A stretch of 64,000 nt of DNA, taken from Paraniabella hibiscisoli (lineage in GTDB: Bacteria > Bacteroidota > Bacteroidia > Chitinophagales > Chitinophagaceae). Both the position numbers and the translations under genes were made by a program. The notes below the pieces were generated by a model, which saw only the letters and a program-made list of their open reading frames with translations, ran no database searches and was not told where the DNA came from. The stretch is taken from positions 4,526,001-4,590,000 of the forward strand of contig NZ_JAKWBK010000001.1 in NCBI RefSeq assembly GCF_022512515.1. The letters are read 5' to 3'. Position 1 is the first letter of the stretch. Each line of letters starts with the position of its first letter. Positions 1 through 64,000 of the stretch are shown piece after piece.

Positions 1-782
1 AACAGGCCGCGTTATTCGGACTTAAAACAGTTGTTTGCAATAAACAACAGGTACAAGACTATGAAACCGAAACGGAAGTAGATGTGGCCGGGGGAGTTCT
101 TTACCTCGATGATTGTCACGTAAATCCTGCAAAATTAATGCAGGCTTTATACAGACGTTTGCGGGAGATGGGCGTTCATTTTTATTTAAACGCTGAGGTG
201 ACAGACTTTGAAAAAACAGGTAATAAGATCACATCCGTGGTTACCCATACCCAACCTATTCCGGCTGATGAAGTGATCATTGCCAACGGCTCGTGGATGG
301 GTGAGTTATCAAAACTCCTGGGCATCAGAATATTATTACAGCCTGGCAAGGGTTACAGTATGGTGTATGATCAGTTAGCTCATAACCTGCAATATCCATC
401 TATACTAGTAGACGATCGGGTTGCCACTGCACCCATCGATCGTTGGCTGCGCATTGGTGGCACCATGGAAATGAGCGGTCATAGCGATAACATTCTTCCT
501 AAAAGAGTACAATCCATTTATGATGCATTTAAAAAGTACTATCCTAAAATGAACCTGCCTCAGCCGGATACCAGCAAAGCCTGGTTTGGTTACAGGCCTG
601 TAAGTCCCGATGGGTTACCTTATATCGGCAGGCACCATCAATATAAAAACCTCACTTATGCAGGAGGACATGCCATGATGGGCGTGAGTTGCGCTACCGG
701 AACGGGTATATTATTGAATGAAATTATTCAGCATCAACCTACCAGCATTAAAATTGATGCTTTCAGTCCGGAGCGATTTTAA
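1..782 (+). CDS. FAD-dependent D-amino-acid dehydrogenase/oxidase-like protein (5' end outside window)
   Basis: C-terminal part of a DAO-family flavoenzyme that would oxidise an amine or D-amino acid. The reading frame is open from base 3, so the N-terminal FAD-binding Rossmann segment lies left of the window. Visible landmarks are the RPVSPDGLPYIG segment and the late GGHAMMGVSCATGTG segment, typical of the C-terminal FAD-contacting part of DadA/ThiO-like enzymes. Substrate cannot be assigned; glycine oxidase, D-amino-acid dehydrogenase or a sarcosine-oxidase-like enzyme are all possible. A GTG codon at 84 is internal and not a convincing start. No frame break is seen in the visible part. 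Confidence 0.8.
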   Translation, partial: QAALFGLKTVVCNKQQVQDYETETEVDVAGGVLYLDDCHVNPAKLMQALYRRLREMGVHFYLNAEVTDFEKTGNKITSVVTHTQPIPADEVIIANGSWMGELSKLLGIRILLQPGKGYSMVYDQLAHNLQYPSILVDDRVATAPIDRWLRIGGTMEMSGHSDNILPKRVQSIYDAFKKYYPKMNLPQPDTSKAWFGYRPVSPDGLPYIGRHHQYKNLTYAGGHAMMGVSCATGTGILLNEIIQHQPTSIKIDAFSPERF

Positions 783-801
783 CAGGAGCAAATAAAATAA
801 T

Positions 802-1350
802 CTATCGCGACCAAATAGTGTCTTGACAGTCTGTGGTAATTAATTTTGCTTTCGCAAGAAACGAATTTTGAAAATGATGAGACTGAGTAAGAGATTGTAG
901 TTGTGTTTTCAGCTTTTCGCAAGCCTGTCTATAGTTTAAGTTTTTATACTCGTTGTTAGGAAGATTAAAATAGGTATTTTCATGCTCAGACAACAAAGCC
1001 GCATTGATGATAGTTTTACCATCTTTTGAATAAGTCTTTTCACCCCAAAAAACAAGAGTGTAAGTATTGTCCGGACCTGATTTGATATCCGTTCCATAAA
1101 AAATGCCGAAATTATAGCGATCGAAAGCTGCGGCAGGGCCTTCTCTTTGATAAATATGATCCAACCATTCCTCCAAAGTTTTAAACCGTGATACAAAGCC
1201 AGGAGGTGGCGGATCCATTTCTTGTGTGGAGTAATAGCCTGCAGATATGGTTTCCCTGACAATAGACAGGTCTTGACCCGTGTTTTGCTGATGATTACAG
1301 GATACGCAAAACACGATGAGCAGAATAGGCCACCAGGAAACAATCTTCAT
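802..1350 (-). CDS. Lipoprotein of unknown function
   Basis: 182 residues with a lipoprotein signal peptide: a hydrophobic stretch at residues 5-17 ending in the lipobox CVSC, so the mature protein probably starts at Cys18. The remainder is soluble, with a proline-rich patch near residues 46-50 (DPPPPG). No family was recognised. It converges with the upstream oxidoreductase (20 bp between stop codons) and lies 44 bp downstream of panB on the same strand, so it may be read through from panB. Start chosen because the signal peptide follows it directly. Confidence 0.7.
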   Translation of the reverse strand: MKIVSWWPILLIVFCVSCNHQQNTGQDLSIVRETISAGYYSTQEMDPPPPGFVSRFKTLEEWLDHIYQREGPAAAFDRYNFGIFYGTDIKSGPDNTYTLVFWGEKTYSKDGKTIINAALLSEHENTYFNLPNNEYKNLNYRQACEKLKTQLQSLTQSHHFQNSFLAKAKLITTDCQDTIWSR

Positions 1351-1394
1351 CTTAGATTTACATTTTTAGAACGATCACCGCCGGATCCGGCTCA

Positions 1395-2210
1395 TCAATA
1401 CTGCTCCTTCTCGTTGGGGAAATCATTACTTTTTACATCATTCACGTATGATTTAACTGCTTCTGTAGCCTGCTCAAAAATATTCAGGTATTGACGGAGA
1501 AATTTAGGTTTAAACTCAGTATTAATGCCCAGCATATCATGCATCACCAATACCTGGCCATCGCAATATTTACCGGCCCCGATACCAATTACGGGAATAT
1601 GAATACTTTCAGTCACTTCTTTTGCTAGTGAAGCCGGTATCTTCTCCAATACCGTAGCAAAACAACCGGCTTCTTCCAGCAATTTAGCGTCTTCTTTTAA
1701 TTTAGCCGCTTCTGCTTCTTCTTTGGCGCGTACAGCGTAAGTACCAAATTTATAAATGGATTGAGGTGTAAGTCCGAGGTGGCCCATTACGGGGATACCT
1801 GCAGAAACTATTTTTTTAATAGACTCAATGGCTTCTTCTCCTCCTTCGAGTTTAATCGCATGGGCGCCGGTTTCTTTCATGATTCGAATAGCCGAAGCAA
1901 GAGCTATCTCAGAATTGGATTGATAAGTACCAAAAGGAAGATCCACGACTACCAGGCATCTTTGCACACCACGTATTACAGAGGACGCATGGTAGATCAT
2001 CTGGTCTAAGGTAATAGGCAAAGTGGTTTCGTGCCCCGCCATTACATTAGAAGCAGAATCACCCACTAATATTACATCTATACCTGCGCTATCAATGATA
2101 CGGGCAAACGAATAGTCGTATGCCGTAAGCATGGATATTTTTTCACCCGCCTGCTTCATCATCATCAGGGTATTGGTAGTAATGCGTTTTACTTCTTTAT
2201 TTATGGACAC
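1395..2210 (-). CDS. panB: 3-methyl-2-oxobutanoate hydroxymethyltransferase (PanB)
   Basis: Transfers a hydroxymethyl group from 5,10-methylenetetrahydrofolate to 2-oxoisovalerate to make ketopantoate, the first committed step of pantothenate and CoA synthesis in the cytoplasm. 271 residues, the usual family length. Recognisable family segments are [44 protein letters not shown] and [14 protein letters not shown]; the Asp/Asp/Glu metal ligands of the family sit in VGDS, VDLP and KLEG. Intact frame. It follows ppx by 48 bp on the same strand. panC is about 8.5 kb away, so the pathway genes are not in one operon. Confidence 0.96.
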
Positions 2211-2258
2211 GATTATGTATTTTGAAAAGTGAAATTGAATATTAGCTAACGGAACCGG

Positions 2259-3149
2259 CTATTCGAGGCTTTTTATTACTTCATCATATAAAGCATGGGT
2301 AAGACCATCAGCCAATCCTATTTTAGGAACCAGTATTTCTTCTGCGCCGCCCCATTTTAATACATTGATGTAAATAAGCAGGGCGGGAATGATTACATCG
2401 GCACGGTCCTCGCGTAGCTTATAAGCGCTCATGCGTTCCTGGAGGTTGAGGCTGCTCATTTCTTTATAGAAATCGCGTAGTAGCATCAAAGGCAATGGGC
2501 GGCCTTCTTTTCTTTTGGAAAGTGAAAATACCTTATTAATATTACCGCCGCTACCAATTCCCATAACGCTCCTGGCGTCCTTTACCTGGGCTTTTATTGT
2601 TTCTTTCATTTCCTCCCACTGCTCTTCCTTTACCTGCTGTTTTAAAAGACGAATGGTACCGATATTAAAAGATTGTTTAAAGATCACTTTCTCATTAAGA
2701 AAAAATGTAATTTCTGTACTACCACCACCTACATCAATATAAAGGTAAAGTACATCTTTCTCCAATCCTTCCGCTATATGTGTTTCATAAATCAGCGCAG
2801 CTTCTATATCGCCCGAAATAATTTCTATATCAATTCCGGTTTCCTTTTTTACTCTATTTATGATCTCTTTGGAGTTCCGTGCGTCTCTCATGGCCGAAGT
2901 AGCACAGGCTTTCAGGTGCTTTATATCATAAGCGTCCAGTAAATTCCGGTAGGCTTTCATGGTTGAGATAAGTCTACCGGCCCTTTCGTCTGATATTTCG
3001 CCTGTTTCAAATACATCAAAGCCAAGGCGAAGGGGCACACGTATGAGGTTCGATTTTATAAATTCGGGCTGCTTTCTTTTGCTATGAAATACATCTGTGA
3101 TCAATAATCTTGCTGCGTTACTTCCTATATCGATGGCTGCCAGTTTCAT
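2259..3149 (-). CDS. Exopolyphosphatase / GppA family phosphatase
   Basis: Member of the Ppx/GppA actin-like phosphatase family, which removes terminal phosphate from polyphosphate or pppGpp. 296 residues, equal to the catalytic core without the C-terminal HD extension of long E. coli-type enzymes. Phosphate-binding segments are visible as AAIDIGSNAARLL at the N-terminus and YIDVGGGSTEI near residue 140. It lies 108 bp downstream of ppk1 on the same strand, which favours polyphosphate as substrate; pppGpp hydrolysis remains possible. Confidence 0.92.
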   Translation of the reverse strand: MKLAAIDIGSNAARLLITDVFHSKRKQPEFIKSNLIRVPLRLGFDVFETGEISDERAGRLISTMKAYRNLLDAYDIKHLKACATSAMRDARNSKEIINRVKKETGIDIEIISGDIEAALIYETHIAEGLEKDVLYLYIDVGGGSTEITFFLNEKVIFKQSFNIGTIRLLKQQVKEEQWEEMKETIKAQVKDARSVMGIGSGGNINKVFSLSKRKEGRPLPLMLLRDFYKEMSSLNLQERMSAYKLREDRADVIIPALLIYINVLKWGGAEEILVPKIGLADGLTHALYDEVIKSLE

Positions 3150-3257
3150 CCGTTCATCATTTATAAATTATAGCCTTTTAAATAGACCGGCATACCAAAG
3201 TATCCCTATCATTTACTCAAAAATAGGAATATCTCAGTTTGCTTGATGCTGCAAATA

Positions 3258-5314
3258 TCAGTAAGATTTATTAGCAAGGTAATTGTAAATTTCTTCCTGT
3301 GATCTTACTTCGTCTTTGTTTTTCCTTTTAACGTACTCATTATCGAGTTCATTATTCAAAATCCTTGCCTTAGTATTGTCTTTGAGCTGAATATTCAGAA
3401 TATCGATCAATTCCTGTTTCAGGTCCTCGTTTTTAATAGGGCAGGTGGCTTCTACCCGATGCTCAATATTGCGGATCATCCAGTCTGCAGAAGAGATGTA
3501 CACTTTCTGATCTCCGCGGTTATGAAATACCCAAACCCGGGCATGTTCGAGGTATTCGTCTATAATGCTGATAGCTTTTATGGGCGTTTTAAACTTCTTA
3601 CTTTCCGATTGCATACAAAAGATACCTCTCACAATCAACTTGATCACAACGCCTGCCTTGGCCGCCTCGGTTAATTTTTCAATCAACTTAGCATCTGCCA
3701 TGGAGTTCATTTTGAGGATGATTTCTGCAGGATGTCCTTTACGCGCCGCAGCTACTTCTGCATCAATCAGCTTATTTAGCTCGGTCCGTATAAATCCAGG
3801 ACTGGGAACTAAGGTCCGGCATTTTTCGAGGAAATGAAATCCGGTTTCGGGTTTCTCCAGGAAATTAAAAATACGGTTAACATCTGCCATGATAAATCTG
3901 TTGGAGGTCAACAAGCAATGATCTCCGTATAACCTCGCCGTTTTTTCATTTACATTGCCCGTACTTACAAAACCATGGTAATGTGTTTTACCCTTAATAC
4001 GCTTCTTGATTACGCAGATCTTGGCATGCACTTTCATATCCTGTATACCCGTCAATACTTTTGCGCCTACGTCTAAAAGCACCTGTTGCCACTGCAGGTT
4101 GGCTTCTTCATCAAAACGAGCTTTTAGCTCCATCATCACCGTTACCTCTTTTCCATTGCGAACGGCATTCACCAGTGCATTAACAATTTTAGATTGTGAA
4201 GCGAGGCGGTAACAGGCTATTTTAATAGAAACCACGTCGGGGTCAAAGGCAGCTTCCCTGATCATATCAACAACGGGAGTGAAGCTGTGATAGGGAAAAT
4301 TCAACAATACATCCCGCTTCATCAGCACGTCTCCAACACGCTCATCTTGCAATACAGGGTGAGTGAAGGGTTGTTTGCGCTTTGCTTTATAAGTAAAGAC
4401 CTGGGATGGGAAATCCATAAAATGCCTGAAATTGTGGATGCTTCCTCCGGGCATCAGGTTATCTTTTTGGTTAAACCCAGCCTGGCCAGCAGGTACTCCA
4501 AAAATCCCGGATCCATATTTTCATCGTAAGCGAGGCGAATAGGCTTACCTTTTTTGCGATTTCTCAGCCCTTTTTCCAGTTTCTGTATAATAGTAGTAGT
4601 ATCGGAATTGTCGATATCTAATTCAGCATCCCTGGTAAACTTAAAAATATGCGCCTGAAACTCATCGTACCCCATAAAGCTAAAGATATCAGGCAGGTTA
4701 AACTTGATGGCATCTTCCAGCAGCATGATGTCATGCGTACCTTCTTTTGAGGGTAATACAATGAAACGGCTGCCGACTGCGGTAACCGGTACTTCTATAA
4801 TAGCATATTTACGGTCGGCTTTATCTGAGCTTTTAGACATAACCACCCCAAGGAAAATAGATTTATCTCTCAGGTTGGGGAATTTTTTAATATTCTCCAC
4901 CATGAGCGGCACTATGTTAGCGCTTACCTCGTTATCAAAAAAGTCTAAAATGAATTTTTTCTGTTCGGAATTCAGTTGTTTGTCGTTCTTAAGGAAAATG
5001 TTCTGGTTATTCATTTCCGTTAACACTTCAGCCCATACCCGTTCAAAGGCGGCCTGGTGTTCGGCATTAACACGCTGCACTTCATCCAGGATTTTCTGAG
5101 GATTTTTCTCAGAATGCATCTTCATCTTGGTTTCTATTTGTAACATCCTTTTAAGTGATGCTACACGCACGCGAAAGAATTCATCCCGGTTATTGGAAAA
5201 AATGCCGAGAAACTTAACCCGCTCTCTTAAAGGCACGGTATGATCCGATGCTTCCTGCAAAACTCTTTCATTAAACGATAGCCAGCTGATATCTCTTGGA
5301 ATAAGTTTCAACAT
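3258..5314 (-). CDS. ppk1: Polyphosphate kinase 1 (frame broken once)
   Basis: Makes polyphosphate reversibly from ATP through a phosphohistidine intermediate. The two parts read as one 685-residue protein, normal PPK1 length: N-terminal domain beginning PRDISWLSFNERVL, head domain, then catalytic PLD-like domains with KVHAKICVI (phosphohistidine region) and HGFVSTGNVNEKTA. The frame breaks at about 4458-4470, in a run of five A on the coding strand after GLTK; a sixth A restores KKDNLMPGG, the expected family join. Because the premature TGA overlaps an ATG as TGATG, the second half could be mistaken for a coupled gene, but it starts mid-domain. Likely co-transcribed with ppx. Confidence 0.93.
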
Positions 5315-5520
5315 TGTAATTTAAGTTTTCAATATATAAAAAATATCCGATAAATATAGGACACCTGCCTATAGCCAATTAAAAACCAACTTTAAGTATT
5401 TATTATTTTTTTATATAAGTGAAGCGGGAACTCATAAGCAGGTATTTAATAAGGGAGAAAACCTCTTATAGGGTGCAAAACCTTCACCTATAGCTATTGG
5501 TTTTAAACGCTTTTTTCCCT

Positions 5521-5527
5521 TACTTTG
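5521..5527 (+). promoter_or_regulatory. Candidate pdhA promoter -7 box
   Basis: TACTTTG, one base shorter than the Bacteroidota consensus TAnnTTTG, 39 bp before the pdhA GTG start. A TTGG about 20 bp upstream could act as the -33 element. The 250-bp gap holding it separates divergent ppk1 and pdhA. Confidence 0.45.
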
Positions 5528-5565
5528 CACTCCACGAAGGAGTTCTTCGGACAAAAATTTAGCGA

Positions 5566-6560
5566 GTGGCAACAAAATTTTCTAAAGAAACATATTTATA
5601 CTGGTACGAATTGATGCAATTGATTCGCCAGTTTGAACTTACAGCGGAAGAAAAGTATAAAATGGAAGGTAAAATACGCGGATTTTTTCACGCGTATGTG
5701 GGTCAGGAAGCTATTGCAGCAGGTTGCATGACGGCAACAAGACCTGATGACATGTTCATTACAGCTTATCGCGATCACGGATTAGCTATTGCAAAAGGTG
5801 TATCCGTAGATAGCTGTATGGCTGAACTGTATGGAAAAGCTACTGGTTGTGCAAAAGGTAAAGGCGGAAGCATGCACTTTTTGGTAAAAAAGAAAACTTC
5901 TATGGTGGTCATGGCATCGTAGGTGCTCAGATTGGTACCGGTACCGGGCTTGCTTTTGCAGAACACTATAAAGATACCGACAATGTAGTGCTTTGCTTTT
6001 TTGGAGATGGTGCAGCAAGACAGGGTATCTTACACGAAAGCTTTAACCTGGCCATGCTTTGGAAATTGCCGGTAATTTACATTTGCGAGAATAACAACTA
6101 CGCAATGGGTACATCTGTTGAGCGTACTTCGAATGTAACAGATATCTATAAATTAGGTGCAGGTTTTGATATGCCATCGGCTGTGGTGGATGGAATGAAT
6201 CCTGAATCAGTACACGATGCTATTGCTGAAGCAGTAAAACGTGCACGTGAAAAAGGTGGCCCAACCTTACTGGAAATAAAAACCTACCGTTATAAAGGTC
6301 ACTCTATTAGTGATCCTCAAAAATACAGGACTAAGGATGAAGTTGATGAGTACAAATCCAAAGATCCTATCTCCATCCTGAAAAAGAACATCCTGGATAA
6401 TAACTACGCTACAGAAGAATCGTTGACGGAAATAGATAGCCGTTGTGAAGAAGTGGTAGCTAATTCTGTGAAATTTGCAGAAGAAAGCCCGATTCCGAAT
6501 GATGACGAGGTATTAAAGGATGTTTACATGGATCAGAACTATCCTTTCATAGTTGATTAA
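5566..6560 (+). CDS. pdhA: Pyruvate dehydrogenase E1 component, alpha subunit (frame broken once)
   Basis: Thiamine-diphosphate-dependent E1 alpha subunit that decarboxylates pyruvate for the pyruvate dehydrogenase complex. About 331 residues once joined. GTG start giving MATKFSKETY, a usual N-terminus for the family; no ATG is available upstream. The ThDP motif is intact: GDGAARQG followed after the usual spacing by ENNNYA. The frame breaks at about 5878-5882 in a run of five T; a sixth T gives MHFFGKKENFYGGHGIVGAQ. No E1 beta gene follows; the next gene encodes a TPR membrane protein 25 bp downstream. Confidence 0.93.
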
Positions 6561-6585
6561 TATTTAAATTTCCATCAAGAATAAA

Positions 6586-7284
6586 ATGGCAGATAACATA
6601 AACCAACAAGCTGGTAACGAAACGCTTGAGCAAAACGAAGCTGTAGAAAAAGCGAAGCAGGTTTGGAGCAAAAATGGCAAAAACATCTCACTTTTCTTAG
6701 GTGTGGTAGTTGTTGCAGTAGGTGGTTTTTTCGCTTACAAACATTTTGTAAAAGGCCCTAAAGAAGCAGAAGCTGCTGATAAAATTTACAAAGCAGAGCA
6801 GTATTACGAAATGGATTCCGTTAACCTCGCTTTAAATGGCGACGGAGTAAATCCCGGCTTTATTAAAGTGGCTGATAATTACAGTGGAACCGTAAAAGGA
6901 AACCTGGCTAATTTTTATGCAGGTAGCTGTTATATTAAATTGAATCAGAACGATAAAGCTGTTCAGTATCTGAAAGAATTCAGCACAGATTCCAAGCAGA
7001 TTCAACAGCGCGCTTACCTTTTATTAGGCGATGCTTATGGTGACCTGGGCAAGGGAGCCGAAGCTTTGGATTATTACAAAAAAGCAGCACATCATTTTGA
7101 AGCAGATCCTCAACAGAGTTCTGACGCGCTTTTCAGAGGTGCATTTTTAGCACAGAATGTGCTAAATAACAAAGATGAAGCAATTGCACTTTTCAAAGAA
7201 TTAAAAGAAAAATATCCCCGCACGCAGCAAGGTTTTGAAGCTGATAAGTACCTGGCACAGTTAGGGGTGTATAATGTTAATTAA
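6586..7284 (+). CDS. Membrane-anchored tetratricopeptide (YfgM-like) protein
   Basis: 232 residues: a charged cytoplasmic N-terminus of about 35 residues, one transmembrane helix at about residues 38-58 (SLFLGVVVVAVGGFFAYKHF), then alpha-helical TPR-type repeats. This YfgM-like layout in other bacteria supports envelope protein folding; here the function is inferred only from architecture. It sits 25 bp after pdhA and its stop is 2 bp before the ribH start, so the three genes are probably one transcript. Confidence 0.8.
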   Translation: MADNINQQAGNETLEQNEAVEKAKQVWSKNGKNISLFLGVVVVAVGGFFAYKHFVKGPKEAEAADKIYKAEQYYEMDSVNLALNGDGVNPGFIKVADNYSGTVKGNLANFYAGSCYIKLNQNDKAVQYLKEFSTDSKQIQQRAYLLLGDAYGDLGKGAEALDYYKKAAHHFEADPQQSSDALFRGAFLAQNVLNNKDEAIALFKELKEKYPRTQQGFEADKYLAQLGVYNVN

Positions 7285-7286
7285 TA

Positions 7287-7763
7287 ATGGCATCAACTGG
7301 TAACAGTAATTTATTAAATACCAATAAAGGCATCTTTAAGCAGGATGCCTTTATTGTTTTAGTAAAAACAGAATGGAACGCACATATTGTAGACGAGCTG
7401 GAAGCCGGCTGTCTTCGCGTATTAAAACAATATAATGCAAGGATAGAAGTACTGATTGTACCTGGCTGCGTAGAAATACCCTTCGCTGTTAACCGGCACT
7501 GGAACAAAGCCAAACAGCAATTTGACGAACCTCATGCTTATATAGCACTTGGTACGGTTGTAAAGGGCGATACACCCCATTTTGACTATGTATGTAAAAT
7601 GGTGGCCGATGGTATATTACAACTAAACCTGATGTTGCCTGTACCAACTATATTTGGCGTGCTAACAGTAAATACGGAAGAACAGGCCATTGAAAGAATA
7701 GGTGGAAAACATGGACATAAAGGTGAGGAAGCAGCTATCACAGCGCTAAAAATGTTGGACTAG
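7287..7763 (+). CDS. ribH: 6,7-dimethyl-8-ribityllumazine synthase
   Basis: Condenses 5-amino-6-ribitylamino-uracil with 3,4-dihydroxy-2-butanone 4-phosphate in riboflavin synthesis. 158 residues, normal length. Family landmarks: FIVLVKTEWNAHI, VPGCVEIPFAV, GTVVKGDTPHFDYV carrying the general acid-base His, and VLTVNTEEQA. Begins 2 bp after the preceding stop, so it is translationally close to that gene. No FMN riboswitch is evident because the gene is internal to an operon. Confidence 0.96.
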   Translation: MASTGNSNLLNTNKGIFKQDAFIVLVKTEWNAHIVDELEAGCLRVLKQYNARIEVLIVPGCVEIPFAVNRHWNKAKQQFDEPHAYIALGTVVKGDTPHFDYVCKMVADGILQLNLMLPVPTIFGVLTVNTEEQAIERIGGKHGHKGEEAAITALKMLD

Positions 7764-7901
7764 CATTACATAAATGTGCGATTTAATATGTACGTTGTAA
7801 GATGTATATACTAACTAGCTACCTTGCGATGATACATCGTACCTCTTACGTGTCAAACATCATTCATACTCTAGTCATCTGTCAAACTTTGAACTTAAAT
7901 A

Positions 7902-8624
7902 ATGTATAACGTTCATATTTTTATACCTTGTTTTGTAGACCAGTTATATCCTGAAACGGGATTTAATATGGTGAAAGTGTTGGAGAAATTCGGTTGTACA
8001 GTTCAATACAATGCCAATCAAACCTGCTGTGGTCAGCCTGCTTTTAATGCCGGCTTCTGGGATCAATCCAAGGCCGTATGTAATAAGTTTATCAATGATT
8101 TTAAGGATGCTGAGTATATAGTGGCGCCCAGTGCCAGTTGTGTGGGCTTTATACGTAACTATTACCAGAAGCTATTTGATAACTCATCCCTGCACAACGA
8201 GGTCAAATCGATGGCTTCCCGGACCTTCGAGTTTTCTGAATTTCTCCTTAACGTCTTAAGGGTGGAGAATTGTGGGGCTGAACTAAATGGCCTGGCCACC
8301 TATCATGACAGCTGTGCTGCTTTAAGAGAATGTAAGATTAAGCAAGGGCCGAGGCAATTACTTGGTAATGTAAAAGGCTTATACCTTACAGAAATGAACG
8401 ATGTAGAAACCTGCTGTGGTTTTGGTGGTACTTTCGCAGTAAAGTTCCCGGGTATATCCGTTGGAATGGGAGAGCAAAAAGTAGAGAATGCCATAGCCAC
8501 AGATGCGGATTATATTATCAGCACGGATTTGTCCTGCCTGATGCACCTGCAGGGATATATCAATGGCAAAGGCTACCGTATTAAACCTATGCACCTGGCC
8601 GATGTATTAGCAAGTGGCTGGTAA
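7902..8624 (+). CDS. LutA/YkgE-type iron-sulfur protein
   Basis: 240 residues with two cysteine-rich CCG-domain repeats: QTCCGQPAFNAGF near residue 43 and ETCCGFGGTFAVKF near residue 170, the paired motifs of heterodisulfide-reductase-D/LutA-type subunits. In lactate oxidation LutA works with LutB and LutC, which are not adjacent here, so the partner is unknown. The gene converges with a small membrane protein gene, the stop codons being 4 bp apart. Confidence 0.87.
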   Translation: MYNVHIFIPCFVDQLYPETGFNMVKVLEKFGCTVQYNANQTCCGQPAFNAGFWDQSKAVCNKFINDFKDAEYIVAPSASCVGFIRNYYQKLFDNSSLHNEVKSMASRTFEFSEFLLNVLRVENCGAELNGLATYHDSCAALRECKIKQGPRQLLGNVKGLYLTEMNDVETCCGFGGTFAVKFPGISVGMGEQKVENAIATDADYIISTDLSCLMHLQGYINGKGYRIKPMHLADVLASGW

Positions 8625-8628
8625 AACC

Positions 8629-8883
8629 CTACTTTATTTTTCGTGATTTTAGTTCTGCATTAATTTGCCCCAGTCTCATAAAACTGGGAAGCAATGACAA
8701 CATAGCAACTGGTATCACGAATATCACCATGTAATTCTTGCTTTTCAATACAAGATAAAACAGTATCAGGCAAGCTGCAATCATCACTATACCCAGACCA
8801 AAGGCTACGCCGGTAAGCAATTTTTTCTGCTTAACTAATTCCTCCGTACTTAATTCAGTTACATCATTGGTCTTTGTCTTCAT
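8629..8883 (-). CDS. Small two-helix membrane protein
   Basis: 84 residues with two predicted transmembrane helices, about residues 25-46 and 52-70, separated by a short KSKNY loop; basic C-terminus. No family was recognised. It starts 21 bp after the metZ stop, suggesting co-transcription at the end of the panC-osmC-metZ operon, but nothing ties it to sulfur metabolism. Confidence 0.6.
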   Translation of the reverse strand: MKTKTNDVTELSTEELVKQKKLLTGVAFGLGIVMIAACLILFYLVLKSKNYMVIFVIPVAMLSLLPSFMRLGQINAELKSRKIK

Positions 8884-8904
8884 TAGTTGATCAGTTGTTT
8901 CGGT

Positions 8905-10086
8905 TTAATTAATGCTGTTTAAGGCCTGTTCAATATCGTAGATGACATCATCAGGATGCTCTAGTCCTACAGAAATACGGATAAGACCCGGTGTAATACC
9001 AACCTTCAAACGCTCTTCTTCACTCAGTTTAGAATGCGTGGTACTGGCGGGATGCGAGGCGATGCTACGTGAATCACCCAGGTTAGGCGTTAGAGACAAC
9101 AATTGCAGGGCGTCCATAAATTTCCGGCCTGCTTCAACGCCGCCTTTTATCTCGAAACAAACAATACCACCACCGCGCTCATCTGTTTTTTTGCTATTTC
9201 GTGTTGAGGGTGCGAGGGGAGAAAAGGATACTTCACCCATTGCAATTTAGCGTTTTTTTCGAGAGTTTCTGCCACTTTTAAAGCATTGGCCGAATGGCGG
9301 GTGATACGTACATCTAAAGTCTCCAGGCTTTTGGTCAACACCCAGGCATTAAAGGCCGAGAGGGTAGGACCTGAATTGCGACAGAACAGGTATACTTCAT
9401 TGATCAGCTCTTTTTGCCGGCAATAACACCTCCTAAAACGCGTCCCTGTCCATCAATCCATTTAGTAGCGGAGTGGATAACCAGATCAGCGCCAAAATCT
9501 GTAGGCGTTTGCAAAAACGGGGTAGCAAAACAATTGTCTACATTAAATATCAGGTTATGTTTTTCGCCAGTTGGCCTGCCTTTTCGAGGTCAATCAGCTC
9601 TAATTGAGGATTGGTGGGAGTTTCAAGATAAAGCATTTTCGTATTGGGCTTTACCGAAGCTTCCCAGTTATCGATATCCGCTGCATCAACCAACGTAAAT
9701 TCAATACCGAATTTCCCCAAAAATTTGGTAACAACCGTGTTGGTACCGCCAAACATAGAACGGCAACACAACAAATGATCTCCCGTTTTTAAAAGTGCCA
9801 TAAAGGAGTTGAATACAGCCGCCATACCGCTGGCAACTGCAAAACCTGCTTCACACTTTTCCAGCAACGCAATTTTATGTGCAAATTCATCTACCGTAGG
9901 ATTACTGTAACGGCTGTAAATATTATCATCCGACTCATCGGCAAATGCTGCGCGCATCGACTCCGCGTTTTCAAAAGTAAAGCTACTCGTTAAAAACAAG
10001 GGAGTAGAATGCTCCATTTGGTAGGTGCGTTCTGTTTGTGTTCTAACTGCAATGGTAGAGGGATGAAGGGATCGTTTGTTACTCAA
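8905..10086 (-). CDS. metZ: O-succinylhomoserine sulfhydrylase / Cys-Met metabolism PLP enzyme (frame broken three times)
   Basis: PLP-dependent gamma-replacement enzyme of the Cys/Met metabolism family; in Bacteroidota it usually makes homocysteine directly from O-acylhomoserine and sulfide. About 394 residues when joined. Segments: YSRYSNPTVDEF, ASGMAAVFN, LETPTNPQL, the PLP-lysine motif HSATKWIDG and a C-terminal RISVGLEHPDDV. Frame breaks lie at 9173-9174 (CC), 9411-9415 (five T) and 9560-9564 (five T) on the plus strand; one base added in each restores a continuous family sequence. Cystathionine gamma-synthase/lyase are alternatives. 53 bp downstream of the osmC-like gene. Confidence 0.88.
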
Positions 10087-10139
10087 CGTATAGTATTTAA
10101 ATTCGGGGTCTTTTAATTATTGTATTTGAAATCTGCCGA

Positions 10140-10567
10140 TTAACTAGGTTTATTAATGATCACCTGGGTTTTAATTTCGGCTCCCGCTTTAGCCAGGGTA
10201 ATAGCTACCGAACAATATTTGGTGATAGAAATTTCAACCGCACGTTTGGCTTTATCTTCATCTACATTACCGGTGATTTCAAAAATCATTTCAATATGCT
10301 TCCACAAAGAAGGCTCCACATTGGGTTGCGTTCGCCGTTAACAGTTACTTCGTAGTCGGTCACCTCCTGGCGCTGTTTTTTCAATATACTGATCACATCA
10401 ATACTCGAGCAGGCCGCTAGAGCATTTAGTAAAAGCTGCATCGGTCGCGCACCGTATTCAAGGCCACCCATATTCGGGTTGGTATCCGTTTTTACTACTG
10501 TTCCATTCTCATTAATGGTATCAAAACCATATTCTCCATTTACCCTTTTTAATTTCACTGTATTCAT
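10140..10567 (-). CDS. OsmC/Ohr family protein (frame broken once)
   Basis: About 142 residues when joined. OsmC-like proteins use two cysteines to reduce organic hydroperoxides; both are present, in LNALAACSSIDV and in ITKYCSVAITLAKAG. The frame breaks at 10323-10325 (GGG on the plus strand); one extra base turns the sequence into NPNVEPSLWKHIEM and reaches the second cysteine. Encoded between panC and metZ on one strand, so probably in the same transcript. Peroxide substrate not inferable. Confidence 0.82.
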
Positions 10568-10656
10568 CAGTATATTATTTTAACAGTTTGAGCAAGATAC
10601 TTTACCGGGCTTGCGTTTGCGCGGGCAAAAGTATTTCAATTAAGGCAGCTTTCCAA

Positions 10657-11503
10657 CTAAGCAATAACCAAATTATCTATCAGCCTTACTGGTCCTAAAA
10701 ATGCAGCAATTAACGCCACTATTGACTTTTTACCATCCCATTCCTCCACTGGTTCGAGTGTAACAGCATCGGCTATTCCCACATAATCTGTAACAAAGCC
10801 TTTTTCCTGCAATTTTGCAACGGCTAACGAGATAGCACCCGTTACAGGACCTCGCCTAAGCTCGTCTTTTAGAAACAACAATGTCTGGTAAATTGTTGGT
10901 GCAATCAACTTTTCTTCTTCAGAGAGACGCATATTTCGACTGCTCATTGCCAAGCCATTAGCTTCACGCATAGTGGGCGCAATCGTCATTTCAATTGCGT
11001 TGAATGCAGGCGTTGTTTCAATCAGTCTTTTGATCACCATACATTGCTGGTAGTCTTTTTGCCCAAAAAACACCTGTTGTGGCTGAACAATGGAAAAAGC
11101 CTGTCTACTACCTGGCAAACGCCCTGGAAATGCCCCGGCCTGTAAGTCCCTTCAAACAGGTTTTCAAGATTTTGCAAATCATAAATTCTTGTTATTTCTC
11201 CGGGAGGATATATTTCAGCTGCATCGGGGTAAAATAAAACATCGCAGCCCGCGCCAATTAGCATGGTCATATCTTTTTCGATGGTACGGGGATATTTTTC
11301 AAGGTCTTTGGGGTCATTGAACTGGGTTGGATTCACGAAAATGCTTACTACTGCTATATCACAGCTTGCTTTACAGGTATGTAACAGGCTAAGGTGTCCT
11401 TCATGTAAAGCGCCCATGGTAGGTACAAATCCTATCATCAGGCCCTTTTCTTTTGGTCCTGCAGGTGCAACTGTAAGTCTGTTATCTTTTTAAATACTTT
11501 CAT
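10657..11503 (-). CDS. panC: Pantothenate synthetase (frame broken twice)
   Basis: Joins pantoate and beta-alanine with ATP to make pantothenate. About 282 residues when joined. Motifs: VPTMGALHEGH (class I nucleotidyl-transferase HIGH-type motif), IFVNPTQF, GQKDYQQC and the KMSKS-like MSSRNMRLS. Start at the ATG at 11503 (MKVFKKITDL), which is needed to include the N-terminus. Frame breaks at about 11443-11449 (G3/A4 run on the coding strand, ending early at RA) and 11094-11098 (five A on plus; a sixth gives RLFSIVQPQQVFFGQK). Divergent from the GT5 gene. Confidence 0.93.
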
Positions 11504-11575
11504 TAGTATAATTTATAATACAAGGCGGTTTGCCTATAAATATGTAACTTCGCAAACTTTAAAAATTGCTAAAGC

Positions 11576-12387
11576 ATGTCAACAAAGAAAAGAATTTTAT
11601 TTATTGCCAATGAAATGTCCCCTATTTAGAGTTGACTGAATTTTCTGAAATTGTTAATAAACTCGCCATAAAAGCCAATGATAATGGTTTTGAGGTGCGC
11701 TGCATTATGCCGCGTTTCGGAGTTATTAATGAACGCAGACACAGACTTCACGAAGTAGTTCGACTTTCTGGTATCAACGTAACGGTTGATAACGACGACA
11801 TGCCATTGCAGATCAAGGTGGCATCTTTACCCAGCGCACGTCTTCAGGTGTATTTTTTGGAAAACGAGGAGTTGTTCAAAAGAAAGACCTTGTTTCATGA
11901 TGATGAAGAGAAATGGTTTGCCGATAATGACCTGAGAACTGTTTTTTATTGTAAGGGCGCCCTGGAAACCGTGAAAAAGTTTGGCTGGAGCCCCGATGTG
12001 ATACACTGCAGTGGCTGGATGACAGGGCTGATTCCTGCATATCTTAAAACGATTTACAAGAAAGAGCCGGTTTTTGCGCATAGTAAAATTGTGTATACCA
12101 TTGGTGAAAATACTTTTAAAGAAAAGCTGGGCAAAGGCTTTATACCTAAAGCGCTTATTCATCCGTCTCTGAAAGAAAAAGACCTGGAGCCTTTTAAAGA
12201 AGGAACCAATGTGGCCTTGATGAGAGGGGGCGCCACTTATGCCGACGCGATCACTTTTGGTGCACCTAATGTAGACAAAAAGTTACTGGCAGAGTTTACC
12301 AAAGTACGTGGTAAAAAGACGCTGCAGTTCAAGGAAGATTCTGATTTAACAGACTATTTACAACTGTATAACGATCTTGCGGAATAA
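11576..12387 (+). CDS. GT5-domain-only glycogen/starch synthase-like protein (frame broken once)
   Basis: About 270 residues, half the length of a full glycogen synthase. It covers only the N-terminal GT5 domain: KRILFIANEMSPY at the start, then DVIHCSGWMTGLIPAYLKT around residue 150, the family's Asp-Val-Ile-His-x-x-x-Trp segment. The C-terminal nucleotide-sugar-binding lobe with its E-x7-E motif is absent, so ordinary catalysis is doubtful. The frame breaks at 11619-11622 (CCCC); a fifth C restores MSPYLELTEF. It precedes the DUF4270 lipoprotein by 41 bp. Confidence 0.8.
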
Positions 12388-12428
12388 TTTTCTAAAACTT
12401 ACCGTATCAATTTTTCAAAAATATCTGT

Positions 12429-13942
12429 GTGAATAAATTTATTTCGTCGGCACTGGGAATATGCACCTTAGCTATCGTTTTATTAGTTTCCTGTAATAAG
12501 ATCAACTTAGCAACCGATATGGGCCAGGACCTGATTCCACCGGTTGATAATATCCATACTTTCGATACAACATTGGAGGTAGAAACCTACAACGGTTTAT
12601 TTGATCCGGCGTTGGATTCTTTTCGGTCTGTATACACTTTCACTAAGCTATTAGGAGTGATTTCGAATGACCCGATATTCGGAAAAACTGATGGACAATT
12701 ATTTTTTCAGGTTTCTCCAGGTGGTGTTTTTCCATTCAGAAATCGTCCGGGTTCCTTATACTTAGATTCTGTGGTACTCGTTCTTGATCATAGTTTCACC
12801 TATGGTGACACACTAACACCTCAAACGATTCAGGTATCAGAAATACAACAATCTAACGACTTCAGATATGACTCGCTTTACGGAATCAACCAGTTATTCA
12901 CGACATCAACTTTATTAGGAAGTAAGACATTTATCCCAAGGTCAACCAGTGACTCTATTCAGGTAGTGAATTATCCTACTTATGGAGATACATCGACGGT
13001 TGCGAGGCAAATTCGCATTAAGCTGGATCCTAGCTTTGGACAGCGTTTATTAGAATACGACTCTACAGGCGTTAATAATGCTTACAGCTCGGATTCTATT
13101 TTCAGAACTAAATTCAAGGGGTTTGCTTTAAAGTCAACGGGCGGAGGCAACGGATTGATGGGGATTTATATAAATGATGCCACTACCCACCTCGCAGTGT
13201 ATTACCGGTATAATAATACGACTACACCAACTGATATTGATACAGCTGTAGCTTCCTTTACTTTTTATAACGGAGCAAATGCCAACTCTAACTATATAAG
13301 CAGAAATTATACTGGAACACAGGTGTTGACTGGTATAGGTGATCAGGTAAAAGATCCAATTGTGTACATGCAGAATACGCCAGGTACATATACCAACATT
13401 CGTATCCCGGGTCTTGCAGGATTACCCAACTGTGTTGTTCATTTGGCTGAATTGCAGGCTCAAAGTATATATGATGTTTCGGATACAATATTTTCCGCGC
13501 CGCCCAATGTATTTGTAGACGTGTATGACTCTACTGCAGCTAAGTTCAAACTCATACCATCTATTTTTAGCTTTTCACAAGGAACTACCGAATATCTGAT
13601 ATCTGGACTGGAGAATTTTTACAGCAGTAATTCAATTAATCAAACTTTTTCAATACAACAGATCCTTCTGGCAATCGGATACGTTATTGGCGTTTTAATA
13701 TCACCCGCTATTTGCAAAATGTAGTAGCAGATAAAATTCCAGCCTATAGTATGAGAATGTATGCACCAGCTGCAACCACATTGCCATTAGGAGATTTGGC
13801 GCCTCTTATTCCAAATAATTTGCGCATCCCTAGTACCCAATCTAGTTTTTACGGTTTGGCTGGAATTGGCCGCGCCCGCATAGGCGGCGGTAATCACCCT
13901 ACACAGAAAATGAAACTGAGAATTGTTTATTCAAAACTCTAA
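12429..13942 (+). CDS. DUF4270 lipoprotein (frame broken once)
   Basis: About 504 residues when joined. GTG start, lipoprotein signal ending in LLVSCN (Cys22), then INLATDMGQDLIPP, the N-terminal signature of DUF4270 proteins of Bacteroidota. Mature part is beta-rich and surface- or periplasm-facing. Function unknown. The frame breaks at 13646-13650 (five T); a sixth T gives QTFFNTTDPSGNRIRYWRF and joins the rest, ending KMKLRIVYSKL. Its pairing with the GT5-only protein suggests shared expression; a role in envelope polysaccharide is conjecture. Confidence 0.82.
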
Positions 13943-13968
13943 TGACAGAATTATAAATTTTATTAACA

Positions 13969-13995
13969 GGGGTGCAGATACTATATTTGCACCCT
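13969..13995 (+). terminator. Hairpin after the DUF4270 gene
   Basis: Arms GGGGTGCA (13969-13976) and TGCACCCT (13988-13995), 8 pairs including one G-T, 11-nt loop, followed by ATTTATTTTA. Lies 26 bp after the stop codon. The right arm overlaps the metK promoter box. Confidence 0.5.
13982..13989 (+). promoter_or_regulatory. metK promoter -7 box
   Basis: TATATTTG, an exact TAnnTTTG, 41 bp before the metK ATG. Transcription would begin near 13996. No clear TTTG -33 element at 19-21 bp upstream. Confidence 0.55.
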
Positions 13996-14030
13996 ATTTA
14001 TTTTATAGACTATAAATTCATTATTTCACG

Positions 14031-15285
14031 ATGCCTTACTTATTTACTTCCGAGAGTGTTTCTGAAGGACACCCAGATAAAGTGGCGGACCAGATTTCTG
14101 ATGCGCTGATTGATAATTTTCTTGCTTTTGACCCCCAGTCTAAAGTGGCTTGCGAAACCTTGGTTACTACAGGTCAGGTAGTATTGGCGGGTGAAGTAAA
14201 ATCCAAAGCTTACTTGGATGTGCAGGATATTGCCCGTAAAGTGATCAGCAAGATCGGGTATACCAAAAGCGAATACATGTTCGAAGCGAATTCCTGCGGT
14301 GTGCTGTCTGCTATTCACGAGCAATCTTCAGATATCAACCAGGGTGTTGATCGTAAAAAAAAGAAAGAAGAGCAGGGTGCGGCGACCAGGGAATGATGTT
14401 TGGCTATGCGACTAACGAAACGGCCAACTATATGCCATTGGCATTAGACCTGGCTCATACCTTGTTGATCGAGTTGGCAGAGTTGAGAAGAGAAAATAAA
14501 CAAATCAAGTACCTGCGCCCCGATTCAAAAAGCCAGGTTACCTTAGAATATGATGATAATAACAAGCCGGTAAGAATCGATGCGATCGTTATCTCTACGC
14601 AGCATGATGATTTTGATAAGGAAGCTAAAATGTTAACAAAGATCCATGAAGACGTTACAAAGATTCTGATACCGCGCGTTATCAAGAAATACCCACAATA
14701 CAAGCATTTGTTCAATAATAAGATCAAATATCATATTAATCCAACTGGTAAGTTCGTAATTGGCGGACCTCACGGTGATACAGGTTTGACAGGCCGTAAG
14801 ATCATCGTAGATACTTATGGTGGAAAAGGCGCTCATGGCGGTGGTGCTTTCAGTGGTAAAGATCCCAGCAAAGTAGATAGAAGCGCTGCTTATGCAACGC
14901 GTCATATCGCTAAAAACCTCGTAGCTGCAGGCTTGTCTGACGAAGTATTGGTGCAGGTTTCTTACGCCATTGGTGTGGCTAAACCAACCAGTATCAATGT
15001 AAATACTTATGGAACAGCGAAAGTAGATTTAACAGATGGCGAGATCAGCAAGATCGTAGAAGGCATTTTCGATATGCGTCCTTACTTTATCGAGCAAAGA
15101 CTGAAATTACGTAATCCTATTTACAGCGAAACAGCTGCTTACGGGCACATGGGACGTGAAGCTACCACTGTAGAAAAAGTGTTTATCTCGCCTGATGGCA
15201 AGAAAGTTTCAAAAAAGTAGAGCTTTTTACCTGGGAGAAATTAGATCATGTTGCAAAGGTGAAAAAAGCATTCAAGCTTAAATAA
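14031..15285 (+). CDS. metK: S-adenosylmethionine synthase (frame broken twice)
   Basis: Makes SAM from methionine and ATP. About 418 residues when joined. Starts [25 protein letters not shown], of which SEGHPDK is the ATP/metal-binding family signature; also [21 protein letters not shown]-type segment around 14760-14825 and a C-terminal [11 protein letters not shown]. Frame breaks: 14381-14382 (GG; a third G gives [16 protein letters not shown]) and 15211-15216 (six A; a seventh gives [11 protein letters not shown]), which moves the true stop to 15285. Intact active-site segments argue for a working gene with assembly errors. Confidence 0.95.
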
Positions 15286-15307
15286 CATCCGGTAATTTAT
15301 TACACAT

Positions 15308-15339
15308 AGAGCCGCTTCAGATTGGAGTGGTCTCTTTTT
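15308..15339 (+). terminator. Probable terminator after metK
   Basis: AGAGCCGCTTC and GAGTGGTCTCT pair with one bulged base and G-T pairs, then TTTTTCTC. Located 22 bp after the corrected metK stop, which supports that stop. Confidence 0.55.
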
Positions 15340-15515
15340 CTCACAGGTCGCGGTTAAAATCGTGACCTGTTTGCGCTTGGTCTAACCTTAACCTCCTCTC
15401 AACGATTCAATGAATGAAAAACAGGTTGATCCTAATGAAAAAACCGCCTGTCAAATAGGTGCATAAACTGGTGAAAAATCATTATGTATTCGGCACATTT
15501 CAGTTATAAAAAGAT

Positions 15516-15523
15516 TAAATTTG
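15516..15523 (+). promoter_or_regulatory. gyrA promoter -7 box
   Basis: TAAATTTG, exact match to TAnnTTTG, 53 bp before the gyrA ATG. No terminator or riboswitch structure was noted in the leader. Confidence 0.55.
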
Positions 15524-15576
15524 CAAGCATTGTAAATGCCATTTTACTTTTAAATTTTAAGAACAGCAATAATTAG

Positions 15577-18204
15577 ATGGAAGAGAATCTGGAGCCACAA
15601 GGAACACAGGATAATAACCGAATTATTCCCGTAAATATAGAAGAGCAGATGAAAACGGCCTACATCGATTACTCGATGAGCGTAATCGTAGGTCGCGCAC
15701 TCCCTGACGTAAGAGATGGTTTAAAACCCGTACATCGCAGGATATTATACGCAATGAACGAACTCGGGTTAAACGCTAACAAGCCTTACAAGAAATCTGC
15801 CCGTGTAGTAGGGGAAGTATTAGGTAAGTATCACCCGCATGGTGATAGCTCTGTATACGACGCTATGGTGCGTATGGCCCAGGAATGGAGCATGCGTTAC
15901 ACTATGGTGGATGGCCAGGGTAACTTTGGTAACCAGGATGGGGACGGACCGGCGGCTATGCGTTATACCGAGGTAAGGCTGGAGAAGCTGGCTGAGCACA
16001 TGCTCGATGATATTGAAAAAGATACTGTTGACTTTCAATTGAACTTTGACGATTCTGAGAAAGAGCCTACTATTCTGCCTACACGTATTCCGCAGTTATT
16101 GGTGAACGGGTCCAGTGGTATCGCCGTAGGTATGGCCACCAGCATCATGCCGCATAACCTGAGTGAGGTAATTGATGGTTGCGTAGCCTATATCGATAAC
16201 AACGACATTACCATTGACGAGCTGATGCAACATGTAAAAGCCCCGGATTTTCCAACCGGCGGTATTATTTACGGTATGGAAGGCATTAAAGCGGGTATGC
16301 ATACAGGTCGTGGCAGAGTGGTGGTACGCGGCAGGGTTCATGTGGATACAAAAGCAAGTGGTCGTGAACAAATTATCATAACCGAAGTGCCCTACCAGGT
16401 AAACCGTGATGCCTTAACCAATCGTATTGGTGAGCTGGTAAATAATAAAGTTATCGAAGGTATTGTACACGTAAACAACGAGTCCAACAAAGATGGTACC
16501 CGTGTAGTATTGGATCTGAAGCGTGATGCCATTGCTAATGTGGTGATCAATCAGCTGTATAAAAACACCGATCTTCAAACTTCTTTTGGTATCAATAATG
16601 TGGCGATCGTTAAAGGTCGTCCAAGGGTATTGAACGTAAAAGATATGATTGCCGAATTCGTAGAGTTCAGGCATGAAGTAGTGGTGCGTCGTACGAAATT
16701 CGAATTAAAGGAAGCCGAAAAGCGAGCCCATATTCTACAGGGTTATTTGATTGCGCTGGATCACCTGGATGAAGTGATTCGCCTGATCAGGAGCTCTGCT
16801 ACGCCAGATATCGCCAAGGAAAACCTGATCAATGCAGGCTGGGGCCTGGATGAGATACAGGCCAAAGCCATACTGGAACTGCGTTTGCAGCGGTTAACAG
16901 GAATGGAGCGCGAGAAGATCAAAGAAGAATACGAGGAGCTGATGAAACTGATCGCTCACTTAAAGGATATTCTCTCCAACGAAACTTTACGATTCGATAT
17001 CATCAAAACGGAGTTGCTGGAAATCAAACAGAAATTTGGTGACGAGCGTAATACCGAAATTACTTACCTGAATGATGAAGTAAGTATTAAAGACCTGATC
17101 AAAGAAGAAGATGTAGTAATTACTATTTCTCATTTGGGTTATATCAAACGTACCTCGGCAGATGAGTTCCGCGCACAAAAACGTGGAGGACGTGGTGTAC
17201 GTGGTGGTAAAACGAGGGATGAGGATTATATCGAACATCTGTTTGTAGCCTCTACACATCACACTTTGTTATTCTTTACCGAAAAGGGAAGATGTTACTG
17301 GTTGAATGTATATGAGGTTCCGGAAGGAGAAAAGACGGGTAAAGGACGTGCCATACAAAACCTGATGCAATTGCCGCCTGATGATAAGATCCGCGCCATT
17401 ATTGACATCAAAGATCTGAAAGACGAAGAGTTTGTAAAAGCGCATAATATCCTGCTTTGCACCAAAAAAGGTATAATCAAAAAAACAAGTCTGAGCGACT
17501 TTAGCCGCCCAAGGCAGACGGGTGTTAATGCCATCACTATCGTAGAAGGCGATCAACTGCTGGAAGCTAAACTTACCGATGGTACCTCTGAAATCATGCT
17601 GGCAGTTAAAAGTGGTAGAGCTATTCGCTTCTCTGAGGAGAAAGTGAGGGCTACTGGCCGCGGTGCCATTGGTGTTGGAGGAATTGAAGTAGATGATGAG
17701 AAAGATGAAGTAATAGGCATGATTTGTGTACCAACAAACGCTGAAATTACACCGGGAGTACTGGTAGTCAGCGAAAAAGGTTTTGGTAAAAGAACGGCTG
17801 TTGATGAATACAGATTTACAAATCGTGGTGGTAAAGGTGTAAAAACCATTAACATAACAGATAAAACCGGTAATTTAGTCGGACTTTTAGATGTGTTTGA
17901 AAACCAGGATCTGTTAATTACCTGCAAAAGTGGTATCACTATACGGATGCCGGTTAGCGGTATCAGTGAGTTGGGCAGAGCTGCGCAAGGTGTGAAGCTG
18001 ATCCGTATTGATGAGGGAGATGAAATAGCCGCTATTACCAAGGTAGATGAGCAGGAGGAAATTGAGGAGACTGAGAATGGTGAAGAAGCAACGGCAATTG
18101 CCGATAATCCGGCAGAATCATCCGATAATGCAACCCCTTCCGACGATGAGCAATCTAATACTGATAGCGGAGAAGCTACAGATGAGCCGACTGAAGAAAA
18201 TTAG
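15577..18204 (+). CDS. gyrA: DNA gyrase subunit A
   Basis: Breakage-reunion subunit of gyrase; with GyrB it introduces negative supercoils using ATP. 875 residues in one intact frame. Catalytic tyrosine Y130 in [11 protein letters not shown]. The quinolone region reads [13 protein letters not shown], so the Ser (S91) and Asp (D95) that usually mutate to resistance are both wild type. GyrA-box QKRGGRG at about residues 534-540 begins the DNA-wrapping C-terminal domain and distinguishes it from ParC. The last 45 or so residues form an acidic Glu/Asp/Ser tail. A TPR gene follows 29 bp downstream. Confidence 0.98.
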
Positions 18205-18233
18205 TGTTTAAAAAATAGTAAAAATATATACGA

Positions 18234-19559
18234 ATGAAAAAGTTATTTTCCTGGCAGGTATTGTTGCTTTTTCAACAACAGGAGCTTTTGCACAGAAGTA
18301 TGATGATATTAAAGGACTTCTGGCACTGGGGCAGATTGCTAAAGCAAAAGAATCTTTCGATAAGAACTCTACTAACGAGAAGTTTTTACTAAACCCGAAG
18401 GATATCTTTTAAAAGCTGCGCTTTTGGCTAATATTTCTTTAGATAGCACTAAAGCTGCAGAAGCCGACAAGAACAGATCTGAGGCAGATGCTGCATTAGC
18501 AAAGTATAAAGAGATGGATGCCGATATGAAATTGTTAATGGAGGATCCGACTTATAAGAATACCCCGTTTAATTTATATGCAGGCTATTTTAACGCAGGT
18601 ATTGCCGATATTAATAATAAAGCTTATGAGCCGGCTTATGAAAAGTTTAAAAAGACTGTAGACTATTCTGAACTTTTGATCGCTAAAAAGATCATGAATA
18701 AACAAATGGATACAGCGGCTATATACTATGCAGGCCTGTTGGCTGAAAATACCAAGCATGCTGACGATGCGCAGAAATATTATGCAAGAATTGCAGATGC
18801 GAAAATTAAGGAATATAACGAGGCTTCTTACGAAAGTGTATACCAGGGACTAGTGCGTTATTATGCAGGTAAAAATGATAACGCTAATTTTGAAAAGTAT
18901 AAAGCAATCGGTAAAGAATTATTTCCTCAGAGTGAATTTTTCACCTATTCTTTACTTGACTTCGCGGTAGGAGGTAGTTCCGATTTCAATGAGAGAGTGG
19001 CCAGCCTGGAGAAGCATGTAGCTTCCAACCCTGAAGATTATAAATCTAATATCACGCTGGCTGAGATCATTTATGATACATTGGATTCAAGAAAAGCCAA
19101 CGCTGTAGTTCCTGGTAATGCTGAAGAATTAGAAGTTAAAATGTTGGCCGCTTTAAACAAAGCTTCCAGCCTCAAACCCGGAGAAATGCAGCCTTATCTC
19201 TTGTTGGGTGACCATTACCTGCTTAAATCCGAGAAATTCAGGGATGCTATGGTTACTGCGGAAACAAATGTTACCAAGAAAGGTGCAAAAGCAACTGCAG
19301 ATGATAAGCAGCAACTGGCAGAAGCCAAAAAACATACGGCGCTAACTATGAGTTAGCAAAAACAAACTACGAAAAAGCAGCAGAGATCTTTGCAAAAATG
19401 TCTAACCTCGATGCAGGACAAAAACGTAGTTATCGCGCCATCGCAGGTAACCTTGCAGAGTATTATTCTTACAAAATTGAAGACTCGAAAGGAGCAGACA
19501 GGGATAAATTTATTGCCCTGGAGAAAAAATGGGACGATATCTTTAGCAAATTGAGATAA
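18234..19559 (+). CDS. Secreted tetratricopeptide-repeat protein (frame broken three times)
   Basis: About 442 residues when joined. Signal peptide (MKKVIFLAGIVAFSTTGAFA, cleaved before QKYDD), then alpha-helical TPR-like repeats for most of the length. Frame breaks: 18237-18241 (five A in the start region), 18383-18387 (five T; a sixth gives KFFTKPEGYLLKAALL) and 19327-19332 (six A; a seventh gives KKTYGANYELAKTN). Periplasmic, probably a protein-protein interaction scaffold. 29 bp after gyrA, so probably co-transcribed, with a strong terminator 26 bp after the stop. Confidence 0.8.
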
Positions 19560-19584
19560 GAGTGTCCTGGTTTTCAAAAATATT

Positions 19585-19611
19585 AACCGCTTCGAAAGGA
19601 GCGGTTTTTTT
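19585..19611 (+). terminator. Rho-independent terminator
   Basis: AACCGCT and AGCGGTT form a 7-bp stem with an 8-nt loop, followed immediately by seven T. Ends the gyrA-TPR transcript. Confidence 0.85.
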
Positions 19612-19751
19612 GTGCCGGTATTAAATATTGAAGGGACTTCAAAAGCACATGTAATCCGATTGCAAATGATGGGTTTGTTTTGTGCAGAAATGCATGAAAA
19701 ATAAAAGGAAATATTTATGAAACCGATTACAATTTATTTATTATTAATATT

Positions 19752-19775
19752 GTGTTGATTTTACACTAACGGTTA
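19752..19775 (+). promoter_or_regulatory. Candidate operator upstream of xylA
   Basis: Two overlapping-adjacent symmetries: GTGT-7-ACAC (19752-19766) and TAAC-G-GTTA (19767-19775), 50-73 bp before xylA. LacI-family regulators bind CG-centred palindromes and one is encoded downstream at 22810. Short and A/T-rich, so chance occurrence is not excluded. Confidence 0.3.
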
Positions 19776-19824
19776 AAGCTTGAACAATCATTTTAAAAGA
19801 CACACAACAAATCAATAATCAACT

Positions 19825-21153
19825 ATGAGCGTATTATTAGGTGATCAGGAGTACTTTAAAGGTATTCCTCAGATAAAATATGAAGGTCCTGAGAGCGATA
19901 ATCCTATGGCATTTCGCTGGTACGATGAGAACCGGATAGTGGCTGGCAAAACATTAAAAGAGCATTTTAGGTTTGCCTGCGCCTACTGGCATTCGTTCTG
20001 TAACGATGGCAACGATCCCTTTGGCCCGGGCACACATGTTTTTGGATGGAACAGTAAAACTGATGCCGTTGACCGAGCCAAAGATAAAATGGATGCGGCT
20101 TTTGAGTTCATCACCAAAATGAACCTGCCTTTTTATTGCTTTCATGACGTAGACCTGGTAGATTATGGAACAGATATAAATGAAAATGACAGGCGTTTAC
20201 AGGCAATAACAGCTTATGCTAAACAAAAGCAGGCTGATAGCGGGGTAAAATTATTATGGGGCACTGCTAATGTGTTCTCCAACCCACGTTATATGAACGG
20301 CGCTTCTACCAATCCTGATTTTCATGTATTATCACATGCAGCGGCACAGGTAAAATCGGCCATTGATGCAACAATTGAGCTGGGTGGAGATGGTTATGTT
20401 TTCTGGGGCGGAAGAGAGGGGTATATGACCCTGCTTAATACGGATATGAAGAGAGAGAAAGAGCATTTTGCCCGTTTCCTGCATACGGCCAAAGATTATG
20501 CACGTAAGAACGGATTTAAAGGTACTTTCCTGATCGAACCCAAGCCGATGGAGCCTACCAAGCACCAGTATGATTACGACTGCGAAACGGTAATTGGCTT
20601 TTTGCGTCAGTGGGATCTGCTGGGTGATTTCAAGATCAATATAGAAGTGAACCATGCCACCCTTGCGGGTCATACCTTCCAGCATGAGCTGCAGGTATCT
20701 GCTGACGCTGGCGTACTTGGATCATTAGATGCCAACAGGGGCGATTATCAAAACGGATGGGATACCGATCAGTTCCCGAATAATTTAAATGAATTAACTG
20801 AAGCCATGCTGATCTTTATGGAAGCAGGAGGACTACAGGGTGGTGGTATTAACTTTGATGCAAAGATCCGTCGTGCATCAACTGACCCTGCTGATTTATT
20901 CTATGCACATATAGGTGGTATGGACACTTTTGCAAGAGCACTGATTACTGCAGATAAGATCCTGTCTAATTCAGACTACAGGAAATTAAAGCAGGAGCGC
21001 TATGCCTCATTTGATGGGGGCAAAGGCCAGGCTTTTGAGCGGGGGCAATTAACACTGGAAGACCTTCGGGCTTACGCGATAGAAGCAGGGGAACCTGCTG
21101 TAAAGAGTGGTAAACAGGAGTACTTAGAGAATATTATTAATCGGTATATTTAG
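19825..21153 (+). CDS. xylA: Xylose isomerase
   Basis: Interconverts D-xylose and D-xylulose in the cytoplasm. 442 residues, the long class II length. Motifs intact: [41 protein letters not shown] (metal ligand Glu), [14 protein letters not shown] and GSLDANRGD. Single clean frame. First gene of a xylA-xylB-lacI-type cluster; no xylose transporter is in the window. Confidence 0.97.
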
Positions 21154-21158
21154 TCTAG

Positions 21159-21196
21159 GTTGGTAGTCCACGGTATATGAACCGTGGACTACTAAC
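21159..21196 (+). repeat. Strong stem-loop between xylA and xylB
   Basis: GTAGTCCACGGT (21163-21174) and ACCGTGGACTAC (21181-21192) are perfect 12-bp inverted repeats with a 6-nt loop; four more pairs including one G-T extend the stem to 16 bp. No T run follows on either side, so it is not a standard terminator. It sits 5 bp after the xylA stop and 14 bp before the xylB start. It could stabilise xylA mRNA, attenuate xylB, or be a dispersed palindrome. Confidence 0.75.
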
Positions 21197-21210
21197 AAAA
21201 AATCAGAATA

Positions 21211-22730
21211 ATGCTACTATTAGGCATCGATGTAGGTACTTCATCCATAAAAGTATCAGTAGTAGATGGCGCTACACAAAAAACGGTAGCTGCTGCTCAA
21301 TACCCGGATACAGAACGGGACATTATTTCTCTAAAGTCTGGGTGGGCCGAGCAATCGCCGCAACAGTGGTGGAGCGACGTAAAAGAAGCAATTAAAAAGT
21401 CAACCAGTCTGGAGCATATAATACAAAAGACATTGGAGCTATTGGTATATCTTACCAGATGCACGGGCTGGTATTGTTGGATAAAGAGGGTGCTGTACTC
21501 CGCGATAGTATTATCTGGTGCGACAGCCGTGCGGTGCCTTATGGGGACAAAGCATTTAGGGAAATGGGTGATGAGTATTGCCTTGAAAGATTATTGAATT
21601 CTCCCGGTAATTTCACGGCAGCCAAACTAGCCTGGGTAAAAGAACAGGAGCCCGGGATATTTGAAAAAATTGATAAGATCATGCTGCCTGGTGATTTTAT
21701 TGCGCAACGGTTTACTGGGCATATTACAACCACTCCATCGGCGCTTTCTGAAGGTGTTTTCTGGGATTTTTCTGAAAACAAGCCATCACAAAAACTGATG
21801 CAGCAATTCGGCTTCAGTAATGATATTATTCCTGATATTCAGCCTGTATTCGCCGATCATGGTCGTTTGGTAAAATCGTTAGCAGATGAACTGTCATTGA
21901 CTGAAGGTATTCCCGTAACCTATAAAGCGGGTGATCAACCTAACAATGCGCTTTCTTTGAATGTATTTGAACCAGGTGATGTTGCTGCCACAGCGGGCAC
22001 ATCCGGCGTAATATATGGTGTGAGTGATGAGTTGACGTACGATCCCCAAAGCCGGGTTAACAGCTTTGCTCATGTCAACCATCAGCATGATCTAACCCGT
22101 GTGGGCGTACTGCTTTGCATTAACGGTACAGGAATTCTTAACCGCTGGATCAGGAACCTAAGCGGAAATATTTCTTATGCGCAAATGAACGATATAGCTG
22201 CCACCGTGCGACCAGGTAGTGACGGGCTGGTTATTTTGCCTTTTGGTAATGGTGCCGAGCGTATGCTGAACAATGAAATAGTGGGTGCACATTTACAAAA
22301 TATAGATCTCAATAAACACACTCTGGCGCATTTGGCGAGGGCGTCCCAGGAGGGAATTGCATTTGCATTTCGTTACGGCCTGGATATTATGCGTAGCAAT
22401 GGTATGCAGCCGGCCGTTATTAAAGCAGGCAAGGCCAACATGTTTTTAAGCCCCGTATTCACAGAGGCGTTTGTAAATGCCACTAATGTGCCGGTTGAAC
22501 TATATGATTGTGATGGTAGTGTAGGCGCTGCTTTAGGCGCGGGAATCGGTGCGGGGTATTACCAGGCGCCGGCCGAAGCTTTTCAGAAAAGACAAGTTTT
22601 AAACATGATACAACCCTCCCAGGCCGGTGCGTATGATGAGCTGTATGAACAATGGAAAGCGGCTTTATATCAGCATATTGGTTTGCAAAAAGATATAATA
22701 CTGGATAAGAGTTTACAGCTTCAGCGCTGA
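21211..22730 (+). CDS. xylB: Xylulokinase (frame broken once)
   Basis: FGGY-family sugar kinase that phosphorylates D-xylulose to xylulose 5-phosphate. About 506 residues when joined. N-terminal LLGIDVGTSSIKVSVVD (phosphate loop), GISYQMHGLVLLD and IIWCDSRAVPY follow the xylulokinase pattern. The frame breaks at 21394-21398 (five A); a sixth gives AIKKVNQSGAYNTKDIGAIG. Follows xylA by 57 bp with a stem-loop between. Confidence 0.95.
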
Positions 22731-22809
22731 CCGTTAAAATAATTTATCTGTTACTGCTAATGGTGCTAGTGCATTTTACCTACTTTTACGCACCTAATTT
22801 TATTTCCGC

Positions 22810-23850
22810 ATGAAGAAGGGAAAAGAAGTAACGATATATGATATTGCCAGCGAGTTAAAAATTTCTGTAGCTACCGTTAGCCGGGCATTGAAAGATGATC
22901 CCGTTGTAAGCAAAAAAACCAAGAAAAAGATTTTTGAGCTGGCAGAAAAAATGGGGTATCGTACTAACCATTTTGCCCGTAGCCTTCGTACACAGGAAAC
23001 CAATACCATTGGTTTTATGATACATGAGCTCAATAGCAATTTCGCCAATTCCGTATTATTAGGTGTGGAGAAAGTAACTACCGAAGCGGGTTACGATCTT
23101 ATCATTGCCCACTCATCGGAGAGCTATGATAAAGAAGTGGCCAATGCCCGCAACCTCTTTCATAAGCGGGTGGATGGACTGATCGCATCTTTGTCTTTTG
23201 ATACTAAGCAATACGACCATTTTAAACAGTTTAAAGATAAGGGCGTTCCTGTAATATTTTTCGACCGCGTAGAAAAAGGGAATGACAATACTGTGGTGGT
23301 AATCGATAACTATAAATGCGGTTATGAAGCAACCCGGCATTTGATAGAACAGGGGTGTAAACGAATCGCGCACATCACTTCCAATCTTAACCGTAACGTG
23401 TATGCAGAACGTTACAGGGGCTATAAAGACGCGCTGACGGATAATGGCCTGGATGTAGATGAAAGCTTGTTGCTGGTAGACAACCTGAGCGAGAAAGCCG
23501 GCATTGATTCTGCCCATAAACTGCTAAAGCAAAAACGTCGTTTCGACGGTGCTTTTATTACTAATGATTTTGTGGCAGCTGCCTTCATCAAAACATTAAA
23601 AGAAAATGGTCTGAAGGTTCCGGAAGATGTAGCCGTAGTCGGTTTTAATAATGATGCCATTGCGCATTTGATCGAACCATCTTTAACTACTATTAATTAT
23701 CCGGGCGTCGAGATGGGGGAGATTGCTGCCAGAACTTTGATCAACCATATCAAAGGCGTAAGCAACCTTCAACAGCTCAACACGCTTATCATTAACTCCG
23801 ATCTGATTATTCGCGAATCATCTCAAAAGAAAAAGAAGAGTAAAGCTTAG
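22810..23850 (+). CDS. LacI-family transcriptional regulator
   Basis: 346 residues: N-terminal helix-turn-helix (TIYDIASELKISVATVSRAL, residues 8-27) followed by a periplasmic-binding-protein-like effector domain (to about residue 335). Basic tail QKKKKSKA. Its place 79 bp after xylB on the same strand suggests it controls the xylose genes, with xylose or a metabolite as the likely effector; this is inference from position. Confidence 0.93.
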   Translation: MKKGKEVTIYDIASELKISVATVSRALKDDPVVSKKTKKKIFELAEKMGYRTNHFARSLRTQETNTIGFMIHELNSNFANSVLLGVEKVTTEAGYDLIIAHSSESYDKEVANARNLFHKRVDGLIASLSFDTKQYDHFKQFKDKGVPVIFFDRVEKGNDNTVVVIDNYKCGYEATRHLIEQGCKRIAHITSNLNRNVYAERYRGYKDALTDNGLDVDESLLLVDNLSEKAGIDSAHKLLKQKRRFDGAFITNDFVAAAFIKTLKENGLKVPEDVAVVGFNNDAIAHLIEPSLTTINYPGVEMGEIAARTLINHIKGVSNLQQLNTLIINSDLIIRESSQKKKKSKA

Positions 23851-23867
23851 AGCCTTATATAGAACAG

Positions 23868-23890
23868 ACGTAATATCAATATGACGTTTT
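23868..23890 (+). terminator. Weak hairpin between convergent genes
   Basis: ACGTAATAT and ATATGACGT pair at 8 of 9 positions with a very short loop, followed by TTTT. Lies between the LacI-type gene and the oppositely oriented VOC gene, whose stop codon it touches. Confidence 0.35.
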
Positions 23891-24254
23891 ATTCGGCATC
23901 AGCCTCAATAAAATGCCAGCAAACACCTGCGGGATCAATGATATTTACTTCTTTCCCATAAGGCTGTTGTACAGGCCGACCTATAACCGGGACACCGAAT
24001 TTTCCGGGAAGGTCTTTCTTATTTACGCGCTCCCAAAAGGCATTAACATCATCGATTTTTACAGATAGCATCAGGTTTTCTGCAAATGCTTTATTATCGT
24101 ACTGTTGCAGAATAAATGAACAGTTGCCTTGCCGGAAGCCAGCTAGGCCTTCCTCTTCCCATTCCTGTTCAAAACCCAGTTCCTGGAAAAAGAGTTTGGC
24201 CTTCTCATAATTATTTCCTGAAGGAATAAATGGCTCAAGTGATATAAAATTCAT
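23889..24254 (-). CDS. VOC (glyoxalase/bleomycin-resistance fold) protein
   Basis: 121 residues matching a single VOC module set: an N-terminal FISLEPFIPSGNNYEKAKLFF, central FILQQYD and C-terminal VNIIDPAGVCWHFIEA. VOC proteins bind metal and act as lyases, dioxygenases or drug-binding proteins; the substrate cannot be read from the sequence. Single gene, convergent with the LacI-type gene. Confidence 0.8.
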   Translation of the reverse strand: MNFISLEPFIPSGNNYEKAKLFFQELGFEQEWEEEGLAGFRQGNCSFILQQYDNKAFAENLMLSVKIDDVNAFWERVNKKDLPGKFGVPVIGRPVQQPYGKEVNIIDPAGVCWHFIEADAE

Positions 24255-24331
24255 ATAGACTAATTAAGGAGTTACAATCATTATGCTGGGAAAACTGCTC
24301 TATATCAATTAATAGCTACACCGGAAATTTC

Positions 24332-25156
24332 TCAGAATAAAGTCAACTGCCCTAAGGATGGCAGGATTTGGGAAGTAGATGCACTAATCCCGCCAACTCT
24401 GTATACCGGTGTTTCAGCGTATCGGGAAGCCACTATGATATGTGTGCCGTTGGCTTGTTCTGTAAAAAGATCACGAACAAGATCCGGGTGATTATTATCC
24501 GCGGAAAGATGGGAGAGAAGGAGATGGCTCATGTGCGCCGGTTTGCAGGAAAGAAACAGATCCAACGCTTCTTTATTAGATAGATGACCACGACCACCCC
24601 TGATCCTGTTTTTAAGGTGATAAGGATAGCGGCCATTCTGTAGCATTACTTCGTCGTAGTTGGCTTCCAGGAAAGCCGCATGACATCTTTTAAAATGGGT
24701 GCTCAGGTTATCACAAACCTTGCCGATATCGGTAAATATTCCAACACAGGTTTTATTATTCTCCACCGTAAAACTATGGGGATCCGCAGCATCATGATAT
24801 TTTACAAAGGCGTTGATCAACAAAGCTCCAATAAGCACAGTAGTACCCGCTACCAGTGGACGTAAAAGACCGGAATCTAATTCAAGACCCGAGTTTTGAA
24901 GCGTAGCTGACGAAATATATACAGGCAGCTGATGTTTCCGGGACAGTACTTCGAGCCCACGGATATGATCGCCATGTTCATGAGAAATAAATATGGCTTT
25001 TACTTTCTTCATAGGCAGCCCCAACCTGTGCATTCTCTTTTCGGTTTCACGGCAGGATAAGCCGGCATCTATTAAAATAGCCTCTTCATCGTTACCAATA
25101 TAGTAACAATTACCGTTGCTGCCTGAGTTGAGAGATGTTAAATAAAGACTGGTCAC
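24332..25156 (-). CDS. Metallo-beta-lactamase-fold hydrolase (YycJ/WalJ-like)
   Basis: 274 residues. The zinc motif is SHEHGDHIRGLEVLS (HxHxDH, about residues 59-64), preceded by LNSGSNGNCYYIG and ILIDAGLSCRE and followed by the FTDIGKV and SHLLLSHLSADNNHP segments, the pattern of the YycJ/WalJ group of 5'-3' exonuclease-like MBL proteins. Cytoplasmic, no signal peptide. Unlikely to hydrolyse beta-lactams. Confidence 0.88.
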   Translation of the reverse strand: MTSLYLTSLNSGSNGNCYYIGNDEEAILIDAGLSCRETEKRMHRLGLPMKKVKAIFISHEHGDHIRGLEVLSRKHQLPVYISSATLQNSGLELDSGLLRPLVAGTTVLIGALLINAFVKYHDAADPHSFTVENNKTCVGIFTDIGKVCDNLSTHFKRCHAAFLEANYDEVMLQNGRYPYHLKNRIRGGRGHLSNKEALDLFLSCKPAHMSHLLLSHLSADNNHPDLVRDLFTEQANGTHIIVASRYAETPVYRVGGISASTSQILPSLGQLTLF

Positions 25157-26899
25157 GACGCAAATTACCTTTTTTCAGAAATGATCGTATCTGGATCATT
25201 AAAGCCACTTATCTTATTGATTCTAAACTGCTAAATAAATAACTATATGCCCTGATACAAATGAACAATAAATAGAAACGTTCGGCAAAGATATTTTTTC
25301 CAGCTTGGTGTACTTTCGAATTGGATAGAAAAAAATACTGGATGATACGTATGTTGGTTTAAAGCGTACTACTCAGTATTACAGCTCTGGTTTTAATTTT
25401 TGTCGAATAATGCAGATTCTGTTAACAGTTAATTCAATTGTTACAATATCTGTGGCAACTACAGGTTTTGATAAACCAAATAGCCTGTTTACTGCCTTTA
25501 GACAGTAGAAAGATAACAGAGCACATCTTACATCAAAGTAACAGTAGTTACGAGGTATGATAAGACACTTAATGAAAACCTGAACATTTCTATTTATAAT
25601 AGTAATAGTAGTGAATGGGAAAGAAACTAGAGTTAGGGCTTACAGCAAGTGGATCTCCTGATTTCTTAAAATCGAGGTTTTCCACTATTTTAAAAATGAA
25701 GATATTAAAGAAATTATAGCATAAAGTAATGATAGCAAATTGATGATAGAACTATTGTTACAGCAAAATTTTTGTTTAGAAGGTAGAAGGTGGTCTCCGG
25801 GTCTTTTCAGGCCAGGGTTTCCACCCTCTTGTTTTTAAACACTTTGAGTTGACGAGATATCTATGATCATTACTAAAAAGTCATATCCCGGAGGTATTAT
25901 TTATTAAGGTTACTTGCTCATTTTATTTGATACCTGCAGGTTGCCCACCTCCACCAAAAATATTCTATTTGCCACACGATTCAACCAATTATAACTTCCC
26001 CTTATTTTAGTTAAATTTAAATATAATGATGACATACATCAGAAAACCTGCGGGCTTCGGCAAGACGTGTTGTTTTATAATATTGCAATGCCACGAAAAA
26101 ACAGTAGGCTGATAGCTTTTAAAGACCGTCAGATAGACAGACTTATCTGTCCTGCAATTTTCGCGAAAAGCGATAGCGTATATTGTTTAGAATTTTGAAA
26201 GACGCCTCGCAGCAGGTTTTGTAGAACTATCCGAAAAGCAGGCTAGCCTGAGGCATGGTTATAAACTGTGGCAAGAAACCAAACTATTAAAATATTCCGG
26301 AAGGAAAGTATGCAAAAGGCCTATCTTGATTACCCGAAAGATTTCTTTTCGGACGAGTAAATGGCACCTAGCAATCAGTTGATCCAAAAAAGATCGCGTA
26401 TCATTAACCGGGTAATCGAAGAAAGATTTATCTCATCGGCAAAAAAGCTATACCTGCTTAGACGTAACGAGGCCTTACCTACGCCGGGAGAGCCCGAAAC
26501 CTCGGATTGGAACGGAACAGCAAAAACAGCATATGGTGAAAGCACTTAATAACATCCAAAGAAGGGCTTGTTAAATATGAGGGCGAATTGAAAGTCATCC
26601 TAATGTCCTTTCTTATCAAAAAATCTGATAACATCTCCGATCAGTATTCGTCAGGGTGCATATTTACATGGGCGAATACTTCAACAATGACTAAAGCCGG
26701 ATTTAAACAATTAACTGATGAATGATTGACTGCACATTAATTGCCAAAGAGATAGATGAGTTTTTTGGGCATCCCTTCAATCTCTTGTTGCGGAACCGGC
26801 TTAAGTGCCTCCATCATTGCCAACCAACCTGTAACAGGTCCGTTGCTTTACTTGAGAAAAATTTAGATCAGCCTGTCGTCAGGCTGATCGTATAGAAGC
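25157..26899. other. 1.7-kb gene-poor region, possibly decayed genes
   Basis: No ORF here looks like an intact gene. Three fragments were noted. At about 25409-25500 a plus-strand stretch reads VNSIVTISVATTGFDKPNS..., faintly like the C-terminal part of an IS110-type transposase, then a stop. From 26089 a plus-strand ORF starts MPRKNSRLIAFKDRQIDRL and stops after 36 codons, with another open frame continuing to about 26366 and a 62-codon ORF at 26361-26549. On the minus strand 26847-26737 reads PVTGWLAMMEALKPVPQQ to a stop. None was identified with confidence; repeated frame loss could reflect true decay or the assembly errors seen elsewhere. Confidence 0.4.
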
Positions 26900-27349
26900 C
26901 TATTTATCGCCTCTTTTATGTTTTGCTACTAATTCGGTATCCCCGCTGTTGTTGGCATTGATATGCGTATAGTAGTTCTCATCTTTTAAAACAATACGGT
27001 AGTTAACGCCGTTCTTGTTAGTAACCTCTGTTACACCAAATATTTCTTTACCCTTGTAGTCACTTTTTACATTGTAAAGTACATTCGCCGGTAAACTGTT
27101 TTCTTTATAATAACGAATAGTCTGTATCAGGTTACCTTTGGCATCAATAGTTACACGTGTTTTGATGCCCTCACTATCAAAGAAAGCCTCATAGCTTTCA
27201 CCAGCTTCACTCCATTTTACATTATCTGCGTCTTTAAAAAGCAGGTTAAAAGTTTTCTGAGCTTTATCGTTAACCGGTTTTGCTGTAGCAGCAGAGGCGT
27301 TAAAAGATAATGTCAGGATTACTGCGGCAGAGAGGATTAAAGTTTTCAT
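26900..27349 (-). CDS. Small secreted protein, PepSY-like
   Basis: 149 residues: signal peptide (MKTLILSAAVILTLSFNASA), then a small alpha/beta domain with alternating aromatic residues (VKWSEAGESYEAFF, NLIQTIRYYKEN, YRIVLKDENYYTHI), a pattern common in small Chitinophagaceae periplasmic proteins related to the PepSY/BLIP-like fold. Basic C-terminus KHKRGDK. Single gene with its own promoter. Function unknown. Confidence 0.7.
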   Translation of the reverse strand: MKTLILSAAVILTLSFNASAATAKPVNDKAQKTFNLLFKDADNVKWSEAGESYEAFFDSEGIKTRVTIDAKGNLIQTIRYYKENSLPANVLYNVKSDYKGKEIFGVTEVTNKNGVNYRIVLKDENYYTHINANNSGDTELVAKHKRGDK

Positions 27350-27861
27350 TTTATTTATTTTTTAGTAGTTATTTATTATTTGTTTTACAAACATACGGCT
27401 GGTTAAAGCCCGGGTACAAGAGCAAAAGGATGAACAGCATTCATATTACCGGTGAACAGCAGTTTTGCCGAGGTGAAAAGTAATTGCATGTTGCCGGTCG
27501 TTTCATTGAATGGATAAGTTGTGATCATTTTTCCGATGCTTTATATCTATTATTCGCATAAGCGCTCTACATGTTACACTTGTTGAACTACACTTGCAGG
27601 AGTTAACAATTATTTAAGGAACGACTTAGCCTATTATATTTCCTGAAACGATATATATAGCCTACGCTCCATTCAAAACAAGGAGTGGATAGTAAAGGAT
27701 ATCATCTTAAGTTTTTGGAAGCAGGACTACAAACGAAACTATTATTATGGCGTAAACACTTACCGGTATTGAAAAAAGATTCAATGCATTAGTTTGTAAA
27801 ATTGCCACGGAAGCTGGAAATTTACAGGAATTATAGACCCCTAGATTATTCAAAATAAAAG
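27350..27861. other. 512-bp divergent intergenic region
   Basis: Separates the small secreted protein gene from the class D beta-lactamase gene. It contains the promoter of the former. For the latter only TTAGTTTG at about 27791 (one mismatch to TAnnTTTG) was seen. No coding frame, repeat or RNA structure was recognised in the remainder. Confidence 0.6.
27388..27395 (-). promoter_or_regulatory. Promoter -7 box of the small secreted protein gene
   Basis: TATGTTTG on the minus strand, exact TAnnTTTG, 39 bp upstream of the ATG at 27349. Confidence 0.5.
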
Positions 27862-28707
27862 ATGAGACAGGTTTTCCCGTTGCTATCAGCGATCACTGTA
27901 TTAATATTAATAACCCTTCATAGTAGCGGGCAATCGGTGCCGCCAGCAGATAACTATATTGTCCGGCCTGACTTCAAATGCTATTTCTATCAATGCCAGG
28001 TAGATGGTTCGCTGGTTATCTTCGATCATACAAAACAACAGTGGATTGTTTCTGACACCAGCTCTGTTCATACGCGTAATTTACCGGCATCAACCTTTAA
28101 AATTATTAACCTGCTTATTTTCCTGGAAACGAAAACGATTCCCGATGAAAATTATGTGGTGAAATGGCCGGGCGCCACCGATACGGTGAAGTATGGCTAC
28201 CGGCCCGATATATACCACGACATCAGTGTGAAAAATGCATTTGAACTATCGGCTGGCTGGGCATTTATTGAACTTGCCAAAAAAATAAACCGGAATGTAT
28301 ATAAAGACTACCTGGTTCGCTGCGGATATGGTAATGCCGATGTTTCCTTTGCTGAAGCTGACTTCTGGAATTTTGGTCCTTTAGGTATTTCGCCAGTAGA
28401 GCAAATAAGACTGCTTAAAAATCTGTATGATGGAAAACTACCATTTTCTAAAAAGAATATGGATATCGTAAAGCGGGTGATGATCACCGAACAAAATAGG
28501 CTTCACACTATACACTCCAAAACCGGTTGGACCATGGCTGATGGCATTAACACGGGTTGGTGGGTAGGTTACCTGGAGAAAAAGGGAAACGCGTATTTCT
28601 TTGCCACCCGGTTATTACAGAACCGCAGCAACAACCGGGCAGATTTTTCCCGTTGCCGGAAAGATATTACAAGATCTGCGTTAAAAGACTTACGGATCTT
28701 GGACTAG
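27862..28707 (+). CDS. Class D (OXA-type) beta-lactamase family protein
   Basis: 281 residues with an N-terminal signal peptide (cleavage near residue 23). Serine penicillin-binding fold: active-site S77-T-F-K80, YGN box at 156-158 (CGYGNAD), K220-T-G box (SKTGW) and GWWVGYLE, all in class D order and spacing. The second motif, normally S-x-V, reads S130-A-G here, so Val is replaced by Gly. A KCX-type carboxylated lysine at K80 is expected from the family. Periplasmic; could hydrolyse beta-lactams or act as a sensor-like relative. No mobile element is adjacent. Confidence 0.85.
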   Translation: MRQVFPLLSAITVLILITLHSSGQSVPPADNYIVRPDFKCYFYQCQVDGSLVIFDHTKQQWIVSDTSSVHTRNLPASTFKIINLLIFLETKTIPDENYVVKWPGATDTVKYGYRPDIYHDISVKNAFELSAGWAFIELAKKINRNVYKDYLVRCGYGNADVSFAEADFWNFGPLGISPVEQIRLLKNLYDGKLPFSKKNMDIVKRVMITEQNRLHTIHSKTGWTMADGINTGWWVGYLEKKGNAYFFATRLLQNRSNNRADFSRCRKDITRSALKDLRILD

Positions 28708-29076
28708 CTCGCTCTACAATGAAATTGCAATAATCCCGGAAAACACTTCGGAATTGACCTTGGCGTAGTAGGGCAATCCTTGCCACAATTTCTTGCCATT
28801 TTCCACTTTTTTATTCTTTGATTACTGCGTCAAATCGTGCCGTACACCCATCCATATTTGCGCTAAAACGCAATCAAAGAAGGACAAAACAATCATTTAT
28901 TTGCATTATTAGTGTTTTGTCCTTTATTTTGCACTTATTGAGCAAAGCTGCGGTTAGTATAACTACCCGGTGTTTGTAAAACAGAAGTTAGCCCGGATGC
29001 CAGGTTGCAGCACGTTTTCCGGGAGGACTATGAAGCTGCAACCTGGCGAATAAGATAACAAACCAAACGGAATAAG
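28708..29076. other. Intergenic region between the beta-lactamase and LytTR genes
   Basis: Contains the inverted repeat at 28880-28924 and a candidate promoter (TTTG at 28900-28903, 21 bp, TATTTTG at 28925-28931). No ORF supported. Confidence 0.5.
28880..28924 (+). promoter_or_regulatory. Inverted repeat around a candidate promoter
   Basis: AAGGACAAAAC (28880-28890) and GTTTTGTCCTT (28914-28924) are perfect 11-bp inverted repeats 23 bp apart. The right half sits just before a TATTTTG box and the left half just before a TTTG element, an operator-like arrangement upstream of the LytTR gene. A transcript hairpin is the alternative. Confidence 0.5.
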
Positions 29077-29869
29077 ATGGCTATCAGCGTTCAGATCGTT
29101 GAAAAAGTAGAGCGGCGTATGACCTAATAAAGTACTGGATTGAAAACACCGCCTTTAAAAAATTCACCTTTTTACCTTATGCAACGCCTGAGGAAGCGGG
29201 TAGCATATTTTTATCCGGAAAGCCTGATGTTTTGGTGATCGATCTGTCTATTTCGAAGATGTTTAATTATGGGGCTGCCGGAAAACTCAGCAGAAATCCT
29301 ACAAAAGTAATTGTATTAGCCGCTAAAGAGGGAATGGAAGCCGTACAGCAATTTATAGAAATAGGCATCAGTGCATTGGTAATGAAGCCTATTCAGCAGG
29401 ACCCTTTTACAAGGGCTGTTAATAAAGTGGTTGAACAGATCAGCTGCGAAGAAGATAAGCCGGGGCCTGGCCAGTTCGTGAGCTTTAAATCGCATCAGTC
29501 GATGCTATACCTGAATGAGCTGGATATTGTGTTTATAGAATCCGAGCGAACCAGTTCTAAGTTGACCCTTAAAAATGGAGAATGTCAGACCGTAAATGAA
29601 GGCATCTCGGGCATAGAGCAACATCTTAAAGCAAGAGAGCTTGTTAGAGTGGATAAAAGTACTATTATCAATTTGTCGCGCATCACCTACCTGGGAGACG
29701 ATATCAACGGAGGGGATGCCTGCTAAGGCTCAATAATGGCAGCGAGATCAGGAGATCTTTAAGTAAGGTAGCACTAAGCAGCCTGTATAAGATCTTTCCG
29801 CGGGACAATAGCTCGGTAAGTGTAAAAGGGAAGGATCACAATGGGCACGAAAGCAGGGCCTCCTGGTGA
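29077..29869 (+). CDS. LytTR-family response-regulator-like protein (frame broken twice)
   Basis: About 264 residues when joined: receiver-like domain (1-120) and a C-terminal LytTR DNA-binding domain (about 130-240; DIVFIESERTSSKL, VRVDKSTIINLSRI). The receiver keeps D56 (VIDLS) and the K-P pair at 104-105, but lacks the N-terminal acidic pair (VEKSRA) and the switch Ser/Thr (VLAAKE), so it may not be phosphorylated. Frame breaks at 29102-29106 (five A; a sixth gives EKSRAAYDLIKYW) and 29712-29715 (four G; a fifth gives INGGGCLLRLNNGSEIRRSL). No histidine kinase is adjacent. Converges with the nucleosidase gene. Confidence 0.83.
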
Positions 29870-29879
29870 TCTTGAGTGA

Positions 29880-30483
29880 TTATTCAGCAGGCGTTTTCAC
29901 CTTCAGCTTTAATATATCGCCATAAGCTACTGCAGCTTTATGAACCTGAACTGTCCAGTCCTCAGCAGCATCGTCATCTGCTCCATCTGAAATATACTTT
30001 AAACAGAGAAAGGGTATATTTTCTTTCATAGCTATCATGGCTAAAGCATAAGACTCCATATCCACCACATTGTAAGCTGTAGCCGCATGATCCATTTCGA
30101 AATTGTCGCCTGTTCCGCAAACAGCTTCAGGCAAACCATCCATTGCCAGTCCATACTCCAACACAACCGGCATATCCGATAACGGTGTTTTATATAACTC
30201 ATATCCCAATCCTCTAACATCCATATCACGCTGTATAAATTTGGTACAGCATACACACACTGCCCTTAGGAAAATGGCTGCTTCCGGCAGATCCCAGGTT
30301 AACGATAAGATCCGGTTTTCGCCTACAAACCGATTTGGTCAATTCATAAGCTGCGTTCACTTTACCAATACCAGTAATAAGTACGGGATGCCCGGTAAAT
30401 ACCTCTGCCGCTTCAGAAGCCAATGCAAAACAAAATACCGCATTTTCGGCGGGGTAGGATAAGGTGGAATTTATCTTAATCAT
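29880..30483 (-). CDS. Nucleoside phosphorylase-family nucleosidase (frame broken once)
   Basis: About 200 residues. Family segments: VLITGIGKVNAAYEL, VNLGSAGS, FIQRDMDVRGLGY, VVDMESYALA (catalytic Glu region) and LKYISDGAD, as in MTA/SAH nucleosidases and futalosine hydrolase. The frame breaks near 30250-30265. Unlike the other breaks in the window, a single added base does not repair it; either two bases (for example one GT unit in the GTGTGTGT tract, or two G in the adjacent G run) are missing or one is extra. Substrate undecided between methylthioadenosine and futalosine. Confidence 0.8.
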
Positions 30484-30711
30484 TATAATGCTGTTAGAGT
30501 ACCTGCTGTTTTATGGCTGGCGAAACTAGTAAAAATTAAGATAAAGAGTAATTTTACCGGTTATTTAGCATTGATACTAAATCCGGGATAAAGAACTAAT
30601 TGAATAGAAAGGTGCCTGGGGTGGTATTAAAACGACCCCAAAAAGGGTAATATAACATCTCTTCCGGATGATACAGTTTCTGCGAATATACTTTTCCGTG
30701 ATCCACCAAAA

Positions 30712-31113
30712 TCAGGCGGTATGTTTTTGAGCTTGTGACGCGCGTAAACCTACAAATGCAATTTTGTTAGATTCGGTGTCCTCAAAAATAATAAAAACCC
30801 CTTCTTCCGGGTATACATCTGTTTTCATGGAAAGGATATGGCCTCCACAAGCAGTAATCAGGCTGGCCACTTCATCTACATCACCAAAAGCGTAAATGTA
30901 AATCAGTGCAGGTTTCAACTCTTCGGTGGCTAAGTTCCGTTCTACCATGCTTCCACAATAACCACCATTAATGGTATCCGGAAAATAAACGATAGGAGTA
31001 TCTCCGGCTTTCGATTCTACGGCTGATAGTTGTAATACCCGGGAATAGAAATTGCCGGCTCTATGCCTGTCATGCACAGGTATAGTGATAAAATTTGTAA
31101 TTTCTAAATGCAT
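30712..31113 (-). CDS. VOC family protein
   Basis: 133 residues of glyoxalase/bleomycin-resistance fold: TIPVHDRHRAGNFYSRVL at the N-terminus, LIYIYAFGDVDEV in the middle and IIFEDTESNKIAFVGLRA near the end. Metal-binding residues cannot be assigned safely. Possibly co-transcribed with nothing; the flanking gaps are 228 and 260 bp. Function unknown. Confidence 0.78.
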   Translation of the reverse strand: MHLEITNFITIPVHDRHRAGNFYSRVLQLSAVESKAGDTPIVYFPDTINGGYCGSMVERNLATEELKPALIYIYAFGDVDEVASLITACGGHILSMKTDVYPEEGVFIIFEDTESNKIAFVGLRASQAQKHTA

Positions 31114-31346
31114 ATATGCTGGTTTGATAGAAGGTTAGGGCTAAACAATCTTTTCAAATACTTAACAAATCTCAGGCCAAAATGATGGTACTGATGCAGA
31201 TAGCCCATTACGAGTCAGCTTATATTTCATTTCAGATATATATAGGTTACCTATTTTTTATACATTTCATCGGACTTGGCACACACAAGCGGTGATATAA
31301 ACACAAGGATCCCCGATTGGAATACAATCCCCTTCTGGCTAAAAAA

Positions 31347-31354
31347 TAACTTTG
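31347..31354 (+). promoter_or_regulatory. Promoter -7 box of the SDR gene
   Basis: TAACTTTG, exact TAnnTTTG, 19 bp before the ATG at 31374, giving a very short leader. Confidence 0.6.
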
Positions 31355-31373
31355 TATTTATAAAACAAAATAC

Positions 31374-32204
31374 ATGAATAAACAAAAAGTATGGCTGATC
31401 ACCGGTGCATCAAGAGGAATGGGATTGGAAGTGGCCAAAGCAGTTCTGGCCAACGGCGATAAAGTAGTTGCCACATCCCGTAATTTGCAGGAACAGGTAA
31501 AAGCTATCGGCGATGTATCGGGAAATTTCCTTCCATTAAAAATGGATATTACAAACGACGCCGAAGTAAAAACATGTATTGCGAAAGCTATTGAGGTTTT
31601 TGGAACGATCGACGTAGTGATCAATAATGTGGGTTACTACCTGGTGGGCAGCATAGAAGAAATCAGCGACCAGGAATTCAGAAAGACGTTTGAAGTAAAT
31701 GTTCTGGGTATGGTAAATGTAATTCGCAATACGATGCCTTATTTGCGTAAGCAGCGATCCGGGCATATTATTAATATCTCTTCAAATATGGGCTACATAG
31801 GATATGCCAACACAGGAAGTTACAATGCTTCCAAATTTGCAGTGATCGGGTTATCAGAAGCCTTGGCACAGGAAGTAAAACCTTTCGGAGTGAAAGTTAC
31901 AGTGGTTGCCCCGGGTATGTTCCGTACCGGTTTTATAAGCGATGCGAACCTGGCTGTTGCAAGCAATACAATTGCCGACTATAACGTAGCAACGCATGTA
32001 AAGATGTTACATGGTTTTAACGGAAATCAACCCGGTGATCCTAAAAAGCTGGCAGGGGTTCTTCTTAATATCGTGCAGATGGAAGAACCTCCCGTACACC
32101 TGCCTCTGGGATCGGATGCGTATCAATCTATTATTGAGCAGCGAAAAAACGAAGCCCTCGAATTAGAACAATGGAAGCATCTTTCCCTATCTACCGATTT
32201 CTGA
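31374..32204 (+). CDS. Short-chain dehydrogenase/reductase
   Basis: 276 residues. Rossmann motif TGASRGMGLE (residues 9-18), NNVG (about 88-91), catalytic Ser in NISSNMGYIG and the Y-x-x-x-K pair in SYNASKFAV. The length and C-terminal extension place it among classical oxidoreductases that act on small carbonyl compounds. Substrate unknown. An AraC-type regulator begins 21 bp downstream on the same strand, so the two probably form a unit. Confidence 0.92.
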   Translation: MNKQKVWLITGASRGMGLEVAKAVLANGDKVVATSRNLQEQVKAIGDVSGNFLPLKMDITNDAEVKTCIAKAIEVFGTIDVVINNVGYYLVGSIEEISDQEFRKTFEVNVLGMVNVIRNTMPYLRKQRSGHIINISSNMGYIGYANTGSYNASKFAVIGLSEALAQEVKPFGVKVTVVAPGMFRTGFISDANLAVASNTIADYNVATHVKMLHGFNGNQPGDPKKLAGVLLNIVQMEEPPVHLPLGSDAYQSIIEQRKNEALELEQWKHLSLSTDF

Positions 32205-32225
32205 TTTAATCGTAAATTTACTTTT

Positions 32226-33145
32226 ATGAAGAAAGCAGTTGCAGCACCCTATTTCATCAAATCCATTTCGGAACTGCACCGACTTTTTGCACTTCCCCAA
32301 CCTGATCACCCGCTGGTAAGTGTTATTAATTTTGAACTGTTGAGCTACCGGCATAGTGAGGTGTGGAAACATTTTGCCAATGACTTTTATTGTATCACTG
32401 TCAAAAAAGGGTCAAAGGGCGCTTTTAAGTATGGACAACGGGACTATGATTTTAACGAAGGGATGATGACCTTTACTAAACCGGGCCAGGTATTTTCTGT
32501 AAACACCACGGGAGATAACCCGGTGAAGGGCTATATGCTGGTATTTAAGCCCGACTTAATTCGCCCGTATTCATTGGGAAAGCAGATCAGTAGTTATGGC
32601 TTTTTTCTTACGCTGTGGCAGAGGCTTTACATCTTTCTGATAAAGAAGAAACCATCATTTCATCATTATTGCTCCAAATGCAGGAGGAGCTGAAGAATAA
32701 TATTGACCACTACAGCCAGGATGTGATCGTATCGCATCTTGAGCTGTTGCTTAGTTATTCCAACCGTTTTTATAATCGCCAGTTTCTAACAAGAAAAGCG
32801 GTGAACAATGATTTAGTTGCCCGGCTGGAACAAATGATTGATGGGTATTTCGATTCCGGAACTTCTTTAAACAAAGGTTTGCCAGGCGTTGAATTAATTG
32901 CCGGCCAACTCAATATATCGCCCGGATATTTAAGCGATTTGTTGCGTAATATTACCGGTCAAAATACCCAACAGTATATTCAATACCGTTTGATTGAGAA
33001 ATCCAAGGAATTACTGAGCACTTCTACCATGACGGTGAGTGAGATTGCTTACCAGCTTGGTTTTGGGTACTCCCAATCCTTCAGCAAGTTATTTAAGAAG
33101 GTTACCAGCCAAACGCCGCTGGCATACCGGAAGCTATTTAATTAA
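32226..33145 (+). CDS. AraC-family transcriptional regulator (frame broken once)
   Basis: About 306 residues when joined: N-terminal cupin-like sensor domain (AFKYGQRDYDFNEGMMTF), C-terminal double helix-turn-helix with LNISPGYLSDLLRNITGQN and TVSEIAYQLGFGYSQSFSKLF, ending in QTPLAYRKLFN. The frame breaks at 32601-32606 (six T); a seventh T gives GFFSYAVAEALHLSDKEE. Probably senses the substrate of, or controls, the preceding SDR gene. Confidence 0.9.
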
Positions 33146-33203
33146 GAAGTTGGACGCTTCTGCTAAATTTTCTTATTTTTGTATCAATCATTACAATAAT
33201 AAA

Positions 33204-33782
33204 ATGAAAGGCAGGCCTAATATTTATCAGGACGAAGAACTGATTTTAAAAGCACAGGAGCTATTCTGGAAGAAAGGCTATAATGCAACCTCGTTATCAG
33301 ATCTGAGCAATGTTACCGGAGCGGTGCAGGAAGTATCTACAATGCCTTCAAGGGAGGAAAAAAGAACTTTTCGGCAAAGCACTGCAACAGAGGAGAGACG
33401 CGTTAAGGGCATTTAGAAAAGTTGTAGAAAGCAGTACAAAACCTGTTGCGCTTATAAAAAAGTTTTTTTGGAAATCGCTGATGCTGATCCTGTAGCCCAT
33501 CAGAAGGGTTGTATAGTGGCTAATACCATTGTTGAAATGAGCTTTGTTGATGAGGATCTGAAACAGGTAGCAGTGGAGATATTAAAAGAAACGGAAACCT
33601 TTTACAGGGAGATCATCGCAAAAGAGCAGGAACGGGGTAATATATGTTCAAAGTTACCTGCGGCAACCCTGGCCCGACACCTGATCACTTTTTGGTGCGG
33701 CATCAACTCCCTACTAAGAATGTATCCTGATAAAAATACATTAAGAACGCAAATAAAACTGAATCTGGAGCTGCTGGACTAA
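33204..33782 (+). CDS. TetR-family transcriptional regulator (frame broken three times)
   Basis: About 193 residues when joined. N-terminal TetR helix-turn-helix: AQELFWKKGYNATSLSDLS, then TGAGAGSIYNAFKGGKKELF after repair. Frame breaks at 33323-33324 (GG), 33358-33363 (six A) and 33463-33469 (seven T). The C-terminal ligand domain continues through VANTIVEMSFVDEDLKQ to LNLELLD. It lies 41 bp before a second SDR gene, the usual layout for a local repressor and its target. Confidence 0.85.
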
Positions 33783-33823
33783 AATTTTTTAACTATTTTT
33801 TTAATAATCATTACAAAAATAAA

Positions 33824-34614
33824 ATGGATTTACGACTCAAAGGACAAAGAGCTTTCATCAGCGGTTCTACACAAGGCATAGGGCTTTCAATTGCAAGAAA
33901 ACTGCTACAGGAGGGAGCCTCAGTAATTATTAATGGCAGAAATCCTGTAAAGACTAATGAGGTTAAGGAAATACTTCAAAGCCAGTTTCCCGGCGCGTCG
34001 GTATCTGCACTCGCCGCCGATTTTTCAGACCCATGGCAAGTTGAACAGCTCTTGTCAGCATTAAAGGATATTGATATTCTTATTAATAATGTGGGCATTT
34101 TTGGAATCAGCGATTTCTACGAAACAGCGGATGAAGAATGGTACAGGTATTTTGAAATAAACCTGATGAGTGGTATGCGATTATCAAGACAGCTGCTCCC
34201 CGGCATGATTGCCAGGAAAAAGGACGAATTATCTTTATCAGCAGTGAGTCGGGAGTGAATGTACCGGAACACATGATTCATTATGGTATGACTAAAGCTG
34301 CCATGAGCGCACTCAGTAATGGCTTATCTAAATTGACAAAAGGTACATCTGTAACGGTTAATACTATATTAGGTGGACCCACTTATTCTGACGGGGTAGC
34401 CGGCACGGTACAACATATTGCAGGATTACAGAACCAGGATATAGAAGATGTGAAAGAGGTCATCATTCGACAATCTAACCCTCATATCCTTTTACAGAGA
34501 TTTATCGATCCTGATGAGATAGCTAATCTTGCTGTTTACCTTTCCAGCCCGCTTTCGGTGGCAACAAACGGAGCTTCTTTAAGAGCGGACTCTGGGGTGC
34601 TAAAAGTAATTTAA
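33824..34614 (+). CDS. Short-chain dehydrogenase/reductase (frame broken once)
   Basis: About 263 residues when joined. Rossmann motif SGSTQGIGLSIA (residues 13-24), NNVG near residue 90 and catalytic YGMTK after repair. The frame breaks at 34222-34223 (GG); a third G gives ARKKGRIIFISSESGVNVPE and brings in the catalytic Ser. Ends with the classical NGASLRADSGVLKVI nucleotide-site tail. Different subgroup from the SDR at 31374. Likely controlled by the TetR gene upstream. Confidence 0.9.
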
Positions 34615-34872
34615 ACCTTATACACAGTATCAGAGGTTAGGAATAGATACACTGGTTAGAATGTTAAACGGCTGTAACAACCTGGACAATTCAACACGTT
34701 ATTAATTGTAACGGCTATTCTACACTGTGGCCTTTATTCCCCAAATAGGAAGGTTGAGAGGTCTTTGTTTTCTGTTTTTTAGAAATAATGATATGGCATT
34801 TCTAATACGGTTACTACGGTATGGAATTTGGGATGGTTCTAACTTTATTTTCTAAACCATCAATTTATTTTT

Positions 34873-35076
34873 ATGAAAATTTTATTTCTAGCCATGGCCC
34901 TGGCAGTTTTTGCCAGCTGTAACAACAGTGCTGATAAGGATGCTGAAGTGTCGGACACAACACTGGTGACTCCTAACAGTGATATGAGTACCGCACCTTT
35001 ACCGGACACCACTCAAAGTAGCATAGGTGATACCAGTACCTTCGAAGGTGCCGCTAATGATTCCATTGGTAAATAA
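34873..35076 (+). CDS. Small acidic lipoprotein
   Basis: 67 residues. Lipobox AVFASC (Cys16), then an Asp/Ser/Thr-rich disordered tail (DTTLVTP, DTTQSSIGDTST). No domain. Followed by a strong terminator 21 bp after the stop. Such short tails are common in Chitinophagaceae genomes; function unknown. Confidence 0.65.
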   Translation: MKILFLAMALAVFASCNNSADKDAEVSDTTLVTPNSDMSTAPLPDTTQSSIGDTSTFEGAANDSIGK

Positions 35077-35097
35077 GTTATAGGCTATTGTATTAAG

Positions 35098-35139
35098 ATT
35101 TGTTTCCCCGCTGGCGTTTCAAGCAGCGGGGAAACAAAT
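35098..35139. terminator. Strong bidirectional terminator
   Basis: Perfect 16-bp arms ATTTGTTTCCCCGCTG (35098-35113) and its complement (35124-35139) with a 10-nt loop. A/T-rich outer arms supply T runs in both directions, fitting its place between convergent genes. Confidence 0.9.
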
Positions 35140-35176
35140 TTCTATTGTGGGATTAAATGTTTTCCGGCAAGGCATT

Positions 35177-37665
35177 CTATTGCGTAGTTTCCGCCATTTC
35201 ATCCTTACTTAAACGCCAGCTATTATCGAAAAAGCCAGCAAGCTTCACACCTGCAGCGCCAGTCTTAAGCATCTCATCCGTAAAGATCATAAAGTCGGGA
35301 AAGCCGCTGCCTCCTGCAAAATACTGGTTGGCATAAGCTGCCTTCATTCCCTTTTCTCCTGTAGCCGATACTACACCAACTAATAATGCTGGGTTTAGCT
35401 GTGGCCATACAAAGTAGCTGGCAAGGTTATCGCCGTTCCAAACTTTATCTCCAACGGTCAACGTATTTCTTTTTACCTGTATCGGGCTTTTGGATAGCAA
35501 CAATTTCCAGGCGCTGTTATTATCTGCATTGCCAAACAATATAATATTTCGCCCCGTGTATTTAGATGTGTTATAGTCTACATCTCTTATGATATCTATT
35601 GCACCGTTACCCCGGTAATACCAGCTTTCAGCATCATAAATGGCTTTATTACGATTGGCTTCATTTTCTGTATCACTACCTTTAGTGCCTATTACAAATA
35701 CCACGCGGTGATTAAATGCCTCCTTAAAAGTTCCATATCGCTGTGGATTTTTATAGTCTGCGGGAGGCGGAGTAGACAGGGACCAGCCTGAACCAGTGTT
35801 CTGAAGAAACAGGCTATCATTAGTTGATATTACCCGATGAGATAATGGCGGCGTATTATCTAACCGGATACTTATAGTAGTACCTGTACTAAAGTCTTTT
35901 AAAGAGAGTTTAAGTAAAGCTACATTTTCCGTGGAGCCTGAAATACTTGCTGCTGCTATATTCCGGCGTAACTGTATCCTGCTGTATTGAAGCGGGTGCA
36001 GCTGCTGGTTTACCGTTGCCCAGCGATGGGTAGCCGATATACCCGGATTGCTGGTGATAAAATCGATCTCGTGTGTTGAGGAATCAGGTAGTCGTTGGTG
36101 CCATTTAAAATAATCGAACATAGGTGGCCAATCCACGCTTTGGTCGCCAAACCAATGTTCACCTCCGGGGTATTCATAATAACTAAAATCTTTATGAAAA
36201 CCGGCCAATACCTGCCTCATCTGCCGGGCATAGGTTACAGGAACCACCCGATCGCTGTCGCCATGTAAAATATAAACACCCAGCGGCTGGTAATTGGTTG
36301 CCAGTTTGGGAACATCGCTTTGGTTGCCGGATCGTAATAATAGCCGCTCCACGCTATCACGCGCGCTATCAGGTATACGGCCGTCTGCTGATCCGTAATC
36401 TTTCAAAGAAGCATATCCCGCAGCAGGGCCGATGGCCGCCCATTGGTCGGGATAGGTAGCACCCAGGAACCAGGTACCGTGGCCGCCCATTGAATGACCT
36501 GTAAGATAGATCTTCGAAGGATCGGGTTTAAATTGCTCTTTTGCGAGCTTCAATACTTCGAGCGCATCCAGTCGCCCCCAGTCTTCCCAGTTAAACCCGC
36601 GGGGGCGGCGGTTAGTAGCTGCCACCAGGTTGCCCCAGTCTTTCGATTTGTAAGCACGTGCCTGCCCAATGGCTTCCACACCTGCACCGTGCACGGATAG
36701 AAAGAGCGCCTGTTGTTCTTTATGGCCATTGAGCTGTGGGGCAACGGCATAATACTGCAGGCTCCCGTCTATATTACTCAGGAAAGTGTTGCTATAATGT
36801 TCCGTTGGTAAAACAGCTTCGAGGGTAATCTTTGCTGTGCTCGCCGGTTTTGAATTATTTTTCAATACCAGCTGGCAATCGTATTTACCTTTCCGGCTAA
36901 TAGCTGATGCATCTGCTTCGAAAAAGACCTTTCTTGTGGTTAAGGCAGGAATGGCCGGGATAGCAGTTGTAATGGTTTTGCTCTCTATTGTTGTAGAAAT
37001 GGAAAGCGCCGTGGCGGGACTATTGGCAACATTGCTCACTACCAAGGCTACTTTAAGACGACTGTTGTTTTTGTTAAGCACTATATGCGGTGCTGTAACA
37101 TCATCGGTATGGATATGCAGCGTCTCTTGAACGGGTATAAGCTCGGGTAACACATTTGCTCCGCGCACATAAATCTCGTTCAAACCTTTCTTTAATAATA
37201 CCGGGATGTGCATATAGCCTGCGCTATACGGGTCACCCATATGAGGAGCTCCGTTTACATAAATGCCTGCGCTGCCCTGCACCCGCAATAAGGCAGCCTG
37301 TTCTTTGGGAGCGTTATAGGTTACATACAGGTAATCAGCACCTCGATCTACAGCGCCCGGATTCAGAAAGGGATTATTGGAGCGTTGAAAATTGCGTCGG
37401 CCAAAAACGCGGAACCGGCCGCCTTCTTCGGCATTCACTTCTCTCCAGTAAATGGAGTCGCCTCCTGCTGTAAAGTTAAATAGTTCGCGGCTCTGGGGCT
37501 TAGAGCGCCGTTTAATAACCGGTAGCTAAGCTGATCGGTATAAATGGCTTCACGTCCGTAGCGACTGCCCGATTGTACAGCAAGTGCTTTTTTGAAGCGG
37601 ATAGTGTCCTGAGCCATTAAGGATTGCGTTGCCAGCAGAAGGGTCAGAAGAGCGGTTGATTTCAT
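35177..37665 (-). CDS. Secreted alpha/beta-hydrolase (esterase/peptidase-like), frame broken once
   Basis: About 829 residues. Signal peptide (MKSTALLTLLLATQSLMAQ), an N-terminal beta-rich region including a carbohydrate-binding-like stretch (AALLRVQGSAGIYVNGAPH), then an alpha/beta-hydrolase core with nucleophile motif LTGHSMGGHGTW, acid in ILHGDSDRVVP and His in YPGGEHWFGDQS. A further 300-residue C-terminal region follows. The frame breaks at 37495-37498 (four G on plus; a fifth gives ALSPQSRELFNFTAGG). Last gene of the susC-susD-exonuclease block; probably removes acyl groups from, or cleaves, the imported substrate. Confidence 0.82.
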
Positions 37666-37785
37666 TAAACAGGGGGTTGAGTGAACGATTGTATAAAGTT
37701 AAGTGAATACCCAAACCTGCGGGAAATAAAGGACAAACTTTAAAAAGTACTACAGCATGCAATGATCGGCGGATACTGGCGACAT

Positions 37786-37816
37786 AAAAAATATCCCGGG
37801 GTACACCCCGGGATAT
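37786..37816 (-). terminator. Terminator after the exonuclease/phosphatase gene
   Basis: On the minus strand ATATCCCGGGG and CCCCGGGATAT form an 11-bp stem with a 4-nt loop (37791-37816), followed by six T. It lies about 23 bp after the gene at 37839 and would limit expression of the downstream esterase gene. Confidence 0.88.
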
Positions 37817-37838
37817 CGCCTGTAAAGAAGTAAATCTA

Positions 37839-38678
37839 TTATTTAAGTTCAACTTCAGCAAGAACGGGAAAATGATCAGAAGGGAATTTACCGAAATAGG
37901 TATCGGTTAATATGCCCCATCTGCTGGCATCAAATTGTTGGGTCGCGAATATATGATCAATAACTGCGTTGCCGCGGGGAACTCTGAAACCATTGGCCGA
38001 TGAATTATTGGCATAGGGGAACTTCACTTTTGTATACACATCGGTTAGTACACCCGAGGTGGCCAGATGCTGGTACCATTCGCTTTCCCGATTGCCATTG
38101 AAATCGCCGGTTAACAGTACCGGGTTAGTACCCGCTATTTCGCTGATTTTTTTAAGGATCAGCTTGCTGCTTTCACGTCGGGCAACAACAGCCTGGTGAT
38201 CGTAATGTACATTGAAGGTATAGAACTTTTTACGCGTCTTCTGGTCTTCCAGGTATACCCAGGAGCAGATGCGGTTACAGCAGGTAACATCCCAGCCCTT
38301 GCCAGGTTGGTCAGGTGTTTCAGATAGCCAGAAATCGCCACTCTTCAACAGCTTAAAACGGTCTTTCTTATAAAAGATAGCAGAGTGTTCACCTCCATCC
38401 TTACCATCGTCCCGACCTTTTCCATAACGGGCATATTCGGGTAACGCGGTGCTCATGTCTTCCAGTTGATTGATCAACCCTTCCTGTACACCCAATATGT
38501 CAAAGCCGTGAAAGCGTATGAGGTTGGAAACAACAGGGGCTCGGTCCTTCCAAAGGTTGCCCGAATCGCGCGGATTATCATAACGGATATTAAAAGTGCC
38601 TACCGTTATCTTCTGTGCATTAAGGCTGCAGGTGGTTGCCAGCATAAAAGCTGCAACGGTCCATGTTTTTAAATTCAT
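37839..38678 (-). CDS. Secreted endonuclease/exonuclease/phosphatase-family protein
   Basis: 279 residues with signal peptide (cleaved after TTCSLNA). Metal-dependent phosphohydrolase fold: VGTFNIRYDNP, LGVQEGL (metal Glu), TFNVHYDH, LLTGDFNGN, IDHIF and the terminal SDHFPVLAEV. In Bacteroidota SusC/SusD loci such enzymes may release phosphate from sugar phosphates, inositol phosphates or lipids; the actual substrate is unknown. 20 bp after susD and 172 bp before the esterase gene. Confidence 0.88.
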   Translation of the reverse strand: MNLKTWTVAAFMLATTCSLNAQKITVGTFNIRYDNPRDSGNLWKDRAPVVSNLIRFHGFDILGVQEGLINQLEDMSTALPEYARYGKGRDDGKDGGEHSAIFYKKDRFKLLKSGDFWLSETPDQPGKGWDVTCCNRICSWVYLEDQKTRKKFYTFNVHYDHQAVVARRESSKLILKKISEIAGTNPVLLTGDFNGNRESEWYQHLATSGVLTDVYTKVKFPYANNSSANGFRVPRGNAVIDHIFATQQFDASRWGILTDTYFGKFPSDHFPVLAEVELK

Positions 38679-38698
38679 ATACTGTTTTTGAGGGTATC

Positions 38699-40474
38699 TT
38701 ATTCCCAGCCCGGGTTTTGTTTTAAATTAGGATTACGTTGCAGATCGTTCAACGGAATGGGGTAGTAGTAGTTACGCTCGTTCCATTTCCTGGGTATTTC
38801 GTTCATCCAGGTTAGTTCGCCGGATGTGCCGTTTTTCAATAACTGGGAATTGACAGCCGCACCAATCCTGGCGGATACATCCACATAAGTTACACCGCTT
38901 ACACCTGGGCTGGGGCGGGTGCCCTGGAAAAAGCCACATCCAATATGCCGTCTTCGTTTAAGTCCATAGGTGTATTTAAAGCGGGTACATAAAAGCCGTT
39001 CCATTCCTGCTGCATCAATTCACCTCTTTTCCATCTTAACAGATCAGCAAAGCGAAGTCCTTCCAGGCTTAGCTCGATTCCTCTTTCCCGTCTTACTTCC
39101 AGTATAGAAGGATCAGTAATACCGGGGAAGTAGTTCGCCACGAGGTAAGGATCAGCCACAGTGGGCTTGGTAGTTAAACCACCTGTAATACCAGCTCTTG
39201 ATCTTAAAGCGCCTACGGTTAGCGCCCAATCCGCATCGGTTAATGTGCCCAGTTCAGCTTTTGCTTCTGCATAGTTCAATAATACTTCTGCATAGCGAAA
39301 CAAAGCAATGGCATTGGTGTTTAAAGCACCGCATCAAATGCCATATCATCCAATGTCCATTTTATGGGCTGGTAACCGGTAAAGGTATAGGAGAACACGG
39401 GTGGTGCTGGAACCTGTTGCCCGTTGCTGATCCTTTTATAATCGCCCAGGCGAATGGTTTGTTTTAAACGCAGGTCTCTGTTCTTTACCTCATCCTTAAA
39501 TAAAATCGTACGATAGTTCGGATCGTTGGTAAAAGGTGTACCATCCAGTTTCAGATAAGTATTGATAAAGGTGCGTATAAAACTGGCCTTGGCTCCATAG
39601 GTACCGCTGGTCCACCACCAGTTGGCCTCGTTAAGCACGCCAAGGTTTACGTCGGCCACCGCTGCCTGTAATACTTCACTTGCCACCGGTGTATTGCTGG
39701 TAAATACCTGCCTGTAAGATACACCGGCACCACCTGCCGTGTTTAACGAAAAGCCTCCGTTTTTAATAACCTGGTCGGCAGCAGATGCTGCTTCGGTCAG
39801 CCATTTGGCAGCTGAGCCTGTAAGATTTAAACCGGTATGGTATTTTCTGAAAGTACCTTCAAATAAACATACCCTCGATTTGAATGCGTGAGCTACCCAT
39901 TTGGTAATGGTAGTGCGGCTCGCATCATTGGTGGTTATAATATTATTGCAGGCAAAATCAAGATCGGCCAATACCGAATCCATTACCAGTTCCCGCTTGT
40001 CTCTTCCCGCTGTTAATGCAGGATCATCAATGTTCATGGCTTTACCGATCCAGGGTACATCGCCAAAACGCTTTACCTTATCCCAGTAAAAATAAGCCCT
40101 GAAATAACGGGCAATACCCAGGTAGTTATTACGGGTAGCTTCAGGTACCGCCGGATCGTTGCAGTTTTCAATAAAGTAATTGATATTCCTTAGGTCCGTC
40201 CAGGTCCACCCCGAACTGTTATTAGCCGCAAAGCCACCTTCGCGAATAAAATTCTGAACATCTCTTACCGCCAGGTAGTCTGACATGGCATCCTGGCTGG
40301 TAGAGTTTTTAGGAAGAAAACCCATCCCATAAAATGAGTTGGTATACAATTTCAGCCCATTCTCTGTACCAAATACAGCTCCCTGGTTGCGGTAGACTGT
40401 GGTACCTGGTCCAGCTTATCGCAGGCAGCAAAACCCAGGCTACCCAGCAAAATTCCTATATATATTTTTTTCAT
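38699..40474 (-). CDS. SusD/RagB-family outer-membrane lipoprotein (frame broken three times)
   Basis: About 592 residues when joined. Lipobox GFAAC (MKKIYIGILLGSLGFAAC) in an intact start region, then the SusD helical fold: NSTSQDAMSDYLAV, YFRAYFYWDKVKRFGDVPW (the family's central motif) and RYAEVLLNYAEAK (TPR-like). Frame breaks at 38928-38932 (five A on plus), 39323-39325 (AAA) and 40381-40383 (CCC). It begins 17 bp after the upstream SusC gene. Acts as the substrate-binding lid over its SusC. Confidence 0.9.
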
Positions 40475-40491
40475 TTGTTGTTTTTTATGCG

Positions 40492-43400
40492 TTAAAACCC
40501 AACGTTTAGTCCAAAAGAGAAGCTTTTCAGCATCGGGTAATTATAACCATCACCGTTAGTGCTGTTAGCATTTAGATCCTGGTCAGACGGAACGGCATTT
40601 TCTACGTCGATTGTATTCTTAACAATTTTGTACATAGGAGAGTGGGTGAATAAATTTTCTCCTGAGAAAAACACTTTTACCGAGCGGGCCCCAATCCGGT
40701 TGATCCAGCTGGAAGGCAGGTTGTAACCGATCTGGATGTTCTTCATCCTTACATAAGCTACGTTTTGCAGGTAACGGGTTTGTGCTACACCGAGGGTACG
40801 ATTGGTATTGCTTGATGCTGCTCTCGACATGGTTCTCGGGAAATAAGCATCTGTGTTCTCGGGGGTCCACATATTACCCAGATGGAAAGTGGGAATATTA
40901 TTATAAGGCCTGTTGTACTGTCCCCAGAACATTTCAGTTTCGGTGCTGGGGTACCACTGTTGTTTACCCACTCCCTGGAAGAAAACAGAGAAGAAAATAT
41001 TGTTCCAGTCTGCGCCCAGGTTTACACCATACATATACCGTGGAGCTGAGTTGCCTATTATTCTGCGGTCGCCGGAGTTACCTACTTTATTTTCACCTAC
41101 GTTAATAAAGCCATCACCATTCAGGTCTCTTAATTTAATATCGCCGGGGAACCAAAGTCCAGAAGGAGAAGCCCTCATTTGTGGATTTTGCTTGGCATGC
41201 GAAGCAATATCTGCTTCGTCAATAAAGAAGCCCTCTGTTTCATAACCCCATATTTCGCCCAGTGTTTGCCCTTCATAATAATCGCTTAACAACTTATCCG
41301 GGTTATTGTATTTATCAATTTTCGTTTTATTGTCAGACAGCATCAGTCTTACATTGTAACGGAAAGGTTTCTCTGAGCTGCCAAACTGATCATTCCAGGT
41401 AAGTGAAGCTTCCCAACCCCTTGTTGTCAGGTCTGCAAAGTTTCCTTTGGGTACATCGGCGCCGAATACAGCAGGAGGTGTTAAGCCGAATGTAAACATG
41501 TCGGTAGTTTTACGTACATATGCATCACCCATAAAAGTCAGTCTGCCTGATAAAGTAGTCAGGTCCAGACCAATATTCGTAGTGGTGGATGTTTCCCAGG
41601 TGAGCCCCTCTGGTACCACGGCCGGGTTGCGGGTGGTTTGAGGCCTGGTGCCATTTAAGATCACGCCCGACTGGCTAATATTAAATACTTCCTGGAAGGC
41701 GTAAGAAGCAATATTACCATTACCCAGCGCACCGTAAGAAGCTCGTATTTTAAGGTCGGAAATAGCTTTTTGCGAAACATTCCAGAAAGATTCTTTATTA
41801 ATTCTCCAACCTGCAGATACGGATGGGAAGAAGCCATAACGCTGGTTAGCCGGGAACTTGGAAGAGCCATCATAGCGTGCGTTTACCTCAACGAGGTAAC
41901 GGTCTTTGAAGGAGTAATTCAACCTGGAAAAGCCTCCTAATATAGCCCATTGCTCGTAACCACCACCGGTAGTAATAGCCTGGCCCAATGCCAGGTTCAG
42001 ATCATTGGCATCTTCGAAAATGATACCATTACGCTGAACAGCCGTGCGGTTATAGGTAGATTGTTCATAGTTATAACCCACCATTGCTTTGAGGTAATGA
42101 TTGTCGCCAAAGCGATTCTCATACTCTGCATAAATATTCGTGGCCCAATACCTGGTTTCGCGCAGGTCGGACAACAGGTCATTAGTGGTTGTACCAATAT
42201 AAGAGGTAATACCTACAGAATTGCTGTAAGGCACTTGCACGCGTTTTTGCTCGCGGTTATTATCTGTATTGCGAAAGGTGAAATCTGCATTGACCCTGAA
42301 CTTATTGTCAAAGAAATGGCTTCTCAAACCGGTGATATTGCGAAATACTTCCCTGCGGGTATCGATACCGTTTTTACCATAAATAAAATCACCAACGGTG
42401 TAAGCAGCAGCAAAAGTGAGGCTGCCGTCTGGGTTAAACATGGGCATCGTAGGTTTACCCTCGTCAGCAATATTTCTCCATATGCCACCTCCTTCACCTA
42501 CGTTAATAGGGTTGTGGTAATTCATAATGGAGTAGTCTGTATTGTTCTCAATACTTAACCAGGGAAATACCTGTATGGTACCTCTGGCACGGATGTTTTT
42601 CATGTCGTAATCATCGCTGTTGTAACGAAACAAACCATCCTGCTTTAAAAAACGACCCGATACCAGGAACGTAGCTTTATCGCTTCCGCCGCTCACCGAA
42701 ATATTATTATCAAAGGCTGCTGTATTATTTTTATACAATTCAGCATAGTAGTCGGTACTGCCATAATAAGTATACTCTCCCGTAGTTGGATTTACCTCTA
42801 TAGTATTGTAAGGTTGTCCTGATTCAACTCTTCTTTTAAACTCATCCAGGTAAGCCTGAGAGAACTTCTGCGTTTTATTGGCGTTTTGCGGGAAAGCGCC
42901 GTCGCCATTTACAAAAGCCTCTGCAAACATTTTCGCCCAGGTATAACCGTCCGTTACAAAATCAGGACGGGTTACCGGCGATTTTAATGCATAGTTGGTG
43001 CTGTACGAAACGTTGGTTCTGCCTTTAACTCCCTTTTTGGTGGTGATCAGTACAACGCCAAACACACCCCTCGCTCCGTAAATAGCTGCAGACGCCGCAT
43101 CTTTCAATATCGAAACAGTTTCGATATCATTAGGATTAATGAGGCTGGGATCCCCTTCAAACCCATCGATCAACACCAATGCGCTACCTCCCTGGCCAAT
43201 AGAAGTAGTACCTCTTATATTGTAGCTGGGTGACTGGGTAGGCTTACCATCCATCATCTTCAGGTTGAGGTTGGGCAACATACCCTGCAAGCCTTGTGTA
43301 AGGTTGGTTACGGGTCTGTTCTCCAAACTTTTTGAGGTAATCTGGTCTACCGCACCTGTAGCATTTTCTCTTTTCTGTGTACCGTATCCCACTACAATTA

Positions 43401-43773
43401 CTTCTTCCAGGGCCGCATTAGATGTAGAAGATAGCTCCATTGTAATAGGAGTGTTGCTACCGGCTTTTACTTCGTAATTATTAATAACCGGTGCCTGGTA
43501 ACCAATATAGGTTGCTTTAAACCGGTAAATAGTGCCCGCAATCAATTGTGTGAAGGTAAATGCACCCTTCTCATTAGTAATGGTACTGTTTTGTAAAGTA
43601 CTGTCCGATACATTAATCGCCGTAACAGTTACACTAGGCATTACGGCGCCGGTTTGATCACGTACCGTACCGGTAACTGTTGTGTTTGTTTGTGCCCAGC
43701 CCGTAAGCGAAATGCCGAGCAGGAGCAATAGGAGGGCACCCAGATAGCGGTGCCGCTTCAGTCCAATTTTCAT
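40492..43773 (-). CDS. SusC/RagA-family TonB-dependent receptor
   Basis: 1093 residues in one intact frame. Signal peptide (cleavage near WAQ), CarboxypepD_reg-like domain (VTGTVRDQTGAVMPSVTVTA), TonB box (EVIVVGYGTQKREN), plug (DGFEGDP, SILKDAASAAIYGARG) and 22-strand barrel ending with FGLNVGF. No N-terminal STN domain, unlike the second SusC in the window. Outer membrane. Couples TonB energy to import of the ligand of its SusD partner; the ligand is not evident. Confidence 0.96.
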   Translation of the reverse strand: MKIGLKRHRYLGALLLLLLGISLTGWAQTNTTVTGTVRDQTGAVMPSVTVTAINVSDSTLQNSTITNEKGAFTFTQLIAGTIYRFKATYIGYQAPVINNYEVKAGSNTPITMELSSTSNAALEEVIVVGYGTQKRENATGAVDQITSKSLENRPVTNLTQGLQGMLPNLNLKMMDGKPTQSPSYNIRGTTSIGQGGSALVLIDGFEGDPSLINPNDIETVSILKDAASAAIYGARGVFGVVLITTKKGVKGRTNVSYSTNYALKSPVTRPDFVTDGYTWAKMFAEAFVNGDGAFPQNANKTQKFSQAYLDEFKRRVESGQPYNTIEVNPTTGEYTYYGSTDYYAELYKNNTAAFDNNISVSGGSDKATFLVSGRFLKQDGLFRYNSDDYDMKNIRARGTIQVFPWLSIENNTDYSIMNYHNPINVGEGGGIWRNIADEGKPTMPMFNPDGSLTFAAAYTVGDFIYGKNGIDTRREVFRNITGLRSHFFDNKFRVNADFTFRNTDNNREQKRVQVPYSNSVGITSYIGTTTNDLLSDLRETRYWATNIYAEYENRFGDNHYLKAMVGYNYEQSTYNRTAVQRNGIIFEDANDLNLALGQAITTGGGYEQWAILGGFSRLNYSFKDRYLVEVNARYDGSSKFPANQRYGFFPSVSAGWRINKESFWNVSQKAISDLKIRASYGALGNGNIASYAFQEVFNISQSGVILNGTRPQTTRNPAVVPEGLTWETSTTTNIGLDLTTLSGRLTFMGDAYVRKTTDMFTFGLTPPAVFGADVPKGNFADLTTRGWEASLTWNDQFGSSEKPFRYNVRLMLSDNKTKIDKYNNPDKLLSDYYEGQTLGEIWGYETEGFFIDEADIASHAKQNPQMRASPSGLWFPGDIKLRDLNGDGFINVGENKVGNSGDRRIIGNSAPRYMYGVNLGADWNNIFFSVFFQGVGKQQWYPSTETEMFWGQYNRPYNNIPTFHLGNMWTPENTDAYFPRTMSRAASSNTNRTLGVAQTRYLQNVAYVRMKNIQIGYNLPSSWINRIGARSVKVFFSGENLFTHSPMYKIVKNTIDVENAVPSDQDLNANSTNGDGYNYPMLKSFSFGLNVGF

Positions 43774-43952
43774 TGTTTGATTGTTTAGTTAATTATATTT
43801 TACCTGGATACTTGTATGTGATTATTGGTAAATTCTTTTGAATGAAGGTTTTGTTTTTAGGGAATATTAAGTTCTCATGTTTATAAAAGGGCCTGAACGC
43901 ATAACATTTGTTAAGGTTCTGGTTGCATACGCAAAGGCCGTGAATTGAAGTG

Positions 43953-43975
43953 CAAACGTATTAACATAAATGTTA
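43953..43975 (-). promoter_or_regulatory. susC promoter with overlapping palindrome
   Basis: On the minus strand TACGTTTG (43960-43953) is an exact TAnnTTTG box. Immediately upstream, TAACAT-TT-ATGTTA (43975-43962) is a near-perfect palindrome between the -33 and -7 positions, so it could be an operator. It leaves a leader of about 175 bp before the ATG. Confidence 0.5.
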
Positions 43976-44494
43976 CAGCAGCCGATTTGTACTTTAAGAA
44001 ATTATAAACAATTTGTTACCTGCCCTCTTTATTTATTGAATGCTCATTTAACTTACAAATAGTTTAAAAATAATTTCCCGAAGGGAGAGGCACTTGGAAC
44101 GGATTTATAAAAGCATACCTGGAGACCACTATAAGCGGCTCCCTTTTTCTATAATTGTACTAAGAGGTGAAAAGCATAATACCCGTTTTTAATTACTTCA
44201 AAAATGTATTACTGTGTTGATCAGGATGATGATGGATATAAAATACCGGGCGCAGTGGGAGCCCTTATGATCAGGTTACAGATGTATAAAAAACAAACAC
44301 ACGTTAGTTGACTAAAGAATGTAGTAGGATACGCTGGTAGTATATTAAAGATAAATGAGCGATGCCAGCCATTTACCCTTATAGTTATGGGTATTCTTTT
44401 CTCGTGTAACAGTTCCACTGCAAGATACAAACAGCTGATTTTTAATATTTCAACAATCATTTGAATAAATTATAACATTTTATTCATCATTAAT

Positions 44495-44502
44495 TAATTT
44501 TG
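44495..44502 (+). promoter_or_regulatory. Promoter -7 box of the ECF sigma gene
   Basis: TAATTTTG, exact TAnnTTTG. It ends 15 bp before the ATG at 44518 and overlaps an in-frame TTG at 44500, which makes the ATG the better start and the leader only about 9 nt. Confidence 0.5.
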
Positions 44503-44517
44503 CGGCTACTCGACGCT

Positions 44518-45093
44518 ATGGATGATCTTTCCAAAACGGACTCCTTTTTAGGTGACAGCGCATTGTTGCGGTCTGATGACGAGCGAAATTTTCGCTTGTT
44601 ATATAATCGTTATTGGAAAGATCTATACCAAAAAGCTATGAGCAGGCTGGATAATTCCAACGATGCGGAAGAAGTGGTACAGGATATTTTTGTGAGTTTG
44701 TGGAACAACCGCTATAGCGTGGTGATAGAAGAATCCTTAAGAGCCTACCTGTTTACTGCGGTAAAATACGCAGTAATAAAAAAGGTGCAAAGAGAACAGG
44801 TAAGAGGACGCATTTTTCCTTTAAATATCGAAGCGATCGAACAAATAACGCTTTCCAACGAGGAAATGCTTTATTATAAACAGCTGGAAGCGCTTATTGA
44901 CAGCGAAGTGCAGCTGCTTCCTGAAAGAATGCAGGAAGTATACCGGCTTAGCCGCAATGAGCATTTGCGAAATAATGAAATTGCACAGCAACTCAATATT
45001 TCTGAGCAAACGGTGAAAAATATACTCTCGGAATCTTTAAAGCGGCTGAGAGCCCGGCTTTCCGGTTATAAGTTTGCAATTTTCCTGGTATAG
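44518..45093 (+). CDS. RNA polymerase ECF sigma factor
   Basis: About 191 residues from the ATG at 44518 (a TTG 18 bp upstream is rejected because of the promoter box). Sigma-70 region 2: LLYNRYWKDLYQ and EEVVQDIFVSLWNNR. Region 4: LPERMQEVYRLSRNEHLRNNEIAQ followed by LNISEQTVKNILSESL (helix-turn-helix). Typical Bacteroidota RpoE-like ECF that is held by a FecR anti-sigma factor; the next gene encodes one. Confidence 0.94.
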   Translation: MDDLSKTDSFLGDSALLRSDDERNFRLLYNRYWKDLYQKAMSRLDNSNDAEEVVQDIFVSLWNNRYSVVIEESLRAYLFTAVKYAVIKKVQREQVRGRIFPLNIEAIEQITLSNEEMLYYKQLEALIDSEVQLLPERMQEVYRLSRNEHLRNNEIAQQLNISEQTVKNILSESLKRLRARLSGYKFAIFLV

Positions 45094-45162
45094 TAATCAG
45101 GCTATTCTTCTTTTGCACACTTTCTTTCCTAACGGTCATATGACGAAACAGGTGGACTATGT

Positions 45163-45177
45163 GTCCCTATTAGGGAC
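45163..45177 (+). promoter_or_regulatory. Palindrome GTCCCTATTAGGGAC between sigma and fecR genes
   Basis: 15-bp palindrome with 6-bp arms and an ATT centre, 69 bp after the sigma stop and 101 bp before the fecR start. It could be an operator or a short hairpin. No T run follows. Confidence 0.4.
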
Positions 45178-45277
45178 CATTTATTATATTACAATTAAAA
45201 AAATGTTATCTTTTTTTGAATTCGAATAGTACTACTCTATCTATTATGGTATTCTATAAAGTAGCAAAGCTGTTTAC

Positions 45278-46402
45278 ATGACGAAAGAGGCCTTTACAAC
45301 CATACTCAACAAATATATAGAGGGAAATGCATCTCCGTTAGAAACGGCTTATGTAGAAAAATGGTACGAGCAGGTGGAAGAGCTGAAAAACCTGGAGGAA
45401 GGGATATTAATACAATAGGCGATGACATATACAACCGTATACAGGAGCAGATAAGTCCTCGCAAAAACAAACTTGTAATTTCTTTCAATTGGCTGTACAG
45501 GGTGGCTGCCGTCTTGCTGTTGGTATTGGCAGGTGCGCTTTTTACCAATATGTTTTACAAACAGACCGGCATACTGTGGCTCATAGTATAGTACCCGGCA
45601 CCGAAAAAGCCCTGCTGAAGCTCGATGATGGTACGGTGATAGAATTGGACAGTACCGGAGCTGGAAATGTGGCGTCTGAAGGCGGCTCTGAAATTGTAAA
45701 ATTAAAAGATGGCACTATAGCCTACAATAATGTCTCGGCCAACCAGGAGGTAAAATTCAACGAAGTAAGTATACCGGCGGGAGGGAGCTATAAGCTTCGT
45801 TTACCCGATGGCACTATGGTATGGTTAAACGCGGTATCCTCTATCCGGTTTCCAACCCGGTTTACGGGACCTGAGCGAAAGGTTGTTGTAAAAGGAGAAG
45901 CTTACTTTGAAGTAGCGCATAATAAAAAACAACCTTTTATTGTAGATATACCAGGCAGGCAGCAGATCTCTGTGTTAGGTACTCATTTTAACGTAAATGC
46001 CTATGAGGATGAGGCCGCAGTTAAAACCACCTTAATACAGGGTAGTGTGAAAGTGCACACACTTAGCTCCGGCAAAAATGTTGTACTAAAGCCAGGGCAA
46101 CAAACAGTGGTGCGTGCCGGTAGGGGCATTGAAACCCTTACAGGCATTGATGTAGAAAAAGTGATGGCATGGAAAAATGGCTACTTTGATTTTGATCAAA
46201 CCGAGATATCTGAAATCATGAGGCAGGTATCCCGATGGTATAATGCAAATATAGAACTGGATCCCAGGCTAAAAGGGCTCACGTTTAGTGGCAGACTACC
46301 ACGAAAAGAGAACGTACAAAAACTGCTTAAAATGTTTGAAGCTACCAGCACCGTCAGGTATCATGTAGCTGGCAACCAAATAAAAGTTTATCAAAAAAAT
46401 AG
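45278..46402 (+). CDS. FecR-family anti-sigma factor (frame broken three times)
   Basis: About 375 residues when joined. Short cytoplasmic sigma-binding N-terminus (FTTILNKYIEGNAS), one transmembrane helix (WLYRVAAVLLLVLAGALF), then periplasmic FecR domain (VSIPAGGSYKLRLPDGTMVWL, GEAYFEVAHN, VLGTHFNVNAYED) and DUF4974 (FDFDQTEISEIMRQVSRWY). Frame breaks at 45401-45403 (GGG), about 45553-45561 (T4/A3) and 46393-46399 (seven A; an eighth gives a proper TAG at 46400-46402). Without the last repair the frame would run on into the next gene. Transmits ligand-binding by the STN receptor to the sigma factor. Confidence 0.92.
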
Positions 46403-46457
46403 GTGCGTCTTTTTCAGGGCGTGTCAGGGATTACAATTTTTAAATGCTTATTTCATT

Positions 46458-49400
46458 ATGAGATTGACGACCTTTCTATTACTATTTTCCTGTATCCAGG
46501 TATTCGCCGGAACCAGTTACAGCCAGTACGTAACCATCAGCTGCAAAAATGAGCGAATACAGCTTGTTCTTCAAAAAATAGAAAAACAGACGGGATATTC
46601 CTTTTTTATAATGACCAGCTGATGCGTAATGCAGAAAAGATAACATTGTCTGTTGATCGTGCGCCATTGGCAGATGTTTTAAACAGGGTGTTGGCGCCAA
46701 ACGGTTTGGGGTATTCGATCGATGATAAAATTGTAATTATCCGGAAGATAACCGAAAAAGTAGTGGTACGTAAAAAGGAAGTTGCGCCGGTTACTATGGC
46801 GCCTGTAGAACCCGTGCGCACGATTGTTCGGGGTACGGTTAAAAACGAAGATAATGATCCTGTTTCCGGCGCCTCCATTATTGTTGAGGGTACAAAAAGA
46901 GGAACATCTACAGATGGCAAAGGAGAATTTTCTTTAGATGTAGATCCGGGCCAGACCTTACTGGTATCTGCTGTGGGGTACAATACTACACGTGTAAAAG
47001 TGGGCAGTTCTCTAACGCTCCATATTATTTTAAAACTGATAGATAAAACGGAAGAAGTAGTAACGGTTAATACAGGGATGTATACCCGTAAAAAGGAAAC
47101 CTATACCGGCGCTGTGGCTACATTTTCAGGTGCAGATTTAAGAAAGGTGGGTAACCAAAACCTCGTTCAGAGTCTCAGGAGTGTGGATCCCTCTTTTTTA
47201 ATCATGGAAAATAATTTTCAGGGATCTAACCCCAATGTGTTGCCAACTATTGAATTAAGGGGGCAAAGCAGCCTGACTACTTCTACCAACTCGCTTGTAG
47301 ATGAGTTTGCCGATAATCCTAACCAGCCATTATTTGTTCTGGATGGTTTTGAAACCTCTCTAAAAACAATTACTGAACTGGATGTAACACAGGTAGCATC
47401 GATCAATATTTTAAAAGATGCTTCCGCTACAGCAATCTATGGGTCGAGGGCATCGAATGGAGTTATAGTAGTGGAAACAATAAGACCTCAGTTAGGAACC
47501 GTTAGGTTAAGATACACGGGTGATTTTAGTTTCGAATTACCCGATTTGTCTGGATACAATATGATGAATGCCCGCGAAAAGCTGGAGTTTGAAAGGTTGT
47601 CGGGAGCCTTTAGAGCATCTGTTGGAATGCCCGAGCTGGCTAATTCTTATTATGGACCGCTCTATTCAGAAAAATTGCAGTTTGTAGAGAGTGGAGTGAA
47701 TTCTTATTGGTTAACCGATCCGTTGCAAACGGGATTTTTTCAACGTCATTCTTTATACGCCGATGGTGGAAACCAGTACCTAAGTTTTAATGTAGGCGGC
47801 ACCTATAAAGCTCAACAGGGGGTAATGATTGGGTCTGGTAATAAGGAATGGAGTGGACGTGTTAACCTTACCTACCGGAAAAATAAAATCAATATTAATA
47901 ACAACCTTTACATAAACGGGTATAAGCAGGATAATTCTAACTATGGTTCTTTTTCTACCTGGGTAAATACGAATCCATATTTTGAGAAAGCTGCTGCCGA
48001 TGTAAAATACCTTTATGAGTTTTATAACTGGAATACGGAGTATGGCAATGGCTATGAATACATGAGAGCTGCAAACCCTTTTTATAATGCCAGCCTCAAC
48101 AGTTTTAATAATGCGAAAAGTTACACGATTACCAATAACCTCCAGTTAAATTACAATGTTACCAATAACCTGCGTATCCAGGGGGCTTTACAGGTTGGCG
48201 GATCGAATACTGAGGCCAATGTTTTTAAATCGCCCCTGCACACCGATTTTGACAATACAACTACTTTGAAAAAGGTACTTATAACTACACCAATACGATG
48301 AGGTTCAATTATACGGGTAATTTAATGATATCCTATGCAAAGAATATCAGTAAAAACCACATGGTGCAAACCAACCTTAGAACAGAACTGGCAAGTACTG
48401 AAAACAGGAGGAAAGGATTCGATGCAGAAGGATTCCCGCTCAGCAGTAACGGCAACCCGAAGTTTGCTTATGGGTATAGAGATAATGGGCTGCCTTCATC
48501 TGCCGCCAGCATATCCCGGAGGCACTCTGTAGTAGGTAACGTTTTTTATTCTTATAAATCGAAATATAATGCAGATGTATCGGTTACCTACGATGGTTCT
48601 ACTTCATTTGGTCAAAAAAACCTATATCAGCCATTTACCTCTTTCGGAGCAAGCTGGAATATGAACAAAGAAAAGTTCCTGGAGAATATAGCATGGATCG
48701 ATAATTTAAAAGTGCGTGGTTCTTATGGTATTACCGGTAACCAAAGCTTTGCTTCCACCTCTTCCATATCTACTTATAACTATTTTAACTCGTACAATTA
48801 CTTTGGGCAAGGCGTTTACCTTGGTACATTAGGAAACCCTGATCTTAAATGGCAGAATACTTTTCAAACTAACCTGGGATTGGACGCAACTTTTTCAGAT
48901 GGCCGTTTTAATATGACATTAGATGCCTACAAGCGTCGTACAGACCCTCTGGTATTGGCATTGTCCTTACCATCCTCTACGGCACTGGTAGCTTATCCAA
49001 TGAATTTGGGAACGCTGACTACAAAAGGCGTAGAGTTTAATGTAAGGTATGCGCCGATCTATAAAAAGAAGGAACGGGTGATGTGGTTTATCGGTGTTTT
49101 AGGAACAGCGCTTAAAGGAACTTACGGAGGATTTAATAACCGGTTGGATGCACTCAATGATTATGAGACGTCTAACAATTCACTCATGCAGTATCGTGAC
49201 GGTTACGATTCTTATGATCTGTGGGCCGTGCCTTCCTTAGGTATTGATCCGGCCACTGGTAAAGAGATATTCCTGAAAAAGATGGCAGTCAAACTTTTGT
49301 TTTTAGCTATGATGACCGGGTAAGGATAGGCAATAAAAGACCGGCATTACAGGGCGTTATTAATAACTCTTTCACTATTAAAGGTTTTTCGTTGAACATG

Positions 49401-49808
49401 TTCTTCCGTTATATCTATAAGCAGGATATATGGAATAATGCATTGTATGATAAAGTTGAAAATATTTCATTAGGCGATGTGATTTCCTACAACCAGGACA
49501 AAAGAGCCTTGTACGACAGGTGGCAACAGGTGGGAGATCAGGCTGAGTTTAAATCTATTTCCCTCACTACAACTACTCCTATGTCATCGAGGTTTGTTCA
49601 AACAGAAAATACACTTTCGTTTGAGTCGATTAATGTGGGTTACGAGATTACTCAAAAACCTTGGTTAAACAGGGCGGGGCTTTCTGCACTTAGGTTTACT
49701 GCTTATACCGGCGAGATTTTCAGGTTTTCAACCATCCGCCGTGAAAGAGGGATCGACTACCCCTATGCCCGTTCATTTTCTCTAGGTATCAATGCCAACT
49801 TTAAATAA
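46458..49808 (+). CDS. SusC/RagA TonB-dependent receptor with STN signalling domain (frame broken three times)
   Basis: About 1117 residues when joined. Signal peptide (cleavage near YSQ), STN domain (VTISCKNERIQLVLQKIEKQ ... APLADVLNRVL), CarboxypepD_reg-like domain (VSGASIIVEGTKRGTSTDGK), TonB-dependent plug (NILKDASATAIYGSRASNG) and barrel. The STN domain marks a trans-envelope signalling receptor that contacts FecR. Frame breaks at 46602-46607 (six T; a seventh gives YNDQLMRNAEK), 48274-48275 (GG) and 49276-49280 (five A). Starts 55 bp after the repaired FecR stop. Confidence 0.92.
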
Positions 49809-49827
49809 CTCCAATAACAAATCAACT

Positions 49828-51237
49828 ATGCGTTTGTATTTATATATCTTAATAAGCATTGTAGCTCTTACTCATATCTCCTGTACCAGGTGGCTCGATG
49901 TAAAACCCGAGGATAAATTTACTGAAGATCAGATCTATACTACAAAAGCTGGTATAGCGGAAGTAATGAACGGCCTCTACATAAAAATGGCTACTCCCCA
50001 GCTTTATGGAAGAGATCTCACATTGGATAAATTAGATCTGTTTGCCCAGCGTTATTATGGTATTACCCCAGATTATTCGTTTTATGAATACATCAATAGG
50101 AACTATGAAAATATAGCGGTGAAAAATACATTGGCATCCATATGGGATAACATGTACCTGATGATAGGCAATGCTAACCAGTTCTTATCTAATTTAGATA
50201 AGCTTGCAATAAATGTATTAACAGAATCTGAACGCAATCAATACAAGGGAGAGGCCATTGCCATACGCAGCCTGGCTTATTTCGACCTGCTGAAGATGTA
50301 CGGGCCCGTCTTTAAACTGGATTCAACAGCAGTATCGATTCCCTACTACCGGGTGCTGGGCCGGGATATAGGCGACTTTTTGCCGGCCAATGAAGTGATA
50401 GAAAATATTGTCAGGGACCTGGACACTGCGATCAATTATCTGAAAAATGACCCTATTGTAAGCCAGGCCGGGACGCTCAATTATAATAGTTACAGAATAA
50501 ATCTATATGCTGCAAAATTGCTGAAGGCCAAAGTACTGCTTTGGCGCGGAGACAACCAGGGCGCATTAATGGTTGCGAAAGAAGTGATAGCTCAGGCAGC
50601 TAAATTTCCCTGGGTTACACATGAGGCTGCAACCGGCTCTTCAGCAACCGCCGACAGGATTTTTTCAACTGAGGTATTATTTGGAATTTTTAATAATGGT
50701 TTGTATGATACCTATGATGAAATATTCAGCTCAGCTATCACAGAACGATCGATCATAGCCACAGGCCCGTCAAATTATGTTTCTACCGTTTTTGAAAACA
50801 ATAGCGGTGATTATCGTTATGAATACAGCTGGATCTTCGGATCGGAAGGCGTTCCATTCAGAACATTTATTAAATACAGGAATTTAATCAGCCAGGAAAC
50901 TTTTACCAGGCGCTATACCATTCCTGTTATGAGGCTAAGCGAAGCTTATTATATAGCAGCCGAAACGGAGACCAACCCGCAATTGGCATTGAGTTACCTG
51001 AATACAGTCCGCCAGAAAAGAAACCTGCCGTTGAATATTGAAGACCCCGCGCTTTTAAGAGCTGAACTGACGAAAGAGTATGAGAAGGAATTTTATGGTG
51101 AAGGCCAGTTATGGTATTACTATAAACGAAATGCTGTTACAACCGTGAGAACTCCGAATACGGTTAATGGAACCATTGCTATCGCAACCGGCTCTTACGT
51201 ATTTCCTATCCCGGATTCTGAAACCGGTTCCAGGTAA
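49828..51237 (+). CDS. SusD/RagB-family outer-membrane lipoprotein
   Basis: 469 residues, intact frame, start at ATG 49828 (an earlier in-frame ATG at 49792 lies inside susC). Lipobox LTHISC (Cys19) followed by TRWLDVKPEDKFTEDQIY, a typical SusD N-terminus. TPR-like helices: EAIAIRSLAYFDLLKMYGPVF and NLYAAKLLKAKVLLWRGD. Ends VFPIPDSETGSR, the family's C-terminal IP-x-x-E region. 19 bp after susC. Confidence 0.93.
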   Translation: MRLYLYILISIVALTHISCTRWLDVKPEDKFTEDQIYTTKAGIAEVMNGLYIKMATPQLYGRDLTLDKLDLFAQRYYGITPDYSFYEYINRNYENIAVKNTLASIWDNMYLMIGNANQFLSNLDKLAINVLTESERNQYKGEAIAIRSLAYFDLLKMYGPVFKLDSTAVSIPYYRVLGRDIGDFLPANEVIENIVRDLDTAINYLKNDPIVSQAGTLNYNSYRINLYAAKLLKAKVLLWRGDNQGALMVAKEVIAQAAKFPWVTHEAATGSSATADRIFSTEVLFGIFNNGLYDTYDEIFSSAITERSIIATGPSNYVSTVFENNSGDYRYEYSWIFGSEGVPFRTFIKYRNLISQETFTRRYTIPVMRLSEAYYIAAETETNPQLALSYLNTVRQKRNLPLNIEDPALLRAELTKEYEKEFYGEGQLWYYYKRNAVTTVRTPNTVNGTIAIATGSYVFPIPDSETGSR

Positions 51238-51266
51238 CCACAACTTAATAGTTAATGTAAATAAAT

Positions 51267-52061
51267 ATGAAGCTGATGAAGAATATAATTTCAAAAACTT
51301 ATTTGTTGCTTTTGATAATAATGCTGGTGTCTTGTAAACAGGATACATTGCTTGTCTTTGATCAGGAAGCGTCAGGAGCAAATATTTATTTCCCCGAGAC
51401 CGTAACCAAAAATGATACAGTAAGCCAGTTGATCTCTTTTGGATATGTTGGATATTCTACTATCGATTCCCTTGTGCGTATTCCGATACAGACCACCGGA
51501 AACCCTGTGGACCATGACCGGTTGGTAGCATATGAATATGACACGAGTAATACAGCCAGGGAAAACGAACATTTTTTATACGAAAGAGCGCCCATCATCA
51601 GGGCCGGAAGGATAAACGATACCATACTGCTGCGGGTTAAAAGAACGGCTGATATGACGGCCTCTCAGTTTAAACTCAGGTATAAACTGTTAGCTAATGA
51701 AAATTTCAATGTGAATCTTCCGGGAAGAGCACTGGCCAGCGGGCGCTGGGTGCCTTTTGTTTACTATAACATTTACATGGATGACATGGCCGGCGTTTCT
51801 TATCTCTGGACCACATTTGCAGGAAGGACAACAGTTGCACTTTATTTCGGCGCTTACTCCCGTAAAAAAGTAGACCTGATGCTGGAAGTGCTGGGGGTAA
51901 GCTCCGCTATCTTTTACGATCCTAAAACAGGCCTGCAGGTTTCTCAATTGGTAAACTGGTCAAAGTACATGGCCTGGTGGTTAAAAGAAGAAGAGAATAA
52001 GGGCAAAGTCTATTACGACGAAAATGGCGCTAAGATAACGATGGGCACTTCTGCCGGCTAA
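51267..52061 (+). CDS. DUF4843 lipoprotein
   Basis: 264 residues. Lipobox MLVSC (about Cys21), then KQDTLLVFDQEASGANIYFP, the start of DUF4843, and a paired beta-domain with VDHDRLVAYEYDTSNTA. Surface lipoprotein commonly placed after a SusD gene in Bacteroidota. Probably acts with SusC/SusD in ligand capture; no biochemical function is established. 29 bp after susD. Confidence 0.83.
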   Translation: MKLMKNIISKTYLLLLIIMLVSCKQDTLLVFDQEASGANIYFPETVTKNDTVSQLISFGYVGYSTIDSLVRIPIQTTGNPVDHDRLVAYEYDTSNTARENEHFLYERAPIIRAGRINDTILLRVKRTADMTASQFKLRYKLLANENFNVNLPGRALASGRWVPFVYYNIYMDDMAGVSYLWTTFAGRTTVALYFGAYSRKKVDLMLEVLGVSSAIFYDPKTGLQVSQLVNWSKYMAWWLKEEENKGKVYYDENGAKITMGTSAG

Positions 52062-52091
52062 ACAAAATGTAACACATTAAAACCATAGATA

Positions 52092-53692
52092 GTGAATAAT
52101 ATTTCAAGATTACAAAAGGGGGTATTTTTTGCCTTGCCACTATTAACACTTGTTGCCGCTATTTTATTTAGCGGGTGCAGAAAAGACCTGGGCAACTATT
52201 CCTACAACCGGGTAGACACATTGGTTTTTGGTAATTTTCAGGGATCTTATAATGTACAATTAGGGACGAGCCCGGGAATCCTTCCTGTGTTGACCTTTAA
52301 GCAGGGTACACCGTTCGTTGACAGTAATTATACTTACGAGTGGGTTTGTTATAATAATTCTGTAGCCACTGCTTCAGAACGAAGAAGCACTTTACATCGC
52401 TTAAAAAACCTGGATGTTGTATTAGGTTTGAGTGTTGGCTCCTATAGTTGTTATTATGTAGTAACCGACAAATCCAATGGTGTTACCTGGCAGAAAGCAT
52501 TTATCCTTACTGTTTCCGGTAGTATAAAAAAGCAGGGTGGTTTGTGCTCAACGAAATAGATTCGGCCGCCAGGTTGGATTATTACCAAGAAGATCAGGCC
52601 AATTGGGGTACTTTTCCAACCATCTACAAAAACCTGCCCGCTCTTATTAAAGACCAGACTAACCCGGCATTATCCCTTGAAATAACCGGGAAGCCATTGT
52701 CGATAGAAACCTTTACCAACAGGGATCCTGTTAATACTGCCAATAAATATTGGTTGTATATTAATACTACAGCTTCTACTGAGAAAATCAATATTACTGA
52801 TGGTTTTCTTTGGAATAAAGTGAAATACCTTTTTGCGAATGAAACTGTTATCGGTGAACCTAAAAGAGCTGAAGTTTTGCTTCCAACCAGTGGCGGAACG
52901 TCTTATGCTTTTGCCGATGGAAACCTGTATTTATATAATTATGCTATCCTGTCGTACTATGGTACACCAATTAATAAAACAGGAGCCACAGGTATTACGT
53001 TTAAAATAGCACCTTATTTTGCGTCTCCTGTTACCGCTTATATGCATAATATATTCTTCGATGCAGATAACAGGCGTTTCGTAAGAACTTCAAGCAACAG
53101 CTCCGGTGCTTCTATTATCAGTACGCCCACACAGGCTTTCGATTTGCAGTATGTGGCCAAAGACCTGGTATGGCTGGGTTTTACGAGGGCATTTAACGGG
53201 CAGGCAGTAGCTGTTTTAAAAGATGGCGGTCAATACTACCTGGCAAGAATTGCTTTTAGCTATACAGCCAGTTCTCCAACCATCACAGCCATATCTATTG
53301 AAAATTTAACTACTTTTTTAACTGGTATTGCCAATGCAGACCGGTTTGTATTGGATCAGCAATATGGGTACCTGTTCTACTCAGTTGGCAGTAAGCTCTA
53401 CCAGTATGATATGGACAATAAAATACTTAAAGAAGCTTACGATTTTGGTACAAGAAAAATCTCAATGTTAAAAGTCAATCGTCTCATGACAGCTTATACT
53501 GTTACCGGTCGTTTTGCCGCTCCGGGTTACGCAATTATAGTAGCAACCTATGATGCTGCTGCCCCCAATACTACCGGTCAGGTCGAGTTTTTTAAAGCCC
53601 CTGAACTACTGGGTGCTTTAACCAAGTACCAGGAGCCTTTTACAGGATTAGGCAAGGTGGTAGATGTTAAATACAGCGAATTAAGTAATTAA
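52092..53692 (+). CDS. PKD-like family lipoprotein (frame broken once)
   Basis: About 533 residues when joined. GTG start, signal peptide with lipobox LFSGC, then RKDLGNYSYNRVDTLVFG, typical of the PKD-like (PF16407-type) lipoproteins, followed by a beta-rich domain with repeats of about 60 residues (NLYLYNYAIL, YLFYSVGSKLYQYDMDNK), beta-propeller-like in look. The frame breaks at 52535-52537 (GGG); a fourth G gives KKQGWFVLNEIDSAARL. 30 bp after the DUF4843 gene. Confidence 0.82.
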
Positions 53693-53708
53693 ATCAATAA
53701 AAGCGTTT

Positions 53709-55102
53709 ATGATGTATTATAAAAAAATGTTCCGTAAAAAATACACAACGGCAATGCTGCTGGGGCTTTCTTTATCGGCAAGCGCGCAAAAGCCCGTTAC
53801 CATTGAGGGATCTTTTGCCCGGGAAAAATTTGCGGAGGTAAAACTCTTTAAAGTAGAAGACGGCGTAAGTAAGCCTGTTGCTACTGCGCAGCCTAATAGC
53901 AAAGGGAAATTCGGATTCCAGTTTTTTCCGGAATACGAAGGTTTGTATTTGCTAGGCACAGGAACCAATGTCAATCCCCAGGGTAATTACAAGTTCTGGC
54001 TAAAAGGCGGAGATAAGCTGGGTATTTCCATCAATGATACGGCCTATAGTTTAACAGGCGTTTTGAATTCTAAAGAGAACCAGGTTTTGACCCAGTGGTA
54101 TAAAATGTCCTGGGCGGTAGAGTGGAAATCTATTTACTTTAACAGGAGTCATAGCACTTATGTAGATTTTTTCCCGGAGCTAAACAGCTTATTGCCTAAA
54201 GCCAAAGCCTGGTTAGCTGTGCCAAAAGCAACCGGTAACAAAAAGTTTGAAGCGGCTTTAAAAGATATCGTAAACCTCGACCTGGCATTTTTTGCTGTCA
54301 ATTTTTTAAATACACCGCGCAGTGCCCATCCTGATAAAGAAGAGCTTCCTGATTATTACACATCAGTGTCGGTTAACAATACTTTCCCTACGGCCCAAAA
54401 GGCATACAATTATCCCTGGGGATACGCGCTTTTTCAACTATCCTGATGCGTGACCGTATGAAAAGCGGGGAAAAACCCAAGACAGGTCTGGAAGGTACCA
54501 AAGCCGTATTTATGCTGATCAGCAACGATACGTTAAAGGGTGATTTTGCGCTTGAGCAGGCCGCCGCTATAAAAGACTACGGAAAATATCTTGAGTTTAA
54601 AACCGGCGTAGAAGAATATATACTCACTGAAACCCAGAAGCAGCGCGAGTTCCAGATCAATAGCGCACTTGCCACTTTAAAACCGGGAGATAAAGGTTAT
54701 GAATTTAAGTTTGAGGACAAAAACGGCAAGAATGTTTCCTTCTCTGACCTGAAAGGTAAAGTGGTTTTGATCGATACCTGGGCTACCTGGTGTGGACCTT
54801 GTAAAGTAGAAATTCCTCATCTGAAAAAACTGGAAGAAGCAATGCAGGGAAAAGACGTGGCAATCGTCAGTATTTCAGTTGATGAGGAAAAGGATAAAGA
54901 CAAATGGAAAAAAATGATCGAAGATCAAAGTTTGGGTGGCATACAGCTCTTTGCCAGTGGGTGGAGCGATATCACTAAATACTATAAAATTACAGGTATC
55001 CCACGTTTTATGGTTTTTGATAAGCAAGGCAAGATCGTTACCGTTGATGCGCCCCGGCCTTCTTCACCCGACCTAAAACCATTGCTGGAAAAATATCTTT
55101 AA
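53709..55102 (+). CDS. TlpA-family thiol:disulfide protein with DUF4369-like N-terminus (frame broken once)
   Basis: About 464 residues when joined. Signal peptide (LSLSASA), N-terminal beta-sandwich DUF4369-like region (about 25-130), helical linker, then thioredoxin fold with WATWCGPCKVEIPHLKKLEE and cis-Pro in TGIPRFMVF. Periplasmic or outer-membrane-associated reductase. The frame breaks at 54430-54434 (five T; a sixth gives YALFSTILMRDRM). 16 bp after the PKD-like gene, so in the same operon. Confidence 0.87.
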
Positions 55103-55139
55103 TCTGGTACATCTATACCGGGTTCCATAAAATCTATAA

Positions 55140-55163
55140 CGGTAGTTAGCTGTTTAACTACCG
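55140..55163 (+). terminator. Hairpin after the TlpA gene
   Basis: CGGTAGTTA and TAACTACCG form a 9-bp stem with a 6-nt loop. The downstream TATTTCTC is a weak T tract. It may partly limit transcription into the thioredoxin and protease genes. Confidence 0.45.
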
Positions 55164-55196
55164 CTATTTCTCAAATAGTATTATAAAATAATAGTG

Positions 55197-56348
55197 ATGA
55201 AAAAACTGTTCATGTTTTTCATAGTGTTCTTATTGTGCGGGTACCTAAAGGCCCAGGAGCCGGAAGTGTTACAACATTTTTCAAGCTGGAACGAAGTACT
55301 TGCAAAAGCCAGGCAAAGCAATAAGCTCATATTTATTGATGTATACTTTACAGGCTGCCACCCCTGTGCCGTTATGGACAAAGAGGTCTTCACGAATAAA
55401 CAGGTAAAAGAGAAATTGACGAATGAGTTCATTGGTGTAAAAACCGATATCCTGAAAGAGCAATTGGGCGACTCTATTGTGCGTAAATATCAAACAATGG
55501 GATTTCCCACCTTCCTCGTACTGTCAAAAGACGGCGATTTAATTGCCGCTACTAACGGTTTTGCCGATGTTGGCGTGTTGATGAAATTTATGACCAAGGC
55601 TGTGGGGCTAAATCAGCAGAAAACGTATCTCACGGGCTTTTCTCCTGCCTTAAATGTAGCTTATCCACAGGTATACCTCGACTATTTCGGCAAAGAACGC
55701 AGGCGTATAGAGGACTCAGTTGCCAACAGTTGGATCATTCAAAAAAAGGCACTTAACAGGGAAGCAGCCGATATGCTGTTTATGGTAACCCGCAAACCCG
55801 CTCCACAGTTACAGGAAGACTTTATTAAGAACTATAACGGGTATCGGGCATTGTACGGGGACGCCCTTGTACTAGGTAAAGCCGCCAACATTCTTACTGC
55901 CAATTTAAAGGAAAAACTAAATGAACGTAACGACGAATTATTTATCAGCTTCCTGAAGACATACGAGAACAAATTTCCGGCAGAAGATTGGAAGATTATC
56001 CGGTTTTTACTGGCAGATCATTATTATAATGGTATTGCCAAAAACACAGATGCCTTCCTGGGTTTTATTGCTGTTAACCCGGTTTTATACAAAAACTATT
56101 ATGGCGCAATGGTAAGTACACTTACCGGCAAGCAACCGGTTACTGCGGAAAGACTTTCATTGCTGGGCCGTTGGGGCGCAGCGGGAATTGATGAAAATAC
56201 CGCTTTTGAAACAATTCTGGCCATTGCCAAAATACATAAACAGCAAAATGATATCGAAGGCTATAAGAAATATGTAAGCCTGGCTATTGAAAAGGCTGGT
56301 AAATACGAAGTGGATACAAAAGCCTATGAAGCTATGTTGACCAATTAA
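55197..56348 (+). CDS. Secreted thioredoxin-fold protein with CHPC site
   Basis: 383 residues from the ATG at 55197 (a GTG sits one codon upstream). Signal peptide (cleavage after LKA), thioredoxin-like domain with FIDVYFTGCHPCAVMD at about residue 45 and cis-Pro in MGFPTFLVL, then about 230 helical residues with no recognised domain (LFMVTRKPAPQLQEDF onward). CHPC is unusual for bulk thioredoxin, more like DsbA/thioredoxin-7 sites, which are often oxidising. 94 bp after the TlpA stop. Confidence 0.84.
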   Translation: MKKLFMFFIVFLLCGYLKAQEPEVLQHFSSWNEVLAKARQSNKLIFIDVYFTGCHPCAVMDKEVFTNKQVKEKLTNEFIGVKTDILKEQLGDSIVRKYQTMGFPTFLVLSKDGDLIAATNGFADVGVLMKFMTKAVGLNQQKTYLTGFSPALNVAYPQVYLDYFGKERRRIEDSVANSWIIQKKALNREAADMLFMVTRKPAPQLQEDFIKNYNGYRALYGDALVLGKAANILTANLKEKLNERNDELFISFLKTYENKFPAEDWKIIRFLLADHYYNGIAKNTDAFLGFIAVNPVLYKNYYGAMVSTLTGKQPVTAERLSLLGRWGAAGIDENTAFETILAIAKIHKQQNDIEGYKKYVSLAIEKAGKYEVDTKAYEAMLTN

Positions 56349-56356
56349 AAAAATAA

Positions 56357-57586
56357 ATGATAAAGAAGATTTTTTTAGGTATCAATTTATTGTTCCTGGG
56401 TGTGGCTGTACAGGCACAGGAAGCTGAATTGAAAGCCAGGATAGAGAAAGTGAGCGCCGCATTTTTGATGCATACAGATAGCCTGATGCGCCCTTTTCTT
56501 GCAAAAGATTTTTCTGTAGGGGCTTACATGGGCCGGGCAGCCCTGAAAAACCTGAATGCTGTTTTGAGCAATTATAAATTAAACACCCTCGTGTATGACC
56601 GGCTGCAGCAAAAGGATTCCACCTGGCTGGTATCAGCAAAAGGCCACAATACAGATAGTTTCGTTACTCATTTTTACTTTAATAAGAATCTTGAATTGCG
56701 GCACTTCGATATCGCTGATCAATTATATGGGATGAACCGCAATACCGAAAGCCGAAAAGTAGCCACCATCCCCTTTGAAAGCCGCAATGGGTCTATCATT
56801 CTTACGGTTACGCTTAACAAAAGTCAAAGGCCTTTGAAATTACTTTTCGATACCGGCGCAGATGGCATGATGATCCATAAGGCACTAGCCGATACATTGG
56901 GGCTTGTTGTTTCTCATCAGCAACAGGCTTCTGTGGTAGGCGGTAATATTGATATTACGATATCCCGAAATAACACGGTGCACTTAAATGGTTTTGCTAT
57001 TGATCAACAAAGTATTGCCATATTTGGTAACCGGGAGTCGGGAACAGATGGCATTATTGGTAATACCATTGCCAAACGTTATATCACTTATGTAGACTAT
57101 GATAGGAAGGAAATAACGCTTTATACCTTCGGAAAATTCAATGATTTTCAAAATGGAGAAAGAGTACCGGTAGATGTATCCTCGGGTAATATGCAAATGG
57201 ATGCCATATTAAGCGTGCAAAAAGAAAAGCCAATAGACGCAAAGTTTATTTTAGATACCGGAGCAGGATACGACCTGATTGTTTTTCGGCCACTGGTTTT
57301 AAAACACAAATTATTGGTAGATGGATTTAAGGCAGACTCGTCAGGCGCTACAGTAAGTATGGGTATATCTACACCGGTTTTTTACGGAAAAGCCAGTCAG
57401 CTAAAACTATTGCCCGGCCTTACTGTAAATAATTTACCTGTTACCTTAATGGGGAGCGGTTCCAGCGCTGCCTCCTGGCGACCAGGAACGGATGGTTCGC
57501 TCGGGATCCGGTTTATTTCGAGGTACAATTTTGTAATCAACCTGATGGAAAAGTACGTAGCTTTTGTTCCCCTGAAAAAGAGCTAA
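56357..57586 (+). CDS. Secreted double retropepsin-like aspartic protease
   Basis: 409 residues. Signal peptide (cleavage after AVQA), an NTF2-like N-terminal region to about residue 135, then two pepsin-half-like modules, each with an aspartic motif: LLFDTGADGMM at about residue 165 and FILDTGAGYDL at about 300. Two DTGA motifs in one chain would form a pepsin-like pair without needing dimerisation. 8 bp after the thioredoxin gene, so co-transcribed with it. Substrate unknown. Confidence 0.86.
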   Translation: MIKKIFLGINLLFLGVAVQAQEAELKARIEKVSAAFLMHTDSLMRPFLAKDFSVGAYMGRAALKNLNAVLSNYKLNTLVYDRLQQKDSTWLVSAKGHNTDSFVTHFYFNKNLELRHFDIADQLYGMNRNTESRKVATIPFESRNGSIILTVTLNKSQRPLKLLFDTGADGMMIHKALADTLGLVVSHQQQASVVGGNIDITISRNNTVHLNGFAIDQQSIAIFGNRESGTDGIIGNTIAKRYITYVDYDRKEITLYTFGKFNDFQNGERVPVDVSSGNMQMDAILSVQKEKPIDAKFILDTGAGYDLIVFRPLVLKHKLLVDGFKADSSGATVSMGISTPVFYGKASQLKLLPGLTVNNLPVTLMGSGSSAASWRPGTDGSLGIRFISRYNFVINLMEKYVAFVPLKKS

Positions 57587-57646
57587 GCTTTCTAATCGAC
57601 CTTTAAAAACAATCTTTACACTGTAAGCATATTCAATCGGCGCTGT

Positions 57647-58135
57647 TTATAACCCACTTGCAAATACCTGGGTCCAGTAAGCTCCTGCTTTAGCGGCGCC
57701 CATTTCTGTAGCATTTCTATTCATAATGTTTTTGCAATGGCCCGTACTGTTCAGCCAACTATACATAACATCATCAACAGTTTGCTGGCCCATGGCAATG
57801 TTTTCGGCAAAAAAACTCCATTTATAGCCGGCAGCAGTAATGCGGGTTCCGGGATTGGAATTGCGGTTGCCGGTATGGCTGAGCTTCTTTCGGCTGTTCA
57901 TATAATTGCTATGAGCTTGGGCTGCCGATTCAAGCCGGTCATTCCATTTTAAAGGTTTAACAGGTGGCATGCTGGCGCCACCGCATTTACAGCCTTTACT
58001 ACGTATTTTATTAACTGCCTGCAGCAGGTCGCGCGGGTTGGCAGAATTGGAGCCGTTTTGTCCCGATTGTGCGGTAGAACAACTAAAGCTAGTAAAAAGC
58101 AGGCTAAATAGCAGGATAGGGGCAGTGATCTTCAT
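57647..58135 (-). CDS. CAP-domain (SCP/PR-1-like) lipoprotein
   Basis: 162 residues. Lipobox TSFSC (Cys19), low-complexity Ser/Asn stretch, then a small CAP domain: LLQAVNKIRSKGCKCGG, LESAAQAHSNYMN, SHTGNRNSNPGTRI, FFAENIAMGQQTVDDVMYSW and GHCKNIMNRNATEMGAA, with the His/Glu metal cluster of the family. Secreted, function unknown. 10 bp downstream of the cysteine-rich lipoprotein gene. Confidence 0.9.
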   Translation of the reverse strand: MKITAPILLFSLLFTSFSCSTAQSGQNGSNSANPRDLLQAVNKIRSKGCKCGGASMPPVKPLKWNDRLESAAQAHSNYMNSRKKLSHTGNRNSNPGTRITAAGYKWSFFAENIAMGQQTVDDVMYSWLNSTGHCKNIMNRNATEMGAAKAGAYWTQVFASGL

Positions 58136-58145
58136 TGCAGGAAGA

Positions 58146-58616
58146 TTATTGTTTTTTATGTTCTTTTTTATAAGCAGCGCTCAGCGCTTCCAGCTTTTCA
58201 AGAAAAGGACGAATAGTTGAAACCGCCTCGTTGGAGCTGCCGCCGTAAGAAATGGAATGAGTATAATTTTTGTCTTTGAGTGTTACCCTCACATCACAGC
58301 CATCGGCGCAAACATTGCAAAGATTGATATGAATGTTATTAAACTGCTCTTTATTGACAAGGGCGCTTAATTCTTTCCATAGTGTTTTATCTGTAGCGGT
58401 AACAGTTTCCGTTGTTTGTGCCTGGTCGCAGGAAGGGTAGTAACGGTATACTGATTGATCGGCATTGATAACGAGTGAATCTCCACCCGTACACCAGCCA
58501 CAAACTGTGCTGATGCTGATGGTAAGATCATTGTTGGAAACCAGCGCAGATTTTCTCTGGCAACCGGCGGCTGCCAGTACAATAGAAATAATAAATACGA
58601 CGATCGGGTATCTCAT
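58146..58616 (-). CDS. Cysteine-containing lipoprotein of unknown function
   Basis: 156 residues. Lipobox AAAGC (Cys19), then two cysteine patches: TVCGWCTGGDSLV near residue 40 and NLCNVCADGCDVRV near residue 100. These could bind iron-sulfur or heme, or form disulfides. No family recognised. It lies 46 bp downstream of the radical SAM gene and directly upstream of the CAP gene on the same strand, so all three may be co-expressed. Confidence 0.7.
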   Translation of the reverse strand: MRYPIVVFIISIVLAAAGCQRKSALVSNNDLTISISTVCGWCTGGDSLVINADQSVYRYYPSCDQAQTTETVTATDKTLWKELSALVNKEQFNNIHINLCNVCADGCDVRVTLKDKNYTHSISYGGSSNEAVSTIRPFLEKLEALSAAYKKEHKKQ

Positions 58617-58662
58617 CAGCTAAAAACTGTTTAAGCGTTGTACACCCTACACTTCAAAAATG

Positions 58663-59972
58663 CTACCAATGTGCAAAGTCCAGCTCGTAATTTCCTTTGA
58701 TTCTCTCCATCGGCGGGTTAAAATAGCCGTACTTCAGGTCGGGGAACTCGTTGCGTATTTCCTGTAGTAATTGTTGTACACCCATGCATTCACCGGTATC
58801 GGTAGCGCCAATCTTGCCCAGGTACCAATCGGGATCGATATTAAAATTACGCCACTGTATCATTTTAAGATTCGTGTCTTTGATTAGTTTGCGCAGGGCT
58901 TCATATTCTGCAATGCTATCCGTCATACCCGGGAATACGAAATAGTTGATCGAGGTCCAGCCGCCAAAACTGTTCACCACTTTCAGGCTCTCAATAATAT
59001 CTTCAAATTCGTAATTATTAGGACGGTAATAGGGCATGTATACTTCCGGACGCGCGCTGTTGGTACTTACCCTAATGGAGTTCAAACCAGCTTCGCATAA
59101 TCTTTTAACGGCATCTGGTTTCGATCCGTTGGTATTGATATTAATGCTGCCTTTATCAGTATGCTTTCTTATTTCTATAATTGCCTTTTCGATGGTTTCC
59201 CACATCAGGAGCGGTTCGCCCTCACAACCCTGTCCAAAACTGATCAGTGGGAAGGGAGCTGTTTCAAATGCGGTACCGTAAATTCTACGATTTCCTCCAC
59301 CGATGGTTTAAACTTCAGGCGATCCTGCGTAGAAACGATGGTTTCTTCATCAGGCTGCAGGGAAATGCATCCTACACAATTCGCATTACATGCCGGCGAT
59401 GCGGGTACCGGGCATTCCCATCTGCCCATAAAATAATTACGGGCGGCCGGGCAATGATAGGTAAGGGCACAATTCTCAGCCAGGTGCTTCACCAGCCTGT
59501 TATGGGGGTAAGCGCTGATCAGGTGCTCCACACCGGTCTCTACTTTTTCGGTATTAAAGCCGCTGCATTCCTGCCTGATGTCCTGCTCAATACGCATGGC
59601 CGGCACATAAAACTTTTCATCCTGCCAACCTACAGCGGTGTAACAAAAGAGTGGAAGGGTAGGCGCGTCAGGTGCGGTTTCGTAAGCAGAGAGGTAAAAG
59701 CCGGTATGTGCAGGCGGAATAAAAGCCGCTACAGCCCAACCTTTTTCACAAAGCCTCATATCGCCGGTTTCTACATCAATACCGATACCTCTGCGACCCG
59801 GCAACTCGTATAAAGAACCGCCATCGGGTAGCTCAATCCACTCGTCCTCAGGAATGGGCATGGCATCCCAGCCGGTACGGCCGGTAACATATAAAGAAGT
59901 ATCCTCGAAAATATTGCCTTTTCCGTCAGAGTATAAAATATAGGGAGATGATGTGAGGCTATTATGTTTCAA
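58663..59972 (-). CDS. Radical SAM protein with N-terminal beta domain (frame broken once)
   Basis: About 436 residues when joined. The iron-sulfur triad is late, at about residue 200: C-NAN-C-VG-C (CxxxCxxC), preceded by about 170 residues of beta-rich sequence with acidic turns and PNHNRL-type helices. After it: SFGQGCEGEPLL, INTNGSKPDAV and GLNSIRVSTNSARPEV, standard radical SAM strands. The frame breaks at 59272-59273 (GG on plus; a third base gives VPAFETAPFPLISFGQGCEG). Product and substrate unknown; no peptide precursor gene is adjacent. Confidence 0.85.
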
Positions 59973-60038
59973 TTACTCAATTTTAATGATAACAGGTGAC
60001 AGATGACAGCAGTACTGTCAACTGCGAACTGTCAATTG

Positions 60039-60575
60039 TCAAACTAACTTTGTCCTGCAAAAGTCGTTAAATTCCTGTTCATTTACCGCATTATCTGCAT
60101 ATTCTATTTCATGCTGGTAAATTTTATTGTTTTTGAGATCGATGGTAAGAATATCATCTTTTAAGATCAGGTTGCTGATATCGGACCAGGGAATATTTTT
60201 GCCGGGAATGTTGGATAACTAATACCGCCTTGCTGAACGTCTATTTTTAGCTTTCGCGTTGAAATGAAGTAAAGACCCGCCAGCAGGAGATTCACCCAGA
60301 TTCCGGCATTATAGGGGTGCGGCTCCAGAGAAGTGCAATGGTCACTAGCAACAATGCATTAGACATGAGCGGCTTCTTCTTTTATAGGCCCTGTAATCCC
60401 AGCTTATTCTAAAAACTGCAAGAACTAATAATAGCAGGTAAATTCCCTGCCCCCATGCTTCCTGCTCCGAACCAAGTAAGTATAAGCCCGCTATATTCAG
60501 CAGGATAATGCTATACGAAAACACCTGGTAAGTAACCAGTTTCTTATTAGGAATAACAAATTGATAGCTGGACAA
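60039..60575 (-). CDS. Four-helix membrane protein with PH-like tail (frame broken three times)
   Basis: About 179 residues when joined. Four predicted transmembrane helices in two pairs (YSIILLNIAGLYLL, GIYLLLLVLAVF, NALLLVTIALLW, IWVNLLLAGLYFIS), then a PH-like C-terminal stretch STRKLKIDVQQGGISYPNIPGKNIPW and KDDILTIDLKNNKIYQHEI. Frame breaks in an A run near 60375-60385, a C run near 60312-60317 and CC near 60208-60212; each needs one base. Inner membrane, function unknown. 52 bp downstream of the agmatinase-family gene on the same strand. Confidence 0.6.
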
Positions 60576-60627
60576 TAAAATAATTTTCGAGTTTCATGTA
60601 ACTAATTAAATTTGAGATAAAATTTAA

Positions 60628-61668
60628 TTAGTTACTGGTAGTTAATGCGTTACAAAGTTTAAATAAAGCTCTGGCTCCTACATTAGCATTCCATTCTGTG
60701 TCGCCAACGCCTACTTCCACCAGGTCAAAGCCAATTACTTTACGTCCGCTTTTAAGGATCTCGTGAAAGAGGTAAAACATACGATCCAGCTCAAACCCAC
60801 CAGGAACCGGTGTGCCGGTATTGGGGCAAAGTTTGGGATCGAGGCCGTCGATATCAAAACTAATATGCACTTTTTCGGGAAGGCTGCTAATAATTTCCGC
60901 AGCAATTTCGCGGAAGGTATCACCGCCAAACTGCCTTTCCTTAATATCCTGGTCAAAATAGGGAATCACCCGACCGTTGCTGCTTTGAATATATTCCCAC
61001 TCATCCTGGCTCATATCCCGCACACCCACCTGGGTAATGGTTTTGATCTGCGGAATCTCATTCAGCGCATTATACATAATACTGGCATGCGAATATTTAA
61101 AACCCTCGTAAGCCTTTTTCAGGTCACAATGGGCGTCTATCTGCAAAATACCGTACTCATCATGTTGTTCGGCCAAAGCCTTATACAGGCCGAAAGGGGT
61201 ACTATGATCACCACCCAACAAACCCACCAGCTTCCCGTTCTCCAGGTGCGTTTTTGCCTGCCTGTATACCCAATCGTTGAGATAGTCGCCGCCTTCGTTT
61301 ACTTCCCTGATGGATTTACACATGAACTGGTTGGCTTTTAACTCTTCCCCGCGGGAGATATAATCAATATACAATTCAGCCTCCCTTCGCAGGTAAGCGC
61401 TTTTCAACTGTAATTGCTTATCGGTGGGGGTAAGATAAAAACCTCTTTTCCAGGCATCAGGAAACTGAGGATCGTACAGGTCAACTTGCAAACTGGCTCT
61501 GCAAATAGCTTCAGGAGCTTTTGCTGTACCCGATCCGTAACTTACTGTTACTTCCCAGGGCACACTTATAACAATCAGATCAGCATTTTCTTCTGTACTG
61601 GGCAACCCAAAAACATTATTTTCAGGGTTACTAACTGCATTTTGATCGAAATTTTTTAAATCCAACAT
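60628..61668 (-). CDS. Agmatinase/arginase-family ureohydrolase
   Basis: 346 residues, intact. Binuclear manganese motifs in order: GLLGGDHS, LQIDAHCDLKKAY and ISFDIDGLDPKLCP, with the six metal ligands present. Hydrolyses a guanidino substrate to urea plus amine; agmatine, arginine or formiminoglutamate are candidates. The N-terminal GLPSTEENADL and the late HEILKSGRKVIGFDLVEVGVG match the agmatinase-like Bacteroidota group. Cytoplasmic. Confidence 0.92.
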   Translation of the reverse strand: MLDLKNFDQNAVSNPENNVFGLPSTEENADLIVISVPWEVTVSYGSGTAKAPEAICRASLQVDLYDPQFPDAWKRGFYLTPTDKQLQLKSAYLRREAELYIDYISRGEELKANQFMCKSIREVNEGGDYLNDWVYRQAKTHLENGKLVGLLGGDHSTPFGLYKALAEQHDEYGILQIDAHCDLKKAYEGFKYSHASIMYNALNEIPQIKTITQVGVRDMSQDEWEYIQSSNGRVIPYFDQDIKERQFGGDTFREIAAEIISSLPEKVHISFDIDGLDPKLCPNTGTPVPGGFELDRMFYLFHEILKSGRKVIGFDLVEVGVGDTEWNANVGARALFKLCNALTTSN

Positions 61669-61835
61669 AGCTTAAAAAATTTGAAAGGGGCCGCAAGATA
61701 CACCGATTATATGATAAGGGAGATTAAAATATACTAATTTCATGATGCTCAAAATCCTGGTTAGGTGATGCGGCTTGGAGAGGCTCAAAGAAATTTAAAT
61801 TGACATAGATTATCGTAACAAACTTATTTTCAATT

Positions 61836-61870
61836 AAAAACCTCACAAGTTATTAGCCTGTGAGGTTTTT
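61836..61870. terminator. Bidirectional terminator
   Basis: AAAAACCTCACA (61836-61847) and TGTGAGGTTTTT (61859-61870): perfect 12-bp arms, 11-nt loop, A/T-rich outer ends that provide T runs both ways. It follows the msrA stop on the minus strand. Confidence 0.85.
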
Positions 61871-61924
61871 ATATTGTCCTTCTTGCTCCGTACTTTTATT
61901 TAAACAAAAACCAAGCCTAACCCG

Positions 61925-62593
61925 CTATTTTTTCAATTTATCTTTAAAAGCGATCTTAAATTTATCTACTTTAGGCCTGATCACCACCTTACAATAGGGA
62001 TTCTTGTTTTCGTTGCCATTAAAATAACCCTGGTGATAATCTTCAGCCGCATAAAAATGGCGAAACGGTTTTATCTCAGTTACTATCGGATCATTAAACG
62101 CGCCGCTTTTGTCCAATGCTGTTTTGTAGTAGTTGGCTTTTTCTTTCTGGTTATCATTGTGATAATAAACGCCACTGCGGTATTGGGTGCCTACATCATT
62201 CCCCTGGCGGTTTAACGTGGTAGGATCGTGGGTCTTCCAGAAAATCTCTAATAGCTCATCAAAAGAAACTATTGCAGGGTCGTAAACAATTTGTAGTGCT
62301 TCCGCAAAGCCGGTATTGCCTGAGCATACTTCTTCGTAAGTTGGATTTTTTGTATCACCATCTGTATAACCACTGGTTACTTTCTCCACTCCATTCACAT
62401 CCTGAAAAATGGCTTCTGTACACCAAAAACAGCCGTTAGCAAAAGTGGCTGTGTCTTTCTTATTTTCCATTGTTGATTTTTTATTTTCGGGGCCGGTAAA
62501 TTGAACGGACTCCAATTTACTGTTCTTCTTCTGCGCACAGGCGCTAAAGCCAGTTAAGATAGTCAAAAGAGCCGACAAAAGAATTTTGTGCAT
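61925..62593 (-). CDS. msrA: Peptide-methionine (S)-S-oxide reductase, lipoprotein form
   Basis: Reduces methionine-S-sulfoxide in proteins. 222 residues. N-terminal lipobox GFSAC (Cys19) shows it is exported and lipid-anchored, unlike cytoplasmic MsrA. Catalytic motif GCFWCTEAIFQDVNGVEKV, plus YDPAIVSFDELLEIFWKTHDPT, GTQYRSGVYYHND and EDYHQGYF. A late Cys near residue 205 (NPYCKVVI) may resolve the sulfenic acid. No msrB adjacent. Confidence 0.95.
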   Translation of the reverse strand: MHKILLSALLTILTGFSACAQKKNSKLESVQFTGPENKKSTMENKKDTATFANGCFWCTEAIFQDVNGVEKVTSGYTDGDTKNPTYEEVCSGNTGFAEALQIVYDPAIVSFDELLEIFWKTHDPTTLNRQGNDVGTQYRSGVYYHNDNQKEKANYYKTALDKSGAFNDPIVTEIKPFRHFYAAEDYHQGYFNGNENKNPYCKVVIRPKVDKFKIAFKDKLKK

Positions 62594-62742
62594 TGTTTTA
62601 TTTTTAATCTAACAATACCTACGATTAAAAGTTTACAACGGTTTGCAGGGTAATGTTAAACCCGTTTTAAACCGGCTACTACTTTCGCCCAAAGGTTTTA
62701 GTTTGCCTGTGATTCAGCCTTTTTCATCTAAACCCATACCCG

Positions 62743-63144
62743 TTATTGAATGGGTTGTTTAAGGTCCAGCACCGGCACCAGCCCCTTGGTAGGTAAATAA
62801 ATAATCTGCGGTAAACTACCTTTATCAGCAATTTTCTCCAGTGTTCTAATGAATAGATACTGGTTATAGGTTTCGTTAAGCGTGCCGTTCTCCACCTTCA
62901 TCGCTTCCGCCATACCCCGGGCGCGCTCAATTTCTGCCTGGGCATTGAGCTTTTCAGCCTCCAGCCGGGCCTTAGCTTCTTCTACTAATATGCGCCGGTT
63001 TTGCTCGGCTTTTGCCATTTCAGCTTTACCGGCCATTTCCTGCTGCCATACCTTATATCTTGGAATACCAAACATCAATGCTACTATAACAATTACCAAT
63101 ATTAGTATTGCAAATGTTACCAGGGTTCCAATGTTTTTGATCAT
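62743..63144 (-). CDS. Membrane protein resembling the tail of an SPFH protein
   Basis: 133 residues: N-terminal transmembrane helix (residues 9-29), an alanine/lysine/glutamate-rich coiled-coil of about 55 residues (EMAKAEQNRRILVEEAKARL, NAQAEIERARGMAEAMKV), then YNQYLFIRTLEKIADKG and IIYLPTKGLVPV. The coiled coil plus the IIYLPT end look like the C-terminal part of stomatin/prohibitin proteins, but the SPFH domain itself is missing. Short leader from a promoter at 63159. Confidence 0.65.
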   Translation of the reverse strand: MIKNIGTLVTFAILILVIVIVALMFGIPRYKVWQQEMAGKAEMAKAEQNRRILVEEAKARLEAEKLNAQAEIERARGMAEAMKVENGTLNETYNQYLFIRTLEKIADKGSLPQIIYLPTKGLVPVLDLKQPIQ

Positions 63145-63158
63145 ATCGAAGTCTTTTT

Positions 63159-63166
63159 CAAATATA
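63159..63166 (-). promoter_or_regulatory. Promoter -7 box of the SPFH-tail-like gene
   Basis: TATATTTG on the minus strand, exact TAnnTTTG, 14 bp before the ATG at 63144, giving an almost leaderless transcript. Confidence 0.5.
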
Positions 63167-63196
63167 GGTTTAAAATATTAGGTTATTCCGTAGCAA

Positions 63197-63573
63197 AATG
63201 GAAAGGGTGTATTTCAAATTTTCGCTAAAGTCATGACGTTCGAAGTGGAGCGCCTCGGAAATAGTAGAGATTTCCTCGGGCGGATGAATCATTAATATAT
63301 CGCTGTGATGTAGCTCTACCTCCTTGTGATTATTGTTCTACTAAAATATCGCAGCTATGCTGCTTTTATTGTTTTGATCATTGCCGCATAGCGGCATCGT
63401 ATTAATAGCTGCCATAATAATTCCTCAGTTATCTGAGCTGCGTAGCAGTGATATATTCTGTTTCATACAAAGAGGAATTGACGCGATCGCCCTGGAGATT
63501 TCCCGACAGGCTCAAAGGGATCTACAAAAGGAACTATAGCATAAGCGAAAATTTGAAATGCGCCCAATGGAAA
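63197..63573. mobile_element. MITE-like element with flanking 8-bp direct repeats
   Basis: A 361-bp segment (63205-63565) bounded by 22-bp inverted repeats that match at 20 positions (core ATTTCAAATTTTCGCT; outer GGGTGT versus GGGCGC). It is flanked exactly by AATGGAAA on both sides (63197-63204 and 63566-63573), as expected for a target-site duplication. Inside, 63294-63457 is an imperfect palindrome whose centre is TGATCA near 63375, with nested GCAGCTATGCTGC-type repeats. No ORF of transposase size. Family of the parent element is unknown; 8-bp duplications and GGG ends suit several families. Confidence 0.75.
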
Positions 63574-63714
63574 TCAGCAGGGTAGGTATTTTGAATATTG
63601 GCTTTTAGAAGCCCGGCTACTGCCATCCGCAGGGATGACGTAATGATATCAGTACGAATTGGAAACCAGGCCTGGCGAATCATAAATGAACGGCATTGAC
63701 TGATGTGCCACCCT

Positions 63715-63722
63715 TATATTTG
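63715..63722 (+). promoter_or_regulatory. Promoter -7 box before the right-end gene
   Basis: TATATTTG, exact TAnnTTTG, 20 bp before the ATG at 63742. Confidence 0.5.
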
Positions 63723-63741
63723 AAAGTTTAAATACAATTTC

Positions 63742-64000
63742 ATGCGTTTTACGGTAATAATACAGGATCCTTTCAAACAAACCGAGCAAACCCATTCCTC
63801 TCTTTCGGGTGAAGAAGCCGGGCAGCTCTTTCAACAGATTGATTGGGCCCAATTGGAAAAGGCTGTGTATGACCGGCTGGAAGAAGTGGTGCACCATTTT
63901 TATTTTTACGAGATCAGCCAGGAGGCTAATGGCGAAAAACGAACCTTAACCATCAGCCCAGGATTGTTACCGGAAGACGATATGCCCGCAACCCGACCCG
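63742..64000 (+). CDS. Unrecognised protein, 3' end outside window
   Basis: First 86 codons are open: MRFTVIIQDPFKQTEQ, then LEKAVYDRLEEVVHHFYFYE and TLTISPGLLPEDDMP. No signal peptide, amphipathic helix near residue 45, otherwise unremarkable. The start is supported by the promoter box just upstream. Family not recognised from this part. Confidence 0.55.
   Translation, partial: MRFTVIIQDPFKQTEQTHSSLSGEEAGQLFQQIDWAQLEKAVYDRLEEVVHHFYFYEISQEANGEKRTLTISPGLLPEDDMPATRP

Follow-up and report, generated by a model that had tools for sequence, protein, structure and literature searches.

Genomic setting and anatomy of the element

The window, that is, the whole 64,000-nucleotide stretch of Paraniabella hibiscisoli DNA analysed here, carries an element of 361 bp (63205-63565) between two divergent open reading frames (ORFs), one on the minus strand at 62743-63144 and one on the plus strand that begins at 63742 and runs off the window. 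Further to the left, an ORF at 61925-62593 contains the string GCFWCTEAIF and presumably encodes methionine sulfoxide reductase A. The 22-bp inverted ends of the element pair at 20 of 22 positions (91% complementarity), an exact 8-bp duplication of AATGGAAA brackets it, and no ORF of at least 60 aa was found within 63205-63565. The first-pass annotation had noted these three features and read an insertion from the first two, and all of them were confirmed. The features are as follows.

63197-63204, no strand: left target-site duplication AATGGAAA, equal to the right copy at 8/8 bases
63205-63226, plus strand: left terminal inverted repeat GGGTGTATTTCAAATTTTCGCT; the same ends, with at most one mismatch to a 21-bp pattern, occur on 1.26-kb ISKra4-like elements of relatives
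63227-63291, plus strand: left subterminal stretch, from the alignment; 6 of 7 aligned copies of the congener G004 have an extra GC-rich stretch here, which copies of the own genome (G000) lack
63292-63314, plus strand: REP-like unit 1, two mismatches to TTAATATATCGCNGCNNNGCNGC
63341-63363, plus strand: REP-like unit 2, two mismatches; 49 bp after unit 1, overlapping a terminator-like hairpin
63383-63405, minus strand: REP-like unit 3, inverted, four mismatches and the weakest of the four; placed by reading the sequence and by its counterpart in a sister copy (L146:3118)
63437-63459, minus strand: REP-like unit 4, inverted, three mismatches
63294-63457, no strand: nested palindromic core, with units 1 and 4 pairing to close it
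63544-63565, minus strand: right terminal inverted repeat, reading GGGCGCATTTCAAATTTTCGCT on the minus strand
63566-63573, no strand: right target-site duplication AATGGAAA, equal to the left copy at 8/8 bases

Folding of the element and its core

The whole 361 nt folds at -122.5 kcal/mol (z -5.7), a value equalled by 0 of 100 shuffles. The core alone (63294-63457) gives z -5.1 as RNA, with 0 of 200 shuffles as good, and z -2.5 as DNA, with 3 of 200 as good. The strong fold of the nested palindrome described earlier was therefore upheld, but its continuity was not, as 22 outer pairs close the core and smaller hairpins lie inside it instead of one unbroken 164-bp palindrome. A repeat search of the window element at default settings returned the terminal repeats only. 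Among 15 aligned copies, a compensatory change was seen at 1 of 74 consensus pairs, that pair being outside the core, and covariation support for the fold was absent (covariation term +2.1); since compensatory change is confined to that one pair, no conserved RNA is claimed and these data do not support selection on the fold. An explanation of the element as a member of a known RNA family was set aside, the best and only match in the Rfam search being PsrR1 at 21.6 bits, far below its gathering threshold of 42.

Copies, duplications and an empty site

Eight full copies of the element are present in the own genome, and all 15 matches of an end search with up to three mismatches belong to these copies. 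The congener G004 contributes seven copies to an alignment of 15 rows, from which its copies at 527612-528285 (L127) were left out. In a fixed 8-bp register, 9 of the 15 copies have at least 6/8 duplication bases equal, five of them at 8/8; the remaining six (L004, L006, L036, L038, L040, L041) fall below 6/8. Shifting the register fits L004 at 8/9 bases (9 bp), L038 and L040 at 7/7 and L036 at 6/7 (7 bp), while L006 and L041 give no fit in a fixed register.

An empty site was sought for the window copy and for its sisters. It was obtained for sister copy L002, whose matched flanks are separated by 37 bases in G004 and 26 bases in a second congener, G003, versus about 400 bases where the element is present; the L002 flanks, when joined with one duplication, align at the empty site nearly without gaps, and the own duplication of L002 is imperfect (6/8). 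For the window copy a clean empty site was not found, as synteny is lost to the left and to the right of it: G003 and G007 retain the left gene, and a relative of the right gene is found in G004. By ORF calling, 0 of the 15 aligned copies lie inside an ORF of at least 80 aa, with L002, L034 and L041 touching ORF ends by 7 to 23 bases, and the ORFs flanking the copies vary in length and orientation from copy to copy.

Some copies have departed from the common form. In L027, L031, L034, L036, L038 and L041, the additional GC-rich sequence (GCCCGCC..GGACGGGCAGGGACGGG), which measures up to about 47 bp, lies near element position 42, in keeping with its distribution over 6 of the 7 aligned G004 copies and its absence from G000 copies. 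Two head-to-tail copies about 366 bp apart, each with a left end, are found at L127:2612-3290 (G004:C1:527612-528285), and the part inspected showed no right end. A decayed relative comprising the core only lies at G000:C1:2472109-2472206 (L009 / L128), with no ISKra4-type ends seen around it.

The family thus presents itself as a MITE, being short, dispersed in copies, bounded by terminal inverted repeats and duplications and devoid of a transposase ORF, with an empty site for sister copy L002 and autonomous elements with the same ends in relatives. The earlier proposal of a non-autonomous transposable element is supported by precisely these observations: multiple copies, duplications, one empty site and autonomous relatives. 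The second copies and full-length relatives that this proposal called for were both found, namely the eight copies in G000, the seven aligned in G004 and relatives of 1,261-1,264 bp.

Terminal repeats and ISKra4-like autonomous relatives

A search of 394 genomes from the family found the ends, with at most one mismatch, in 47 of them, spread over 21 of 101 genera, and, among the matches listed, the named records bearing them include Terrimonas, Niabella, Ferruginibacter, Sediminibacterium, a Pedobacter and Chitinophagaceae MAGs. Paired ends enclose a transposase in L063 (1,261 bp, genome G250) and L068 (1,264 bp, genome G209); the duplication is 8/8 for L068 and 4/8 only for L063. A named record, L203, supplies a third autonomous element of 1,263 bp with the same ends and an 8/8 duplication, and another named record, L186, agrees with L068 in both length and duplication and is probably that element again.

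Two of these three transposases, those of L063 and L068, were tested against family models. For both, the top NCBIfam match was NF033572 ISKra4 (E 7e-58 for L063 and 1e-50 for L068), with scores of 196.6 and 172.8 bits that lie below the NCBIfam cut-off of 205. No NCBIfam model of ISL3, IS6 or IS1595 matched either transposase at E 0.001, and one of the two gave a weak match to Pfam DDE_Tnp_ISL3 (E 1.2e-5, 25.7 bits, cut-off 23). The affiliation with ISL3, IS6 or IS1595 that had been conjectured from the duplication length was accordingly not supported, the two tested transposases being ISKra4-like. What is shared with the ISKra4 family (p-MULT 4; ISMich2, ISKra4 and ISAzba1 groups), as characterised in the pertinent sections of PMC3942029, is the transposase homology of the autonomous relatives and the terminal inverted repeats; unlike that family, the window element has no transposase, and the tested autonomous relatives score below the NCBIfam cut-off.

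In all three autonomous elements read (L063, L068, L203), a short first ORF and a long second one overlap, the second being in the +1 (or -2) frame; the overlap in L068 includes a run of nine A. A transposase over two overlapping frames is likewise described for the ISMich2 group in the corresponding section of PMC3942029, where the frameshift is -1, unlike the +1 (or -2) arrangement of L063, L068 and L203. By eye, the MITE has little in common with the autonomous elements beyond the ends.

Matches to the ISKra4 model were obtained in 6 of 8 genomes tested. None was found in G000, the assembly of which is rated 83% complete, or in G004, and for this reason we infer the helper transposase from relatives. 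The search for an autonomous copy with the same ends consequently succeeded in relatives (L063, L068, L203, and fragments in G014) and gave none in the own genome. As the ISKra4 model has no match there, the family is apparently immobile at present and, in an assembly that is 83% complete, looks stranded. In G014, of the same genus, ISKra4-model fragments have an exact 21-bp end beside them (L086, L087). This genome also holds full-length ISKra4-like elements of 1,293 bp (L077, L082, L084) whose ends have diverged (GGGTGTATGACAAATCT..) and which are perhaps a sister IS family.

REP-like units and the Y1 transposase

The core is composed of four 23-bp units in the order forward, forward, inverted, inverted, each built of a fixed head TTAATATWTC and a stem GCNGC-NNN-GCNGC. 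The unit pattern matches three times in the window (units 1, 2 and 4) against 0.04 expected in shuffles. In G000 it matches 51 times at up to three mismatches versus 4 for the reversed control, and 33 times at up to two mismatches versus 3. Sixteen of these 33 units belong to the eight MITE copies; the other 17, including one in a decayed relative of the element, lie outside them. The stem position N12-N20 is complementary in 27 of 28 distinct unit strings from the MITE and in 34 of 38 from other places. The remark of the first-pass annotation that transposition needs do not explain the core was borne out insofar as the core is a separate REP-like repeat; the part in transcription or at replication forks that it also suggested is at most a candidate function.

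Free units form regular 25/50-bp arrays (L119, L120), one of which starts, in G000, within a few bases of a gene for a Y1 transposase (PF01797; G000:C1:18356-18811). The orthologue of this gene has units on one side in G004 and on both sides in G001, a genome in which a second Y1 gene (L157) also has a variant unit at a distance of 116 bp. Across 17 genomes of the genus, the own included, 33 units were counted in G000, 33 in G004 and 17 in G001, and 0 to 5 in the other 14, six of which have 3-5 matches to the pattern. A homologue of the Y1 protein at 75% identity or more exists in the same three of the 17 genomes only, the next best being 59% identical. Against this association, a pair of neighbouring units with 0 and 1 mismatches is present in G003 (72% complete), where the closest Y1 homologue found reaches 54% identity. 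G000, G001 and G004 may be close relatives, so their co-occurrence of units and gene does not count as three independent events. A scan of a contig collection with the core pattern returned nothing, and records near the own genome may be absent from that collection.

In the Y1 proteins linked to the arrays, DHVH, WQ and Y---Q--HH are present, the last being the signature of subclass 1.2, which the relevant part of PMC6006769 describes as generally free of the typical terminal IS200 secondary structures. When the 350-bp flanks of 26 Y1 genes were inspected, four of the genes were the unit-bearing ones, whose 5-bp stems lie outside the criterion used, and, in an uncontrolled listing, 5 of the 22 others (L311, L316, L318, L150, L154) had at least two similar hairpins with stems of at least seven pairs. 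The stem sequence of these hairpin pairs, which lie beside other Y1 genes of the genus, differs from gene to gene, as if each Y1 lineage had its own REP.

The units resemble the REP sequences and BIMEs of RAYT (Y1) systems, in the respects that the consulted sections of PMC6006769, PMC3733652 and PMC2817692 treat, in being short palindromes with a fixed non-palindromic head that are repeated in the genome, clustered in both orientations and present beside a Y1 gene with copies elsewhere. Unlike the canonical REP, they have no GTAG or CGTC tag (described in part of PMC3733652), the head being TTAATATWTCGC, and their copy number is low: 33 units in G000, set against more than 100 in the relevant passage of PMC2817692. 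Because the tag and the high copy number are missing, the unit is called REP-like.

At L146:2433-2870 and 2937-3300, MITE copy L003 lies about 70 bp from a broken Y1 gene of another lineage. This locus was considered as the birthplace of the MITE family and discarded, because the broken gene shares no more than 30-31% identity with the Y1 lineage linked to the arrays.

Short elements with these ends in other genera

At least 113 named stretches hold the ends; requiring two ends and a duplication of at least 6/8 kept 44 elements in 42 loci and dropped 71 loci. Among the matches listed, 42 of the 44 delimited elements are short (72-413 bp) and two are autonomous, the latter being left out of the fold test. 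The short interiors, again among the matches listed, have a mean z of -3.9, with 30 of 42 below -2, compared with a mean of -0.2 and 3 of 79 below -2 for flank controls of equal length. These 42 interiors group into 12 families, seven with a median below -2 and some not palindromic (medians 0.0 and -0.6), always among the matches listed. Palindromic cargo therefore looks recurrent among elements with these ends, but the link of a palindromic core with the Y1 system is shown for the genus of the window only.

In genus g28, 16 loci of a hairpin CCGGTCGGTGNNNCACCGACCGG were kept out of 62 places, with MITE-type ends allowed up to six mismatches. In 15 of the 16 loci checked, one or more MITE-type ends are found no further than 150 bp from the hairpin, in one of these loci only an end with five mismatches, and therefore an origin from free REPs is not supported in g28. 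The generalisation that all such MITEs carry free REPs was dropped on this result.

Transcription signals

Between 63100 and 63760, four terminator-like sites on three stems were found, as opposed to 0.5 in shuffles, and the same scan found 0 promoters of the sigma-70 type versus 2.0 in shuffles. With hairpins formed by the core on both strands and terminator-like sites that exceed expectation in this way, mild bidirectional attenuation of transcription would be the likeliest main effect of the element at present.

Discussion

The element of the window is very probably a MITE that was moved in trans by an ISKra4-like DDE transposase and whose interior derives from, or shares ancestry with, the REP-like family flanking a Y1 gene. 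The observed basis of this reading comprises the ends, the duplications, the copy number, the empty site of L002, the autonomous relatives, the free units, and the adjacency and co-occurrence of units with Y1. Mechanistically, an ISKra4-like (p-MULT 4) DDE transposase would recognise the 22-bp ends, generate 8-bp duplications and move the element in trans, the element being its putative passive substrate, with past mobilisation judged from the relatives. The interior would have been acquired from, or have common ancestry with, the REP-like family of the same genus that flanks the Y1/HUH transposase gene, and its two direct and two inverted units would let the core fold back as RNA or as extruded DNA. 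Entry of the REP-like units into an ISKra4-ended element is favoured over the reverse, because similar ends are accompanied by changing interiors in other genera, and would be the probable direction.

A simpler account would make the element an ordinary ISKra4-type MITE with a core that is nothing but its own fold-back interior, the remaining units being MITE debris with no Y1 link. The g28 hairpin, a different MITE-interior hairpin within 150 bp of a MITE-type end in 15 of 16 loci, and the one decayed core-only relative in G000 (L009) fit such an account, yet debris would hardly be arranged in regular 25/50-bp arrays (L119, L120), stand a few bases from the Y1 gene in both G000 and G004, flank Y1 on both sides in G001 and track the Y1 lineage in number across 17 genomes. 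Moreover, G001 has 17 units with only two MITE matches of about 30 bases and no end at one mismatch or fewer, and the debris account is considered improbable. Membership of ISL3, IS6 or IS1595, families to which 8-bp duplications would also point, is hardly credible: the weak DDE_Tnp_ISL3 match of one tested transposase (E 1.2e-5) is outweighed by NF033572 ISKra4 as the top match of both and by the lack of any model of those families at E 0.001.

It is also unlikely that the element is a selected regulatory or non-coding RNA element, such as a bidirectional terminator or mRNA stabiliser, kept for the host and with transposition only in its past. The strong RNA fold, the excess of terminator-like sites (four, on three stems, where 0.5 would be expected) and the location of 0 of 15 aligned copies inside an ORF of at least 80 aa agree with such a role, but there is almost no compensatory change (1 of 74 pairs), the ORFs beside the copies vary in length and orientation, the sole Rfam match (PsrR1, 21.6 of 42 bits) is far below gathering, and two congeners do without the insertion at the L002 site. 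The preferred reading, of an ISKra4-mobilised MITE with a Y1-related interior, could be extended into a doubtful further proposal, namely that ISKra4-like ends repeatedly pick up Y1 REP-type palindromes and that the hybrid is a joint vehicle from which both repeat systems gain. If so, the DDE system would spread palindromes to new sites as double-stranded DNA, and the palindromes would supply Y1 substrates or buffer transcription.

The nearest precedent is provided by A. variabilis and H. neapolitanus, in which REP dimers lie inside long palindromes according to the relevant passages of PMC3733652 and REP units are likewise nested in a longer inverted repeat. Those passages give the outer palindrome no transposase family, duplication or autonomous partner, whereas here the ends tie to an ISKra4-like element and 8-bp duplications are present. 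A literature search on MITEs, REP/RAYT and ISKra4 in Bacteroidetes/Chitinophagaceae yielded, judged by titles, none on such a hybrid in this family.

Overall, sequence comparison indicates that one element has the ends of a DDE family and a core drawn from repeats associated with Y1. Two repeat systems that are usually kept apart, DDE-transposon MITEs and Y1 REP palindromes, would thereby be joined in one clear insertion with autonomous relatives, and a subclass-1.2-like Y1 gene gains a candidate substrate in a subclass that, according to the published survey, generally lacks typical structures.
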